In this document: piece by piece, positions 1-64,000 of the stretch
Numbering within the stretch: the first letter of the stretch is position 1
How the letters are laid out: each line of letters opens with the position of its first letter
Source: Candidatus Nitrosopelagicus sp.
GTDB lineage: Archaea > Thermoproteota > Nitrososphaeria > Nitrososphaerales > Nitrosopumilaceae
NCBI GenBank assembly: GCA_028345095.1
Contig: JAOMCQ010000003.1
Coordinates: 1 to 64,000 of the forward strand
DNA length: 64,000 nt
Direction of reading: 5' to 3'
Program-made: the position numbers and the translations under genes
Notes under the pieces: model-generated
Told to the model about the DNA's origin: nothing
Databases searched by the model: none
What the model saw: the letters and a program-made list of their open reading frames with translations, nothing else

Positions 1-2
1 CT

Positions 3-137
3 AAATCTAAAGCCGATTCTGAATCTCAAAAAATTATTCAAAATGGGGAATCAAAGATTGCTGAAATTCAACAAAATATTGATTCTAACTTTAATTCTGC
101 TGTAGATAGTGCTGTAGAAACGATTCTAAAATCTTGA
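3..137 (+). CDS. 3' end of a CDS truncated by the window edge; possible A-type ATP synthase subunit H/G-like coiled-coil protein
   Basis: Open frame from position 3 to TGA at 135-137: KSKADSESQKIIQNGESKIAEIQQNIDSNFNSAVDSAVETILKS; helical, Ala/Glu/Lys/Gln-rich like AhaH-type stalk subunits. Confidence 0.45.
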   Translation, partial: KSKADSESQKIIQNGESKIAEIQQNIDSNFNSAVDSAVETILKS

Positions 138-355
138 GTCTTTTATCCACTTTTTGATAAATGTTCTATCTTTGAGAAATTTTTGACAATTTATGTAGCA
201 AATTTACGCCCCAAAAGTACTAAATTTGTTCTAGTAATAGTAAATGTATTACTAGTATAGAAAATGCAAAAATTGGAATCGCCACAGAGTATGGTAAACC
301 CTATTTCAAACTATCCAAAATTTTCAAAGAATTATCTATTCCATTTCATTCAATA

Positions 356-901
356 TTGCCTAGTGAAATTGATGATTTTGATGGCGACCTAATAATTACT
401 ACTGAAAAAGAGGCTCCAAAACAAATCTCAATGCCAATGTTATTTGATGAAATTATTAGTAAAGAACCAATAGTTGTAAAGGGAATAATTACAAAAATGC
501 TTAATTCATCAACTAATTCAAGTAAGCTGGTTTTAGGAATCGATCCTGGAGAAAGAATTGGAGTTTCTGTAACATATCTGGAAAATGAGATTGCAAGAGC
601 ATTTTTTGTTTCATTTGATAAATTAATTCATTATTTGATTTCCATTTTAGCAGAATTACCTGCAGCTAGAAAAATTGTTAAAATTGGAAATGGTGATATG
701 AAAACTGCTAACAGAATTCTTCAAATGTTAAACCTAAAATTTTGTTCCAAATTTGAAATTGAATTTGTTGATGAATCAAGTACCTCACTTAAAATTAAAA
801 ATCATAATCAACGTGGAAAACGAGATATGTTATCTGCACAATTCATTTCACAACGAAGTGGAATTCCAAAATCTATTTTACCACTTTCAATTACCGGTTA
901 G
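356..901 (+). CDS. RuvC/RNase H-fold-like conserved archaeal protein; 5' end uncertain
   Basis: Motif LVLGIDPGERIGVSV resembles RuvC-like nuclease strand 1; frame is open back to ~224 without a canonical start. Confidence 0.55.
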   Translation: MPSEIDDFDGDLIITTEKEAPKQISMPMLFDEIISKEPIVVKGIITKMLNSSTNSSKLVLGIDPGERIGVSVTYLENEIARAFFVSFDKLIHYLISILAELPAARKIVKIGNGDMKTANRILQMLNLKFCSKFEIEFVDESSTSLKIKNHNQRGKRDMLSAQFISQRSGIPKSILPLSITG

Positions 902-935
902 TACATAGTCCGAAAACACAAAGATATTTATATAT

Positions 936-956
936 AATTTCAATTTTTTTGAAATT
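936..956. repeat. Inverted repeat aatttcaa-ttttt-ttgaaatt
   Basis: 8-bp perfect arms, 5-nt loop, read directly. Confidence 0.7.
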
Positions 957-983
957 GATCAGTTTTTAAATATAAATCAATAA

Positions 984-1020
984 ATTTTTTACAAGAAAAA
1001 TGAGTTTTTTTGTAAAAAAT
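984..1020. repeat. Long inverted repeat/hairpin attttttacaa...ttgtaaaaaat
   Basis: 11-bp perfect arms, extended by aaaaa/ttttt after one bulged g; loop tgag. Confidence 0.75.
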
Positions 1021-1070
1021 CATTAGATCCGTTTTATATAGTTGTAAATTCTACAATATATGCAAACAAA

Positions 1071-1697
1071 ATGACATGTAAAGGAATCTGTTCTAGATAT
1101 AAAGCACAAAAACCAGTAGGTACTGGACGTTATGCATCTGGTCAAAGACGATGTCAAATCTGTGAAATCTTCATTAATTGGGAAGGACTTTGGTGCCCAT
1201 GCTGTGGTTACCGATTAAGAACTAAACCACGTAACTTGAAGTATAAGGCAAAACTCAGAGCACGAGTTGAAGCTGACGCAGCATCTCTCAAATCTCAAAC
1301 TGTTCAAGCACAACAGGTGGCAACAGTTGCAGCATCATCATCTGATTTTGTAAAAACAACATTAGAAGCTGCTGTTTCTGAAGGATGGACAAAGACAAAG
1401 ACCGTAGAAGAACTCAGAAAATCTGAAGAACATATGACCATCAAAAAAGCAAGAGAATTAACTAAAGAGGCATTTGATCTAAAGAATGCTCCAGTTGAAA
1501 TTCCTGTTATGGTTGCAGCATCATCATCTGATTTTGTAAAAACAACATTAGAAGCTGCTGTTTCTGAAGGATGGACAAAGACAAAGACCGTAGAAGAACT
1601 CAGAAAATCTGAAGAACGTATAACCATCAAAAAAGCAAGAGATCTAGTCAAAGAAGCATTCGAAGCAAAGTCTAAACCGATAGCAATAAAGGCATAA
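1071..1697 (+). CDS. Zinc-ribbon N-terminus protein with tandemly duplicated C-terminal helical module
   Basis: CKGIC...CQIC...CPCC cysteines; two copies of VAASSSDFVKTTLEAAVSEGWTKTKTVEELRKSEE...TIKKAR. Confidence 0.75.
   Translation: MTCKGICSRYKAQKPVGTGRYASGQRRCQICEIFINWEGLWCPCCGYRLRTKPRNLKYKAKLRARVEADAASLKSQTVQAQQVATVAASSSDFVKTTLEAAVSEGWTKTKTVEELRKSEEHMTIKKARELTKEAFDLKNAPVEIPVMVAASSSDFVKTTLEAAVSEGWTKTKTVEELRKSEERITIKKARDLVKEAFEAKSKPIAIKA
1326..1617 (+). repeat. Exact ~106-bp direct repeat within CDS (1326-1431 and 1512-1617, period 186 bp)
   Basis: Both copies read gttgcagcatcatcatctgattttg...aaatctgaagaac without mismatch. Confidence 0.9.
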
Positions 1698-1713
1698 TTA
1701 AGAAAGTCTTTTT

Positions 1714-2046
1714 GTGGAATCTGGTTGTAATACAAAGACAATAGCGTATGAAAATCGTACTTTTCTAGTGAATATGATAAACTTCGAAAATGGTATGATA
1801 ATTTCCATCTCTGAAAACTCTCCAAAAATTGGTCCTATGTTAATTTCTATTAGTTCTGGACCTGTGCCATCAACTTCTATTATTATTCCAACTAAATCTG
1901 AGGAATTATTCTTAAAATTATTGGCTGAAAAAATCTCAGCATTTCTGAAAGGGGTTTGTCTTGTTACAGCCAATTTTGAAAAAGATTTGGATACTGAAAC
2001 TACAAAACAATTAATGCATGAAATAATGGGGGAAATTCAACAATGA
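1714..2046 (+). CDS. Conserved hypothetical protein (possible proteasome-assembly-chaperone-like fold)
   Basis: 110-aa ORF overlapping the next gene start (ATGA); fold guess is weak. Confidence 0.55.
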   Translation: MESGCNTKTIAYENRTFLVNMINFENGMIISISENSPKIGPMLISISSGPVPSTSIIIPTKSEELFLKLLAEKISAFLKGVCLVTANFEKDLDTETTKQLMHEIMGEIQQ

Positions 2047-3371
2047 CTGCAGACCTTCGTGATTATATATCCAAATTAAAAAAATCTAATGAGATTAAAA
2101 TTATTAAAAAAAAGGTGTCAACAAAATTTGAAATTGCAGGAATTACAGCAAAATCTGATGGAACCTTCGCTTTACTCTTTGAAAATATTAAACAAAATAA
2201 TTTTAATCTGGTAAGTAATCTTGTTGGAACACGAAAGAGATTTGCTTTGGCTGTAAACGCAAAGGAAAATAAAATTCATGAATCAATTTATTCATCAATC
2301 AAAAATTCTAAAAAACCAAAAATTACCTCTAATGGAAAATTTTTTGAAAACTCATCAAAAAATCTTTTAGAACTTCCTATTGTCACTCACTTTGAGAAAG
2401 AATCTGGACCATTCATTACATCTGCTATAGTTTATTCCAAAAATCATGAGTTCAAGACTCAAAATTCTGCATTTCATCGATTAATGCCTATCGATAAAAC
2501 ACATTTTTCAATTAGGATGGTTGAAGGACGACATTCTCATCGAAATTTCATTAATGCAAAAGAACACGGTGAAGATCTTAAGGTTGCAATTACTGTGGGT
2601 GTTCATCCCGCAATATCCATTGCTGGTGCTTATCAAGCAGACTGGGGAAAAGATGAATTAAACATAGCAAATTCATTATTACAAAATAAATTAACACTTT
2701 CAAAATGTCCTTATTCTGGAATGCATGTACCATCAGGCACTGAAATTGTTATGGAAGGAAAAATACTGAAAGATAAAACTGACAAAGAATGGATGGTTGA
2801 AATGTTACGTACTTATGATCATCCAAGAGAACAACCACTTTTTGAATTAGAAAAAATGTATTATAGAACCAATCCTATTTTTCATGATATTTTGTCTGGA
2901 TATGGTGAGCATCATTTACTCATGGGAATGCCAATTGAATCAAAACTCAATGGAATAATAAAGAAAAAATTCCCTAAAACAAAACAAGTGGTACTATCTA
3001 ATGGTGGTTCACATTGGCTTCACGCTGTAGCTCAGATAGTAAAAACACCTTCCACTAATGTAAAAAAAATAATTAACGAAATTTTTACATCTCATCGTTC
3101 TTTGAAAATGGTTACTGTAGTGGATGATGATATTGATCCTTCTAGTTCTGATCAAGTTGAATATGCAATGGCTACTAGATTTCAAGCAGATAAAGATATA
3201 GTGCTAATAAAAAATGTTAGAGGTTCTAGTTTAGATCCTTCTAGTGATCAAAAAAATCTTAAAACAGCTAAACTTGGAATTGATGCAACAAGACCCTTGA
3301 ATAAAAGGAAAGAAGGATTCGAAATTGCAAAAATTCCAAAACTTGATAAAATATCTTTGGATGATTATTAA
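2043..3371 (+). CDS. UbiD family decarboxylase
   Basis: 442 aa; UbiD-like LRDYISKLKK, FHRLMPIDKTHFSIR, VGVHPAISIAGAY, VPSGTEIVMEG. Confidence 0.88.
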   Translation: MTADLRDYISKLKKSNEIKIIKKKVSTKFEIAGITAKSDGTFALLFENIKQNNFNLVSNLVGTRKRFALAVNAKENKIHESIYSSIKNSKKPKITSNGKFFENSSKNLLELPIVTHFEKESGPFITSAIVYSKNHEFKTQNSAFHRLMPIDKTHFSIRMVEGRHSHRNFINAKEHGEDLKVAITVGVHPAISIAGAYQADWGKDELNIANSLLQNKLTLSKCPYSGMHVPSGTEIVMEGKILKDKTDKEWMVEMLRTYDHPREQPLFELEKMYYRTNPIFHDILSGYGEHHLLMGMPIESKLNGIIKKKFPKTKQVVLSNGGSHWLHAVAQIVKTPSTNVKKIINEIFTSHRSLKMVTVVDDDIDPSSSDQVEYAMATRFQADKDIVLIKNVRGSSLDPSSDQKNLKTAKLGIDATRPLNKRKEGFEIAKIPKLDKISLDDY

Positions 3372-3377
3372 TAAAAA

Positions 3378-4451
3378 ATGAAAGCGTTAGTTTATGAAAA
3401 TTATGCAAAAGACAATGACTTTGCATCAATTCTAAAACTTCAAGATATTCCTGAACCAATCGTAAAACAAAATGAAGTATTATTTCGTGTAAAAGCTGCT
3501 GCACTAAACTATGATGATATTTGGGGAATGAGAGGCAAACCTTTGGCTGTTCCACTACCACATATTTCTGGAACTGATGCAGCTGGTGAAGTTATCGCTG
3601 TTGGTGAAAATGTAAAAAATATCAAAGTTGGTGATAGAGTTGTTTCACATGGTAATATGTCATGCCGTGTTTGTTCAAGATGTACTTCTGGAAGAGAATA
3701 TGATTGTAAAAAAAGAATAATTTGGGGATTTCAAACAGGTCCTCTATGGGGTGGATATTGTGAAATTGCACATTTACCTGAAATTAATATCATAAAAATT
3801 CCTGATAACATTAGTTATGAAGAAGCGGCGGCGGCATCTATGACTCTTCTTACGTCATGGCATATGTTAGTTGGAAGAGCTAAGATCAAACCCGGACAAA
3901 TCGTTCTTGTAATGGGTGGAAGCTCGGGTGTAGGAATATTTGGTATTCAGATTGCAAAATTGTATGGTTGTACAGTAATTGCAACTGCGAGCCCAGAAAA
4001 ACTTGAAAAATTAAAAGAACTTGGTGCAGACTATACGGTAGATCATAGAAAAGAAGACTGGCATAAGGAAGTCTTCAAAATATCAAAAGAAATTGCTAAA
4101 ACAAAAGGTGATGTACCTGGATTGGATGTGATTTTTGAACATATTGGCGGTTCTCATTTCAATAAAGAATTAACTTTATTGAAATATGGTGCAACAATGG
4201 TAACCACTGGTGCAACAACCGGATATGATGTATCAGCAGATTTACGCCACATCTTTTTTAAAGGAATCAATATTTTGGGTTCAACACAGGGAACACGTGC
4301 TGAATTAGAAGATGGATTTTACTGGATGGGACAAGGAAAGATTAAAGTTATTATTGATTCAATTTTTACATTTGAAAATGCTGTAGATGCTCATAACAAG
4401 ATGTTAAACGGAAAAGGATTAGTTGGTAAGATAATTCTTAAACCAGACTAG
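3378..4451 (+). CDS. Zinc-binding MDR alcohol dehydrogenase / acryloyl- or crotonyl-CoA reductase-like
   Basis: 357 aa; ISGTDAAGEV, SCRVCSRCTSGREYDC zinc loop, VLVMGGSSGVG nucleotide-binding motif. Confidence 0.85.
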   Translation: MKALVYENYAKDNDFASILKLQDIPEPIVKQNEVLFRVKAAALNYDDIWGMRGKPLAVPLPHISGTDAAGEVIAVGENVKNIKVGDRVVSHGNMSCRVCSRCTSGREYDCKKRIIWGFQTGPLWGGYCEIAHLPEINIIKIPDNISYEEAAAASMTLLTSWHMLVGRAKIKPGQIVLVMGGSSGVGIFGIQIAKLYGCTVIATASPEKLEKLKELGADYTVDHRKEDWHKEVFKISKEIAKTKGDVPGLDVIFEHIGGSHFNKELTLLKYGATMVTTGATTGYDVSADLRHIFFKGINILGSTQGTRAELEDGFYWMGQGKIKVIIDSIFTFENAVDAHNKMLNGKGLVGKIILKPD

Positions 4452-4468
4452 ATATGAAAAGTGATATA

Positions 4469-5686
4469 TTATTTCTGTAATTTTTCTGATGTCTTAATTT
4501 CTTTTGAAATAAATAATCTATACCAAATCTCAAGTGCTAATAAACCTAGAAATTTATTTACAATTCTAGAATCAAGTTCATCTCGATTTATGTATTTTTT
4601 GATCCATTCTGAATTAATTAATCCTGCATTCACTATTTTAGCATCGTCTAAATAGTACTTACAAATTTTTTGTCCATAAGAATCCCATAAGTTTTTTGTA
4701 TTTACAGAAAAACCTTGTTTTTTCTTAGATACTAAATGTCTAATATTATATTTATCAAGTAATTCTAATAAAAGTAATTTTCCAGTATTTGTAGATGGAT
4801 TATATTTTAATTCATTAGGTAGTTTGCATGCAAATTTAATTAGTTTTTGATTAAGCATTGGTGTTATATTTTTTATTTTAAAATAATCATGAAATTTTGC
4901 ATATAATGGCAACATATTATAAAGTAATTTACCATTAAAGTCTGCTAACATAACTTGAGATAATATTGGCAATGAATTATCAAAATATACTTCTAAAATT
5001 TGATAAATATTATTCCAATCAAATTTTAAATTTCTATTAAATATTAATTCTTGATCTGTAACCCAATCTCTTTCATGACAATTAAGATATGCAATAATTT
5101 TTTCATTTGTAGAAGAATTATCATTTACTTTCTCCAAAAATTTTTTATATCGAAATGTATATCCTCCAAATAACTCATCTCCTCCATCACCTGATAGAAA
5201 TATGTTTGACAATGATTTAGCTTTTTTAGCAATATGATACCAATGTAAATCCCAAAATGGAAGTTTTACAATACTAATCATTTTAGGTAATTCTTCCAAA
5301 AAATTATCTACATACACTAAATTATGATTTGTCTCAAATTTCTCAGAAATTTTTTTTGCAGAAACAGTTTCATCAACACTGTCTGAAAATTTTACTGAAA
5401 TTGACTCGATTTCATTATGCGGATATACCTGACGTAAAATCGCTAAAACAAGAGTGGAATCTACGCCTGAGCTAAGTGAAATGGATATTTTCTTTTCGTT
5501 TCCAATCTCCTTTTTTATTGTCTCTTTAATGGAATCTTCAATAAAGCCGATCGAGTTAGAATTTGATTTTTCTTCATGAAATTTTTCTGCTTCAAGTTTT
5601 GGAAATATTGTATCTTGATTAGGTGCATAACGTAATGTGAGAATATGCTTTATTGTTTCTAATTGTTGTTTAGTAATACTTGTTAT
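4469..5686 (-). CDS. Asparagine synthase-related protein (synthetase domain only), non-canonical start
   Basis: Track ORF 4469-5317 extends in frame to 5686: ITSITKQQLETIKHILTLRYAPNQDTIF...ISISLSSGVDSTLVLAIL (PP-loop SGGVDS-like) ...FLSGDGGDELFGGY; no ATG/GTG/TTG upstream of 5317. Confidence 0.75.
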   Translation of the reverse strand: MTSITKQQLETIKHILTLRYAPNQDTIFPKLEAEKFHEEKSNSNSIGFIEDSIKETIKKEIGNEKKISISLSSGVDSTLVLAILRQVYPHNEIESISVKFSDSVDETVSAKKISEKFETNHNLVYVDNFLEELPKMISIVKLPFWDLHWYHIAKKAKSLSNIFLSGDGGDELFGGYTFRYKKFLEKVNDNSSTNEKIIAYLNCHERDWVTDQELIFNRNLKFDWNNIYQILEVYFDNSLPILSQVMLADFNGKLLYNMLPLYAKFHDYFKIKNITPMLNQKLIKFACKLPNELKYNPSTNTGKLLLLELLDKYNIRHLVSKKKQGFSVNTKNLWDSYGQKICKYYLDDAKIVNAGLINSEWIKKYINRDELDSRIVNKFLGLLALEIWYRLFISKEIKTSEKLQK

Positions 5687-7062
5687 TTTTCACCACGTCC
5701 AATTCCTCTGAAAATAATCCCATTTGATTTTGCGCTTTTTGGATTAATTTTTCCAGTACAGTCAATTACTATTGGCTTGTTCATTGAAGTAGCGATTAAT
5801 TGCAGATCTAATTCCTCAAATTCTTTATGACCTGTTATTATTATTACTGCATCAGAGTCCACTAGTGCATGCTGTATTGATTTCTCAATTTTATAACCAA
5901 AGACATTTTCTGAATTAAAATATGGATCAAAAATCTTTAACTTAGCATTTTTTTCATTTAATAATTTAATTATTTGTTCAGATGGTGCAATTTGTATATC
6001 GTGAACATTAGGTTTGTATGATATACCTAACAGTGTAATAATACAATTATCTAATTTCATATTTGATTCAGACAAAGCATCTTCTAGTAAATTGATAACA
6101 TGTTTTGGCATATTTTCATTAATTTTTCTTGCTTCTTGTACAATTTTTAGAAAATTTTTATCAATTTTCCTTGATGAATTAAGGTATTGATATGAATTGA
6201 CGGGTAAACATGGTCCACCAACACCAGGTCCTGGAAAATGTGCTTGAAAATTATACTTTCGTTTTGCAGCTTCAATTACAGTATGTGTATCAATACCTAG
6301 TTTTTCAAATAATAATGCTAATTCATTAACAAATGCAATGTTAATATCACGAAATACATTTGTTGTTAATTTTACAGCATTTGCAGTTTTACAGTTTGGC
6401 ATTGGAATTAACTCTACATTAAAAACATGTGTATACAACGCGGATACTATCGGAGAAATTTTTTCATCTAATGAACCAACTAATCTAGGTAATTTCTGAA
6501 AATCTTTCATAATTTCTCCTGGATTTGCTGTTTCAGGACATACTGCAAGATGAAAATCAATTCCAGATTTTAAAGATTTTTCTGGACCTTCAATACTATG
6601 AAGTAATTCAGTTTCAATAAACCCAGGTTCAACAGTACTTTCAACAATTACAATTTGACCATTAGAAAGTAATGAATTCAAACTTTTACCCACAGTTAAC
6701 AATGCAGTGTAATCTGGAATATTTTCATTATTCATAGGAGTTGGTAATGAAAGTAATATTACATCACATTTTGGTATTGCATTTGAAATATCTGTAGTTG
6801 CAGATAATTTTCTATTAGAAATTACCTTATCAAAAATTTTATCAAATCCAGGCTCATCTTTTAGTGGATAATCGTTAGAATTGATCATTTCTACTAATTT
6901 TGCATTAATATCTATGCCAATAGTCTCAAAATCTGAATTTGCAAAACATAATGCTGTTGGCAACCCAATTCTGCCTATTCCTATAACCCCAATTTTTAAG
7001 GAATGATTTTCTAAGCAATCTTTAATCTCAGAACTATCTAATTGTGAAAGATTTGTTTGCAA
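5683..7062 (-). CDS. Nucleotide sugar dehydrogenase (UDP-N-acetylmannosaminuronate/UDP-glucose dehydrogenase family)
   Basis: 459 aa; KIGVIGIGRIGLPTAL, VESTVEPGF, PGPGVGGPCLPVNSY, LLGISYKPNVHDI. Confidence 0.9.
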   Translation of the reverse strand: MQTNLSQLDSSEIKDCLENHSLKIGVIGIGRIGLPTALCFANSDFETIGIDINAKLVEMINSNDYPLKDEPGFDKIFDKVISNRKLSATTDISNAIPKCDVILLSLPTPMNNENIPDYTALLTVGKSLNSLLSNGQIVIVESTVEPGFIETELLHSIEGPEKSLKSGIDFHLAVCPETANPGEIMKDFQKLPRLVGSLDEKISPIVSALYTHVFNVELIPMPNCKTANAVKLTTNVFRDINIAFVNELALLFEKLGIDTHTVIEAAKRKYNFQAHFPGPGVGGPCLPVNSYQYLNSSRKIDKNFLKIVQEARKINENMPKHVINLLEDALSESNMKLDNCIITLLGISYKPNVHDIQIAPSEQIIKLLNEKNAKLKIFDPYFNSENVFGYKIEKSIQHALVDSDAVIIITGHKEFEELDLQLIATSMNKPIVIDCTGKINPKSAKSNGIIFRGIGRGEK

Positions 7063-7152
7063 TATTATAATCGTGGAAATGTTGTTTTTGTAGTTTTGGA
7101 TTTATTCCTTTTTCTGCCTAATACTTAAAGAGCGATAGAGATTAGTTGCGAT

Positions 7153-8049
7153 ATGAGATTTGTGGTTACTGGAGGTGCAGGATTTGTTGGAAGTTATTTA
7201 GTAAAATTACTTGTAGAACAAGGACATGAAATAACAGTAATTGATAATTTACATAAAGGAAAAAAAGAAAATTTAGACGAAGTAATAGATAGAATTGAAT
7301 TTTTGAATATTGATATTCGAGATTATGATTTGATTGAAAAGAATATGAGGGATATTGATGGTATATTTCATCAAGCTGCATTAACAGTTGTACAAGATTC
7401 ATTTAAAGATCCTGAGGAATATAAGAGCGTGAATGTTGATGGAACAGAAAACATATTCAAAATTGCTAACAAAAATAATTTAAAAGTAGTTTATGCTAGT
7501 AGTTCAAGTGTTTATGGACATCAAGATAAGGTCCCGATTTTAGAAAATTTTCCTAAAAAACCAATTAATCCATATGGACAAACAAAACTTGATGATGAAA
7601 TTCTTGCAGAAAAATACTCTAAACTTGGAACAAAAATCATTGGATTACGATATTTTAATATTTTTGGTAAAGGTCAAACAATTGAATATGCTGGAGTAAT
7701 AACAAAATTCTTAGATAGAATTAGGGATGGTAAAACACCAATAATTTATGGTGATGGTTCACAAATACGTGATTTTATTTATGTTAAAGATATTGCAAAT
7801 GCAAATTATCTTGCCATGATTAGTGATATTTCAAATTTACATGTTAATGTAGGTACAGGAAATGCAATTTCAATTCTAGACTTAGCAAAAACAATGATAG
7901 ATATTTCAGGTTTGAATTTAGAACCAATTATTTCAGAAGCATTGGATGGTGACATACAAAAAAGTCATTCAGATAGCTCTTTAGCTAAAAACTCATTTGG
8001 ATGGATATCAAAAACACGATTAGAAGATTGGTTAAGGGATGTCATATAA
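7153..8049 (+). CDS. NAD-dependent epimerase/dehydratase (UDP-glucose 4-epimerase-like)
   Basis: VTGGAGFVGSYL, YASSSSVYG, NPYGQTKL. Confidence 0.9.
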   Translation: MRFVVTGGAGFVGSYLVKLLVEQGHEITVIDNLHKGKKENLDEVIDRIEFLNIDIRDYDLIEKNMRDIDGIFHQAALTVVQDSFKDPEEYKSVNVDGTENIFKIANKNNLKVVYASSSSVYGHQDKVPILENFPKKPINPYGQTKLDDEILAEKYSKLGTKIIGLRYFNIFGKGQTIEYAGVITKFLDRIRDGKTPIIYGDGSQIRDFIYVKDIANANYLAMISDISNLHVNVGTGNAISILDLAKTMIDISGLNLEPIISEALDGDIQKSHSDSSLAKNSFGWISKTRLEDWLRDVI

Positions 8050-9115
8050 AATGAAATTACTAGTTGGAGCTTCCAGTTCAAAGTTTTTTCATTTAAATGA
8101 ATTTATAAAAAATCTTGAAAAAAATGGTATAGAAACTAAACTAGTTCTTGATTCTGATTTTGCTGATGGTTTTCCAAGTAGAAAAATGAAAAACTGGTTT
8201 AGCTCTAATAAAAAATTTAAAGATCTACTTTCAAATTTCAAGCCAGATGTGATTTTTGTTGATAGAACTAAACATTTTGCATTAGAAGCATCAAAAACTG
8301 ATATTCCTCTGGTAATTCACTTACGAGGTGATCATTGGGCAGAATTAATCATGGCAAGAGAGACATTGTACAAATCTGCTGGTAAAAAAGTAGTCATAAA
8401 CAAATGGGATCAAATTGGAGAAGAGTGTTTCAAAAAATCAAAATTAATTTTACCCATTTGCGAACATCTTTCAAAAATCACTAAGAATCGTTATTCTGGA
8501 AAACCAGTTGAAACAATGTATCAAGCAATTAATCCAGATAATTGGTTTCATAAAAAAGGAATGAAATTGAAACATCCTTGTGTTGGAATTTTACAAAGTG
8601 CTACAATCTGGGAAAAAACAAAAGAATTGATGATATTACCAGAAGTTTTAGAAAAAATGTCTAATGTTCATTTCTATTGGGCTGGCGATGGTGTGTACAG
8701 GGATAAAGTACTTCCACTTTTAGAAAAATATGAAAATTTTCATTGGCTTGGTTCTTTGGAATATCCAGATAAAGTACGAGAATTTTTAACAGAAATTGAT
8801 GTGTATGCATTAATTAGTGGAATAGATATGTCGCCACTGACATTACAAGAGGCACAATTGATGGAGAAACCAGTTGTTGCAACTAATGTTGGTGGAATTC
8901 CGGAATTGATGAAGGATGGAGAAACAGGTTTCTTAATCGAGAAAGACAATCCAAAGGAATTATTTGAAAAAATTTCAATATTACTCGATAATCTAGAAAA
9001 GACAAAAGAAATGGGTAAGAAAGGTAAAGAATTTGTAAAAGATAATTTCAATTTGGATAAAATTTCTAATGATTTTTTAAATCACTTAAAAAAACACAAT
9101 ATAGGAGATAATTAA
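8039..9115 (+). CDS. Family 4 glycosyltransferase
   Basis: C-terminal SPLTLQEAQLMEKPVVATNVGGIPELMKDGETGFLI is diagnostic of GT4. Confidence 0.88.
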   Translation: MSYKMKLLVGASSSKFFHLNEFIKNLEKNGIETKLVLDSDFADGFPSRKMKNWFSSNKKFKDLLSNFKPDVIFVDRTKHFALEASKTDIPLVIHLRGDHWAELIMARETLYKSAGKKVVINKWDQIGEECFKKSKLILPICEHLSKITKNRYSGKPVETMYQAINPDNWFHKKGMKLKHPCVGILQSATIWEKTKELMILPEVLEKMSNVHFYWAGDGVYRDKVLPLLEKYENFHWLGSLEYPDKVREFLTEIDVYALISGIDMSPLTLQEAQLMEKPVVATNVGGIPELMKDGETGFLIEKDNPKELFEKISILLDNLEKTKEMGKKGKEFVKDNFNLDKISNDFLNHLKKHNIGDN

Positions 9116-10231
9116 ATGAAAATTCCATTTTTTATTCAAGAATTTACCGATGAAATGGAAGAAGCTGCAATTCATGCATTAAGAAATGAATCATTTGTAG
9201 GCGGAGAAAGTGTAACAAAGTTTGAAGAAGAATTTGCACAATATACAGGAACAAAATATGCAGCATCAGTTAGTTCTGGAAATGGTGCATTACAAATTTC
9301 TTTAATGGCTTTGGGATTAAATTGGGATAATACTGAAAATGAAAATCATTCAAGAAGACCCGGAACAATAATTACTCCTACAAATTCATTTATTGCATCA
9401 GCTAATTGTATTAGAATGTCAAGCTCATTTCCACTTTTGGTAGATGTGAATATGGATGATGGAGGAATTGATCTCAGCGATATAAAAAACAAAAAAAATA
9501 AAATGGATTTGGAAAAATTATCAGGAATAATTCCAGTTCATATTTATGGAAATCCATGTGATTTTGATTCGGTCAAATCATTTGCAGAAGAAGAAGACAT
9601 ACCTATCATAGAAGATGCATGTCAAGCACATGGTGCAGAATACAAAGGAAAAAAGGTTGGTAGTCTTGGTGATGTAGGATGTTTCTCGTTTTATCCAACA
9701 AAAAACATGACAGTTGGTGGAGATGGAGGAATGACTACAACCGATAACGAAGAAACTGTGTTAAAAATTAAATCAATTCGAGATAATGGAAGGAAAACAA
9801 AAAATGAATTTGATAAACTGGGATTTACAATGAGATTGAATACTGTAAATGCTGCTATTGGTCGAGTACAACTAAAACATCTAGATGAGAAAACAACACG
9901 AAGAAGAGAGATTGTTTCAATTTATAGAAAAAATTTAGCGCAAGATTGTATTTTGCCTGAAAATAAAGATGGAAAATCAGTATATCATCAAATTGTAGTA
10001 AAACATGAAAAAAGAGATGAAATACGTAAGGAATTAACAGATAATGAGATAGGTTCGGCTATTTATTATGAAACACCGATACACCAACAACCAATTTACA
10101 AATCTTATAACAATCCATTGCCTAACAGTGAGAAATTTTCCAAACTAATTCTATCGCTTCCTTCGTATCCACAACTCACAAATGATCAGGTATTAAAAAT
10201 TTGTGAGCATGTAAATAAAATAATTTCTTAA
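9116..10231 (+). CDS. DegT/DnrJ/EryC1/StrS aminotransferase (PLP sugar aminotransferase)
   Basis: VSSGNGALQISLMAL, IIEDACQAHGAEYKGKKVGSLGDVGCFSFYPTKNMTVGGDGGM (PLP lysine motif). Confidence 0.92.
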   Translation: MKIPFFIQEFTDEMEEAAIHALRNESFVGGESVTKFEEEFAQYTGTKYAASVSSGNGALQISLMALGLNWDNTENENHSRRPGTIITPTNSFIASANCIRMSSSFPLLVDVNMDDGGIDLSDIKNKKNKMDLEKLSGIIPVHIYGNPCDFDSVKSFAEEEDIPIIEDACQAHGAEYKGKKVGSLGDVGCFSFYPTKNMTVGGDGGMTTTDNEETVLKIKSIRDNGRKTKNEFDKLGFTMRLNTVNAAIGRVQLKHLDEKTTRRREIVSIYRKNLAQDCILPENKDGKSVYHQIVVKHEKRDEIRKELTDNEIGSAIYYETPIHQQPIYKSYNNPLPNSEKFSKLILSLPSYPQLTNDQVLKICEHVNKIIS

Positions 10232-10255
10232 CCTGAAAAATCATATATTAAAAAA

Positions 10256-11134
10256 TTATTTTTTTGCATAAATTATCGCTGTTCTTCCTATTCCTGCTTC
10301 TGCAAATTTTTGATAAAGTATTCTTTTCATTTCTTTTGAATCATCATTCCCAAAATTATTTTCAAATTTTACTCTTTCTAGATGAATCTTCTTTCCAATT
10401 TTTGGATTCTTAATATAATCATGTCCCATTAAAATAAAAAATTCCAATGGATAAGTTGATTCTTTCAAAATTATCTTAAACCCTGTTTTTTCTACTAATT
10501 TTGAAATACTTTGAAAGTCAAAATAATTGATATGATCAAATTTTTTCAATTTTGATGATAATGTTATCCAATATTCTTTTTTCTTAAATGATTTTTGTAC
10601 AATTTTTTGGAGAGGACTAAAGTCATTTGGAACTTCAATTACAATAATACCACCTTTTTTTAATAAAGAATATGATTTTTTCAAAATATTAATTGGGTCA
10701 TTGACATGTTCTAATACATCAAAAGTATGAATGACATCAAATTTCCCAATCTCTTTTGCATTTACTTCATGAAAAAATTTTTGTATTGTAGGTATTTTTT
10801 GTTTTTTAGCGTATTCACATGCTATAGGTGATGGTTCTATTCCTAAAATATTCCATCCTCTTCTTTTTGCTCTTCTCAAAAAAAATCCTGGGCCAGAACC
10901 TATATCAAGAATTTTTTTTTGTTTTTTTGAGATTTTTTTTTCTAAAAAATCTAATTTTTCATCAAATGTATAATTTTGATACTTCATATCCTTCTCATTA
11001 CCTCTAATGTAATCAGGTTTAGTTTTTTGATAATAGTCATTTTGATAGAAATCTAGCAACTCTTTATCTGATGGAATTGGATTTATGTGAATAAAATGGC
11101 AATTTTTACAATTGATTATAGAATATCTCCCCAA
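10256..11134 (-). CDS. Class I SAM-dependent methyltransferase, N-terminus possibly truncated
   Basis: CKNCHFIHINPIPSDKELLDFY, ILDIGSGPGFFL, FDVIHTFDVLEHV. Confidence 0.85.
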   Translation of the reverse strand: MGRYSIINCKNCHFIHINPIPSDKELLDFYQNDYYQKTKPDYIRGNEKDMKYQNYTFDEKLDFLEKKISKKQKKILDIGSGPGFFLRRAKRRGWNILGIEPSPIACEYAKKQKIPTIQKFFHEVNAKEIGKFDVIHTFDVLEHVNDPINILKKSYSLLKKGGIIVIEVPNDFSPLQKIVQKSFKKKEYWITLSSKLKKFDHINYFDFQSISKLVEKTGFKIILKESTYPLEFFILMGHDYIKNPKIGKKIHLERVKFENNFGNDDSKEMKRILYQKFAEAGIGRTAIIYAKK

Positions 11135-11221
11135 TTTTTTTAATACTCTTACCCTTATGATTTTTCATTTTCTAATCATTTAGAAAAACTAGGTTTTAAA
11201 AAATTATCCCAAAATAATACA

Positions 11222-12997
11222 ATGATTTACATAAAACTAGGAATACAAATCTGTATGACTAAAAAAGTATTGGATTTAGATAAAAAAAAAATATTATTAA
11301 TCTGGCCTCGTGATGGTTATGACGGTGCAACCCTACCATTATGTTATATCTACTTAATTCCAATGTTAAGAAAACACTATGATGTAAAACTCTTAGATTG
11401 TGCATTACACGAGATACATCCAGAATCAAAAAAATTTACTCAAGAAATCATAGATTTTAATCCTGATGTAGTTGGTATATCTGCTTGGACTATTCATAAA
11501 AAAATGGCTACTATGACACTCAAAAAAGTTAAAGAAATAAATAAAAATATAATTACAATTGCTGGAGGACCACATTTTACTGGTTCAGCTGATTATTCGT
11601 TGATAAATGATCAAGGCATAATAGATTATGTTCTAAAAGGTGAAGCAGAATTTACTTTGAAACAATTTTTAGACACTGTTTTAAAATCAAACTTTTCTGA
11701 TAACGATTTGAAAAAAATAGATGGTTTATGTTTCATAAAATCTGATGGCTCCGTTCATGAAACGCCAATGACTTTTCCACCAAATCTAGATGAATTTGGT
11801 CAACCTGATTATACAGTGATTGATATACATGCGTATCTGAAAAAGGGTTATTTTTATAGAATTCATAAAAAAATGCATGCGCCTATTCTTTCAACTCGTG
11901 GGTGTCCCTATACGTGTGATTATTGTGCAGCACCATATCTGAATGGACGGGGTATACGAAAACATTCCTTAGAATATATGAAAAAATTAATTGAAAACCT
12001 ATATGAAAATTTTGGTATAAGACATTTCAATATTATTGACGATAATTTCACATTTGATGTTTTTTATGCAAAAGCATTTTGTAAGATGATCATTGATAAT
12101 AAACATAAATTCAAAGGTATTTCTTTTGGTACACCTAATGGTATTAGGATTGATAGAACTGACCAACAGTTATTCTACTTAATGAAAGCTGCAGGTTGGG
12201 AACGTCTTATGGTTGCACCAGAAAGTGGTTCTCCAAAAGTTCTAGAGGCTATGTTAAAACATTTAGATCTTAATGTGGTTCCAGAAAAAATTAAACAAAT
12301 TCAAAAAGCTGGTCTTGAAGTTGAAGCATTTTTTATCATTGGTCATCCAGGAGAAGATAAAAACACCATAGAGGAAACAAAACAGTTCATCAAAGATGTC
12401 AGATTTGATATGGCATCTTTCTATGCTTTTCAGCCTTTACCAGGTACCCCAATTTATGATACTCTTGTAAGACAAGGTAGTATAACAAAAGCAGATGAGA
12501 TGACATCTTATAGTGTAGTAAATTGGGTTCCTGAAAACTGGACTAAAGAAGAAATACATGATATAATTTATGATCTTAAAAAAATGATGATTGACATGTA
12601 TCCTTGGAGATTTGAAAGAATATTTGCAAAGCACACACTAATGGGTAAATTTGTAGAAAAAATCACTGATCAACATCGTAGACATAAGTTAGTTATGAGA
12701 GTTTACAAAATTCGTAAAAAAATCACTGATTGGTTATTTCTTATAAAACACAAAACTGAACTTGAAAAACAAATTAATTCAGTTATTTTAGATGAACACA
12801 ATCTTGAAGAAAAACGAAGACGAGAAAATAGGTTGAAAGAATATGAAATTTCTATTATGGAGAAAAGTGACAAATTAAAAGAAAATGCACGTTTGAAAGA
12901 AAATATAACTCAACTTCCTAATCCAAGTATTAACATGGATATGTCACTTAATGACTGTGATAAAATTAGCACTCACAAAAATATGGATGGAATTTGA
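11222..12997 (+). CDS. B12-binding domain radical SAM protein (start more likely 11255)
   Basis: Cobalamin-like N-domain; CPYTCDYCAAPY radical SAM CxxxCxxC; internal Met MTKKVLDLDKKKILLIWPRDGYDG. Confidence 0.9.
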   Translation: MIYIKLGIQICMTKKVLDLDKKKILLIWPRDGYDGATLPLCYIYLIPMLRKHYDVKLLDCALHEIHPESKKFTQEIIDFNPDVVGISAWTIHKKMATMTLKKVKEINKNIITIAGGPHFTGSADYSLINDQGIIDYVLKGEAEFTLKQFLDTVLKSNFSDNDLKKIDGLCFIKSDGSVHETPMTFPPNLDEFGQPDYTVIDIHAYLKKGYFYRIHKKMHAPILSTRGCPYTCDYCAAPYLNGRGIRKHSLEYMKKLIENLYENFGIRHFNIIDDNFTFDVFYAKAFCKMIIDNKHKFKGISFGTPNGIRIDRTDQQLFYLMKAAGWERLMVAPESGSPKVLEAMLKHLDLNVVPEKIKQIQKAGLEVEAFFIIGHPGEDKNTIEETKQFIKDVRFDMASFYAFQPLPGTPIYDTLVRQGSITKADEMTSYSVVNWVPENWTKEEIHDIIYDLKKMMIDMYPWRFERIFAKHTLMGKFVEKITDQHRRHKLVMRVYKIRKKITDWLFLIKHKTELEKQINSVILDEHNLEEKRRRENRLKEYEISIMEKSDKLKENARLKENITQLPNPSINMDMSLNDCDKISTHKNMDGI

Positions 12998-13067
12998 AAA
13001 TCTATAAAGAAAAAACTTACTATTCATGCACAATTAACTTCTTCTAAATTTTCCATTTTTTAAAACT

Positions 13068-14963
13068 CTATTTCCTTTTAATAATATCTTTGGCAGCATT
13101 CATGATATCTTTACTTGTTAAACCATACTTTAATGCTAAATCTTCTGGTGAACCTGATTCTGCATAATCATTTAATCCTATATTATGTGTGAAAACTGGA
13201 TATTCATTTGAAATTAATTGGCTAATTGCTGAACCTATTCCATTTCTAACATAATGATCTTCTGCAGTAACTGCACAATTCGTTTTCTTAATTGATTTCA
13301 CAATAGTTTCTTTATCTAATGGATTTACTGAGGTAATATCTATGATTTCGGTACTAATATCTTGTTTCTTCAACATATCTCTTGCTTCTATGGCTCTATG
13401 TACCATTATACCTGTAGCAAAAATGGATACATCAGAACCTTCAATCACAATCTCGTCACGTCCAATGTTATACTCTTTTTCAGATGAATATATTGTTGGT
13501 ACTGGACTTCTACCTGTTCGCATAAATGTTGGTTTTTTACTTAATAATGCAGCTTCTAAAACTGATTGAACTCTATTTGCATCACTTGGACTTAGAACTT
13601 GAACATTTGGGTATGTTGAAAAAATTCCAAGATCTTCTATGGCTTGATGTGTAGGACCATCTGGTCCAGTATCAATCCCAACATGACTTGATGCTACAAT
13701 CATAGGAATTTTTTGTAATGCTACACCATTTCGAAATTGTGCGGCAGTTAAGAGTGAAGTAAAAACAGCATAAGTTGTTACAATAGGAATTCTCCCAGTT
13801 GCTAAATAATATCCTGCAGCAGCCGACACCATATTCTGTTCTGCTATGCCACATTGAATAAATCGATTCGGAAAATGTTTCTCAAATATAGAAGTCATAG
13901 TACCTCCTTTTACATCTCCATCAAAAATATCAAAATCTGAATATTTCTCTGCCAAGTTTGCTGAACTCATGCCAAATGCATTTCTTAATGAAATCATTTC
14001 ACCAGTTTCAAAAAAATACTTTGAAAATTCTGTTTTTTCTAATTTGTTTTTATATTCATCTAAAGAAAAATTTAATCTCATTTCAGGCTGAATTATTGAA
14101 ATATTATTACTTGTATCAACCTCCATATTCATAATCTCATTTCTTCTTTTCTCAAGTTCATTCTTTGCTTCACTATATTCTTGTTCGGTTGGTCCCCAAC
14201 TACCATGTGACAATGGACTATTATCCCAAAAACTTACTCCATGTCCTTTTCTAGTATTTGCAATGATTATTGTTGGAGCATCAATCTCTTTTGATTTTCT
14301 TAATGCTTCATCGATCTGAATTACATTATGTCCATTTACTATAATCACATTCCACCCAAAGGCTTTCCATTGTTTTTCCGGTTCATTTATTGTTAAAACA
14401 CTTTCCGTAGTTCCATCACTTAAAATATTATTGTAATCAAATATTGCAGTCAAATTATCTAATTTGTTATGTACTGCAAATCTAGCCGCTTCCCATGTTT
14501 GTCCTTCTAAATTATCTCCATCTCCGATTAACACGAAGACTTGATTTTCTTTATTTTCTCTTTTAAATCCGAGTGCCATCCCACACCCTGCAGATAGTCC
14601 TTGTCCTAGAAATCCTGCGATATACTCTATTCCAGGTGTAATTCTTTCTGGATGTCCTTGGAGCATTCCATTAATCTTACGCAAATTTTTAAATTCGTCT
14701 TTTGAAAAAAATCCCTTCTCTGCAAGAATTGCATATAATCCTGGATTTGCATGTCCTTTTGACAGAATAAATCTGTCTCTTTTATCCCACTTGGGATTAT
14801 TTGGATCAAATTTTAGATGTTCATTAAATAATACTGATAAAATCTCTGCTTCAGAGAATGAACCTCCCAAATGACCTGAACCAGCATTTTTCAGTAGTTC
14901 TAATACATCTATCCTGATGTTATTAGCGGTCAAATAGTTTCTTTTGATGTTTTCTTCTAACAA
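13068..14963 (-). CDS. Transketolase, full-length (TPP and pyrimidine domains fused)
   Basis: 631 aa; GSGHLGGSFSEAEIL, GHANPGLYAIL, GDGDNLEGQTWEAARFA, CGIAEQNMVSAAAG, DYAESGSPEDL. Confidence 0.92.
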   Translation of the reverse strand: MLEENIKRNYLTANNIRIDVLELLKNAGSGHLGGSFSEAEILSVLFNEHLKFDPNNPKWDKRDRFILSKGHANPGLYAILAEKGFFSKDEFKNLRKINGMLQGHPERITPGIEYIAGFLGQGLSAGCGMALGFKRENKENQVFVLIGDGDNLEGQTWEAARFAVHNKLDNLTAIFDYNNILSDGTTESVLTINEPEKQWKAFGWNVIIVNGHNVIQIDEALRKSKEIDAPTIIIANTRKGHGVSFWDNSPLSHGSWGPTEQEYSEAKNELEKRRNEIMNMEVDTSNNISIIQPEMRLNFSLDEYKNKLEKTEFSKYFFETGEMISLRNAFGMSSANLAEKYSDFDIFDGDVKGGTMTSIFEKHFPNRFIQCGIAEQNMVSAAAGYYLATGRIPIVTTYAVFTSLLTAAQFRNGVALQKIPMIVASSHVGIDTGPDGPTHQAIEDLGIFSTYPNVQVLSPSDANRVQSVLEAALLSKKPTFMRTGRSPVPTIYSSEKEYNIGRDEIVIEGSDVSIFATGIMVHRAIEARDMLKKQDISTEIIDITSVNPLDKETIVKSIKKTNCAVTAEDHYVRNGIGSAISQLISNEYPVFTHNIGLNDYAESGSPEDLALKYGLTSKDIMNAAKDIIKRK

Positions 14964-15053
14964 ACTATCTCATCACAAATCTCTTTTCTATTTTAACATC
15001 TCTATCATCTTTTCTGCCAAATCTTTTTTATCCTAAAATTTTGCTAATCTAGT

Positions 15054-15791
15054 ATGAAGTTAGATGGAAAAGTTGCATTAGTCACTGGCTCTAGTCGTGG
15101 AATAGGAAATGCAATTGCGAGAGAATTATCTAACGAAGGCGCGTCAGTGATACTGACATACAAAAATAATGAGTCTATGGCTATCGATTTACAAAAGGAA
15201 TTGAAAAATTCAATGGTGCAAAAACTAGATATTTCTAACCGCCAAAATATTCAAGATGCATTAAAACAGATACTCAAAAATCATAAAAGAATTGATATTT
15301 TGGTAAATAATGCAGGCATAAACAAACCAACTGATTTCGAAAATGTAACTGACGAAGATTGGGACGAAATAATGAACACTAATCTTAAGGGCACATTTAT
15401 GATTTCTCAAGAACTTTTTTCAATTATGAAAAAACAAAATTATGGAAGAATTATCAACATATCCTCTTCTAGTGGTCAATATGGTGGACCACGAACTGTT
15501 CATTATGCTGTTTCAAAAGCTGGTTTAATTTCATTAGGTCATTGTCTAGCAAGATTTGGTGCACCATATAATATTACTTGTAATAATATTGCACCAGGAA
15601 TTATTACTACACAAATGAGTGATAACATAATGTCGTCTGAATTAGGTCGTAAACTCATGGATAATACTTTACTTCGCAGACCCGGAACTGTTGATGAAGT
15701 GGCAAAAATTGTATCATTTTTAGCTTCCGATGATTCATCTTACATCACTGGTCAAACATTTAATGTGAATGGTGGCTTACTTCTAAGTTAA
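15054..15791 (+). CDS. Short-chain dehydrogenase/reductase (FabG-like)
   Basis: ALVTGSSRGIGNAIA, NNAG, YAVSKAGL, ITGQTFNVNGG. Confidence 0.9.
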   Translation: MKLDGKVALVTGSSRGIGNAIARELSNEGASVILTYKNNESMAIDLQKELKNSMVQKLDISNRQNIQDALKQILKNHKRIDILVNNAGINKPTDFENVTDEDWDEIMNTNLKGTFMISQELFSIMKKQNYGRIINISSSSGQYGGPRTVHYAVSKAGLISLGHCLARFGAPYNITCNNIAPGIITTQMSDNIMSSELGRKLMDNTLLRRPGTVDEVAKIVSFLASDDSSYITGQTFNVNGGLLLS

Positions 15792-15798
15792 AACAATA

Positions 15799-17007
15799 AT
15801 GAAAAATATAGTATTATTGGGTGGAGGTCCTGAACAAGTAGATGCTATAAAGATCTCAAAAGAATTAGGTTATCATACTATAGTTTTGGATTCTAATGAA
15901 TTTGCTATTGGAAGAAAACTCTCAAATAAATTTATCCAGTGTGATATAACAAATCCATCTGAAGTTCTTAAACATATTGAAAATCTTAATGTGAATGGTT
16001 TAATGGTTCATGCAATAGAACTGTCACATGTTGTTGCTGAAGTTTCAGAAAAACTTGGGCTTCCAAACATTTCAAAAAATACTGCAATAAATACAACTGA
16101 TAAATTAAAAAGATTGGAAATTCTTAAAAAAAATCATATTCCGTGCCCAGAATTTAGCTCCGCAACAAATCTTACTGAAGCAAAGAAAATTGCAAAAAAC
16201 ATTGGTTTTCCTGTTGTTATAAAACCCGTAGATAATGCTGGTTCCAGAGGCGTAATCCAAATAAAAAATCCTGAAAAAATGGAACAATATTTTAATGAAT
16301 CACTTACATTCTGTAAAAATAAAAAAGAAATAATTATTGAGGAATATCTGACAGGTCCACAAGTTAGTACAGAAACAGTTGTGTATCAAAATAAATGTTA
16401 TACTACCGGATTTTCTGATAGAAATTATTCTAATTTAAAAAAATATGAACCTTATTTTATTGAAGATGGAGGCGACATGCCATCAAATTTACCTATTGAA
16501 ACACAAAAAGAAGCTATTCGTATAGCTGAAAAAACCATTAAAACCCTTGGTATAAATTTTGGTGCTGCAAAAGGAGATATCTTAATTCACAATAATATTC
16601 CATACATATTAGAAATGGCATCAAGAACAAGTGGCGGACGTTTTGCATCCCATCAGGTACCTGCAGCTACGGGAGTGAATATCTTGTCTTCTTTATTAAA
16701 AATGTCAGTTTCAGATCCAATTGATGTTGAAGAATTCAAACCAAAGTTTTATCGTGGTTCCTCTCAAAGATACATACTTCCGCCTCCTGGAAAAATAGTT
16801 TCTGTTACGGGTGTTGAAGAAGCTAGAAAAATTGAGGGTGTTATAGATATTATATTATCTGACGATCTAAAACAAGGAAATACTATCACTAACATGAAAA
16901 ATCATACTAATAGAAAAGGAGTTATTATTACTGCTGGTGAGACTCGCAATGATGCCACAGAAAAAGCTGTTAGAGCTAGAGATCTAATTAATGTAAAAAT
17001 GAGATGA
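15799..17007 (+). CDS. ATP-grasp domain protein (carboxylase/ligase-like)
   Basis: GFPVVIKPVDNAGSRGV, EEYLTGPQVSTETVV, ILEMASRTSGG. Confidence 0.85.
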   Translation: MKNIVLLGGGPEQVDAIKISKELGYHTIVLDSNEFAIGRKLSNKFIQCDITNPSEVLKHIENLNVNGLMVHAIELSHVVAEVSEKLGLPNISKNTAINTTDKLKRLEILKKNHIPCPEFSSATNLTEAKKIAKNIGFPVVIKPVDNAGSRGVIQIKNPEKMEQYFNESLTFCKNKKEIIIEEYLTGPQVSTETVVYQNKCYTTGFSDRNYSNLKKYEPYFIEDGGDMPSNLPIETQKEAIRIAEKTIKTLGINFGAAKGDILIHNNIPYILEMASRTSGGRFASHQVPAATGVNILSSLLKMSVSDPIDVEEFKPKFYRGSSQRYILPPPGKIVSVTGVEEARKIEGVIDIILSDDLKQGNTITNMKNHTNRKGVIITAGETRNDATEKAVRARDLINVKMR

Positions 17008-17013
17008 ATTAAC

Positions 17014-18906
17014 ATGAACATGTCTAAACATGGAATTTCAGAATCTTTTGGTGAAAAAAAGTACCCAATTTTAATCACAGTATGTTTTTTCTTGATTACA
17101 TCACTTATTTCATTTTTTTATCATGATTTTTGGACAATTTTTGATCAAGATGGATTAATTTATCTTTCAGCTGGTCAGCAAATTTTGGAAGGAAATGGAA
17201 ATAATGTTTCATTACCAAATTCTGGACCTGCAGGTCCTATCTTGTTTGCAATACTTGAAATTATTACAACTGACGGATTAATTGCAACAAAAATAGTTTC
17301 AATTTTTAGTGGTACTACAATTGTATTTTTTTCATATCACGTTTTTAGAAATATATTTGATTATAGAATTGCAATTATTAGTCAATTATTTATTGCATTT
17401 AATCCATGGATGGGAATTTTATCAATATCTTCTCAGAATGACCTACTCCCTATTTCTCTAGCTATAATTTCAATCTACTTTATAACCAAAAATAAACTTG
17501 GATTTTCTGATATACTAATTTCAGCTTCACTTTTAGGCATAGCTTTTATGTTTAGAACTCAACCTGTTATTTTCTTTCTTGCAATAATTATTTTTATAAT
17601 ATTAATAAAAAAAGATAAAAAATTCAAAATAATAGGAATTGCAATATTTATTATATTTTTTATTTTATTGTGCTCTCCAATGCTATTCTATAATATATCT
17701 ACATATGATACAATAATGGATTCTAATACGAATTACTATATTGCTGCCCATTCAAAATATTCAACTCCAGAATGGAAGGATTATCTTTTTGATAATATCA
17801 GTAAGGATAAACAGGCATTTTTATACGATCAAAATTTATTATTAAAGAATTATTTTTATAATCTATTTTATGGACAACCAAGCAATTTATTTGGTTTTGA
17901 GAATAAAGTAAGTGCTTCATTAATTCCTGCTATTCCTATTCTTGGATTAGTTCCTGTGTTAGGTGGATTAATACTATTTCTAAAAATTTCTCCAACTCGA
18001 AAAACATTTTTAGGTATATTTTTGACATCTTCAGTAACTATTACATTAATATTTTTAATAGGAAACATACAGGATCATTTCTTTGCTATAATTATAACTC
18101 CAATAATATTTTTAGGAATTCAAAATTTCAAAAAATTAGATAAAAAATTCGTGTTATTGATTACTATAGCCATAATATTCTCATTAGTGATGGCAATTTT
18201 ACCATTACGTTCGTATAAACATTTTCTATATTTATGGATAATTCTTGCTCCATTATGTTCGTTTTTTATTATAACTGTAATCTCAAAATTAACTCTTAAT
18301 GTAAATACAAAAACAATATCTCCAAGTAATATCTCCAAAAATTCTAGAACAAAATTTTTATTATTTGTTGTTGTATCGACTATTCTAATTATTAATATTG
18401 GATATTCATATGTTACATTAGAAGTTATTACTACTGGAAATTCCGTTGATGATATAATTCAGAATTTCATGGATTCTTCTGAAAAAATTAATAAAAATAA
18501 AATTGATTATGAAAAAATCACATCTATCCTAGAATCTGATCCGGATATTCAAAATAAGTATGTGATGGCAAATTATATTTTATTTGCAGATGCGGTTAAT
18601 GCGAAATGGATTGGAGTTCAATTTCAGGAAGGCCAAGAAGGAGATCCAATTGAAAATTATATAACAAGAAAAAATTGGAAAAATTGGCAAATATTCTTTT
18701 CAAATATTAGTAGTGAACCTATGGATAGACATGGCACAAATAATGTAATTCCTGATTATATAATTTATAATCCCAAGGATTTTCATTTAGAATCACTAAA
18801 AATATTGTCACAACCTGAAAATCTGAAAATCCCTAAATCGTTCAAATTACTATATGATTCTCCTCATACTGGAATAACACTCTATAAAATCAATCATGAA
18901 AATTAA
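17014..18906 (+). CDS. Polytopic membrane glycosyltransferase (PMT/ArnT GT-C-like)
   Basis: 630 aa, many hydrophobic segments; FWTIFDQDGLIYLSAGQQILEGNG first-loop acidic motif. Confidence 0.7.
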   Translation: MNMSKHGISESFGEKKYPILITVCFFLITSLISFFYHDFWTIFDQDGLIYLSAGQQILEGNGNNVSLPNSGPAGPILFAILEIITTDGLIATKIVSIFSGTTIVFFSYHVFRNIFDYRIAIISQLFIAFNPWMGILSISSQNDLLPISLAIISIYFITKNKLGFSDILISASLLGIAFMFRTQPVIFFLAIIIFIILIKKDKKFKIIGIAIFIIFFILLCSPMLFYNISTYDTIMDSNTNYYIAAHSKYSTPEWKDYLFDNISKDKQAFLYDQNLLLKNYFYNLFYGQPSNLFGFENKVSASLIPAIPILGLVPVLGGLILFLKISPTRKTFLGIFLTSSVTITLIFLIGNIQDHFFAIIITPIIFLGIQNFKKLDKKFVLLITIAIIFSLVMAILPLRSYKHFLYLWIILAPLCSFFIITVISKLTLNVNTKTISPSNISKNSRTKFLLFVVVSTILIINIGYSYVTLEVITTGNSVDDIIQNFMDSSEKINKNKIDYEKITSILESDPDIQNKYVMANYILFADAVNAKWIGVQFQEGQEGDPIENYITRKNWKNWQIFFSNISSEPMDRHGTNNVIPDYIIYNPKDFHLESLKILSQPENLKIPKSFKLLYDSPHTGITLYKINHEN

Positions 18907-18958
18907 TTGAAATATTTTAGTACTAAACAATATTAATAACAAAAATCTGTAAAATAAA

Positions 18959-20020
18959 ATGAAGAAAGCTTTAATCACTGGCGTAACTGGTCAGGATGGT
19001 GCATATCTAACAGAATTACTTTTGAAAAAAGGATACAAGGTATTTGGAACATTTAGAAGAGTTTCAACGCCAAATTTTTGGCGTTTACAAACATTGGATG
19101 TCTTTAATAAAATAAATCTAATTCCGGCAGATCTTTTAGACATGGGTTCTTTATTGGAAGCAATCAAAGTATCTGATCCTGATGAAATTTATAATTTAGC
19201 GGCATCTAGCTATGTAGGAACATCGTTCGAAGAAGCTGTAGGAAATTCAGAAATTACCGGACTTGCAGTAACAAAATTTTTAGAAGCTTTAAGAAATCAA
19301 AATCCAAATATTAGATTCTATCAGGCATCATCAAGTGAAATGTATGGTGATAACAAGTTTAAAGTCCAAAATGAAACTACGCCATTTTTACCATCAAGTC
19401 CATATGCAGCTGCAAAATTGTATGCACATTCAATCACTAATATCTATAAGAAATCATATGATATTTTTGCATGTTGTGGAATTTTATTCAATCATGAATC
19501 TCCTTTACGTGGAATGGAATTTGTTTCACGAAAAATCACAAATGCTGTAGCTGAAATTTCATTAGGATTAAAAAAAGAATTAGTATTGGGTAATCTAAAG
19601 GCAGAAAGAGATTGGGGATTTGCTGGAGAATTTATGAGTGCTATTCATCTCATGCTCCAACAAGATAAGCCTACTGATTATGTAATTAGTACTGGAGTTT
19701 CACATTCAGTATCTGATTTTGTTAAAGAAGCATTTGATATTGTAGGTTTGAATTGGAAAAAATATGTGAAAACTGATCCAAAATTCTTTAGACCACTGGA
19801 AGTTAGACATTTGAGAGGAGATTCTAAAAAAGCCATTAAGGAATTAAAATGGAAACCAAAGGTAAGTTTTGAAAAATTAGTAAAGATGATGGTTGATGAA
19901 GATGTTCGAAGATGGAAAACTTTTCTTGATGGAAAAGCATTTCCTTGGGATGCGCCATTATATCCTAATGAATCAAGATTAATTACAAGACTAAGTAAGG
20001 GTAAAATAAGGAAAAACTAA
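18959..20020 (+). CDS. gmd: GDP-mannose 4,6-dehydratase
   Basis: ALITGVTGQDGAYLTELLLKKGY, YQASSSEMYG, SPYAAAKLYAH, NHESPLRGMEFVSRKIT. Confidence 0.92.
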   Translation: MKKALITGVTGQDGAYLTELLLKKGYKVFGTFRRVSTPNFWRLQTLDVFNKINLIPADLLDMGSLLEAIKVSDPDEIYNLAASSYVGTSFEEAVGNSEITGLAVTKFLEALRNQNPNIRFYQASSSEMYGDNKFKVQNETTPFLPSSPYAAAKLYAHSITNIYKKSYDIFACCGILFNHESPLRGMEFVSRKITNAVAEISLGLKKELVLGNLKAERDWGFAGEFMSAIHLMLQQDKPTDYVISTGVSHSVSDFVKEAFDIVGLNWKKYVKTDPKFFRPLEVRHLRGDSKKAIKELKWKPKVSFEKLVKMMVDEDVRRWKTFLDGKAFPWDAPLYPNESRLITRLSKGKIRKN

Positions 20021-20038
20021 ATCAAACTTGAGTTTCAT

Positions 20039-21274
20039 ATGTCAATGATTACTGAATGTAGAAGTTGTGGTTCAACAGATCTTACTCCTATTCTTTCATT
20101 AGGTTCACAATATCCATCAAACTTTATTGAATTAAATTCAATTTCTGATGAAAAAGAAAAAATTCCATTGGAATTAATTTTCTGTGAAAAAAATGACTGT
20201 GGATTATTACAATTAAAACATACTGCATCTAGAGAATCATTATACAAAGAATATTGGTTTCGTTCAGGTCTTAATGAAAAAATGGCTGATGCCCTAAAAG
20301 ATATTACTGAGGGTGTAGAAAAACGAATTAATCTTTCTGAAAATGATATTGTTTTAGATATTGGGTGTAATGATGGAACTTTATTACGTACTTATCAATC
20401 AAAAGTAAGACTAGTTGGATTCGAACCTGCAACTAATCTTGTGAATGAAGCCAGTAAGGATACTGAACTTATAATTAATAATTTTTTTAGTTTCTATGAA
20501 TTTGTTCAACATTTTCCTAATGAAAGAATTAAAGCAATTACAAGTATTGCAATGTTTTATGATCTTGAAGATCCAAATTCATTTGTAAGTGATATTGTTA
20601 ATTGTTTGGATCAAGATGGAATATGGGTAATCCAAATGGCATATCTTATTCCAATGCTTGAATTAAATGCATTTGATAATATTGTTCATGAACATCTGGA
20701 ATATTGGTCATTAAAATCAGTAAAACGTCTTTTAGAAGAACATGGTCTTGAGATATTTGATGTTGAATTAAATGACGTTTATGGTGGAAGTTTTCGTATA
20801 TTTATAAAAACAAAAAAGAATGATAAAATAGAAATACAAAATTCTGTAGATGAATTCCTAAAAAAAGAAGATGAATTTGGACTAGAAAAAAAAGAAACTT
20901 ATCTTAATTTTGCAAATAGAGTTAATTCTCTAAAAAATAAATTAAATGATTTTATTAAAGAAGAAATTTCAAATGGGAAATTAATCTATGCATATGGTGC
21001 ATCTACAAAAGGAAATACACTTTTACAATTTTATAATCTAAATAATAAATTGATACCAAAAGCAGCAGATCGTGATTCTAGAAAATTTGGTAAAATGACA
21101 ATTGGAAGTAATATTCCTGTAATATCTGAAGAACAAGCAAGAAATGAAAAACCTGACTATTTCTTAGTTCTTCCATGGCATCTAGTAGATTTTTTTAAAG
21201 AACGAGAAAATGAATTCTTTAAAAATGGAGGTAAATTCATTGCACCTTTACCAGATTTCAAAATTATTTCTTAA
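20039..21274 (+). CDS. Sugar C-methyltransferase (NovU/TylC3-type, N-terminal zinc domain)
   Basis: CRSCGSTDLTPILSLGSQYPSNFIE, DIGCNDGTLLRTY, C-terminal YGASTKGNTLLQFY. Confidence 0.88.
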   Translation: MSMITECRSCGSTDLTPILSLGSQYPSNFIELNSISDEKEKIPLELIFCEKNDCGLLQLKHTASRESLYKEYWFRSGLNEKMADALKDITEGVEKRINLSENDIVLDIGCNDGTLLRTYQSKVRLVGFEPATNLVNEASKDTELIINNFFSFYEFVQHFPNERIKAITSIAMFYDLEDPNSFVSDIVNCLDQDGIWVIQMAYLIPMLELNAFDNIVHEHLEYWSLKSVKRLLEEHGLEIFDVELNDVYGGSFRIFIKTKKNDKIEIQNSVDEFLKKEDEFGLEKKETYLNFANRVNSLKNKLNDFIKEEISNGKLIYAYGASTKGNTLLQFYNLNNKLIPKAADRDSRKFGKMTIGSNIPVISEEQARNEKPDYFLVLPWHLVDFFKERENEFFKNGGKFIAPLPDFKIIS

Positions 21275-21329
21275 AGAACCTTCTGTAAGTTAAGTAAAGG
21301 ATAAATTCAAATAATTTTTTCAATGATAT

Positions 21330-21764
21330 ATGACAATTGAAAAACTTATTCCTACTTGTAATCTAAATACTGTAAAAGATGGAAGAGGTGCAATCTTTAC
21401 TTTTATTCCAAAAGATCCAATTCTGGAATTCAATCTTAATATAATTAAAGCAGGAAAAGTTCGTGGAAATCACCATCATCCTGAATTTGATGAATACTAT
21501 CTTTTAACATCTGGAGAAGGGGTTTTAGTTTGGAAAGAAGATGATAATTCGAAAGAAAAATTTCTTTACTTAGCACGAGGTCAATGCACACGCACTCCAA
21601 AAGGTGTCAAACATGTTTTCCTTGCTATTAATGATTGTACACTTGTTGTTATGCTCACAAAAAAATGGGATGATTGTGAAACTCCAATAGTTCATGAAAA
21701 TTTAGGTATGGGGGAAGGTGATCATGGAGATCCAAATTCTCCTTTCTATAAAAAAGAAAATTAA
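21330..21764 (+). CDS. Cupin-fold sugar isomerase/epimerase-like protein
   Basis: GKVRGNHHHPEFDEYYLLTSGEGVLVW...TPKGVKHVFLA cupin motifs. Confidence 0.75.
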   Translation: MTIEKLIPTCNLNTVKDGRGAIFTFIPKDPILEFNLNIIKAGKVRGNHHHPEFDEYYLLTSGEGVLVWKEDDNSKEKFLYLARGQCTRTPKGVKHVFLAINDCTLVVMLTKKWDDCETPIVHENLGMGEGDHGDPNSPFYKKEN

Positions 21765-21772
21765 TTTTTAAA

Positions 21773-22774
21773 ATGACCCTGAAGATTGGAGTTTTAGGAT
21801 GTTCCAGAGTAGCTGAAAAGTATTTTTTCCCTTATATCTCATCTTCTAAAATTGCAGAACTTGATTTTATTGGAAGTCGTTCAATTTCAAAAGCAGAAGA
21901 GTGGTCAAAAAAATATAATTGTAAAAATTTTGGAAATTATACTGATGCTATAAATGCAGATCTTGATTTAATCTACATTTCTCTTCCAATTTCAATGCAT
22001 GAGGAATGGTCGATTAAAGCTGCTGAATCTGGAAAACATGTCTTATGTGAAAAATCATCCACTGATTCATTTAATTCTGCAAAAAAAATATTGAAATCTT
22101 GTAAAAATAACAATGTAAGAATTTTAGAAGCACTTGCATTCAGATTTCACCCACAACACACAAAAATAAAACAAATTATTAATGATGAATTAAAAGAAAT
22201 TCAAAATTTTTATGGAATTTTTGGTTTTCCTCCTCCTCCTCAAAATGATATAAGATGGAATAATAAATTGGGTGGAGGTGTACTAAACGATGTATCATGT
22301 TATCCAATATGTGCAAGTAGATTAATTTTTCAAAATGAACCAATTAGTGTATCCAGCAATTTAGAATTTGATAAAAAACTATCTGTTGATAAATCTACAA
22401 ATGCATCCATATTATTTCCTAATGATAAAACAGCTTTCATATCATCTGGATTTAATAATTATTATCAATCCAAGTATAGTGTTTGGGGTAGTGATGCAAA
22501 AATTACTACTAAACGTGCTTATTCTGTATCACGTGATTATGAAACTAGTATATTTCTTCACAAAAATGATGAAATATCTGAAATTAAAATTACACCTGTT
22601 GATCAATTTGGATTAATGTTTGAAAGTTTCTGTAATACAATTGAAAATAATATTACTAATCCATATAATTTTGAAGAAGATTTGTTAAACCAAGCTAAAT
22701 TAATGGAATCAATAAGAATTTCAAATAAAGAAAAGCGTATAGTTTACTTGTCAGAATTTAATAATAAATTATAA
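21773..22774 (+). CDS. Gfo/Idh/MocA family oxidoreductase
   Basis: IGVLGCSRVAEKY, AAESGKHVLCEKSS (EKP-like), GGGVLNDVSCYPI. Confidence 0.9.
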   Translation: MTLKIGVLGCSRVAEKYFFPYISSSKIAELDFIGSRSISKAEEWSKKYNCKNFGNYTDAINADLDLIYISLPISMHEEWSIKAAESGKHVLCEKSSTDSFNSAKKILKSCKNNNVRILEALAFRFHPQHTKIKQIINDELKEIQNFYGIFGFPPPPQNDIRWNNKLGGGVLNDVSCYPICASRLIFQNEPISVSSNLEFDKKLSVDKSTNASILFPNDKTAFISSGFNNYYQSKYSVWGSDAKITTKRAYSVSRDYETSIFLHKNDEISEIKITPVDQFGLMFESFCNTIENNITNPYNFEEDLLNQAKLMESIRISNKEKRIVYLSEFNNKL

Positions 22775-22778
22775 TGAA

Positions 22779-23519
22779 TTATCTTTTATAATTAATTAAA
22801 ATTTTTAATAATATAAAATAATCATTAATAATTGAAAAATTAAATTTACTTATACCTTCTTTTCTATTTTTACATGTATATGGTAATTCATGAATTTTTG
22901 AACCTTTTGTTTTAACTAAAATTTCTAGAAGTATTTTATACCCTATCGCCTTAAATGATATTCCATCAACCAATTCCTTTTTGATTAAAAATAAACCTGA
23001 CATAGAATCATTTACTTTTAATCCTAAGACAAATTTTGGAATTAAATTTGCAAGCCTACTCATAAATCGTCTACTAAAAGGCCATCCTTCAAATTTTCCA
23101 CCTTTTACATATCTAGATCCAATCACAATATCCAAATTTTTATTCATTATTTCATTATACATTTCATTTATCATTTCTGGTGGGTGTGAAAAATCACTAT
23201 CCATTACAAGTACATATTTTCCATTTGCAATTTCCATACCTTTTATAACTGCTGAACTCAACCCTCGCTCATTTTTTCTAATGTAAACATTATGCTTTAT
23301 TTCATTTCCAGATTTTTCAAAATATGAATTTGCGATTTCACTTGTCCCATCAGGAGAATTATCGTCAATTATTACTATTTCATATGTTATGTTATTTGGA
23401 ATATTAATTCTAATTTTCTCAAGCATATTTTGTATAGTCGCTGCTTCATTGTATGTAGGAAGCAATATTGTCAATATTGTATTGTTACTGGTTTGCTCTG
23501 ACATAATAGAATTCTTCAA
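22779..23519 (-). CDS. Family 2 glycosyltransferase, polyprenol-phosphate mannosyltransferase-like
   Basis: TILLPTYNEAATI, IIDDNSPDGTSEIA, VLVMDSDFSHPPE. Confidence 0.9.
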   Translation of the reverse strand: MKNSIMSEQTSNNTILTILLPTYNEAATIQNMLEKIRINIPNNITYEIVIIDDNSPDGTSEIANSYFEKSGNEIKHNVYIRKNERGLSSAVIKGMEIANGKYVLVMDSDFSHPPEMINEMYNEIMNKNLDIVIGSRYVKGGKFEGWPFSRRFMSRLANLIPKFVLGLKVNDSMSGLFLIKKELVDGISFKAIGYKILLEILVKTKGSKIHELPYTCKNRKEGISKFNFSIINDYFILLKILINYKR

Positions 23520-23663
23520 TTTCTTATCATAAAAAGCGTAAGTTCAATTGAATAGTGATTTCCCCTCAAATTTCATTCCGATCTAATAAATTAGTAAGGA
23601 ATCCTCATTCATTTCGATTTATTGTATCATAATTTTTTTATATACATTTTTTAACCAAAATTC

Positions 23664-25292
23664 ATGGAGATTAATGAAAAATTATCTGTAATTCCAGAAT
23701 CAGAAAATTCTTCAGATTCTAAAATACCTGAAGTTGCTAAACTGAAGACAATTTCTCGTAGAAAACCAGTTGACAGACCAATGCGTGTTATTTTGATTTG
23801 TAAAGAAATGATTGCATATGAGAGAATTGCTATGATGCAATTAAGTGCTTGTCTTAAAGAATCAGGTCATGAAGTGAGAGCTGCAATTATGAATTCAGTA
23901 AACCCACTTCCTGGTCTTAAAACTGTAATGGGTGAGGTTGGTAAACCTGGGTTAATGGGAGAAGCACAAATAGAAGAATTAATTCGTGATTGGAAACCTG
24001 ATATTATTGCATATACTGCTATGACCGGCGAACATTATTCTTTACTTGATTTTAATCGTAAGATGAGAAAAAAATATGACTTCTATGCTATGATGGGTGG
24101 ACCACATGCAATGTTTAATACACAAGTTTTAGATGATGAAGGTCTTGATGCAGTATGTACTGGTGAAGGTGACGTAAGCTTTCCAGAATTTGTTACTAGT
24201 ATGAAAAATGGTGGTGAGTATTGGTTAACTGAAACCTTTTTTGTAAAACATGATGGTCGTTTATTTACTAATGCATTACGTGAATTAGTTGGAGATCTAA
24301 ATGATCTTCCATTTCCAGATAGACAACTTGTTTATGATGCAGATCCTAACATTGCTGCAGTTGGTCAGAAATCATTTCATACATCTCGAGGATGTCCTTA
24401 TAGGTGCAGTTATTGTTTCAACAAAAAATACAATGATAATTACAAAGGACTTGGCCAAATAATTCGTTGTCGTTCTCCTGAAAATGTAGTTAAGGAAATT
24501 GAATGGGTCAAAGACCGATATAATCTATCTATGATCTCATTTGTAGATGACATATTTTTCCTAAAACCAAATGGTTGGCTAGAAGAATTTGCAAAATTAT
24601 ACAAAGAAAGAATTGGATTACCATTTAATGGAAATGTTCGTGCAAATGTTCTAAAAGAAAAAGATGTTGCATTGCTTGCTGATGCAGGATTATCTTTTGT
24701 TTGGATGGGTGTAGAATGTGGTAATGACGAAGCTGCAAATAAAGTCTTTTTACGTGATGGAAGTTCAACTAGTGATGTAATTCTTAAAGCATCAGCTTTG
24801 TTTAGGAAATATGGTGTAAAGATAATTGCGCTAAATATTATGGGATTGCCAGTTGATAATCCGTTTGAGATTGATATGGAAACTTTAGATTTGAATCTAA
24901 AAATTAAACCTGCATTAGCCTCTGTAGGTCTTCTTTATCCATACCCTGGAACTCCTGTTGCGGCTTATGCTATAGAAAATGGATATTTCACAGCAGACAA
25001 ACCATTCTATTATGAATCTAACAAGAATCATTCGATGTTGACGTTCAAGTCGAAAAAAGAAAAAATGATGTGTGAGAATTTACAAAAACTTGCTGGAATT
25101 ACAGTTGAATTTCCATTCTTGAGGAGATTTGTAAAAACTTTATGTAAATTACCTTTAACCAAACTTTATCATTTTGCTTTTTATATGCATATGAGTTATT
25201 GCCATAAAGTTAGATTAAGTCCAATTAAAAATAAACGAAAAGAACTTCCAGTCTATGCTGGCACCTTACTACGTGTCATGTTAAAAAACTAA
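23664..25292 (+). CDS. B12-binding domain radical SAM protein
   Basis: CPYRCSYCFNKKY radical SAM motif, MMGGPHAMFN cobalamin-domain-like. Confidence 0.92.
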   Translation: MEINEKLSVIPESENSSDSKIPEVAKLKTISRRKPVDRPMRVILICKEMIAYERIAMMQLSACLKESGHEVRAAIMNSVNPLPGLKTVMGEVGKPGLMGEAQIEELIRDWKPDIIAYTAMTGEHYSLLDFNRKMRKKYDFYAMMGGPHAMFNTQVLDDEGLDAVCTGEGDVSFPEFVTSMKNGGEYWLTETFFVKHDGRLFTNALRELVGDLNDLPFPDRQLVYDADPNIAAVGQKSFHTSRGCPYRCSYCFNKKYNDNYKGLGQIIRCRSPENVVKEIEWVKDRYNLSMISFVDDIFFLKPNGWLEEFAKLYKERIGLPFNGNVRANVLKEKDVALLADAGLSFVWMGVECGNDEAANKVFLRDGSSTSDVILKASALFRKYGVKIIALNIMGLPVDNPFEIDMETLDLNLKIKPALASVGLLYPYPGTPVAAYAIENGYFTADKPFYYESNKNHSMLTFKSKKEKMMCENLQKLAGITVEFPFLRRFVKTLCKLPLTKLYHFAFYMHMSYCHKVRLSPIKNKRKELPVYAGTLLRVMLKN

Positions 25293-25293
25293 A

Positions 25294-26064
25294 TTACTTT
25301 TTAGTCCTCAAGAATTCATCATCTTCTTGAGCTGATTTTGTATTACCCTCGTCTTTATCCACATGTGAATTAATTTCTATTAATGCTGGTTCTTTTTGAA
25401 ATAGTTCAAGAATATCTTTTATCAAAATTGGTTCTTTATCAATTTTTGAAATAATTTCTTTTACCAAAATATAATCTTCTTTTCTATCTACGACCCATCT
25501 AAATCTAGAAAGATCCTCTTTATTTGTTACATTAAAAATTTTAAATTTATTATTATTATTATACATGTGATTTGTAACATGTTCTTTTTCTGATGGAAGT
25601 TCTGCATCATTCCAAGATTTCTTTAATGATTCAAATGAAAACACTTCTACTTCTGTACCACCTGGTGTAGTGGATGGAAGAAAGTTAGTAATATAATCAT
25701 ATGAATTTGAATTAAAAATTTCAACAATATCATCTACAACGGTAGGATCTAGTAATGGTTTATCAGATGGCATTCGAATTATTGTTGAAAATGAATATTT
25801 CATTGCACATTGATAATGTCTATCAAGAACATTTTTTGCATCACCTCTAAAATATTCTATATTGTTAATTTTACAAAAATTTACAATATCATCATCTTCA
25901 GTTAATGTTGTTGTGGCAACAATTATTTTGTCAATTGTTCTACAAAAACTTAATTGATTAATAACATAATTTAAGACAGTTTTACCCTCTTTCAGTTCTA
26001 ATAATACTTTTCCTGGTAATCTAGTTGAACCCATTCTTGCTTGAATTATGCATCCTACAGTCAT
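25294..26064 (-). CDS. Cytidylyltransferase (SpsF/CMP-nonulosonate synthetase-like)
   Basis: GCIIQARMGSTRLPGKVLLEL, IIRMPSDKPLLDP. Confidence 0.85.
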   Translation of the reverse strand: MTVGCIIQARMGSTRLPGKVLLELKEGKTVLNYVINQLSFCRTIDKIIVATTTLTEDDDIVNFCKINNIEYFRGDAKNVLDRHYQCAMKYSFSTIIRMPSDKPLLDPTVVDDIVEIFNSNSYDYITNFLPSTTPGGTEVEVFSFESLKKSWNDAELPSEKEHVTNHMYNNNNKFKIFNVTNKEDLSRFRWVVDRKEDYILVKEIISKIDKEPILIKDILELFQKEPALIEINSHVDKDEGNTKSAQEDDEFLRTKK

Positions 26065-26124
26065 TTTTTTTATTTTATAACACTGATTAATTAAGCTTAA
26101 ATTATTCTAAAAACTTTTGGCAGT

Positions 26125-26856
26125 ATGCATACTGATATTGTTGCAGAAATAGGTTCTAATTGGGAAGGCAATTTAGTAAAAGCTAAAAAATTAATCAATG
26201 AATGTAAAAATGCAGGAGCTAATGCAGTAAAATTTCAAATGTGGAGGGCAACTGATCTTTATTCCTCGAATCATCCATCTTGGAAATTCATAAAAAAATC
26301 AGAAATAACTTTTGAAAATGCGAAGAAATTAAAACAAATTTGTGATAAACAAAAAATTGAATTTTATTGTAGTGCATTTTATCCTGAAGCTATAGATTAT
26401 TTAGAAACTCTTGGCGTTAAACGATATAAAATTGCATCAAGAACTTGTCTGTTAAAAGATCCATTTTCAAAAGAAACTCTTGTTAAAAAAGCTAATACAA
26501 AAAAACCGATTATTGTTAGTATGGGAATGGGTGGAAATAAACAACAAATCCAGAAAATTTTTTCTAAAAATAAATTACTTTTTTGTTACTGCATATCTGA
26601 ATATCCGCTTGAATTTAAAAAAATTAATTGGACTAATGCTTTAAAATTTGATGGTTTTTCTGATCACACATTAGGTATCACTGCGCCAATTTTCTTTGCA
26701 ACATTAAAAAAATCTAAAAAAGTAAAAAATATTATGATTGAAAAGCATGTAAAATTAAAAAATTCTAAAGGACCTGATGCATCCACTTCTATAGATACTG
26801 AACAATTATCACGTATGATTGATACTATTAGATTAATTGAAACTTCTAAATTTTGA
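26125..26856 (+). CDS. NeuB/PseI-family nonulosonate synthase TIM barrel, no C-terminal SAF domain
   Basis: IVAEIGSNWEGNLVKAKKLINECKNAGANAVKFQ, GFSDHTLGITAP, IEKHVKL; ORF ends at 243 aa. Confidence 0.85.
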   Translation: MHTDIVAEIGSNWEGNLVKAKKLINECKNAGANAVKFQMWRATDLYSSNHPSWKFIKKSEITFENAKKLKQICDKQKIEFYCSAFYPEAIDYLETLGVKRYKIASRTCLLKDPFSKETLVKKANTKKPIIVSMGMGGNKQQIQKIFSKNKLLFCYCISEYPLEFKKINWTNALKFDGFSDHTLGITAPIFFATLKKSKKVKNIMIEKHVKLKNSKGPDASTSIDTEQLSRMIDTIRLIETSKF

Positions 26857-26862
26857 TAAATT

Positions 26863-26892
26863 AATAATGATAATTATAATATGATCATTATT
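26863..26892. repeat. Intergenic inverted repeat aataatgat...atcattatt
   Basis: 9-bp perfect arms, 12-nt spacer. Confidence 0.55.
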
Positions 26893-26921
26893 TTATTATA
26901 CGTCCAAATAATGTTTGATTT

Positions 26922-27785
26922 ATGAAAACTGCTGTAATTACTACTGCTGGATTAGGAACTAGATTATTAACCACTACAAAAGCTAGCCCTAAAACATTAC
27001 TTCCATTATATGATAAAACATTTGATAAAACTCCTGAACCATTACTAAAACCATTAATTGAAATAATTTTTGAAAATCTTTATGATAATGGATTTAGAAG
27101 ATTTTGTTTTATAGTTAGTACAAAAAATAAAAAATCAATTCTAAATCACATGCTTCCAGATTATGAATATATTGAGTTGTTAAAAAAACGTAATAATAAA
27201 TTTGATACCCGATTTATTAAAGCACTAAAAATTTTTTATAAAAAATTTGAAAACTGTGAGGTCAAATGGATATCTCAAAGTACTCCTATGGGATTCGGTC
27301 ATGCTTTACTTACATCACGAAAATTTGTAGGTAATGACACATTTTTACTTCATGCAGGAGATGCATATTTTCCAGATTATTCATTTCTCAAGAATTTCAT
27401 ATCTAATTCACAAAAAAATAAAAAAATTACAGCTACGCTATTATTACAATATAAAAAATCATTAAAGGGATTTGGGATTGCACAAACTAAACGAAGTAAT
27501 CCTCTTGATATTGTATTTCATGTTGCAGAAAAACCAAAAAAACCAAAAAGTAATATGGTTATTTTACCTGTTTACATTTTAAAACCTAATATTTTTGATG
27601 CCTTGAAAAAAACTAATTTAGGTTATAACAATGAATTACAAGTAACTGACGCAATAAGTACATTGATGAATTGGAACCACCAAATTTCAGCATATAATTT
27701 TAAAACTCACAAATGGTTTGATATTGGAACTACTAGACAATATTATCGTGCATTGAACTATTCATTTAAGAATGCTTTAAAATAA
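26922..27785 (+). CDS. NDP-sugar nucleotidyltransferase (GalU/RmlA-like)
   Basis: AVITTAGLGTRLLTTTKASPKTLLPL, HAGDAYFPD. Confidence 0.88.
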   Translation: MKTAVITTAGLGTRLLTTTKASPKTLLPLYDKTFDKTPEPLLKPLIEIIFENLYDNGFRRFCFIVSTKNKKSILNHMLPDYEYIELLKKRNNKFDTRFIKALKIFYKKFENCEVKWISQSTPMGFGHALLTSRKFVGNDTFLLHAGDAYFPDYSFLKNFISNSQKNKKITATLLLQYKKSLKGFGIAQTKRSNPLDIVFHVAEKPKKPKSNMVILPVYILKPNIFDALKKTNLGYNNELQVTDAISTLMNWNHQISAYNFKTHKWFDIGTTRQYYRALNYSFKNALK

Positions 27786-27793
27786 CAAATAAT

Positions 27794-28798
27794 TTACTTT
27801 AAATCTAATTTTTGTTCAATTAAAATTTGTTTTAATTCTTCTTTTGAAACTGTTTTAACTTTATCTGATGAATATTGATCTGTTAATGAAGTCTTTTCAA
27901 GATTTTTTGGAATAATTTTTTTATCTTTAGCGAGCTGATTTTCATATATTACATAATCGTCATCTTGATTTTCATACGTGTCTCTAATTTCATGTTCATT
28001 GATTAATATTTCATCATATTTCTCTCCAGGTCTTACTGGGATTTTTTCTGCTTCAGTATTTGATTCCATTAATTCCAGAATAACATCTTTCATGTCTCCT
28101 ACAGTATATGCTTCAAGTTTTGGTACATGAACATCTCCTCCTTGACTATTTTTTATTGCTCTAAAAATTAATTCTAATGCTTGATTCATAGTTATATTGA
28201 ATCTTGTCATATTTGGATCTGTAATTGTAATTTTTTTTCCTAATCTTATTTGCTCTACAAATTTTGGTACAATTGAACCTCTACTTCCTAAAACATTTCC
28301 ATATCTAACACATGAAAATTTTGTTTCATGATGCCCTTTATGGTAATTTGCTGAAACAAATAATCTTTCCATTAATAATTTTGTTGCACCATATGTATTA
28401 AAAGGAGAAACTGCTTTGTCAGTACCTATTGCAAGGGCGAATTTTACATCATTTTTTAGACATGCATCTACAACATTTTGTGCACCTTGAACATTTGTTT
28501 TGATTGCTTCAAATGGATTATATTCTATAACAGGTACATGCTTTAATGCAGCTGCATGAATAACAATATCAATCCCTTCTGTAGCTTTTTCTAATCTATC
28601 TTTATCCCTAATATCTCCTATCAAAAACCTTAGACGACTATCATCGAAACTCTCGTCCATTTGTGATTGCTTAAGCTCGTCTCTACTGAAAATTCTGATT
28701 GTATCTACATTATTGTCTAGTAACCTCTTAGTTAAGGCTGAACCTAATGAACCAGTTCCGCCTGTAATCAGTATTTTCTTATTTTCAAACATATGCAT
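27794..28798 (-). CDS. UDP-N-acetylglucosamine 4,6-dehydratase, PseB/FlaA1-like
   Basis: KILITGGTGSLGSALT, HAAALKHVPVIEYNPFEAIKTNV, GTDKAVSPFNTYGATKLL. Confidence 0.9.
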   Translation of the reverse strand: MHMFENKKILITGGTGSLGSALTKRLLDNNVDTIRIFSRDELKQSQMDESFDDSRLRFLIGDIRDKDRLEKATEGIDIVIHAAALKHVPVIEYNPFEAIKTNVQGAQNVVDACLKNDVKFALAIGTDKAVSPFNTYGATKLLMERLFVSANYHKGHHETKFSCVRYGNVLGSRGSIVPKFVEQIRLGKKITITDPNMTRFNITMNQALELIFRAIKNSQGGDVHVPKLEAYTVGDMKDVILELMESNTEAEKIPVRPGEKYDEILINEHEIRDTYENQDDDYVIYENQLAKDKKIIPKNLEKTSLTDQYSSDKVKTVSKEELKQILIEQKLDLK

Positions 28799-28857
28799 TC
28801 AATTTGATTTAGGTAAAATAAGCTTACGGATGAAAGTTTTCCAAAATTATTTTCATA

Positions 28858-29277
28858 TCAGTTAGTCTTTAATTCATAAACATATTCTAATCCTGTAAAC
28901 CCATTTTCTTCAAGAAATTTTTGTGAAATTTTATTTTTAGGACTAACATTAGCGAGATAACGTTTTCGTGGATTTAGCTCCATTAATAATTTGAATGAGT
29001 TCTTAGCAATTTCATCAAATTCATTTTTTTTTAAAATTGAAACTCCTATTTCATCTCTTTTTGATAAATAAATTGAACCTACTTTTTCATCATTTTTTTT
29101 GATAATATACCAATTTGTATAAGGCTCTGACAAAACAAATTTTTTATGTTCATCTGAAGTGGGCATATTTTTATGTGATATATTATGATTCGGATCTCTC
29201 ACTTTTAATAATTCATATAGAAATAATATGTCATCTTCATTTACTAGTTTTAATTCTATATTTGGATTTAATTCCAT
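28858..29277 (-). CDS. GNAT acetyltransferase (PseH-like candidate)
   Basis: KVGSIYLSKRDEIGVSI...NPRKRYLANVSPKNKISQKFLEENGFTGLEYVYEL GNAT C-terminal pattern; adjacent to the PseB-like gene. Confidence 0.72.
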   Translation of the reverse strand: MELNPNIELKLVNEDDILFLYELLKVRDPNHNISHKNMPTSDEHKKFVLSEPYTNWYIIKKNDEKVGSIYLSKRDEIGVSILKKNEFDEIAKNSFKLLMELNPRKRYLANVSPKNKISQKFLEENGFTGLEYVYELKTN

Positions 29278-29334
29278 ATTATTTTTTTTATAATTGACAA
29301 GTTAAATTTTACTCAAAATTTGTGACCAATAAAA

Positions 29335-30144
29335 CTAGTTTTTTATTATTGTCCATTGAATATATACTATATCTGAGATTTCTAATTGGACTAATGGTGA
29401 AAACACTTGAAATAATTGTATGCTTTTCCCTGAAATTTCTTTTTCTAAAGTGAGCATTCCTATATAATCATCTTTTGGAATGAGTGTTTGTATATTCTGG
29501 AATTTTCCTTTTCCTTCATTGTCATATGAAATTATTTCCTTTTTTTCTATATCTGACCACCATTTTTCTGTAAATTCTGAATCAAGAAACCTCGCATTCG
29601 TTGATTCAGTTACCCCAATTAAATTATTATTTGAATCTCTAATGGTTACTAAAACATGTACATAATATCTAGAATCTTTAGTCGGTATAGTTGGTGTAGA
29701 AAGAAGTAAGTTTGCTTGTGCATTTTTTATTTTCATATTATTTGAATCAATTTCCAAAATTTTTGTAAATGTTTTAAAGGATTCTTTATACTCTTTCATC
29801 ATTTTTAATGTAATTGCTTTATTAGTTAATGTAGAAATTCTATTTGGATCTAATTCTAAAACCTTGTTTGATAGATCTAGACTTTCCTCAAATCTTTCTA
29901 ATTTAATTAATAGTCCTGCTTTATTTGATAATGCTTTCAAGTTGTCAGGTTCTTGTTCTAAAATTTTATCGAGATAAATTATTGCTTCGCTAAATCTTTT
30001 TTCTGCAACTAGTGCTGCACTAATAGACTCCCATTCTTTGATATTCTTCCCTTCTGGAAGTGACAATTCTTCCTGTGCATATGTTGCTTGTATTGAAAAT
30101 AAAATTCCTGAACAAATGATTGCTGTAAATATTGTTTTAATCAT
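29335..30144 (-). CDS. Secreted tetratricopeptide repeat protein
   Basis: N-terminal signal-like MIKTIFTAIICSGILFSIQATYAQ; TPR units such as LEQEPDNLKALSNKAGLLIKLERFEESLDLSNKVLELDP. Confidence 0.82.
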   Translation of the reverse strand: MIKTIFTAIICSGILFSIQATYAQEELSLPEGKNIKEWESISAALVAEKRFSEAIIYLDKILEQEPDNLKALSNKAGLLIKLERFEESLDLSNKVLELDPNRISTLTNKAITLKMMKEYKESFKTFTKILEIDSNNMKIKNAQANLLLSTPTIPTKDSRYYVHVLVTIRDSNNNLIGVTESTNARFLDSEFTEKWWSDIEKKEIISYDNEGKGKFQNIQTLIPKDDYIGMLTLEKEISGKSIQLFQVFSPLVQLEISDIVYIQWTIIKN

Positions 30145-30173
30145 ATAATCAACAATAATATGAGATAGATAAA

Positions 30174-31709
30174 TTATTCAATAATCTGCTTTTTTGTTAT
30201 TCCTTTTGGAATGAATTTTTTAAAGTATTGCAAAAATAAATCATCTTTTGGAAGATATACTGAGTCAAACCTGTTTTTATTGAAAAATTCAATCCAAACC
30301 TCTAAAAATTTAGGGAATTTCTCAGATTCAAACTCTTTTCTAGACATTACATAATGTGATGCTGGAAAAATATCTGAAATTTCGATTGGTATTATTCCTA
30401 AAAATGGATTATAATTACAAAACTGTATCAAATCTGCATTTTTGAATTTTCTTCGTAATTTTTTATAATCATATGATGAGAATACTGGTTTTATTGTAGG
30501 ATCTTTTGTAATAACTGCTATCTTCTTTTTTGTTCTAAATTTTTTCACATAATTATGATATCTTTGAATTTCTGGTCTATACTGATCTTCTGGTCCAAAT
30601 AGAAAAATTGCTTTTTCTTTAAACTTTGGAGTTCCATCTTGCAAGAATTTTGTGTTATTTAGTATCACGTCAATTGTTTCAAACAATTTTGGATGTGCTC
30701 TTGCTTTTTTCATTGTATATTCCCATAATCTTCCTTCTCGTATTGCTTGTTTTACTCTGTCAACTTCAGCCTTTATAGAGTATAAGTTAAAAAGTGCAAT
30801 TTGATCTATTCTTTCTTCTTTTTTCATAGCCAGTAATTCTTTAGGTTTGTATCTTGAGGATACTTCACAATCAAATGGAAAATATTCTAACTCTGCTAAT
30901 CTTCTAGTACCATCTTCTGTTATCACTCTGTCATGTTTTGCATAAAGCATGTATGATGCTGAATCAAATGTGTCACAACCTAGTGCAACTGCTAATGGAA
31001 TTGTTAAAGGATGTCCTGCACCAAAAAGATGTAAAGGAATTGAAGTTGGTATGTTTTTCTTTGCAGCAATAATCATTTCTGCTAATAATTTGTATTCATA
31101 TGATTCCATAAATTCAACTGGACTTCCTAATGCAAGCATCTGATATCCCATTTTGATTAATTCGTTAGTTGATCTTTTCACTAATTCTGGATGTTCACTT
31201 CCTTGTATTGGACCAATCCAAATCTGTCCATTATTTTTTTTATTTTTTATTGTTGTTTTACAAACTTTTAATGTATGATCCACGTATTCTTTTGCTACTT
31301 TTTTAGATAATCCAAATCCAGTTGGTTTATCTAATGGAATAGCAAAGTCTGTCATTATATCCATCTCAAATTTTGCCATAGCTGGCGGTTTCACATCAAC
31401 TTCTCCATACTCTAAAACTTGGTATCCTCCAGAATCCGTCATTATAGAACTATCATATTTTATTATTTTATGAATACCATTTTCTCTTGCTTTTTCTTCC
31501 AATCTTTTCATTGTAATGTACGCATTTGTAATAACAACATCAAAACCAATTTCTTTAATTTTTTTGGCTGGTATAGATTGTTTAACTGGATGTATTACTG
31601 GGACAAAAGAAGGTGTTTCAATTTTTCCATGATTTGTATGAAGTACACCTATTCTACCTGCTAAATCACTGTATTTTATCTCAAACAATTCTTTTTTATA
31701 ATTTTTCAC
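30174..31709 (-). CDS. tgtA: Archaeosine tRNA-guanine transglycosylase (ArcTGT)
   Basis: ETPSFVPVIHPVKQSIPAKKIKEIGFDVVITNAYI, IMTDSGGYQVLEYG, LALGSPVEFME, HLFGAGHPLTIPLAVALGCDTFDSASY. Confidence 0.93.
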   Translation of the reverse strand: MKNYKKELFEIKYSDLAGRIGVLHTNHGKIETPSFVPVIHPVKQSIPAKKIKEIGFDVVITNAYITMKRLEEKARENGIHKIIKYDSSIMTDSGGYQVLEYGEVDVKPPAMAKFEMDIMTDFAIPLDKPTGFGLSKKVAKEYVDHTLKVCKTTIKNKKNNGQIWIGPIQGSEHPELVKRSTNELIKMGYQMLALGSPVEFMESYEYKLLAEMIIAAKKNIPTSIPLHLFGAGHPLTIPLAVALGCDTFDSASYMLYAKHDRVITEDGTRRLAELEYFPFDCEVSSRYKPKELLAMKKEERIDQIALFNLYSIKAEVDRVKQAIREGRLWEYTMKKARAHPKLFETIDVILNNTKFLQDGTPKFKEKAIFLFGPEDQYRPEIQRYHNYVKKFRTKKKIAVITKDPTIKPVFSSYDYKKLRRKFKNADLIQFCNYNPFLGIIPIEISDIFPASHYVMSRKEFESEKFPKFLEVWIEFFNKNRFDSVYLPKDDLFLQYFKKFIPKGITKKQIIE

Positions 31710-31744
31710 ATTATATTAAATAAACATCAAAAATCTCTAAAAAT

Positions 31745-32788
31745 GTGAAATCATCTTTTCTTCTAATAATTTTAGCCATAATAATTCTAGTTTTTGTATT
31801 TGTTATATTCATCTTTGAAACCATTTCTTCTACACAAAATGATTCACAAAACATGATTAATCAGAATAATCTAGAAAAATATTCTAACGCAATGGTTGAT
31901 ATTCCAGAATACTATAACAATTGTAGTGATTCAAAATTTGTTATTCTAACTACAGACAGGCATTTATTCCAAAATTGTGCTCTTTCAAAAAATATCACTG
32001 AAATGGGTGCAGAAAAATTAGAATTTGAATTAAAACCTGAACTTTCATTATTGTATTCTGAATTAGAGCCAAAAAATAATACAGTAGTGATATTTCCTAC
32101 ATTTACTTTAAGCGCATATTCTGAACCTGGTTTTTATACATTTTATCGTGGAGATTGTGATCAAGAATTTCATGGTACCTTATTTCGTGATGATGATTGT
32201 CTAACTGTGAATATTAAAAATGATTTTGATGGAAATTATAACACCAGTGATTCTGGATTTAAAATTCTTAATCTTTTAAATTATAATTTTATTACTGATA
32301 TTGATGTCGACAAAAATCCTTCTATTTTGAATTCTTACGACACAGTAATTTTACTTCATAACGAATATGTTACCAAAACTGAGTTTGATGCAATCACTTC
32401 GCATCCAAATGTTGTTTATTTATATCCCAATGCACTATATGCAGAAATTTCTGTTGATTATGAAAATAACACTATAACATTAATTCGTGGACACAATTAT
32501 CCTGAAGTAACAATTACAAATGGATTTGATTGGATCTTTGATAATACTCATCCAATGGAATATGATAATTCTTGTATGCCTTGGTATTTTTATGAAATAG
32601 ATAATGGTGTAATGTTAAGTTGTTATCCTGAAAATGTATTATTAACTGACGCATTTTTGCTTAAGGCATTAACTGAAATTAATAATTCTATGTGGTGGAA
32701 TGTCTATCAAAAAATTTATGATAAAAATGTGTCTGATGATGAAAAAGATATTTTTCTCGAATTTTTTAAATTAGTTCCAAAAAAATAA
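31745..32788 (+). CDS. Membrane-anchored/secreted hypothetical protein
   Basis: 347 aa with N-terminal hydrophobic segment LLIILAIIILVFVFVIFIF; GTG start. Confidence 0.6.
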   Translation: MKSSFLLIILAIIILVFVFVIFIFETISSTQNDSQNMINQNNLEKYSNAMVDIPEYYNNCSDSKFVILTTDRHLFQNCALSKNITEMGAEKLEFELKPELSLLYSELEPKNNTVVIFPTFTLSAYSEPGFYTFYRGDCDQEFHGTLFRDDDCLTVNIKNDFDGNYNTSDSGFKILNLLNYNFITDIDVDKNPSILNSYDTVILLHNEYVTKTEFDAITSHPNVVYLYPNALYAEISVDYENNTITLIRGHNYPEVTITNGFDWIFDNTHPMEYDNSCMPWYFYEIDNGVMLSCYPENVLLTDAFLLKALTEINNSMWWNVYQKIYDKNVSDDEKDIFLEFFKLVPKK

Positions 32789-32791
32789 TCC

Positions 32792-33361
32792 TTAAAAAAA
32801 TTTATTAAAATCATTTTTTTCCTCTATTAATTCTAACCAATCTATGATCTCTCCGTTATTTTTTTCCTGAATAATTTCATTAATTATCTTGACTACATCT
32901 TCAGGTGATCTATCTGTGGTATTAATCTCAAAAGTTTTTTCTTTTCCGAATGATTGAATTGAATCATTTACAATTACTCCCAATATTTCACTACCTGTAT
33001 TTTGTTTTATTTTTGAATCTTGATAGTCTCTCTTTTTGTAAACTTCGATTAAATCATAAGGATTCTTTCTCAAAACAATCACTAAATCAACATCTATCTC
33101 ATCTATAACATAAGGTGCCAAATGTCCAACAATTAATGATCGATCTGAAATAATTCCCTTAATCTCATCCTTTAATTTTGTTGTATCAATTTCAAATCCA
33201 TTTTCAAGTTTCTCAGCAAACCCTTCATCAATTGCAAATTTATTAATATCAATCATTTTATAAGATGAATTCTGTTTTAGGATTAATTCTGCGGTTGTAT
33301 GTTTTCCAACACCTGGATTCCCTGTAATCACTAAATTCACATATTTCCTTTCTGTCTCCAT
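32792..33361 (-). CDS. Adenylate kinase family protein (AK6/Fap7-like)
   Basis: VITGNPGVGKHTTAE P-loop, SLIVGHLAPYVI. Confidence 0.8.
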   Translation of the reverse strand: METERKYVNLVITGNPGVGKHTTAELILKQNSSYKMIDINKFAIDEGFAEKLENGFEIDTTKLKDEIKGIISDRSLIVGHLAPYVIDEIDVDLVIVLRKNPYDLIEVYKKRDYQDSKIKQNTGSEILGVIVNDSIQSFGKEKTFEINTTDRSPEDVVKIINEIIQEKNNGEIIDWLELIEEKNDFNKFF

Positions 33362-33412
33362 GATTAATGAATTTCTGCAATACTAATATGATGAGATGAA
33401 AACTATCTCCTT

Positions 33413-34606
33413 ATGCAAATTGGGTTACTTGGTAAGGCAAATGTTGGAAAATCAACTTTTTTCTCTTCTGCAACTGAAACAATAGCTCAGAGTGGTAATT
33501 TTCCATTTACTACAATTGAACCAAATGTCGGGGTTTGTTATTTGAAAATTACTTGTGAATGTAAAAATTTGGATAATAGATGTGGAAATAATTTATGCGA
33601 TGACGGTACTAGATTCATTCCTGTAAAATTAATTGATGTTGCGGGATTAGTTCCTGGTGCACATGAAGGTAAAGGATTAGGAAATCAATTTCTTACTGAT
33701 GCTATGAAAGCAGAAGCATTGATTCATGTAGTTGATATTTCTGGCTCAACTGATATTCAAGGACAACCTGTGAATGTTGGAACACATGATCCATTAGAGG
33801 ATATAAAATTTGTTGAAGAAGAATTTGATTTATGGTTTAAAGAAATACTTGACAGAGAATGGCCAAAACTTGTAAAAGAAATAGATCAAAAACGTGCAAA
33901 AATAACTGACGGAATTGCGCGTAGGTTTACGGGATTAGGAATTTCAGAATCTCAAGTTGATCAAGTTTTAATATCCATGTCATTAAAAACAAAAAAACCA
34001 CAGGATTGGTCAGAAGATGATATTATGGAGTTCCTAAAAACTCTTAGAAAAAATTCAAAACCATTACTTATTGCAGCTAATAAAGCAGATTTATGTGATG
34101 ATCTTAAAGTTCTAGAAAAAATATCTGAAAATTTCAAAGTTATTCCTTCTAGTGCCGAAACTGAACTTTTATTGAAAAAGGCTACAAAAGCTGAACTAAT
34201 TAATTATGTTCCAGGTGATAATACTTTTTCAGGAAAGGAAAATACTCAGTTGTCTGAACAACAAAACAACGCATTACATCTTGCAAAAAATGTTTTAACA
34301 AAAATTAAAACAACAGGTATTCAAGAAATACTTAATTCAATAATCTTTGATATTTTAGACATGATTGTTGTTTATCCTGTTGAAGATGAATCTAAATTAA
34401 CGAATAAACAAGGTCAAGTTTTACCTGATGCAAGATTACTAAAAAAAGGTTCTACTGCAAAAGAATTAGCATTTACAATTCATCAAGATATTGGAAATGG
34501 ATTTTTACATGCTATTGATGCAAAATCAAAACAACGTATTGGTGCTGATCATGAACTCAAAAATGGTGATATAATAAAAATAGTATCAACACTAAGTAGG
34601 GGTTAA
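33413..34606 (+). CDS. YchF/Obg-related GTPase
   Basis: [48 protein letters not shown]-terminal TGS-like domain. Confidence 0.92.
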
Positions 34607-34607
34607 T

Positions 34608-35591
34608 ATGATCTGTTTAGGAATTGAAAGCACTGCACACACTTTTTCATGTGCTGTAATTGAGAAAAAACAAAAAAATGGAAAAATTTTATCTGACGTT
34701 CGAAAAATTTATCGACCACCTGAAGGTGAAGGAATTCATCCTAGAGAGGCATCACGTCATCACATCGAAAATAGTTCAACTGTTCTAAAACAATGTCTTG
34801 ATGAAGCAAAAATTAAGATTAATGATCTTGATATGATTGCATATGCCGGAGGTCCTGGTTTAGGACCATGTCTTAGAGTTGGAGCCGTTGTGGCACGTTC
34901 TCTTTCATCATATTATGATATTCCAATTTATCCTGTCAATCATGCTATTGGTCATATTGAATTAGGTAAGCTTCTAACAGGTGCAAAAAATCCACTCGTA
35001 CTTCTTGTTTCAGGGGGTCATACAATGATTCTTGCATTTTCCGCTGGACGATGGAGAGTCTTTGGTGAAACTTTGGATATCACTTTGGGTCAACTCTTGG
35101 ATCAGTTTGGACGATCATTAGGATTTGCTTCACCATGCGGAAGAAAAATTGAAGAATTAGCAAACAAGTCAAGTAATTACATTGATTTACCATATGCAGT
35201 AAAGGGAAACGATGTATCATTTTCTGGTTTACTGTCAGCAGCAAAACAAAGTACCTCAAAAGGAGTTGAAGATGCATGTTATTCATTACAAGAAACTGCA
35301 TTTGCTATGATTGCTGAAGCAACTGAGAGAGCTCTTGCATTTACTAGAAAAAATGAAATTATGATAGTAGGAGGCGTGGCTGCAAACAAAAGATTGTCCT
35401 CTATGCTAAAAGATGTATGTAAACGGCAGAAAGCAAAATTTTTTGTTGTTCCTCTAAATTATGCAGGTGATTGTGGTTCTCAAATTGCTTGGACTGGAAT
35501 TAGAGAATCTAGCGTGTCTGATGGTGCAAAGATCAAAGATACTTTTGTAAAACAATCTTGGAGATTAGATAGTGTAGATGTTCATTATTGA
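34608..35591 (+). CDS. kae1: KEOPS complex subunit Kae1 (tRNA t6A synthesis)
   Basis: LGIESTAHTFSCAV, YAGGPGLGPCLRVGA, NHAIGHIE, LVSGGHTMI, VGGVAANKRL. Confidence 0.95.
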   Translation: MICLGIESTAHTFSCAVIEKKQKNGKILSDVRKIYRPPEGEGIHPREASRHHIENSSTVLKQCLDEAKIKINDLDMIAYAGGPGLGPCLRVGAVVARSLSSYYDIPIYPVNHAIGHIELGKLLTGAKNPLVLLVSGGHTMILAFSAGRWRVFGETLDITLGQLLDQFGRSLGFASPCGRKIEELANKSSNYIDLPYAVKGNDVSFSGLLSAAKQSTSKGVEDACYSLQETAFAMIAEATERALAFTRKNEIMIVGGVAANKRLSSMLKDVCKRQKAKFFVVPLNYAGDCGSQIAWTGIRESSVSDGAKIKDTFVKQSWRLDSVDVHY

Positions 35592-35908
35592 TTCTTAAAA
35601 TCTTCTATAGCGTCTTGAATATCTTCTAACCATCCACCTGTTCCCATAACACCAAATTTGTATGATTTTTCATCTGTATCAGTTTTAATTTTGAAACAGA
35701 TTTTTTTGATAAATCTTCCTTCCTTCCAAACATCTACTTGATCTAAGGGAACATCAATTACAGTTTCGCCCATTTTTGTTGAAAAATCTGCAATTCTACT
35801 TTTTCTTTTATCAAATGCAATACGTTTGTTAGTTAATGTTAAAACTCCTGTTCCTAACTCATCTTCATTACAATCTTCTTGTTTCAATCGTTTTTCGTCT
35901 GAATCCAT
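35585..35908 (-). CDS. Conserved hypothetical protein (GRAM/PH-like candidate)
   Basis: GTGVLTLTNKRIAFDKRK resembles GRAM/bPH; converges on and overlaps the kae1 end by 7 nt. Confidence 0.6.
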   Translation of the reverse strand: MDSDEKRLKQEDCNEDELGTGVLTLTNKRIAFDKRKSRIADFSTKMGETVIDVPLDQVDVWKEGRFIKKICFKIKTDTDEKSYKFGVMGTGGWLEDIQDAIEDFKNQ

Positions 35909-35981
35909 ATTACTATTGATAAATTATGCAATTAATGGCTTTACCTAGAAACGCTAAAAATGACATATTTTATCAAAAAAT

Positions 35982-36434
35982 ATGAAACAAAAGTATCAAG
36001 AATATCTAAAACTAAACAAAAATGTCCTACTTGGCTTTCTGGGTTCGATCATTATTTCTGCAATAGCTGCAGATTATTTTGGTGATCAGGCTGATTATCT
36101 AAACTCATCATTTACTCTAATAATTGATTATGTTGTTTTCTTCTCAATATTTGGCGGTCTATTTTATCTTGATAATAGAAAGAAATATGTTTTAGAAAAT
36201 GGCAAACGTGATAACACACTTTTAAAATCAGATTTAATCAAAATAATTTCATCACTAGGAATTGGCGAAATTGTTTATACAATTGTTAGATGGATACTAC
36301 AATACTATCTCTTACAATTAGATTATGAACCATATATGGCATCAATTGTTTCACAGTTAATCTCTACAGTAGTATACATGATTACATTAAATTTATCTGT
36401 AAAACTTACAAAATTGTATAAAGATGGAAGTTAG
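35982..36434 (+). CDS. Multi-pass membrane hypothetical protein
   Basis: 150 aa with about four hydrophobic segments; overlaps next gene. Confidence 0.6.
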   Translation: MKQKYQEYLKLNKNVLLGFLGSIIISAIAADYFGDQADYLNSSFTLIIDYVVFFSIFGGLFYLDNRKKYVLENGKRDNTLLKSDLIKIISSLGIGEIVYTIVRWILQYYLLQLDYEPYMASIVSQLISTVVYMITLNLSVKLTKLYKDGS

Positions 36435-36780
36435 TATTTATGTTGATGGTGCAGGTGGTGAAAAATCTGGTTTTGGATTTTTTATCAAAGAGACAGGTGA
36501 ATCTTTCTATGAACATAAATCAGGATTAACAAACAATCAGGCTGAATATCACGCTATAATTACAGCATTAAAAAAATTTCAAGGTTCGGAAGATAAAATT
36601 ACAATTTTTAGTGATTCAAAAAATACTGTTAATCAATTAAATCATGAATTTGCAATAAATAATGAACAATTACGTATTTTGGCGCAAGAATCTTGGCTAT
36701 TAATACCAAAAATTCCTGAATTAAAAATAATATGGATTCCAAGAAAGGAAAATTTAGCAGGAAAAATGCTTGGAAGCTAA
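36424..36780 (+). CDS. Ribonuclease HI family protein
   Basis: VSIYVDGAGGEKSGFGFFI, NNQAEYHAIITAL, IFSDSKNTVNQL. Confidence 0.85.
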   Translation: MEVSIYVDGAGGEKSGFGFFIKETGESFYEHKSGLTNNQAEYHAIITALKKFQGSEDKITIFSDSKNTVNQLNHEFAINNEQLRILAQESWLLIPKIPELKIIWIPRKENLAGKMLGS

Positions 36781-36828
36781 TTTGGAATAGCTTTAATTAT
36801 ACAAAAATTTTTTATTAAAAAACATACA

Positions 36829-38925
36829 ATGACTGATTCTGTTTTCCTTTCTCCAAAATCTATTGCGATAATTGGGGCTTCTGATAAAGAAGGTAGTGTA
36901 GGTCGTGCAATTACATCAAATATCATGAGAGGCTACAAAGGAACAATCTATCCAATCAGTCCAACACGTGAAACTGTTTTTGATAAAAAAGCATACAAGT
37001 CAGTACTAGATGTTCCTGGAAAAATCGATCTAGCAGTTGTTGTAACAAAAAATACTATCGTTCCTGCAGTACTAGAAGAATGTGGAAAAAAGAAACTTAG
37101 AGGTGCAATTGTAATTACAGCAGGATTCAAAGAGGTTGATGAAGAAGGTGCAAAGTTAGAACAAAAATTAAAAGATATTGCAAAAAAATACAAATTACAA
37201 ATTATTGGTCCAAACTGTCTTGGTGTGATGAATCTTGAACCAAAAACAATGATGAATTCAACATTTCTTAAAATTACTCCTAAATCTGGAGAAATTGCTC
37301 TTATTTCACAAAGTGGTGCAATTTGTGCAGCATTAGTTGAAGATGCAAGTGCACAAGGAATTGGATTTTCTGCTGTAATTAGTATGGGAAACAAAGCAGA
37401 CATGAGTGAAATTGATATGCTCAAAATGCTTGCAGAACACAAACAAACCAAAGTTATTGTTATGTATCTTGAAGATATGGGAAATGGTCAAGAATTTCTT
37501 AAAGTTTGTAAAGATATTACAAGAAAAAAGAAAAAACCTGTTTTAGTATTAAAATCTGGACGAAGTCCAGAAGGTGCACAAGCTGCAATGTCACATACTG
37601 GTGCATTAATGGGTTCTGATGAAATTTACGATGCACTGTTAAAACAATCAGGTGCAATACGTGTTGATACTATGGAAGAATTATTTGATTATGCAACCGC
37701 ATTTTCAAAGCAACCACTTCCAATTAATGGTGATTTAGTAATTGTTTCAAATGCAGGCGGACCTGCAATCATCTCAACTGATGCATGCTCCAAACTTGGA
37801 ATTAAAATGGCAAAAATTGAAGAGATTAGAAAAAAGATAGACGCTGTAATTCCTCCATGGGGAAGTTCACGTAATCCTGTAGATATTGTGGGTGATGCAG
37901 ATTTTAATCGATTTGAAAATGTATTGAATGAAGTATTAAAACACAAAAATGTTGGTTCTGTAATATCTATGTGTACTCCATCTGCAACTTTGGATTATGA
38001 CAAACTTGCAAAAGTTATAGTCTCTATGTCAAAAAAATACAAAAAAACAATGTTAGCTAGTTTGATGGGATTAGATGAAGGAATAACTAATCGTGAAATT
38101 TTGGCAAATGGTGATGTTCCATATTATAATTATGCAGAAGGCTCAATTCGTGCATTAAAAGCCATGCTTACTTTTACAAATTGGATAAAAAATCCATCTG
38201 GAAAAGTTACAAAATTCACTGTGAAAAAAGATAAAGTAAAAAAGATCCTGGATAATGCAAAAAAAGAAAAACGAAATGCCTTACTAGAAGAAGAAGGTCA
38301 AGAAATTCTTAGAGCGTACGGTTTTCCATTACCTGCTAGTAAATTAGCAAAATCAAAAAAAGAAGCTGTAACTGCTTCTAAAAAAATTGGTTATCCTGTA
38401 GTTTTAAAAATTGCATCTCCACAAATAATTCATAAATCTGATGCTGGTGGAGTAAAAGTTAATCTTCAAAATTCAAAGGATGTTGAAAATGCATTTGATA
38501 CTATAATAAAAAATGCAAAAAAATACAACAAGAAAGCAGACATCAAAGGTGTTTTAATTGTTGAGATGGTAAAAGGTGGAAAAGAAATGATCATTGGTTC
38601 AAAACTTGAACCTGGACTTGGACCTGTTGTAATGCTTGGAATGGGTGGAATTTATGTTGAAGTACTAAAAGATGTTACCTTCAAACTTGCACCAATGACT
38701 AACATTGAAGCAGATGATATGATATCATCAATTAAAACTAAAAAAATTCTAGAAGGTGTTAGAGGAGAAAAACCATCTGATATCAAAAAACTCTCTGAAT
38801 GCATTCAAAGACTATCTCAGCTAGTATCTGATTTCCATGAAATTAAAGAATTAGATATGAATCCTGTTTTGGTCATGGAAAAACAAAAGGGTTGTAAAGT
38901 TCTAGATGTACGTATTGGTTTATAG
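36829..38925 (+). CDS. ADP-forming acyl-CoA synthetase (4-hydroxybutyryl-CoA synthetase candidate)
   Basis: IAIIGASDKEGSVGRAI, ISQSGAICAAL, SHTGALMGSD, ATP-grasp GYPVVLKIASPQIIHKSDAGGVKV; adjacent to 4-hydroxybutyryl-CoA dehydratase. Confidence 0.92.
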   Translation: MTDSVFLSPKSIAIIGASDKEGSVGRAITSNIMRGYKGTIYPISPTRETVFDKKAYKSVLDVPGKIDLAVVVTKNTIVPAVLEECGKKKLRGAIVITAGFKEVDEEGAKLEQKLKDIAKKYKLQIIGPNCLGVMNLEPKTMMNSTFLKITPKSGEIALISQSGAICAALVEDASAQGIGFSAVISMGNKADMSEIDMLKMLAEHKQTKVIVMYLEDMGNGQEFLKVCKDITRKKKKPVLVLKSGRSPEGAQAAMSHTGALMGSDEIYDALLKQSGAIRVDTMEELFDYATAFSKQPLPINGDLVIVSNAGGPAIISTDACSKLGIKMAKIEEIRKKIDAVIPPWGSSRNPVDIVGDADFNRFENVLNEVLKHKNVGSVISMCTPSATLDYDKLAKVIVSMSKKYKKTMLASLMGLDEGITNREILANGDVPYYNYAEGSIRALKAMLTFTNWIKNPSGKVTKFTVKKDKVKKILDNAKKEKRNALLEEEGQEILRAYGFPLPASKLAKSKKEAVTASKKIGYPVVLKIASPQIIHKSDAGGVKVNLQNSKDVENAFDTIIKNAKKYNKKADIKGVLIVEMVKGGKEMIIGSKLEPGLGPVVMLGMGGIYVEVLKDVTFKLAPMTNIEADDMISSIKTKKILEGVRGEKPSDIKKLSECIQRLSQLVSDFHEIKELDMNPVLVMEKQKGCKVLDVRIGL

Positions 38926-38985
38926 TTAGGCACAGCTTTAATTGGAAACTTTTTAATTATTTGAATCACTAAGTGTAGTATCGAC

Positions 38986-40509
38986 ATGCAAAAAACAGTA
39001 AAACCAATTAGAACTGGAGAAGAATACATAGAAAGTCTCAAAGGTAGAGATCTAAAAATTTACTTGTTTGGCGAATTAGTAAAAGAACCAGTTAGCCATC
39101 CAATGATTAGACCTTCAATTAATGCAGTAGCAAAAACATATGACCTTGCAGTCGAAGAAGAAGAACTTGCATTCCCTCAGTCTTCAATCTCTGGTGAAAG
39201 AGTAAATCGATTCTTACATATTGCTGAAAGCGCAGAAGATTTAGTTTTACAAAATAAAATGCAAAGAAAATTAGGACAACTCACTGGTACATGTTTCCAA
39301 AGATGTGTTGGTATGGATGCAATGAACTCACTTCATTCTACAACTTTTGAAATTGATGAAAAACACGGTACAAAATATCATCAGAGATTATTAGAATTTA
39401 TCAAAATGGTTCAACATGAAAACTTGGTAATTGGTGGAGCAATGACTGATGTTAAAGGTGATAGAAGTCTTGCACCTAGTGAACAAGAAGATCCTGATTT
39501 ATTTTTACATATTGTTGATAGAGATGATAAAGGCGTTTACGTCACTGGTGCTAAAGCACATCAAACTGGTACAATTAATTCACATTGGATGATTGTAATG
39601 CCTACTATGCGATTATTAGAAAATGACAAAGATTACGCAATTGTTGGGGCACTTCCAGTAGACGCACCTGGAATTACTTACATCTATGGAAGACAATCTT
39701 GTGATACTCGTAGTATGGAGCCGGGTGATATTGATGTTGGAAATTCTGAATTCGGCGGACAAGAAACTATGGTAATATTTGACCGTGTTTTCATACCAAA
39801 CGAAATGATCTTCATGGATGGTGAATATGAATTTGCATCTATGTTAGTTGAGAGATTTACTTGTTACCATAGAAGAAGTTATGTTTGTAAAACTGGTCTA
39901 GGTGATGTTTTAATTGGTGCGGCAGCAGCAATTGCGGAATATAATGGAGTTCCAAAAGTTTCACACATTAAAGATAAAATCATTGAAATGACACATCTTA
40001 ACGAATCAATCTATGCTGCAGGAATTGCTGCATCATATCAAGGTCACAAGATGAAATCTGGTGTATTTCTTAACGATGACATGCTTGCAAATGTATGTAA
40101 ACATAATGTTACTAGATTGCCATACGAATTAGCAAGACTTGCTCAAGATGTTGCTGGCGGAATACTAGTCACATTACCATCTGAAGCTGAATTTAGAAGC
40201 GCAGAAACTGGACCACTCTTGGAAAAATATCTCAAAGGTAAATCTGGAATTGAAGTTGAAAATAGAATGAGAATATTAAGATTAATTGAAAATATGACAA
40301 TGGGAAGAAATGCAGTTGGTTATCTAACTGAATCAATGCATGGTGCAGGTTCGCCACAGGCTCAAAGAATTCAAATTGCTCGTCAAATGCAATTAGGTTA
40401 CAAAAAGCAACTTGCAAAAAATTTGGCTAAAGTCAAAGAAGAACCTGAAGAAATGAAAGAAAATTCCGAATATTTTAAACGTGTATTCAAAATACCAGAA
40501 AAAAAATAA
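38986..40509 (+). CDS. abfD: 4-hydroxybutyryl-CoA dehydratase
   Basis: 507 aa; HpaB-fold; TGTCFQRCVGMDAMNSL, RPSINAVAKTYDLA, ERFTCYHRRSYVCKTGLGDVLIGAAA. Confidence 0.93.
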   Translation: MQKTVKPIRTGEEYIESLKGRDLKIYLFGELVKEPVSHPMIRPSINAVAKTYDLAVEEEELAFPQSSISGERVNRFLHIAESAEDLVLQNKMQRKLGQLTGTCFQRCVGMDAMNSLHSTTFEIDEKHGTKYHQRLLEFIKMVQHENLVIGGAMTDVKGDRSLAPSEQEDPDLFLHIVDRDDKGVYVTGAKAHQTGTINSHWMIVMPTMRLLENDKDYAIVGALPVDAPGITYIYGRQSCDTRSMEPGDIDVGNSEFGGQETMVIFDRVFIPNEMIFMDGEYEFASMLVERFTCYHRRSYVCKTGLGDVLIGAAAAIAEYNGVPKVSHIKDKIIEMTHLNESIYAAGIAASYQGHKMKSGVFLNDDMLANVCKHNVTRLPYELARLAQDVAGGILVTLPSEAEFRSAETGPLLEKYLKGKSGIEVENRMRILRLIENMTMGRNAVGYLTESMHGAGSPQAQRIQIARQMQLGYKKQLAKNLAKVKEEPEEMKENSEYFKRVFKIPEKK

Positions 40510-40511
40510 TT

Positions 40512-41240
40512 CTAAAGTTCTTTTTTATCGTCATCTACTGATTCATCTTTATCTGATGATTTAGCATACTCTGACTCTTTCTTTTCCTCAAAAACATTAT
40601 TTGAATCGTCATCTACTGATTCATCTTTATCTGATGATTTAGCATACTCTGACTCTTTCTTTTCCTCAAAAACATTATTTGAATCGTCATCTACTGATTC
40701 ATCATTTCTATATTGAAACTCAATTTTCTTCTTTTCTTTTCCTGCAAAATGTTTCACAATCATGACTCCAATTATGACTGCAATTATTATGTAATTGATT
40801 GGTGGTTGTAAAATTTGTGTTATGTATCCAACTTGTGGTACTACATACTCTACCTTTCCTAGATATTCTTTTTCTGTGATTGGATAATCTGTACCTGCAA
40901 TTGATGCAGGATTTGAATCTCCTTTGGTTCTCACTATCTTTTGAGCATCTGTTGACATGTCCAAACTAACTCTATGAACAATCACTCTCTCTTTTCCTTG
41001 CTCGTATAATTTTGGTGAATAAAATACAATTATGTCTCCTTTTTCGATATCTTCAAACGGTGTATTTCCTTCAACAACTATAACATCATAAACTTCTAAC
41101 GCTGGAATCATGCTTCCACTCGAAACAACATAAAATGGATTTGCAGTTCCAAAAACTGCTTGTAATCCTAACCAAATTACAGCAATTGCTACAACAATAA
41201 TCACTACATCTTTGATTAGACTTTTAGTTGAACTCCCCAA
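40512..41240 (-). CDS. Signal peptidase I (archaeal/ER type) with repeated acidic C-terminal tail
   Basis: VVSSGSMIPALEVYDVIVVEG Ser motif, RVIVHRV His motif; tail DESVDDDSNNVFEEKKESEYAKSSDK repeated. Confidence 0.9.
   Translation of the reverse strand: MGSSTKSLIKDVVIIVVAIAVIWLGLQAVFGTANPFYVVSSGSMIPALEVYDVIVVEGNTPFEDIEKGDIIVFYSPKLYEQGKERVIVHRVSLDMSTDAQKIVRTKGDSNPASIAGTDYPITEKEYLGKVEYVVPQVGYITQILQPPINYIIIAVIIGVMIVKHFAGKEKKKIEFQYRNDESVDDDSNNVFEEKKESEYAKSSDKDESVDDDSNNVFEEKKESEYAKSSDKDESVDDDKKEL
40529..40704 (-). repeat. Perfect 78-bp tandem repeat (2 full copies plus partial third) within the signal peptidase gene
   Basis: cgtcatctactgattcatctttatctgatgatttagcatactctgactctttcttttcctcaaaaacattatttgaat starts at 40529, 40607 and (partial) 40685. 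Confidence 0.93.
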
Positions 41241-41285
41241 ATTATGTATGCTCGAAAATTTACTAAGATAAATCTTATCGATTAT

Positions 41286-42077
41286 CTATACCAACTTATC
41301 TCCACAACTCTCACAAAATTTAGAGTCGGGTTTGTTATCAAAATTACAACTAGGACATCTTAAACCAGTTCCTACTTCGACAGTTTGTTCTACTTTCACA
41401 TCTGCTCTTTCAGATTTTCCTAAAAAAATAACTTCTCCTACAGTTCCAATTCTATTCCAACTTATGTTTATGTCATTTCCGCTTGAATCCGAAACAAGTA
41501 ATACTAATTCTTGATTTGAATCTACTCCAACTTGTTTTGCTTTTCCAATTCTTTTTGCACTCTCATCAAAAACATCCATACCAAAAATTGATCTAAATGT
41601 TCCACCACTAGGAATAGACTCTGCTGCAACTTGAGGTTCTACACTTTCTTGCTGAACTGGCGTATCAAAGCTTGAAAGACCTGTATTTTGTTGTTGCTCT
41701 ATTGGATTTGCTAATCCAACTTCTATTTGTTCGTCTGGTTTTCTAAATTCCCTATATTCTGCAATTGTTGCATCACATCCATTGCATAGGTATTTTCCTC
41801 TTTCAACTAAAACTAAATTCTCTGCAACTTCTTCATTTGGATTTTCAAATTCTATCTTTGGACTACCTTCAAACTCTTTTTCACATGTGTTACACGTATA
41901 TTTAGAAATTAATTCCGATTCTAATCTTCCAATAGGTGCTAAAAATAGATCTGGTCCGCCAAGATTTCCTTTACTTTGTTGCTCGTCAGTTACTCGCGCC
42001 ATTACAAATCCTCCTGAACCCCTAAGTTTTTTCAATCTAAGCTCTTCACTCATATCTCCATACGTGCAATACGTCAT
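41286..42077 (-). CDS. Zinc-ribbon protein with PRC-barrel-like segment
   Basis: C-terminal LRCPSCNFDNKPDSKFCESCGDKL; CNTC...CNGC; DVFDESAKRIGKAKQVGVDSNQELVLLVSD. Confidence 0.75.
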   Translation of the reverse strand: MTYCTYGDMSEELRLKKLRGSGGFVMARVTDEQQSKGNLGGPDLFLAPIGRLESELISKYTCNTCEKEFEGSPKIEFENPNEEVAENLVLVERGKYLCNGCDATIAEYREFRKPDEQIEVGLANPIEQQQNTGLSSFDTPVQQESVEPQVAAESIPSGGTFRSIFGMDVFDESAKRIGKAKQVGVDSNQELVLLVSDSSGNDINISWNRIGTVGEVIFLGKSERADVKVEQTVEVGTGLRCPSCNFDNKPDSKFCESCGDKLV

Positions 42078-42175
42078 TTAAGTATATTTTGAAAATTTTT
42101 CCATGAATTTGGCAACATGGTGTTATAATCACAAATACATTTTTAGATGTGAACTTTTGATAAAATTTGTTAATC

Positions 42176-42508
42176 ATGGCAATAACAGAAATAGATGATC
42201 CAAAATCATGGGAAACTGATGTTCTTAGTTCCGACAAACCCGTCTTTGTAGACTTTTGGGCTCAATGGTGTGGACCGTGTAGAATGGTTGGACCTGTTGT
42301 AGAAGAACTTGCTGGAGATTATGATGGCAAAGTTAACTTTGTAAAAGTTAATGTTGATAATGCACAAGAAATAGCACAAAAATATAATGTGTTTAGTATT
42401 CCAACACTATTACTTTTGAACAAAGGTGAAATCATAGCTCAACAAGTAGGCGCAGGTTCTAAAGAAGTATACCAAAACATGATAGATAGAGCACTCGAAA
42501 AAATTTAG
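42176..42508 (+). CDS. Thioredoxin
   Basis: FVDFWAQWCGPCRMVGPVVEEL, NVFSIPTLLLLNKGE; start at internal ATG of track ORF 42167-42508. Confidence 0.92.
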   Translation: MAITEIDDPKSWETDVLSSDKPVFVDFWAQWCGPCRMVGPVVEELAGDYDGKVNFVKVNVDNAQEIAQKYNVFSIPTLLLLNKGEIIAQQVGAGSKEVYQNMIDRALEKI

Positions 42509-42569
42509 GCTCTACTAATTTTTCTCTTTTTATTCTAAACTATTAATATTAGATTCTTCTCATTGAGTT

Positions 42570-43100
42570 ATGTCGCTAGGAGAAATTGATACATTAAATC
42601 TCACTTTTGATAAGTTATCTGCATTGTTTGATGAATCACAAGGATATTACGAATCTTTTCTAGATGCAAACAATTTGTATAAAGCAGGAAAACTATCTGA
42701 TAAGGAATTTTTTCAAAAATTAGGTGATTATACTGTAGCATACTCTGCATTGGAATTTTTAGCTATCAAATCACTAATGGAAATGAAAAAAACTCTTGAT
42801 AAAGTTGCATCTGGTGCAGGAGTAAGTGGTACACAATCTCCTGGACTAATGCCTGGAATGGGTCAACCTGGAACAATGCCTGGAATGAATGCTGGTCCTA
42901 GAGCAGGAACTGCAGAAAATCCTGTTGGCGGACCGCCTTCTGTAATGGGCACTCCTGAAGCATTTAGTCAACCTGGAACACTTCCTACTCCTGATCCTTC
43001 ATTACTTCCTCCAACACAAAGTGGTGGAAATTGCACTTCGTGTGGAGCCCAACTAAGACCTAATGCAAAGTTCTGCACAAAGTGTGGTTCAAAACAATGA
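42570..43100 (+). CDS. Zinc-ribbon protein with Pro/Gly/Met-rich linker
   Basis: GLMPGMGQPGTMPGMNAGP linker; CTSCGAQLRPNAKFCTKCGSKQ. Confidence 0.75.
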   Translation: MSLGEIDTLNLTFDKLSALFDESQGYYESFLDANNLYKAGKLSDKEFFQKLGDYTVAYSALEFLAIKSLMEMKKTLDKVASGAGVSGTQSPGLMPGMGQPGTMPGMNAGPRAGTAENPVGGPPSVMGTPEAFSQPGTLPTPDPSLLPPTQSGGNCTSCGAQLRPNAKFCTKCGSKQ

Positions 43101-43103
43101 TTC

Positions 43104-43466
43104 TTAATTTAGATTAACGCCACATTCTCTACAAAATTTTGCAGTTGTTGAATTTTTAGCACCGCAGTCTGCACAAAATTGTTCTTCTCCGGCTGAATCT
43201 GATTCTGCACTTCCATACATTCCAGAACCTAAAACTGCACCAGTTGGAACATAATTGTCATCATCTATAATTTCTACTGGCGCATAGTCTTTTTCTTCAA
43301 CGTATGTGTATAATCTTGGAATACTTTCTTCCTGTTTTGTAGGATCTGGAACCATATCTCCTAACCAAAATGAAAATCTCATTAAAGTAAGCTCTGGTGT
43401 TGAAAATGCCAGTGTATGTGCTGACATGTAATCATTCGCTGCCTGTTTTCCATTAAATACTTTCAT
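43104..43466 (-). CDS. Zinc-ribbon domain protein (start revised to exclude tRNA)
   Basis: CADCGAKNSTTAKFCRECGVNLN; ORF track start at 43541 lies inside tRNA-Ala; next in-frame Met is MKVFNGKQAANDYMS. Confidence 0.72.
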   Translation of the reverse strand: MKVFNGKQAANDYMSAHTLAFSTPELTLMRFSFWLGDMVPDPTKQEESIPRLYTYVEEKDYAPVEIIDDDNYVPTGAVLGSGMYGSAESDSAGEEQFCADCGAKNSTTAKFCRECGVNLN

Positions 43467-43507
43467 AACTAAATTATCATTTTTCACTGTATAATGTTTT
43501 CGTGAAG

Positions 43508-43579
43508 TGGACCGAGAGGGAATCGAACCCTCGACATCCACGTTGCGAACGTGGCGCTATACCCCTAAGCCATCGGCCC
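43508..43579 (-). tRNA. tRNA-Ala (anticodon CGC)
   Basis: Minus strand GGGCCGA...CCACG-TTCGCAA-CGTGG...GGGTTCGATTCCC...TCGGTCCA; acceptor has the G3-U70 alanine identity pair. Confidence 0.95.
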
Positions 43580-43651
43580 TAACAATTGCAATTTTTTACA
43601 ATGTATATTCATTTTTACTCTAGTAATGTACACAAAATTTAGGCAAACAAA

Positions 43652-45040
43652 ATGACTTACGATTTACTCATTACTAACTCACATGTAATGACTCAAAATA
43701 GCATGGTTGAAAAAAATCTTGTCATTGAAGATGGAAAAATCAAATTAATTACTAACGATAGTCCTGATTGTGATAAAAAAATTAATGGTTCTGGTTTAGT
43801 TAGTATTCCGGGTCTAATTGATACTCATGTTCACTATGGAGTTTATTCTCCAATTGACCAAGCTGCAATAAGTGAATCACATGCTGCTGCAATAGGTGGT
43901 GTTACAACAATGATGAGAATGTTCAGATTAAAGGGCTCCTACAAAGAATCTCTTAAAAAACATCTTTTGGCAAGTCAAAATTCACATTATATTGATTATA
44001 CTTTACATGCCTCCATTTTTGATGATACACAGATTGATGAAATGCAATATTGCACCGAAAACAAAATTATCTCATTTAAAATATACATGAATCTTGGTGG
44101 TGATGTTGGCCATGTATACATGGAAATGAATCCTGGAGAAGAAAAATTAATCTCTGCTGAAGTAAATGTCACAAATGAATTAGTTGAAAAAATTGTAAAA
44201 AACGCTGCATCCCTTAATTGTCCTGTATTAGTCCATGCAGAAGATTATCAAGATTGTGCATGTGGCATGAAAACACAAAAAGAAAAAAATAATGATGGAT
44301 TAAATGCTTGGTCTGAAAGCCGTTCTCCAGATTTCGAAGCAAAATCAATTCAAACAATTTGTGAATATGGAAGAAAGTATGACTGTAAAATTTACTTTGT
44401 ACACATTGGTTCAAAATTGGCATTAGATAAAATTAAAGAAGAAAAACAAAAAGGAACAAAAATTTTCGTTGAAACCTGTCCTCATTATCTAACATTATCA
44501 CATGAAACTCAAGATGGGTATCTTGCAAAAGTTATGCCTCCAATTAGAACAAAAAATGATATACAATCTGTATGGACTGCTTTACAAAATAATGAAATTG
44601 ATACGATAGGAACAGATCATGTTGCTAATCAATTGAAACTAAAACTTGGTGGTGATGACGTCTGGGGCGCTTTAGCAGGATTTCCTGGAATAGGAACATC
44701 ATTACCAATTTTACTTAGTGAAGGAATTAATAAAAATAAAATAAATTTGAATCAGTTAGTTAATCTAACAAGTACAAATGCTTCGAAAATTTTTGGTTTA
44801 TCTGGAAAAGGACATTTGGAAGTAGGATATGATGCCGACATAACGATGATTGATCTAAAAAAAGAAGCACAAGTTTCTCCTGAACTTTTTGGTGGATTTT
44901 CTGATTATCTTGTATATGATGGATGGAATTTGAAAGGTTGGCCAGTCAAAACAATTGTTAGAGGTACTGTTGTTGCTGAAGATTTTGAAGTAATTGCTAA
45001 ACCTGGATACGGTAATTTTGTACCGCGAGTATTAAGTTAA
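43652..45040 (+). CDS. Dihydroorotase/dihydropyrimidinase family amidohydrolase
   Basis: GLIDTHVHYG, VHAEDYQDC, TCPHYLTLS, TIGTDHVAN. Confidence 0.88.
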   Translation: MTYDLLITNSHVMTQNSMVEKNLVIEDGKIKLITNDSPDCDKKINGSGLVSIPGLIDTHVHYGVYSPIDQAAISESHAAAIGGVTTMMRMFRLKGSYKESLKKHLLASQNSHYIDYTLHASIFDDTQIDEMQYCTENKIISFKIYMNLGGDVGHVYMEMNPGEEKLISAEVNVTNELVEKIVKNAASLNCPVLVHAEDYQDCACGMKTQKEKNNDGLNAWSESRSPDFEAKSIQTICEYGRKYDCKIYFVHIGSKLALDKIKEEKQKGTKIFVETCPHYLTLSHETQDGYLAKVMPPIRTKNDIQSVWTALQNNEIDTIGTDHVANQLKLKLGGDDVWGALAGFPGIGTSLPILLSEGINKNKINLNQLVNLTSTNASKIFGLSGKGHLEVGYDADITMIDLKKEAQVSPELFGGFSDYLVYDGWNLKGWPVKTIVRGTVVAEDFEVIAKPGYGNFVPRVLS

Positions 45041-45709
45041 AATTTCAAATTTCCCATTTGCTTTTGCTTTGTAAATTATGTCTGGTTTCCTTGTAAAAAT
45101 ACCAACTTCTATTACTCCTGGGACATTGATTAATTTCTGTTGCAATATTTTTGGATTTTTTATAACTCCAAAATCACAATCTAGTATAATATTTCCATTT
45201 TCAGTAACAAACGGGTATCCTCTATCAAGTATTCTTAATTCAGGTTTACCGCCTAGATTTTCAATTTTTTTCCAAACAATTTGTCTTGCTAAAGGTTGGA
45301 TTTCCACTGGAACTATTCTGTTAAAATCTTTGACAAATTTTGAACTGTCTGCCATGATGATAACTTTTTTTGCAGCACTGATCAGTATGTTTTCCTTCAA
45401 TAGTGCGCCGCCTCCACCTTTTATCAAAAATTTATTTTTATCAATTTGATCTGCACCGTCAAATACTAAATCAATTTTATCAACTTGATCTGGCTCGATT
45501 AATTGTAATCCACCTTTTTCAGCAATTAATTTTATTTGCATTGATGTTGGTACACATTGAACTGAAATCTTTTTTGTTTTGATATATTTTGATAGTGATT
45601 TTACTAAAGCAGTTGCAGCACGTCCACTACCCAAACCTAAAACATAACCATCTTTTACATTTTTCAAAGCATCTAAAGATAATGCCTTGATGGCATCATC
45701 GAATGACAT
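45032..45709 (-). CDS. rpiA: Ribose-5-phosphate isomerase A
   Basis: VLGLGSGRAATALVKSL, DLVFDGADQIDKNKFLIKGGGGALLKENI. Confidence 0.94.
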   Translation of the reverse strand: MSFDDAIKALSLDALKNVKDGYVLGLGSGRAATALVKSLSKYIKTKKISVQCVPTSMQIKLIAEKGGLQLIEPDQVDKIDLVFDGADQIDKNKFLIKGGGGALLKENILISAAKKVIIMADSSKFVKDFNRIVPVEIQPLARQIVWKKIENLGGKPELRILDRGYPFVTENGNIILDCDFGVIKNPKILQQKLINVPGVIEVGIFTRKPDIIYKAKANGKFEILT

Positions 45710-46539
45710 TAATCGACCTCTGCTTGTTCAATTTTTGATAACGTTTTTAAAATTTTTGATTTTATCTCTTCGATATCATCATTCTCGTCATCAATTTCGG
45801 ACTCTTCTGGTATTTCTATTACTTGTGTAGAAATTTCATTTTGTATTGGTTTTACTGTTTGTTCTACTACTGATTGTGGTTTATCTTTGATGATTGGAAT
45901 GATTTCTTGCTTATCAATTTCTAAAGTTTCAATTTTTGGTTTCATTGGTGGCGGTGTAATGACATCACTATTCAATTGTGATAACATTTGATCGTATTTT
46001 GATTGTTTTATAGGATCTAGTTTTGGCAATGAAGTTAGAGTTGTAATTTCAAATTTCTTTGAACTTTTATTTACAAATTCTTCTATTGGTTTCTCAAATA
46101 CTGGTTTTGTTTTTTCCTTTATAGTTTCTTTAATTTGAGATGGTTTCTTTTCATTTGTCTTTGATGATACATCACTTTGTGACTGTGCAACTTGAATCTT
46201 TGATGTCAATTCATATAATCTTTGATCAAGTTGTGATAATTTCTGATCCATTAGTGTAATCAAACCGTCGCCTAATGGTCCCAAGTCTGGATGTTTACTT
46301 GCATTTTGTAATTTTTCAATCCTAGTGATTACTACGCCTAATTGATGTTGATATTTTAGTAGTAGTCTATCTTTTTGAATTTTTGTTAAATCTGTTTCAT
46401 TTTGATATAATCTAGCAATTGTTTTTGTTAGAATATCTTTTTCAATTTCTAATGCATGTAATTGACTTACAATTTGTGAATTTGAACCAATAGTTGGAGT
46501 TTGAAGTTTGTTATTTGATTTGAAAAATTGTTTCAACAT
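45709..46539 (-). CDS. Coiled-coil hypothetical protein with acidic tail
   Basis: 276 aa; helical N-terminal half, ESEIDDENDDIEEIKSKI tail. Confidence 0.6.
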   Translation of the reverse strand: MLKQFFKSNNKLQTPTIGSNSQIVSQLHALEIEKDILTKTIARLYQNETDLTKIQKDRLLLKYQHQLGVVITRIEKLQNASKHPDLGPLGDGLITLMDQKLSQLDQRLYELTSKIQVAQSQSDVSSKTNEKKPSQIKETIKEKTKPVFEKPIEEFVNKSSKKFEITTLTSLPKLDPIKQSKYDQMLSQLNSDVITPPPMKPKIETLEIDKQEIIPIIKDKPQSVVEQTVKPIQNEISTQVIEIPEESEIDDENDDIEEIKSKILKTLSKIEQAEVD

Positions 46540-46541
46540 GA

Positions 46542-46718
46542 TTATAATGCAGGTACGCTGCGTTTAATCCAATTATATTTTCTTCTCTTTGCATCTGGAT
46601 GTCCACAACTTGCACATCTATCTAGACGTCTATGAAATGCGTTATTTCCACATCTTCTACATCTGATATGTGTATGAGATTTGTTGTGCTTTCCCATTGA
46701 TGGTGTACCTCTAGTCAT
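46542..46718 (-). CDS. rpl37e: 50S ribosomal protein L37e (58 aa, absent from supplied ORF track)
   Basis: Minus-strand translation [58 protein letters not shown]; two CxxC pairs, L37e signature. Confidence 0.95.
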
Positions 46719-46728
46719 TAGAGAACAC

Positions 46729-46959
46729 CTATTCTGCTGGAGGAGATATCATAACCACATTATCTCCACGAACTACAATGGATCCGAGACTTTTTGATTC
46801 ACCTTCAGAAGGGATTTCTTCTGATTGGTCTAGTAGCAGGTTCATATGTTGATCAAATCCTTGAAGTAAACCTGTGATGGTTTTACCACCTTTTAGCTTT
46901 ATCAGTACGTTCTTGTTGATACTTTCATCGAGTACTTTTACAGCCATATCTACGGACAT
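46729..46959 (-). CDS. Sm-like (LSm) archaeal protein
   Basis: [28 protein letters not shown] (Sm1) and [14 protein letters not shown] (Sm2). Confidence 0.94.
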
Positions 46960-47028
46960 TTATTTCACTTATTGAATTCCATAATGAGGAGTATATTAAA
47001 CGTTCACTGGTGAATTTTTGGTTTTGTT

Positions 47029-47724
47029 TCAGTAAGTCAAGTTTGACTCTTTTGCAAGATTATTCACTACTTCCTTAATGATTTTCCTTCCTAACGTTGC
47101 TGATGATTTGGTTGGATCTCCCCAAACGCCATTTCCTGTTACTTTTGGAAATGATTTTTGTGCCAATTTGTTAATTTTTGAAATTTCTTTTTTTGACATT
47201 CCGTTTGTCTGAAAACCTTTTTTTGCCTTTTTCATATTGACTTTCTTTGAAATTGCTAGCATGAGTGAAGTCTCTACATTTCCTGCATGATCAAATTCTC
47301 TATTCATGTATTTCCAATATGAAAATATCATGATCTTTTGATTTTTCTTCTTTTTCATGTTAAATTTTTTCAGAGAATCCAAATTACCATAATGTCCATT
47401 TATGATTAGAATCCTAGAAATTCCATTTTTGACTAGTGATTCACAAATATCTTCTAAAGTTTTTGATAATGTAGATTTTTTTATACTTAAATTGAAAAAT
47501 GGAAAATGTTCATTTGAAATTCCATAGTTGATTGTAGGAAGCAAAATCCCATTAATTTTTTCTGATAATTTTATTGCAATTTCTGTCACAATATCTGAAT
47601 CTGTTGAAATTGGTAAATGTGGGCCGTGTTGTTCAATTGAACCAACTGGTATGATGGCAATCTGTTTCTTTTTTTTAATCACCTTTCTCAAATCAGGATC
47701 AAATTGATCACGAATAATCATCAA
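47029..47724 (-). CDS. Creatininase family protein
   Basis: AIIPVGSIEQHGPHLPISTDSDI, INGHYGNLDSL, HAGNVETSLML. Confidence 0.9.
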   Translation of the reverse strand: MMIIRDQFDPDLRKVIKKKKQIAIIPVGSIEQHGPHLPISTDSDIVTEIAIKLSEKINGILLPTINYGISNEHFPFFNLSIKKSTLSKTLEDICESLVKNGISRILIINGHYGNLDSLKKFNMKKKKNQKIMIFSYWKYMNREFDHAGNVETSLMLAISKKVNMKKAKKGFQTNGMSKKEISKINKLAQKSFPKVTGNGVWGDPTKSSATLGRKIIKEVVNNLAKESNLTY

Positions 47725-47725
47725 A

Positions 47726-48577
47726 TCACTTTGTATGTACTTTTCTCCATCTAACTTCTAATTTATCTGCTAGATGCATTTTTACTGCTTTTAACAAAAC
47801 TTCTGCCTCAAGTTTTTGTCCTGCTCGCTTTATTGACTCTAATGTATGTTCAGGTTTAACATCAAATGAATCTTGGAAAATTATTGGTCCTTGATCAAGA
47901 TTCTCTGTAACATAATGTGATGTTACTCCAATAATTTTTGTTCCTCTTTCATATGCTTGTGCGTATGCCATAGCACCTGGAAATGCAGGTAGTAATGATG
48001 GATGAATGTTAATTATTCTATTAGGATATCTCCAAACAAAATTTGGTGTCAATATTCTCATATATCTTGCTAAGGCAATTAAATCAACATCATATTTTTT
48101 ACAAACTTGAATAATTTTTGATTCAGCTTTATCTTGATTTTTTTCATTAATTATTACAAAAGGTAATTTTGCTTTTTTTGAAATTAATGCTAAAGTATTC
48201 TCCGTACCTATCACCACTACAATTTTTCCCTTTAGTTCTTTTCTTGTTTGTGCACGAATTAATGTTTGAAGACAGTGTGATTCCTTTGTTACAAAGACCG
48301 CTATATTTTTCTGTGAATTTGATTCATGATGTGTATTAACTTCCATGTGTAATTGCTTACCTAATTTTTCTAAATCAGAATCAAATCTCTTAACATCGAT
48401 CTTTTTTGTGAATGATGCTTCCAAATACATGCCAAAAAGACCTTTAATGACATTTTGATTGACTCTCTCTAGGTTACCTTTTCGTTCAAAAACAAAATTT
48501 GTAAAACTAGCTACAATTCCTTCCTTATCTTTTCCTACTACTGTAATTCCGATTAATGTTTTTTTCAATGCCGACAT
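47726..48577 (-). CDS. purU: Formyltetrahydrofolate deformylase
   Basis: N-terminal ACT-like ITVVGKDKEGIVASFTNFV; INIHPSLLPAFPGAMAYAQAYERGTKIIGVTSHYV. Confidence 0.9.
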   Translation of the reverse strand: MSALKKTLIGITVVGKDKEGIVASFTNFVFERKGNLERVNQNVIKGLFGMYLEASFTKKIDVKRFDSDLEKLGKQLHMEVNTHHESNSQKNIAVFVTKESHCLQTLIRAQTRKELKGKIVVVIGTENTLALISKKAKLPFVIINEKNQDKAESKIIQVCKKYDVDLIALARYMRILTPNFVWRYPNRIINIHPSLLPAFPGAMAYAQAYERGTKIIGVTSHYVTENLDQGPIIFQDSFDVKPEHTLESIKRAGQKLEAEVLLKAVKMHLADKLEVRWRKVHTK

Positions 48578-48629
48578 TGTTGTTTAATCTCATATATGCT
48601 TAAGGTATTTTGTAAATAAAATCGAATAA

Positions 48630-48714
48630 TGCGGGTGGTGGGATTCGAACCCACGAACTCCTAAGAGACAGGGTCCTAAACCCTGCGCCTTTGACCAGGC
48701 TGGGCGACACCCGC
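48630..48714 (-). tRNA. tRNA-Leu (anticodon TAG), long variable arm
   Basis: Minus strand GCGGGTG...CAGGG-TTTAGGA-CCCTG-TCTCTTAGGAGTTC-GTGGGTTCGAATCCCAC-CACCCGC-A. Confidence 0.95.
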
Positions 48715-48761
48715 AAGGATTGTTCAACAACAGACAAATTTATCGGTATTGAATTAAGAAT

Positions 48762-50105
48762 ATGAAAAAATTATTTGGTACAAATGGTGTTCGTGGTGTT
48801 TTTTCTGAGGATTTTACACTAGAATTTGTTAATGATCTTATTATGTCATTAGCAACATACTTCAAAAAAGGAAAAATTTTGATTGGATATGATGGTCGAC
48901 ATTCTAGTCCAATTGTTGCAAAAATTGTTTCTTCAACATTAAATTATTCAGGTCTAGATTGCTATATTGCTGGATTAGTTCCTACTCCATGTTTAGAATA
49001 TGCTACAAAAAAACTAGGATATGATGGTGGATTAATGATCACTGCATCACACAACCCTCCTCAGTATAATGGAATTAAACCTGTAGCATCTGATGGTGTT
49101 GAAATATCTCGTGAAGATGAACGAATTATTGAACAAATTTTTGATGAAAAAAATTGGATTAAAGCAGAAACCTTTGGTAAAACATTTGATGAACTAAATT
49201 CTATTTCTACTTACATTGATGGGATAATCTCTAAGATTTCTAAAATAGATATCGTAAAAAGAAAATTCAAAGTTACTTTAGACCTTGGAAATGGAGCCCA
49301 ATCTGTTACAGCAAAAAAACTATGTCAACAATTAGGATGTGAGGTTTTTACTGTCAATGAAAATATAGATGGTGATTTTCCGGGTCGAGGTTCAGAACCT
49401 ACTCCACAAAATCTTGGTGAATTATCAAAACTAGTACTTGAGACAAATTCGGATTTTGGAATTGCATTTGATGGTGATGGCGATAGAAGCATATTTTGTG
49501 ATGAAAATGGAAAAATTCTTACTGGTGATAGCTCTGCTCTTCTACTTTGTGATTATCTTTTGGAACAATATCCTAATTCACAAGTAGTTACATGCTTAAA
49601 TTCTGGAAATATTATTGAAAAAATTGTTCAAAAAAGTAATTCTCATGTAGTGAGAACAAAGGTTGGTAGTGTCGAAGTTTCAAGACGAATGGTAGTTGAT
49701 AATGCATTGATAGGTTATGAAGAAAATGGTGGATTTATGTTTGGAAAACACAATCATGTGAGAGATGGTGCAATGAGTTTAGCATTGATGCTCGATCTAC
49801 TTTCTAAATCAGAATCTAGTCTCAGTGAAAACATTGTAAGCCTTCCCCCTAATTTTACTACCAAAACAAAGTTAGAATGTTCTCTAGAACAATCAAAAAT
49901 TGTTGTTGACCAACTTTTGAAAGAATTCCCTAACTCCGACACTTCTGATGGAATCAAAATTCAAGTTGATGATAACAATTGGGTGATGATTAGGCCAAGT
50001 GGAACGGAACCTATAATCAGAATTTATGGGGAATCAAATTCTCAAGAAAATCTTGATTCATTAATCTCTAATTTTGTTGAAAAAACCAAATCAATTCTCT
50101 CCTAA
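48762..50105 (+). CDS. Phosphoglucosamine mutase/phosphomannomutase family
   Basis: LFGTNGVRGVF, MITASHNPPQYNGIK, AFDGDGDRSIF, RPSGTEPIIRIYGE. Confidence 0.92.
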   Translation: MKKLFGTNGVRGVFSEDFTLEFVNDLIMSLATYFKKGKILIGYDGRHSSPIVAKIVSSTLNYSGLDCYIAGLVPTPCLEYATKKLGYDGGLMITASHNPPQYNGIKPVASDGVEISREDERIIEQIFDEKNWIKAETFGKTFDELNSISTYIDGIISKISKIDIVKRKFKVTLDLGNGAQSVTAKKLCQQLGCEVFTVNENIDGDFPGRGSEPTPQNLGELSKLVLETNSDFGIAFDGDGDRSIFCDENGKILTGDSSALLLCDYLLEQYPNSQVVTCLNSGNIIEKIVQKSNSHVVRTKVGSVEVSRRMVVDNALIGYEENGGFMFGKHNHVRDGAMSLALMLDLLSKSESSLSENIVSLPPNFTTKTKLECSLEQSKIVVDQLLKEFPNSDTSDGIKIQVDDNNWVMIRPSGTEPIIRIYGESNSQENLDSLISNFVEKTKSILS

Positions 50106-50106
50106 T

Positions 50107-50118
50107 AACATATTTAAG
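50107..50118 (+). promoter_or_regulatory. Candidate TATA box (acatatttaaga) for the L7Ae-S28e-L24e-ndk-infB operon
   Basis: AT-rich TATA-like element about 25-35 nt upstream of the L7Ae ATG at 50141. Confidence 0.4.
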
Positions 50119-50140
50119 ACCATTTTGGGGCATGCACATA

Positions 50141-50527
50141 ATGGCTAAAGCATATTACGTAAAATTTGAAACACCAGAAGAACTTGTTAGTCCGATCCTT
50201 GAAGCATTAAGAGTTTCTGCCACATCTGGTAAGGTTGTCAGAGGTACAAATGAGGCAACAAAAGCCATTGAACGTGGAATTAGTAAATTAATCATTATTG
50301 CTGAAGATGTTGAGCCTCCAGAGGTTGTAGCTCATCTTCCATTAATCTGTGAAGAACAAAAAGCAGCTTATGCATTTGTTCCAAGTAAACAAGAACTAGG
50401 AAAAGCTCTTGGAATTGATGTTACATCAGCTGCCGCTGCTATATTAGATTCAGGAGATGCACAACACATTGTTGACGAAGTAGTTGCATCACTAGCTAAA
50501 CTAAAAGGTGGCTCGGCTGAACAATGA
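50141..50527 (+). CDS. rpl7ae: 50S ribosomal protein L7Ae
   Basis: [44 protein letters not shown]; start [10 protein letters not shown]. Confidence 0.95.
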
Positions 50528-50748
50528 GTCAGCAAAAAGAATCAGAATCTGATCAATTAACTCCTGCAGATATTATTCAAATTGTTGGTAGAACTGGAAT
50601 TGCAGGAGAAGTTATACAAGTTAGGGTTAAAGTTCGTGAAGGCAAGGACAAAGGTCGTGTTCTTACTAGAAATGTTAAAGGTTCACCTAGAGTTGGAGAA
50701 GTTCTTATTCTACGTGAAACTGAACGTGAGGCAAAGAAATTACATTAG
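50524..50748 (+). CDS. rps28e: 30S ribosomal protein S28e
   Basis: [17 protein letters not shown]...[23 protein letters not shown]. Confidence 0.95.
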
Positions 50749-50756
50749 TGATAATT

Positions 50757-50960
50757 ATGAGTCTTTTAGTAAAACCTTGCAGTTTTTGTGATCGTCCAGT
50801 AGCAAAAGGTACTGGAACAATGTTTGTTAAAAATGATGGAACTGTACTTTGGTTCTGTTCTGCAAAATGTAAGAAAAACAGTAAAGACTTGAAAAGGGAT
50901 CCTAGAAAATTCAAATGGACTAACAAATATGTTAAAGGCGGAATTAAAGTTAAGAAGTAA
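50757..50960 (+). CDS. rpl24e: 50S ribosomal protein L24e
   Basis: KPCSFCDRPVAKGTGTMFVKNDGTVLWFCSAKCKKN. Confidence 0.95.
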   Translation: MSLLVKPCSFCDRPVAKGTGTMFVKNDGTVLWFCSAKCKKNSKDLKRDPRKFKWTNKYVKGGIKVKK

Positions 50961-50961
50961 A

Positions 50962-51363
50962 TTGTCTGAACAAACATTATTTATTGTGAAACCTGATGGT
51001 GTACAAAGAAAATTAGTTGGAGAAATTATTTCAAGATTTGAAAAAAAAGGTTTTATAATTTTAAAACTAAAAATGTTTACATTTACTAAAGAATTGGCAA
51101 CAGAATTTTATTCAGTTCATAAAGATAAACCATTTTTTGGCGAATTACTTGAATATATGACCTCTGGTCCAGTTGTTGTTACAGTTGTAGAAGGTAATAA
51201 TGCTGTTGCAACAACAAGGCAAATGGTTGGTGCAACAAAGTCATTTGAAGCTGAACCTGGTTCAATCAGAGGTGATTTCGGTTTAGGTTTTACTGAAAAC
51301 ATTATTCATGCATCTGATTCAATAGAGAGCTTTGATAAAGAAGTAAGTGTGGTATTCAAGTGA
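50962..51363 (+). CDS. ndk: Nucleoside diphosphate kinase (TTG start)
   Basis: LSEQTLFIVKPDGVQRKLVGEII; NIIHASDSIES active-site His. Confidence 0.95.
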   Translation: MSEQTLFIVKPDGVQRKLVGEIISRFEKKGFIILKLKMFTFTKELATEFYSVHKDKPFFGELLEYMTSGPVVVTVVEGNNAVATTRQMVGATKSFEAEPGSIRGDFGLGFTENIIHASDSIESFDKEVSVVFK

Positions 51364-51369
51364 TTCACA

Positions 51370-53151
51370 TTGCGTATAAGACAACCCATTGTGGCTGTAT
51401 TAGGTCACGTTGATTCAGGGAAAACATCCCTTTTAGATAAAATTCGAGGAACTGGAGTACAAGGACGAGAAGCTGGTGGTATTACTCAACATATTGGAGC
51501 GAGCTTCTTACCTGATGAAACTATTCAAAAACTATGTGGTTCACTTTATGAAAAATTAGGAAAAACAGAAAATAAGGTTCCTGGAATTTTGGTAATTGAT
51601 ACACCTGGACATGAAGTATTCACAAATCTTCGAGCTAGAGGTGGGTCTGCTGCAGATATTGCAATTTTAGTTGTTGATATTAATCGAGGATTTCAACCTC
51701 AAACAAATGAGAGTTTAAAAATTCTTGAAAGTCGTAAAGTACCTTTTGTGGTTGCATTAAATAAAGTAGACATGATATCTGGTTGGCAAGCAACAGATGA
51801 TGCATACATATCCCAAGCAATAAAGAAACAATCTACATCTATTCAAACAAGCATTGATGAACAAATCTACAATGTTGTTGGAGCATTATCGATACTAGGT
51901 TATCAATCTGAAGCATTCTATAGAGTACAGGATTTTAAAAAAGAAATATCCATTGTTCCTGTAAGTGCTAGATCTGGTGTTGGTATTCCTGAATTACTAG
52001 CAGTTTTAGTTGGTTTAACACAACAATTCCTAGGCAAAAAACTAGAACAAGAAGAAAAACAAACACGTGGAATTATCTTGGAAGTAAATGATGAGATAGG
52101 ATTAGGTCCTACAGCAAATATGATCTTAATTGATGGTCATCTTAAAAAAGACGATAATATTGTTGTCGCAAAAAGAGACACTGTAATAATTACAAAACCA
52201 AAGGCTCTCTTATTACCAAAAGCTTTGGATGAAATGCGGGATCCACGAGATAAATTCAAACCAATAGATGAAGTACAAGCTGCAGCAGGGATAAAAATTG
52301 CATCACCTGATCTGGAAGGAGTTCTTCCAGGAACTACTGTTTACGCTTCTTCAAACCAAAAAATTGCAGAAGAATTCAAAGGAACACTTGAATCTGAAAT
52401 GGAATCTGTTTTTATTGATACTGAAACAACTGGAGTAATTCTGAAATGTGATACAATTGGTTCATTGGAAGCAATTACTGAAATGCTTCGAAGACAACAA
52501 GTTCCTATAGCAAAAGCCGACATTGGTTCTGTTACACGTAGAGATGTAATGCAAGCAAAAGCCATTAAAGATAAAGATCGTCATCTTGGAGTCATCTTGG
52601 CATTTAATGTTAAAGTATTTGATGATGCAAAAATTGAATGTGATGAAAGTCACATAAGGGTATTTGAAGATAAAGTAATCTATAGTTTAATTGATACTTA
52701 TTCACAATGGGTTGATGATGATAAATCTGATCTTGAAAATTCAATCTTCAAAGAATTTACTCCAATATCAAAATTCACTTTTCTAAAAGGTTATACATTT
52801 CGTAACAATAATCCTGCTGTATTTGGTATACGTGTGGATGTTGGTACACTTCGACAAAAAATTGCATTTATAAATAAAACTGGTAAAAAAATTGGCAACA
52901 TTCATTCTCTTGAAGCTGATGGAAAAACTGTAAAAGAAGTTAAAACTGGCGAAGAAGTTGCATGTTCTGTACAAAATGTTACAATTGGACGACAGGTAAA
53001 TGAAGAAGATGTATTCTATACTCTACCATCTCCCTCAGAAGCAAAACAACTTTTGAAAAAATATGCTCACAAACTTACTTCTGAAGAATTACAAACACTT
53101 AATGAAATCGTTCGTATACAAAGAGAAACTAATCCAGTTTACGGTTACTGA
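51370..53151 (+). CDS. infB: Translation initiation factor IF-2 (aIF5B)
   Basis: VAVLGHVDSGKTSLLDKIRGTGVQGREAGGITQHIGA, VIDTPGHEVF, ALNKVDMI; TTG start. Confidence 0.96.
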   Translation: MRIRQPIVAVLGHVDSGKTSLLDKIRGTGVQGREAGGITQHIGASFLPDETIQKLCGSLYEKLGKTENKVPGILVIDTPGHEVFTNLRARGGSAADIAILVVDINRGFQPQTNESLKILESRKVPFVVALNKVDMISGWQATDDAYISQAIKKQSTSIQTSIDEQIYNVVGALSILGYQSEAFYRVQDFKKEISIVPVSARSGVGIPELLAVLVGLTQQFLGKKLEQEEKQTRGIILEVNDEIGLGPTANMILIDGHLKKDDNIVVAKRDTVIITKPKALLLPKALDEMRDPRDKFKPIDEVQAAAGIKIASPDLEGVLPGTTVYASSNQKIAEEFKGTLESEMESVFIDTETTGVILKCDTIGSLEAITEMLRRQQVPIAKADIGSVTRRDVMQAKAIKDKDRHLGVILAFNVKVFDDAKIECDESHIRVFEDKVIYSLIDTYSQWVDDDKSDLENSIFKEFTPISKFTFLKGYTFRNNNPAVFGIRVDVGTLRQKIAFINKTGKKIGNIHSLEADGKTVKEVKTGEEVACSVQNVTIGRQVNEEDVFYTLPSPSEAKQLLKKYAHKLTSEELQTLNEIVRIQRETNPVYGY

Positions 53152-53555
53152 TTCTCCACAAATTTTTTGCAAATCATATGTATTCCTGGTTCTCCTACCG
53201 CACCTATCATTGTATTTGCAATTTCACCATTTTTGAACATGATGAATGTTGGAATTGATTGAACTCCATATTTCATTGCAATATCTTGGGAATTATCCAC
53301 ATTTATTCTTGCAAATCTAACATGCTTGTATTTTTTTGCCATTCTGGTAAATATTGGATGCATTGATTTACAAGGTCCGCACCATTCAGCCCAAAAATCT
53401 ACCAAAAGTAAATTATTATTTGTCATTTCTTGATTAAAATTTTCTGATGTTAACTCCATCACTGGTGTCTTATCTAAAATATTGTTAAGATTTTGCTGTT
53501 TAAGTAAATCTTCTAACTGTTTCTTCTGTATTTTCTCAAATTCGTCATCTTTCAT
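53145..53555 (-). CDS. Thioredoxin-like protein
   Basis: LVDFWAEWCGPCKSMHPIF, VQSIPTFIMFKNGE. Confidence 0.92.
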   Translation of the reverse strand: MKDDEFEKIQKKQLEDLLKQQNLNNILDKTPVMELTSENFNQEMTNNNLLLVDFWAEWCGPCKSMHPIFTRMAKKYKHVRFARINVDNSQDIAMKYGVQSIPTFIMFKNGEIANTMIGAVGEPGIHMICKKFVENQ

Positions 53556-53587
53556 AATCTTTTCTTTTAATTACAATATTTATTGTA

Positions 53588-54004
53588 TTACAAATCAAGC
53601 AAATATTTCATTCTAACTTTGTCATTTTCTTCAATTTCCATTTCATGAAATGTGGGTGATTTTATTTCAACTTTAAATTCATGTTTTTTTAAATCTATTA
53701 ATTCGCCAAAGATTTCTGCATTAATTTGATATTCGTCATTTTTTGTAATATCTAATAAAATTCTCTTTCCAGCAAATCCATCTGTAATTGTTAAGATTAT
53801 CATTTCCTCAAGCCAATTGTACAACAGATATTTCAGATCTTTTCCTTTTACTGTTAAATTTTTACTACTATTTTCTTCAACTTTAGAACTATCTAAAATT
53901 GTGTCTATAACTGAAATTCCTGCTATTTCGAATGCCTCTTTCAAATTATCTGCTGTTACTTCAATTATTGCATCTGTTGCATGTTCTAATGTTTTGTAAC
54001 TCAT
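53588..54004 (-). CDS. Archease (RtcB/tRNA ligase activator family)
   Basis: YKTLEHATDAIIEVTADNLKEAFEIAG, YLLYNWLEEMI; length 138 aa. Confidence 0.88.
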   Translation of the reverse strand: MSYKTLEHATDAIIEVTADNLKEAFEIAGISVIDTILDSSKVEENSSKNLTVKGKDLKYLLYNWLEEMIILTITDGFAGKRILLDITKNDEYQINAEIFGELIDLKKHEFKVEIKSPTFHEMEIEENDKVRMKYLLDL

Positions 54005-54086
54005 TCCATATTCCTGATATTCTGTTATTAATTAGTTACAACTACAACAGTAAAGTCTAAATTCTTTGTTTCAATTTTTTTTGTAA

Positions 54087-55358
54087 ATGGATCTGCCAAG
54101 AGGAATGAAAGATTTCGAAAACATCGAAATGCAAAAAATTGAATATATCCGAGAAAAATTTCTTTCAACTTCTAAGATATTTGGATTTGAATTAATGGAA
54201 CCTTCTCCAATCGAATTAATGTCTGTTATTGAAGCAAAGAGTGGACCTACAATACGTGACGATGTTTATTTTTTTAATGATAAAGGTGACAGAGAAGTTT
54301 CATTAAGATTTGATTTTACAGTTGGTCTGACTCGATATGCGGCTGGACAAAAATCTATGAAACTTCCGGCAAAAATATCTGCATTTGGCGGTGTATGGCG
54401 ATATGATGAACCACAAAAAGGAAGATACCGATTCTTTCATCAATGGGATATTGAAATTTTTGGAAAACAAAGTACTGAAACTGATGCAGAAATTATTGAA
54501 TTTACCTCGAAATTTTTCTCAAATCTTGGTCTTGAGAACATAATTCTCAGTATTTCTCATCGAAAAATTGTCCAGTCATACGTTTCGTCTATTTTTGAAT
54601 CTGATAAACCTGAACTTATTTCAGATATTTTTCGTGCAATCGATAAAATACAAAAAAAATCAAAACAGGAAATCATCTCTGAATATGAGAAAAAAGGTTA
54701 TGCTAAAGAAAAATTAGAAAAGATAATAGAATTTTCTAAATTAAAAGGGACTCCAGAAGAAATATCTAAAATTTTAGATATAACTCAATTTGAAAATTGG
54801 TCTGAATTAACAATGTTGTTTGAATCCCTAAAAAATCGTAATGTAAATAATATTCAAATTGATTTTGGAATTGTTAGAGGTCTTGATTATTATTCTGGAG
54901 TAGTCTTTGAAGCATTTGATAAAACTTTTGACATAGGTGCTTTAGTTGGCGGTGGACGATATGATAATTTACCATCTGTTTTTGGTAGACCTGATCTTGG
55001 TGCAACTGGTGTTGCAGGTGGTGTCGAACGTATTATGTTAGCATTAGAAAATCAAAATTCTAAATTTAAAATCCAAGATGATAGAATATCTGTTTTATAC
55101 GTAAATGAAGACATGAAATCAGATGCTATAAAAATTGCATCTTTGTTGAGAGCGAATTCCATATTGACTGATATTGATCTTTCTGGTAGGGTACTGAAAA
55201 AACAAATGGAACAATCTACTAATTCCAAATTTGTTATTATTGTAGGTCCTGATGAACTTTCAAAAAATATGGTTGTAGTGAGAAATATGTCTGATAGAAA
55301 TGAAAATCAAATTCTAATATCTGAATTATTAGAATATATCAAAAATATTCTAATGTAA
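54087..55358 (+). CDS. hisS: Histidyl-tRNA synthetase
   Basis: LPRGMKDF, LRFDFTVGLTRY, GVWRYDEPQKGRYRFFHQWDIEIFG, GLDYYSGVVFE. Confidence 0.95.
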   Translation: MDLPRGMKDFENIEMQKIEYIREKFLSTSKIFGFELMEPSPIELMSVIEAKSGPTIRDDVYFFNDKGDREVSLRFDFTVGLTRYAAGQKSMKLPAKISAFGGVWRYDEPQKGRYRFFHQWDIEIFGKQSTETDAEIIEFTSKFFSNLGLENIILSISHRKIVQSYVSSIFESDKPELISDIFRAIDKIQKKSKQEIISEYEKKGYAKEKLEKIIEFSKLKGTPEEISKILDITQFENWSELTMLFESLKNRNVNNIQIDFGIVRGLDYYSGVVFEAFDKTFDIGALVGGGRYDNLPSVFGRPDLGATGVAGGVERIMLALENQNSKFKIQDDRISVLYVNEDMKSDAIKIASLLRANSILTDIDLSGRVLKKQMEQSTNSKFVIIVGPDELSKNMVVVRNMSDRNENQILISELLEYIKNILM

Positions 55359-56015
55359 AAATGCTCTAGTGAGCATCATTATCTCTGGTCCATTTGTTAA
55401 TGAACCAACAACTACTGAATTATTATTTGCTAATATTCCAGATGATACAAATGGTATTCCACCATTAATTGTTGCGGCTTCAATATTTCCACCTAGTAAA
55501 TTGTTAATGGTTTTCATATCTTCTTCATCAGTTTCTGGATGAACTACTGTTCCATTTTCCGATGTTGTCATTACTGCACCTACTTGTTGAAATCCTGCTA
55601 TTTTAAATTGCATTACTTCTATATCTAACACATCCTGTATTTTCTGTAAATCTTCTTTTGGAATTAAGGGTGATACAATACCACCTTTATTATTGACGCT
55701 CATCATGTTCCCAAGTGCATTATTTTTCACATCTAAAATATCTACATTGAGATTTGTATTTTCCTTAATATGATTAAATTCTCCATCTGAACATGTACTT
55801 GGTAAAAGTATGCCATGATTATTTACTACCATCAAAATTCCTAATACTCTTGCGTTTGCAACTGATATTTCTAATGGTTTGACTTCTAAATATTCAGATA
55901 ATTTTTCAGATTTTCCATCTGCAAATCCTCTTGGCAAAAAGACAAATTCATCATTTACCGTGCTATATATGCCGATATTTGGACCGCTGTAAATATCGTA
56001 TTTGATAATGTCCAT
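55350..56015 (-). CDS. eif6: Translation initiation factor 6 (aIF6)
   Basis: 221 aa of IF6 pseudo-repeats: VANARVLGILMVVNNHGILLPSTC, NALGNMMSVNNKGGIVSPLI. Confidence 0.94.
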   Translation of the reverse strand: MDIIKYDIYSGPNIGIYSTVNDEFVFLPRGFADGKSEKLSEYLEVKPLEISVANARVLGILMVVNNHGILLPSTCSDGEFNHIKENTNLNVDILDVKNNALGNMMSVNNKGGIVSPLIPKEDLQKIQDVLDIEVMQFKIAGFQQVGAVMTTSENGTVVHPETDEEDMKTINNLLGGNIEAATINGGIPFVSSGILANNNSVVVGSLTNGPEIMMLTRAFLH

Positions 56016-56155
56016 GCTGTAGATTATTATGAAAAGATATGAACGTAAGTATTTTCAAACAAAAACAGTGTTATATGTTCAAAATAACCATCGATCATTG
56101 TTTAGTCAGTACTAATTTTGTCTAGATTTAAATAATATTCGAAAGAGGTGGAATC

Positions 56156-56713
56156 ATGCCAATTAATGAAGACTTTTGTCATGGCGACAAAAAACCAATC
56201 GGTAAAATTATCGATGGTCCATCTGGTAACTTTCATTGGGTTTGGCCATCACAAGTAGGTGAAGGTCAAAACGAATGGGATGCATCCAAGAATGAACAAG
56301 TCTTAGCCGATTATGAAAAACACGGCGAAGAAATGGTAAAACTTGGAATTACTGGAACTATGGTGGCAAATGATTGGGATGTTTGTGTTGCAGACGGTGC
56401 TTGTATCGAAGCATGTCCAGTACAAGTTTTCCAATGGTACCGAACTGATAAGGACATATCCGGAATAGATGCAGTTAATGATACAACTGACTGGAAAGGT
56501 GAAGGTTCAACTGAAAAAGAAGAACGTCTAGATTACACCGACAAAGCAGATGCTATCAGAGAACACGATTGCATTTATTGTATGGCATGTGTTTCAGTTT
56601 GTCCTCCGCAGGCAGTTCTTGTTGATCAAGCCAATATGGAACCTCACGAGAAAGCAGCCGGAACTTTTGTCAAAATGGAATCTGGTTCAGAAAACCCACA
56701 CGCACACGATTAG
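56156..56713 (+). CDS. Ferredoxin, two 4Fe-4S motifs with N-terminal extension (Zfx-type candidate)
   Basis: [18 protein letters not shown] and [16 protein letters not shown]. Confidence 0.9.
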
Positions 56714-56793
56714 AAATAATCGTAGCATTCTTTATTTTTCAATTTTTTCTTTTATACTGAACAAATTTTAAGCAGTATTTTGCATCACTTTTT

Positions 56794-56877
56794 GCCGAGG
56801 TCGCCTAGCCTGGTAGGGCGCGGGCCTTGAAAGCCTGTGTTCGCAAGAACGCGGGGGTTCAAATCCCTCTCTCGGCG
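56794..56877 (+). tRNA. tRNA-Ser (anticodon TGA), long variable arm
   Basis: GCCGAGG...CGGGC-CTTGAAA-GCCTG-TGTTCGCAAGAACGC-...GGTTCAAATCC...TCTCGGC-G; G73 as in Ser tRNAs. Confidence 0.95.
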
Positions 56878-56931
56878 TTAAAATTTTTAATTAAATTTGA
56901 AATTTATATCACATTACTCTTTCAATTATTC

Positions 56932-57222
56932 ATGGGTGATGGAATTGGTGGACCTGTTGTTAGATGTATTTCTGGAAATGTATTTGAATTAGATGTTACT
57001 CACTATAGAAAAGATAATCAGGAGCAATATAGTAAAATTGAAAAAATTCTAATTTCAAAAATAGACAACCCTGATAATCCTGAATATAAAGAAACAACTC
57101 AAGAAGATCTTGAACGTGCATTGAAAGGGAAATTTGTTTCTTGCAATGTTCAGTATAGAGATCAGAATACTGATGCATTAATTTGTAATGTATTTGTTCA
57201 AAAACCTCCAGAAGGTTTTTAG
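56932..57222 (+). CDS. Small conserved hypothetical protein (start revised to exclude tRNA)
   Basis: MGDGIGGPVVRCISGNVFELDVTHYRKDNQEQYS...; track start 56827 lies in tRNA-Ser. Confidence 0.65.
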   Translation: MGDGIGGPVVRCISGNVFELDVTHYRKDNQEQYSKIEKILISKIDNPDNPEYKETTQEDLERALKGKFVSCNVQYRDQNTDALICNVFVQKPPEGF

Positions 57223-57225
57223 AAA

Positions 57226-58182
57226 TTATTTAGAATATTTTCCTAATTCTGCAAGCATTGCTGATAATTGAATTTCTGGATTTGAACCAACTAAAATTCT
57301 ATAATCATATTTTGCTATGATTTGTGATAACTCTTCTAAGTGATCATATTTTGTAGCAAATAATGCTTGATTGATATATTTGAGAAAATCTGATTCTGAC
57401 ATTCCATAAACTTTGACCAATTCAATCATTTTATTTCTGGAATCTTGAATCTTTCCAGAAACAGCTAACTTCAAAATATCTTCTACGTCATTTACTTTTG
57501 TCAATCCTGCCGCTGATTTTACACTCTCTTCTGAAATATCTCCAATACTTGCTGCAGTTTGTAATAGATTTATGGCATGTCTTAGGTCTCCATTTGCATA
57601 ATCTGCAATCTCTTTTAGACCTTTTTCATCAGCTTTTCCTTTTTCCTTTTTTAGTACAACCTTTAGATGTGTGGTAATCTCTTTTTCATCAATTTGTGAG
57701 AATTTGAATACTGCACATCTACTCTGAATTGGATTAATAATTTTTGAAATATTATTTGCAATCAAAATAAACCTACAAAATTTTGCTGTATCTTCTATTA
57801 TTCTTCTAAGTGCTGTTTGAGCATCTGAAGTCATTTCGTCTGCCTCGTCCAAAATTATTATCTTAAATGGAATCTCTGTATCTAACCCTGCAAATCTTGA
57901 GAACTTTTTTACTCGCTCTCTTACCATTCCAATTCCTCTTTCATCTGAAGCATTTAGCTCTAATGTGTAATCTTTCCATTTATCTCCCAAAATCTCTTGA
58001 GAGATACATATTGCCATAGTAGTCTTTCCAACTCCTGCAGAACCTGAAAATAGCAAATGTGGCATTTCTTTTTGATTTTTGAGTAATGCCAGAAGGCTAC
58101 CTTTGATGTCTTTTTGATTGACCACTTCAGAGATTTTTTTTGGTCTATACTTCTCAACCCACATAATATCTGAAATTGTCAT
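57226..58182 (-). CDS. rfcS: Replication factor C small subunit
   Basis: WVEKYRPKKISEVVNQ, LFSGSAGVGKTTMA, IILDEADEMTSDAQTALRRIIED, SRCAVFKF. Confidence 0.96.
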   Translation of the reverse strand: MTISDIMWVEKYRPKKISEVVNQKDIKGSLLALLKNQKEMPHLLFSGSAGVGKTTMAICISQEILGDKWKDYTLELNASDERGIGMVRERVKKFSRFAGLDTEIPFKIIILDEADEMTSDAQTALRRIIEDTAKFCRFILIANNISKIINPIQSRCAVFKFSQIDEKEITTHLKVVLKKEKGKADEKGLKEIADYANGDLRHAINLLQTAASIGDISEESVKSAAGLTKVNDVEDILKLAVSGKIQDSRNKMIELVKVYGMSESDFLKYINQALFATKYDHLEELSQIIAKYDYRILVGSNPEIQLSAMLAELGKYSK

Positions 58183-58221
58183 GTTGCAAACAGCATTTTG
58201 TTATTAATAAATGCCTAGAAG

Positions 58222-58297
58222 GATCAATTGATCAAAGCTAATTGTTGAGAAATTTGATCGATCGCTGTCCATAAATCCCTGAAAGGTGTTTGATCAA
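58222..58297. promoter_or_regulatory. Palindrome-rich divergent intergenic region (gatcaattgatc, gatcgatcg, two ttgatcaa)
   Basis: TTGATCAA at 58228-58235 and 58290-58297; gatcaattgatc 58222-58233; gatcgatcg 58256-58264. Confidence 0.5.
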
Positions 58298-58299
58298 TA

Positions 58300-58815
58300 T
58301 TGGAATTAGAAGATGTAATCAAAGTTCATTCGATAGGATATGGTCTAGAAGACGTTAAAGTGGAATTCAAGCATGACCTCAAAATGGACGTATCTGGAGT
58401 ACAGATAGAAGGAAAAGAAAATGAAATGATGAATATTCCTAGATGGGTTGCTAATATTTTAGAATTGGAAAAACATGTAATTATTCATGAACAAGATATG
58501 GTTAAAGAGCTAAAACAAGCAAAAGTGAAAGAAGATGTACAAGATGAAGATTCACTTGCAATCTTAGACAAATATTTCTACATAAAACTTAACTCATACA
58601 TGAAAAAACTTGAGAGTACTGATTTTGATAAAGTAGAAAGTATGCTAAACCAACTAGTTAGAATTAGACAAGGCAAGATAGTTAGATTAGCTGACTCTTC
58701 AAAACTTACTTCTGACCTTTTGTCAAAACTGAGTGTAGAAGAAGAAGTATATTATAATCAAATACATAATGCTAGTCTTGCATTCAAAGAACAAATATTG
58801 GGTAAAAACAAATGA
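58300..58815 (+). CDS. GINS complex subunit (Gins51/Gins23-like)
   Basis: NIPRWVANILELEKHV, LVRIRQGKIVRLA; overlaps MCM gene by ATGA. Confidence 0.82.
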   Translation: MELEDVIKVHSIGYGLEDVKVEFKHDLKMDVSGVQIEGKENEMMNIPRWVANILELEKHVIIHEQDMVKELKQAKVKEDVQDEDSLAILDKYFYIKLNSYMKKLESTDFDKVESMLNQLVRIRQGKIVRLADSSKLTSDLLSKLSVEEEVYYNQIHNASLAFKEQILGKNK

Positions 58816-60890
58816 CGCTTGAAACACAAACTGAATCTGCATTATCTGGATATGTTAAAGAATTTTTACTTGAGTTTAAAGATGAGAAAGGAAATTTTCG
58901 ATATGTTAATGATATTGACAATATGATGCCATCAAAATCTAAATTCATTAATGTTGATTATAATGATTTGGTAACTCATCCTGATATTGAATCTGTATTT
59001 AATGAAAGTCCTGATTCAATCTTGGAAGCATTCTCTAGAGCAATCAAAGAAATTTTACAAGAACGTTTTCCAAAATATGCAAAAAAAATTGAACATGAAA
59101 TAAGAGCAAGAATAGCAAATTATCCAGTTCAACGAAGTTTACGTCAAATTAATGCAGAAGTTATTGGAAAAATAACTAGTGTTTCTGGAATGGTGTTAAG
59201 AGCATCAGAAGTAAAACCTCTAGCAAAAGAATTAGTATTTGTTTGTCCAGAAGGTCATAGAACTGATGTAATTCTTGGACACGGTTTATCTTTAACATCT
59301 CCTGTACAATGTTCAAATCCTAAATGTAATCATAGAGAACTTGGAGTTGAACCTGAATCTAGTCGTTTCATTGATGTACAATTTGTACGTCTACAAGAAC
59401 TACCTGAGGATTTACCTCCTGGGCAATTACCTCATTATCTAGATGTGACTGTTAAGCAAGATTTAGTGGATAATGCAAGACCTGGTGATAGAGTTGTTCT
59501 TACTGGAATTGTTAGAATTGAACAAGAAAAAATGAGTGGTGTTTCAAAAGCAAGTAGTCCTTTGTACCGATTAAGATTAGACGGAAATAATGTGGAATTT
59601 CTAGGAAGTAAAAAAGATAAATCATCTAGAAAAATACAAAGAGAAGAAATTTCTCAAGAAGACGAAAAAATGATTAAATCATTATCAAAAAGTCCTGATT
59701 TGTATCAACAATTGATTGATTCGTATGCTCCACACATTACTGGGCATGAAGTTGTCAAAGAATCAATATTACTCTTGATGGCAGGATCTACCCAAAGAGA
59801 ATTACAAGATGGTAGTAAAATTAGAGGTGATATCAACATATTCCTAGTTGGTGATCCCGGTACTGCAAAAAGTGAGATGTTAAAATTCTGTGTCAGAGTT
59901 GCTCCTCGTGGTTTGTATACTTCTGGAAGAGGTTCTACTGCTGCTGGTTTAACTGCTGCAGTTGTTAGAGATACAAATGGAATTTTCATGTTAGAAGCAG
60001 GTGCGACAGTACTAGGTGACCAAGGTCTAGTATGTATTGACGAATTTGATAAGATGAAGACTGAAGATAGAAGTGCATTACATGAGGTTATGGAACAACA
60101 AACTGCTAGTATTTCTAAAGGAGGAATTGTTGCAACATTAAATGCACGAACATCCATTCTTGCAGCTGCAAACCCAATGTATGGGAAGTACGATCCTTTC
60201 AAAAATATCACAGAAAATGTAAATCTCCCAGTACCACTTTTAACTCGTTTTGATTTAATACATGTAATTAAAGATAAACCTTCAAAAGAAAGAGATACAA
60301 AAATCGCTCAACATATAATCAATCTTCATACTCCTAAAGGAATTGATCAAAAATCACTAATTGATTCTGAAACACTAACAAAATATCTTACTTATGTAAA
60401 AAGAATTGATCCTAAACTTACCAAAGAGGCTGAACAAAAAATTCTTGATTATTATATGAAAATGAGAAACGTTGAGGCTGAAGAGATGATCACTGTCACT
60501 CCTAGACAATTAGAAGGTTTGATCAGAATGGCAACCGCGAGAGCACGTTTATTATTAAAATCCCAAGTTGAAGAAGATGATGCGGAACGTGCAATTTATC
60601 TTTTACAAAATATGTTTGAAAATGCAGGAATTGATGTCAATACTGGCAAAGTTGATCTTGGAGTACTACAAGGTAGACCACGAAGTGAAGTATCAAAAAT
60701 GCAATTATTCATGGATGTAATGAAATCACTTGAGGGTGATCATAAAACTCCAGTTGATGAAAAACAATTGGTAGAAGAACTAGAGAAAACTGGAAAGTTT
60801 ACTGACGAAGAATCTAAGAACTTTATTCGAAAGATGGCTAGAGACTCATCTATTTATGAGTCAAAACCTGGTCATTATAATATAGTATGA
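58812..60890 (+). CDS. mcm: MCM replicative helicase
   Basis: IFLVGDPGTAKSEMLKF, VCIDEFDKMKTEDRSALHEVMEQQT, LLTRFDLIHVI. Confidence 0.97.
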   Translation: MTLETQTESALSGYVKEFLLEFKDEKGNFRYVNDIDNMMPSKSKFINVDYNDLVTHPDIESVFNESPDSILEAFSRAIKEILQERFPKYAKKIEHEIRARIANYPVQRSLRQINAEVIGKITSVSGMVLRASEVKPLAKELVFVCPEGHRTDVILGHGLSLTSPVQCSNPKCNHRELGVEPESSRFIDVQFVRLQELPEDLPPGQLPHYLDVTVKQDLVDNARPGDRVVLTGIVRIEQEKMSGVSKASSPLYRLRLDGNNVEFLGSKKDKSSRKIQREEISQEDEKMIKSLSKSPDLYQQLIDSYAPHITGHEVVKESILLLMAGSTQRELQDGSKIRGDINIFLVGDPGTAKSEMLKFCVRVAPRGLYTSGRGSTAAGLTAAVVRDTNGIFMLEAGATVLGDQGLVCIDEFDKMKTEDRSALHEVMEQQTASISKGGIVATLNARTSILAAANPMYGKYDPFKNITENVNLPVPLLTRFDLIHVIKDKPSKERDTKIAQHIINLHTPKGIDQKSLIDSETLTKYLTYVKRIDPKLTKEAEQKILDYYMKMRNVEAEEMITVTPRQLEGLIRMATARARLLLKSQVEEDDAERAIYLLQNMFENAGIDVNTGKVDLGVLQGRPRSEVSKMQLFMDVMKSLEGDHKTPVDEKQLVEELEKTGKFTDEESKNFIRKMARDSSIYESKPGHYNIV

Positions 60891-63103
60891 AAGTAAGTAA
60901 ACTTGATCTAGAACCTACAATAATTGATTTTCTCAAGTTAGAGGGGTATGATAAATTATTTGAACCACAAGAACAATCTGTTAAGGCAGGATTATTTGAT
61001 GACAAAAAAAATTTTTTAATAACAATACCTACTGCAAGTGGAAAAACACTCATTGCAATGTTGGCAATTCTTTCACATCTTTCAAAACATAAAACAAAAG
61101 TTGTTTATCTAACTCCATTACGTGCGCTAACTAGTGAAAAATTTGAAGAGTTTAAAAAACTAGAGAAATTGAATCTAGGTAGAAAACTCAAAGTAGCATT
61201 ATCTACCGGAGACTCAAAAGAAAAAAAAGAAAAATTAGAAGATGCAGATGTGATATTTCTTACAAATGAAAGTATGGATGCAAATATGGCATTTCAACAA
61301 GATTGGATTTATGACATAGGTTTGGTAGTTTCTGATGAAATTCATCTAATTGGTGATGATACAAGGGGTCCGACACTAGAAATTGTTCTAACCAGACTTA
61401 GATCTGGCTTTATCGGAAAAAATCCACCTAGAATTATTGGACTAAGTGCAACAATATCAAATAGTGATGAACTTGCAGATTGGTTAGATTGTGAATTAGT
61501 TGAGAGTACATTTAGACGTGTTCCACTATCTGAAGCCGTTTACAGTCGTCATATCATAACAAACCAAGATAGAGAAGAAACTGAAGGTAATCTCACAAAT
61601 GACCGTCAAGAATCTAGGCATCAAAAAGATTGGATTGGTTTAGGATTGGACACTGTCGATAATGGAGATCAATGCTTGATATTTGCAATGACGAGAAAAA
61701 ATGCTGTAGCATGGGCAAAAGAGGCTGGACGAGACGTTGTAAAAATGCTTAATGAAAATCAAAGAAAAGAATTAGAAAAAATTTCAAAGAAAATTCTCCC
61801 AAAAGATAGTTATGATAATACAAAATTAACTACTGAGTTGGCACAAATGGTAAAAAATGGCACTGCATTTCATCATGCAGGACTTGATCAAAGATGTCGT
61901 ACAATAATTGAAACTGAATATAAAAATAGACACATAAAATTTCTGACTGCAACTCCTACTTTAGCTGCTGGTGTAAATTTACCTGCACGTAGAGTTGTAA
62001 TTCCAAGTGTTATGAGATATACAAGTAATGGTTTAGAAAAAATTAGTATTTTAGAATATAAACAAATGTGTGGAAGAGCTGGACGACCACAATATGATGA
62101 TATGGGTGAATCAATAATTATCTCAAAAGGATATCCTGATGAAATATTAGAACATTATGTTGATGGTGAACCTGAACCATTAGAATCAAAAACTTTGGAT
62201 GAAGATAGTTCTTTACGAATAAATTTACTTGGATTTATTTACACTGCATCTAAATTTAATCCAACATCTTATGAAAAAATAATAAAATTTTTTTCACAAA
62301 CTTTTGCTGCGTATCAACTTTCAGATGATTCTTTATTACAAAAAAAGATAATAAAACAACTTGAAAAATTAAAAGAATATGGAATGATCATTGATGAAAA
62401 TGGTTTTGAACCTACAAAGTTCGGTGTTAGAGTTTTTTATTTAAGAATTGATCCAAAAACTGCTTTTGATATGACTGGTTATATTGAAGATTATGTAAGA
62501 GGAACAAAACATACATTTGGAATATTACATATGATTACAAATCTTCCTGAATTTTATTCGCAGTATCCAGTACCTGATAAATATCAAGAAGATATGGATG
62601 ATCTCATTAATAAAAATGAAAAATTGTACAAACAACAAAATTTTTCATATGAGGATTGTTTCAAAAGCCTCTTAATTCTTTACAAGTGGATTGATGCTAT
62701 GACTTATCAAGATATGTCAGAACATTTTGATGCTGAGCCTGGAGATATATTCTATATTAAAGAAAATACAAAAGATTTGACTTATACATTTACAGAGATT
62801 GTTAAATTTTGGAGAGATTATGCCAAAGAAAATGAACAAAAAAAGATTGTATCTGAATATCAGAATCTTATTGACGAATTAGATTTACTTAGACTTCAAA
62901 TAATACATGGTGTTCCCGAGAAATATCTTGAATTAGTAAAAATTAAACAAATTGGACGAGTTCGTGCTCAAATTTTGTACAAAAATGGCTATAAAAACAA
63001 AACTGAATTGAAAAAAGCACCACTTGAGAAATTAGCAGCAATAGATAAAATTGGTATAATTCTTGCAAAAAGTATCAAGTCACAACTAGAAAAGGTCAGA
63101 TAA
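60887..63103 (+). CDS. hel308: Hel308 family ATP-dependent DNA helicase
   Basis: IPTASGKTLIA, SDEIHLIGD (DExH), ATPTLAAGVNLPARRVVI, QMCGRAGRPQYD, C-terminal HhH. Confidence 0.93.
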   Translation: MKVSKLDLEPTIIDFLKLEGYDKLFEPQEQSVKAGLFDDKKNFLITIPTASGKTLIAMLAILSHLSKHKTKVVYLTPLRALTSEKFEEFKKLEKLNLGRKLKVALSTGDSKEKKEKLEDADVIFLTNESMDANMAFQQDWIYDIGLVVSDEIHLIGDDTRGPTLEIVLTRLRSGFIGKNPPRIIGLSATISNSDELADWLDCELVESTFRRVPLSEAVYSRHIITNQDREETEGNLTNDRQESRHQKDWIGLGLDTVDNGDQCLIFAMTRKNAVAWAKEAGRDVVKMLNENQRKELEKISKKILPKDSYDNTKLTTELAQMVKNGTAFHHAGLDQRCRTIIETEYKNRHIKFLTATPTLAAGVNLPARRVVIPSVMRYTSNGLEKISILEYKQMCGRAGRPQYDDMGESIIISKGYPDEILEHYVDGEPEPLESKTLDEDSSLRINLLGFIYTASKFNPTSYEKIIKFFSQTFAAYQLSDDSLLQKKIIKQLEKLKEYGMIIDENGFEPTKFGVRVFYLRIDPKTAFDMTGYIEDYVRGTKHTFGILHMITNLPEFYSQYPVPDKYQEDMDDLINKNEKLYKQQNFSYEDCFKSLLILYKWIDAMTYQDMSEHFDAEPGDIFYIKENTKDLTYTFTEIVKFWRDYAKENEQKKIVSEYQNLIDELDLLRLQIIHGVPEKYLELVKIKQIGRVRAQILYKNGYKNKTELKKAPLEKLAAIDKIGIILAKSIKSQLEKVR

Positions 63104-64000
63104 TTGGAACAACTAATAATCCCAGCAATAATTGCAATTACCATTGCATTTTTTTCTGTATATGGGTTAACTCCTTTTGTAATACGTGCTTTAGAAAAAC
63201 GTAACATTACTGTTGTTGATGCAAATAAAAAAGAAAAAACAATGGTCGCAAGACCTGGTGGATTATCAATTATTGTTGGAATTGAATCTTCATTAATTAT
63301 TTTGTATATATTTTTCCCAATCTCTGAAATACTTGCTGTACTCTTAACAACATTTTTTGCTTTTATTGTAGGACTTATTGACGATAAAAAAACTATGGGT
63401 GGATGGTTCAAACCATTAGCTCTTGCATTTTGTGCAGCTCCGATACTCTTACTTGGCGCATATGATTCAAATCTCGCTTTTCCATTGTTTGGTACAGTTC
63501 AAATTCCATTACTATACATGGCACTAGTTGTATTCATGATCCCAATTATGGGCAACACAATTAATTCAATTGATGTTTTAAATGGAGTTGCAAGTGGATT
63601 TATTACAATCGCAAGTTTTGCATTGTCGATATGTTTGTTCATACTTCAAAATTATGAAGTAGGAATTGTTTCTTTATGTTTGGCATTTTCTTCATTAGCA
63701 TTCTACAAATACCATAAATTTCCAAGTAAAGTTTTTCCTGGTGATTCTGGTGCAATAACTTTTGGTGTATTCTATGGTGGAATTGCAATAATTGGTGGAG
63801 TTGAAGTAATTGCAGCTATTGCAATACTTCCTGCAATCATTAATTCATTCTTGTTTCTTTCTAGTGTAAAAAAAATTGTTGAACATCGTGAAATAAAAAA
63901 TCCTACATCTCATACTGATGATTGGAAATTACAAACTACTTCTGAAAACCATGCTCCAATTACTTTAGTAAGATTACTTATTGCAAAAAAACCTCTTAGT
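63104..64000 (+). CDS. GPT/WecA/ALG7-type polyprenyl-phosphate GlcNAc-1-phosphate transferase, truncated by window
   Basis: TTG-start frame to window end: MEQLIIPAIIAITIAFFSVYGLTPFVIRALEKR...VARPGGLSIIVG...GLIDDKKTMGG...GNTINSIDVLNGVASG...FPGDSGAITFG. Confidence 0.85.
   Translation, partial: MEQLIIPAIIAITIAFFSVYGLTPFVIRALEKRNITVVDANKKEKTMVARPGGLSIIVGIESSLIILYIFFPISEILAVLLTTFFAFIVGLIDDKKTMGGWFKPLALAFCAAPILLLGAYDSNLAFPLFGTVQIPLLYMALVVFMIPIMGNTINSIDVLNGVASGFITIASFALSICLFILQNYEVGIVSLCLAFSSLAFYKYHKFPSKVFPGDSGAITFGVFYGGIAIIGGVEVIAAIAILPAIINSFLFLSSVKKIVEHREIKNPTSHTDDWKLQTTSENHAPITLVRLLIAKKPLS

Follow-up and report, generated by a model that had tools for sequence, protein, structure and literature searches.

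The window, a stretch of 64,000 nucleotides from the genome of a Candidatus Nitrosopelagicus species (G000), contains on its minus strand a gene for a nucleotide-sugar dehydrogenase (5683-7062; TIGR03026, E = 5.4e-108, 361 bits at a cut-off of 190). The 3' end of this gene overlaps with a gene for an asparagine-synthase-like, ATP-dependent amide synthetase (4469-5686, minus strand), in the following named synthase. The dehydrogenase frame ends with GGA CGT GGT GAA AAA TAA. Its TAA stop codon (5683-5685) lies within an ATAA at 5686-5683, where it shares nucleotides with the proposed AUA start codon of the synthase (5684-5686) in a 4-nt overlap. The minus-strand letters at 5700-5681 are GGACGTGGTGAAAAATAACA; a longer reading near 5700 gives GGACGTGGTGAAAAATAACAAG. 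Four nucleotides ahead of the ATA is located a GGTG (5691-5694), which resembles a Shine-Dalgarno (SD) sequence and may function as one. The Gly-Arg-Gly codons of the dehydrogenase further contain a GTG (5694-5696), which is the usual synthase start in relatives; here, the synthase frame is +1 from this codon. The synthase frame is bounded upstream by an in-frame TGA (5690-5692), continues with AAA ATA ACA AGT ATT ACT AAA CAA CAA TTA and is open as far as 4469.

In this open frame of 406 codons (minus strand, 5689-4469), the first ATG, GTG or TTG is GTG5317, which is located behind the PP-loop SLSSGVDSTLV, in agreement with a first-pass annotation of the sequence. The synthase thus has 124 start-free 5' codons; the runners-up in a census of 264 predicted genes on 21 stretches of the same genome have 61, 54 and 44. 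Compared to the related locus L002, the region upstream of GTG5317 shows a pS of 0.59 and a pN of 0.29. Judged by these values, it is therefore a coding region under purifying selection, and the earlier view that GTG5317 is not the real start can be maintained. Purifying selection extends along the whole frame (dN/dS of approximately 0.27 to L002 over 397 codons without stops), and the active-site motifs are unbroken. These values, and the fact that the arrangement is common to three separate genomes, argue against a sequencing error or a decaying gene. Although the genome is a draft (66% complete) that contains another frameshift-split gene, and a degraded synthase copy occurs in G022 and apparently another in G191, we regard this explanation as very improbable. 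The split gene (G000:C23:64330-65833) is located just outside the window; its motifs suggest an aminopeptidase-like protein encoded in two frames, and the complete relative G025 possesses a single intact frame of 501 codons. The split is due to a sequencing error, a frameshift or decay.

A profile search assigned residues 51-390 of the synthase to Asn_synthase (PF00733, E = 9.7e-38). No GATase or class-II glutaminase domain was found in the frame, which starts at most 16 codons before an LTLRY motif. The NCBIfam scores are all far below the curated cut-offs: the best match, TIGR03108 (XrtA/PEP-CTERM amidotransferase), reached 94.2 bits at a cut-off of 816.9, and TIGR01536 (glutamine-hydrolysing asparagine synthase) 93.3 bits at a cut-off of 267.1. 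By sequence, the relatives in the PDB are AsnB and human ASNS. For an AF2 model (pLDDT 87.6, pTM 0.88), the best PDB folds were ASNS, carbapenam synthetase, AsnB and beta-lactam synthetase, with modest TM-scores. The synthase family comprises approximately 69 proteins from Nitrosopumilaceae and is present in 63 of 250 genomes; its members have a length of about 400 aa throughout (405 aa for the window's synthase if counted from ATA5686), possess the N-terminal ILTLRY motif and lack a glutaminase domain. The previously noted absence of the Cys-Gly N-terminal glutaminase domain is thus a property of the family. As every relative is equally long and domain-free, we can exclude that such a domain is joined on via a frameshift. 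Two synthase copies are interrupted by stop codons, namely L020 (G022:C5) and, apparently, L081 (G191:C3); the gene may therefore be under loss in some lineages.

The dehydrogenase gene is located directly upstream of the synthase gene in 59 of 74 fetched loci, of which 54 remained once duplicates were removed; as a rule, the synthase gene overlaps the dehydrogenase 3' end. The dehydrogenases of these coupled loci end in Arg-Gly-Leu/Ile-Gly-Arg-Gly. At 44 of the 54 loci, among them that of the near relative L003, the synthase occupies a different frame and mostly starts at the GTG within the Gly-Arg-Gly codons. The other frame, in which the start can overlap the stop, was found at nine loci. 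The codon at offset -1 is ATG at L039 and L042, TTG at L050 and L074 (NTGA in all four), and ATA at L001 (the window), L002 (G018) and L036 (G266); at the other two loci, the start lies further downstream. Among the approximately 69 loci of the family, only the three with ATA lack an ATG, GTG or TTG before the ILTLRY motif, and L036 stems from a different genus. All three carry CGTGGTG-N4-ATAAC, with equal spacing between GGTG and ATA, and the distance from the ATA to the LTLRY motif is 15, 15 and 13 codons, which is inside the family range. The ATA is the sole upstream near-cognate codon whose position, overlapping the stop, matches across the three start-less loci. As a control, genes of this genome ending in TAA were inspected: an ATA occurs at offset -1 in 167 of 420 (40%). 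With this background, three of three would be expected by chance at approximately 6%, and the coincidence at the junctions is therefore suggestive, not decisive.

The presence of the GTG at all three loci, with the synthase frame at +1 from it in each case, could indicate a start at this ancestral codon within the dehydrogenase (5696-5694) followed by a programmed +1 frameshift. However, the GTG is forced by the Gly-Arg-Gly codons, which makes its presence uninformative, and the ATAAC position is better conserved. Furthermore, the GTG frame shuts after 8, 5 and 10 codons with no common slippery site, and the codons preceding its stop (TAC, AAC and TCC) do not re-pair in +1. This route is improbable. 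A -1 frameshift at GAA AAA TAA would generate a dehydrogenase-synthase fusion; the synthase frame is indeed the -1 frame of the dehydrogenase, and in the window AAA 5688-5686 could slip onto AAA 5689-5687. At the remaining two loci, which read GGC TTA TAA and GGA ATA TAA, slipping breaks the pairing, and a fused form was not seen among the relatives, making this the least credible way into the frame. In the absence of a slippery site common to the loci, entry by slippage was rejected. An open frame of 796 codons in G065 was also discarded as a dehydrogenase-synthase fusion; it is a GC-rich read-through.

A different near-cognate start, either ATT5677 or an ATA or ATT immediately before the LTLRY motif, is unlikely as well. 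These codons differ from ATG by one base, and uppS of the genus probably starts at an ATT (see below). However, ATT5677 is replaced by CTT in L002 and has no matching place in L036, and the late ATA and ATT codons specify an Ile that is conserved in the region of the motif; starting there, the N-terminus would be shorter than that of nearly all relatives. ATA5686 is therefore supported as the best start candidate, and AUA initiation is the most likely mode of synthase translation. The first-pass annotation, which had placed the start at the dehydrogenase stop, is strengthened by the ATAA in two further genomes, by the ATG (two loci) and TTG (two loci) at the same offset in relatives, and by an ABC ATPase gene of the same genome in which ATG has become ATA.

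How the ATAA junction arose is less clear-cut. It had been proposed that a single G-to-A change converted ATGA to ATAA. The occurrence of ATGA (L039, L042) or TTGA at the same offset is in accordance with this part of the proposal; against it stands that most relatives, including L003, use the GTG in another frame and that the ATGA loci do not group as sisters with the ATA loci. In the protein tree, the three ATA loci fall into a small clade (SH-aLRT 87) that also contains L003 (GTG) as well as L004 and L006 (both ATG and not coupled). Parsimony, with three changes needed for the three ATA rows, is compatible with a single origin of ATA as well as with several. Descent from ATGA is possible, and a frame-changing indel after which the ATA was taken into use explains the data as well.

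In order to compare start codons genome-wide, 876 kb of the window genome were stitched and compared with the complete relative G025, yielding 742 orthologous pairs of at least 100 codons. Apart from a shadow frame on the antisense strand, a single gene with a frameshift and cases in which the 5' leader was short or unclear, a canonical start was lost in G000 and kept in G025 for only two genes, the synthase and one ABC ATPase. The latter, a LolD/MacB-like protein (L104, G000:C13, 5224-5928), has GAA ATA TCT GAT right after an in-frame TGA and GGAGG, the upstream layout being GGAGG-CGATGAGAA-ATA. The start position is occupied by ATG in 13 and by CTG in seven (L126-L132) relatives of the genus; ATA occurs in one draft genome, that of the window. 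Proposed AUA positions thus alternate with other start codons among orthologues: ATA/ATG/CTG in the ABC ATPase, ATA/TTG in the gene at window position 257 described below, and ATA/ATG/TTG at offset -1 of the synthase. Between G000 and G025, 60% of the internal ATA codons at aligned Ile positions stay ATA.

Two further genes are without a canonical start at the 5' end in both G000 and G025. The first is carA (L098, G000:C7, 7875-9020), in which no canonical start precedes the conserved domain and a TATA-like TTTTAAA is located upstream. It scored 436 bits with TIGR01368 (cut-off 307), and this match already starts 12 residues ahead of the first canonical ATG. For carA and uppS, relatives were compared by means of pattern searches. 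In 16 of 16 matched genomes, the carA pattern GAGGGTCACA-ATA-ACTA was found by a search that left the ATA codon free, and GAGGGTCACAATAACTA was identical in all 16. The second gene (257-901, plus strand) encodes a conserved protein with no Pfam or NCBIfam family, which 102 of the 121 family genomes possess. The frame opens at 224, the proposed AUA start is at 257-259, and the first canonical start, TTG356, follows 33 codons past ATA257. Conservation begins at ATA257 and family-wide homology at residues 1-5; a start at TTG356 would therefore truncate the conserved protein. The codon at this position is ATA in 18 genomes of the genus and TTG in G023, and codons 2-5 vary. It is thus likely that ATA257 is the start of this gene. 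For uppS (L229 13137-13949; G000:C31:33137-33949), whose conserved N-terminal extension has no canonical start, an AUA start was considered and dropped, as an ATT after AGGTGG fits better (15 of 15 genomes). Translation of uppS probably starts at this ATT; the case is a weak one, because an ordinary ATG precedes the main domain. When a degenerate pattern was searched for throughout the family beyond the genus, most matches were due to chance.

Apparently, it is the genus, and not the synthase gene in particular, that tolerates non-canonical starts. With somewhat less confidence than we place in the synthase start itself, we consider AUA, together with CUG and AUU, to be a regular and conserved start codon for several genes of the genus, including carA. 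Start selection would then be relaxed compared to other archaea, and standard gene callers would truncate or lose such genes.

Several lines of published evidence bear on initiation at AUA. Huber et al. (2019, PMC6728339) demonstrated strict coupling at overlapping stop/start pairs with 4-nt overlaps in Haloferax. In bacterial tests, a mismatch at the third base of the start codon was the only one tolerated at all (PMC10158994). An E. coli rpoS allele with ATG changed to ATA still produced RpoS, although the level was reduced up to 5-fold (PMC12864459); according to work cited there, AUA is a weak start in E. coli, with up to 1% of the AUG level. On the other hand, the archaeal factor aIF1 has been described to discriminate against non-canonical starts (PMC8211752).

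The synthase gene is real and is probably translated from the AUA at 5686-5684 by coupling to termination of the dehydrogenase; its product would be an ammonia-dependent uronate amide synthetase. A ribosome that ends on the UAA of the dehydrogenase would reinitiate at the overlapping AUA, aided by the GGUG four bases upstream; coupled reinitiation of this kind would favour a weak start at the synthase. A dedicated initiator tRNA with a UAU anticodon was not found in G025, which encodes four CAU tRNAs, one of them with initiator sequence features. The AUA would therefore be read by the ordinary initiator tRNA (CAU), the third-base mismatch being tolerated. The predicted outcome is that less synthase is made than dehydrogenase.

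With respect to function, the gene context points to a uronate instead of aspartate as acceptor. The synthase would adenylate the carboxylate of a uronic acid, or of a uronyl glycan, provided by the dehydrogenase, and the activated uronate would react with free ammonia to form the amide. Our best guess of a uronamide synthetase using free ammonia is based on the coupling to a uronate-forming dehydrogenase in a surface-glycan cluster, on the carboxylate-activating synthetase domain and on the lack of a separate class-II glutaminase. A standalone class-II glutaminase was not found in nine genomes, in which such domains occurred only within enzymes of 480-604 aa, and was rejected as a partner; in the 66% complete G000, no class-II glutaminase domain was found at all. 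The earlier suggestion that ammonia is needed as the donor is thus plausible. Alternatively, a class-I glutaminase or another partner may supply the nitrogen, or the synthase may join an amino acid instead of ammonia; the latter is considered because threonine-bearing uronates occur in methanogen glycans.

AUA is established as a natural start codon in mitochondria. For archaea, a literature search on archaea, bacteria and Thaumarchaeota, mostly outside subscription journals, did not find natural AUA starts described, which is weak evidence for novelty; the one archaeal hit was an ATG-to-ATA change made as a laboratory mutation in Halobacterium nadA (PMC11834397). If AUA starts are indeed conserved in this abundant marine genus, archaeal start selection, which relies on aIF1 and aIF2 in the absence of IF3, would tolerate a mismatch at the third base under natural conditions, and truncated or missing annotations would be explained. 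Furthermore, the coupling of a sugar dehydrogenase to an amide synthetase that lacks a glutaminase domain suggests that ammonia oxidisers amidate surface glycans directly with ammonia.

The synthase shares with E. coli AsnB (1CT9) and human ASNS the SSGVDS PP-loop, SGDGGDELFGGY (SGEGSDEVFGGY in AsnB) and the K-Q-GFS motifs. In contrast to AsnB, it lacks the glutaminase domain, contains an Asp in place of the first Glu of the SGEGSDE motif and has a sugar dehydrogenase as partner. The surface-glycan gene context resembles that of TIGR03108 and other AsnB-like amidotransferases of polysaccharide clusters, which, however, possess the glutaminase domain. The junction itself is comparable to known overlapping stop/start pairs with termination-reinitiation (PMC6728339) in being archaeal and in having a 4-nt overlap and an SD-like stretch in the upstream gene; it differs in that the start would be AUA and not AUG, with AUAA instead of AUGA. 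The AUU of infC is a natural non-AUG start in bacteria. It has in common with the ATG-to-ATA allele of E. coli rpoS (PMC12864459) and with the start proposed here a third-base change of AUG that leaves initiation reduced but usable, whereas the AUA described here is conserved across species and belongs to an archaeon without IF3.
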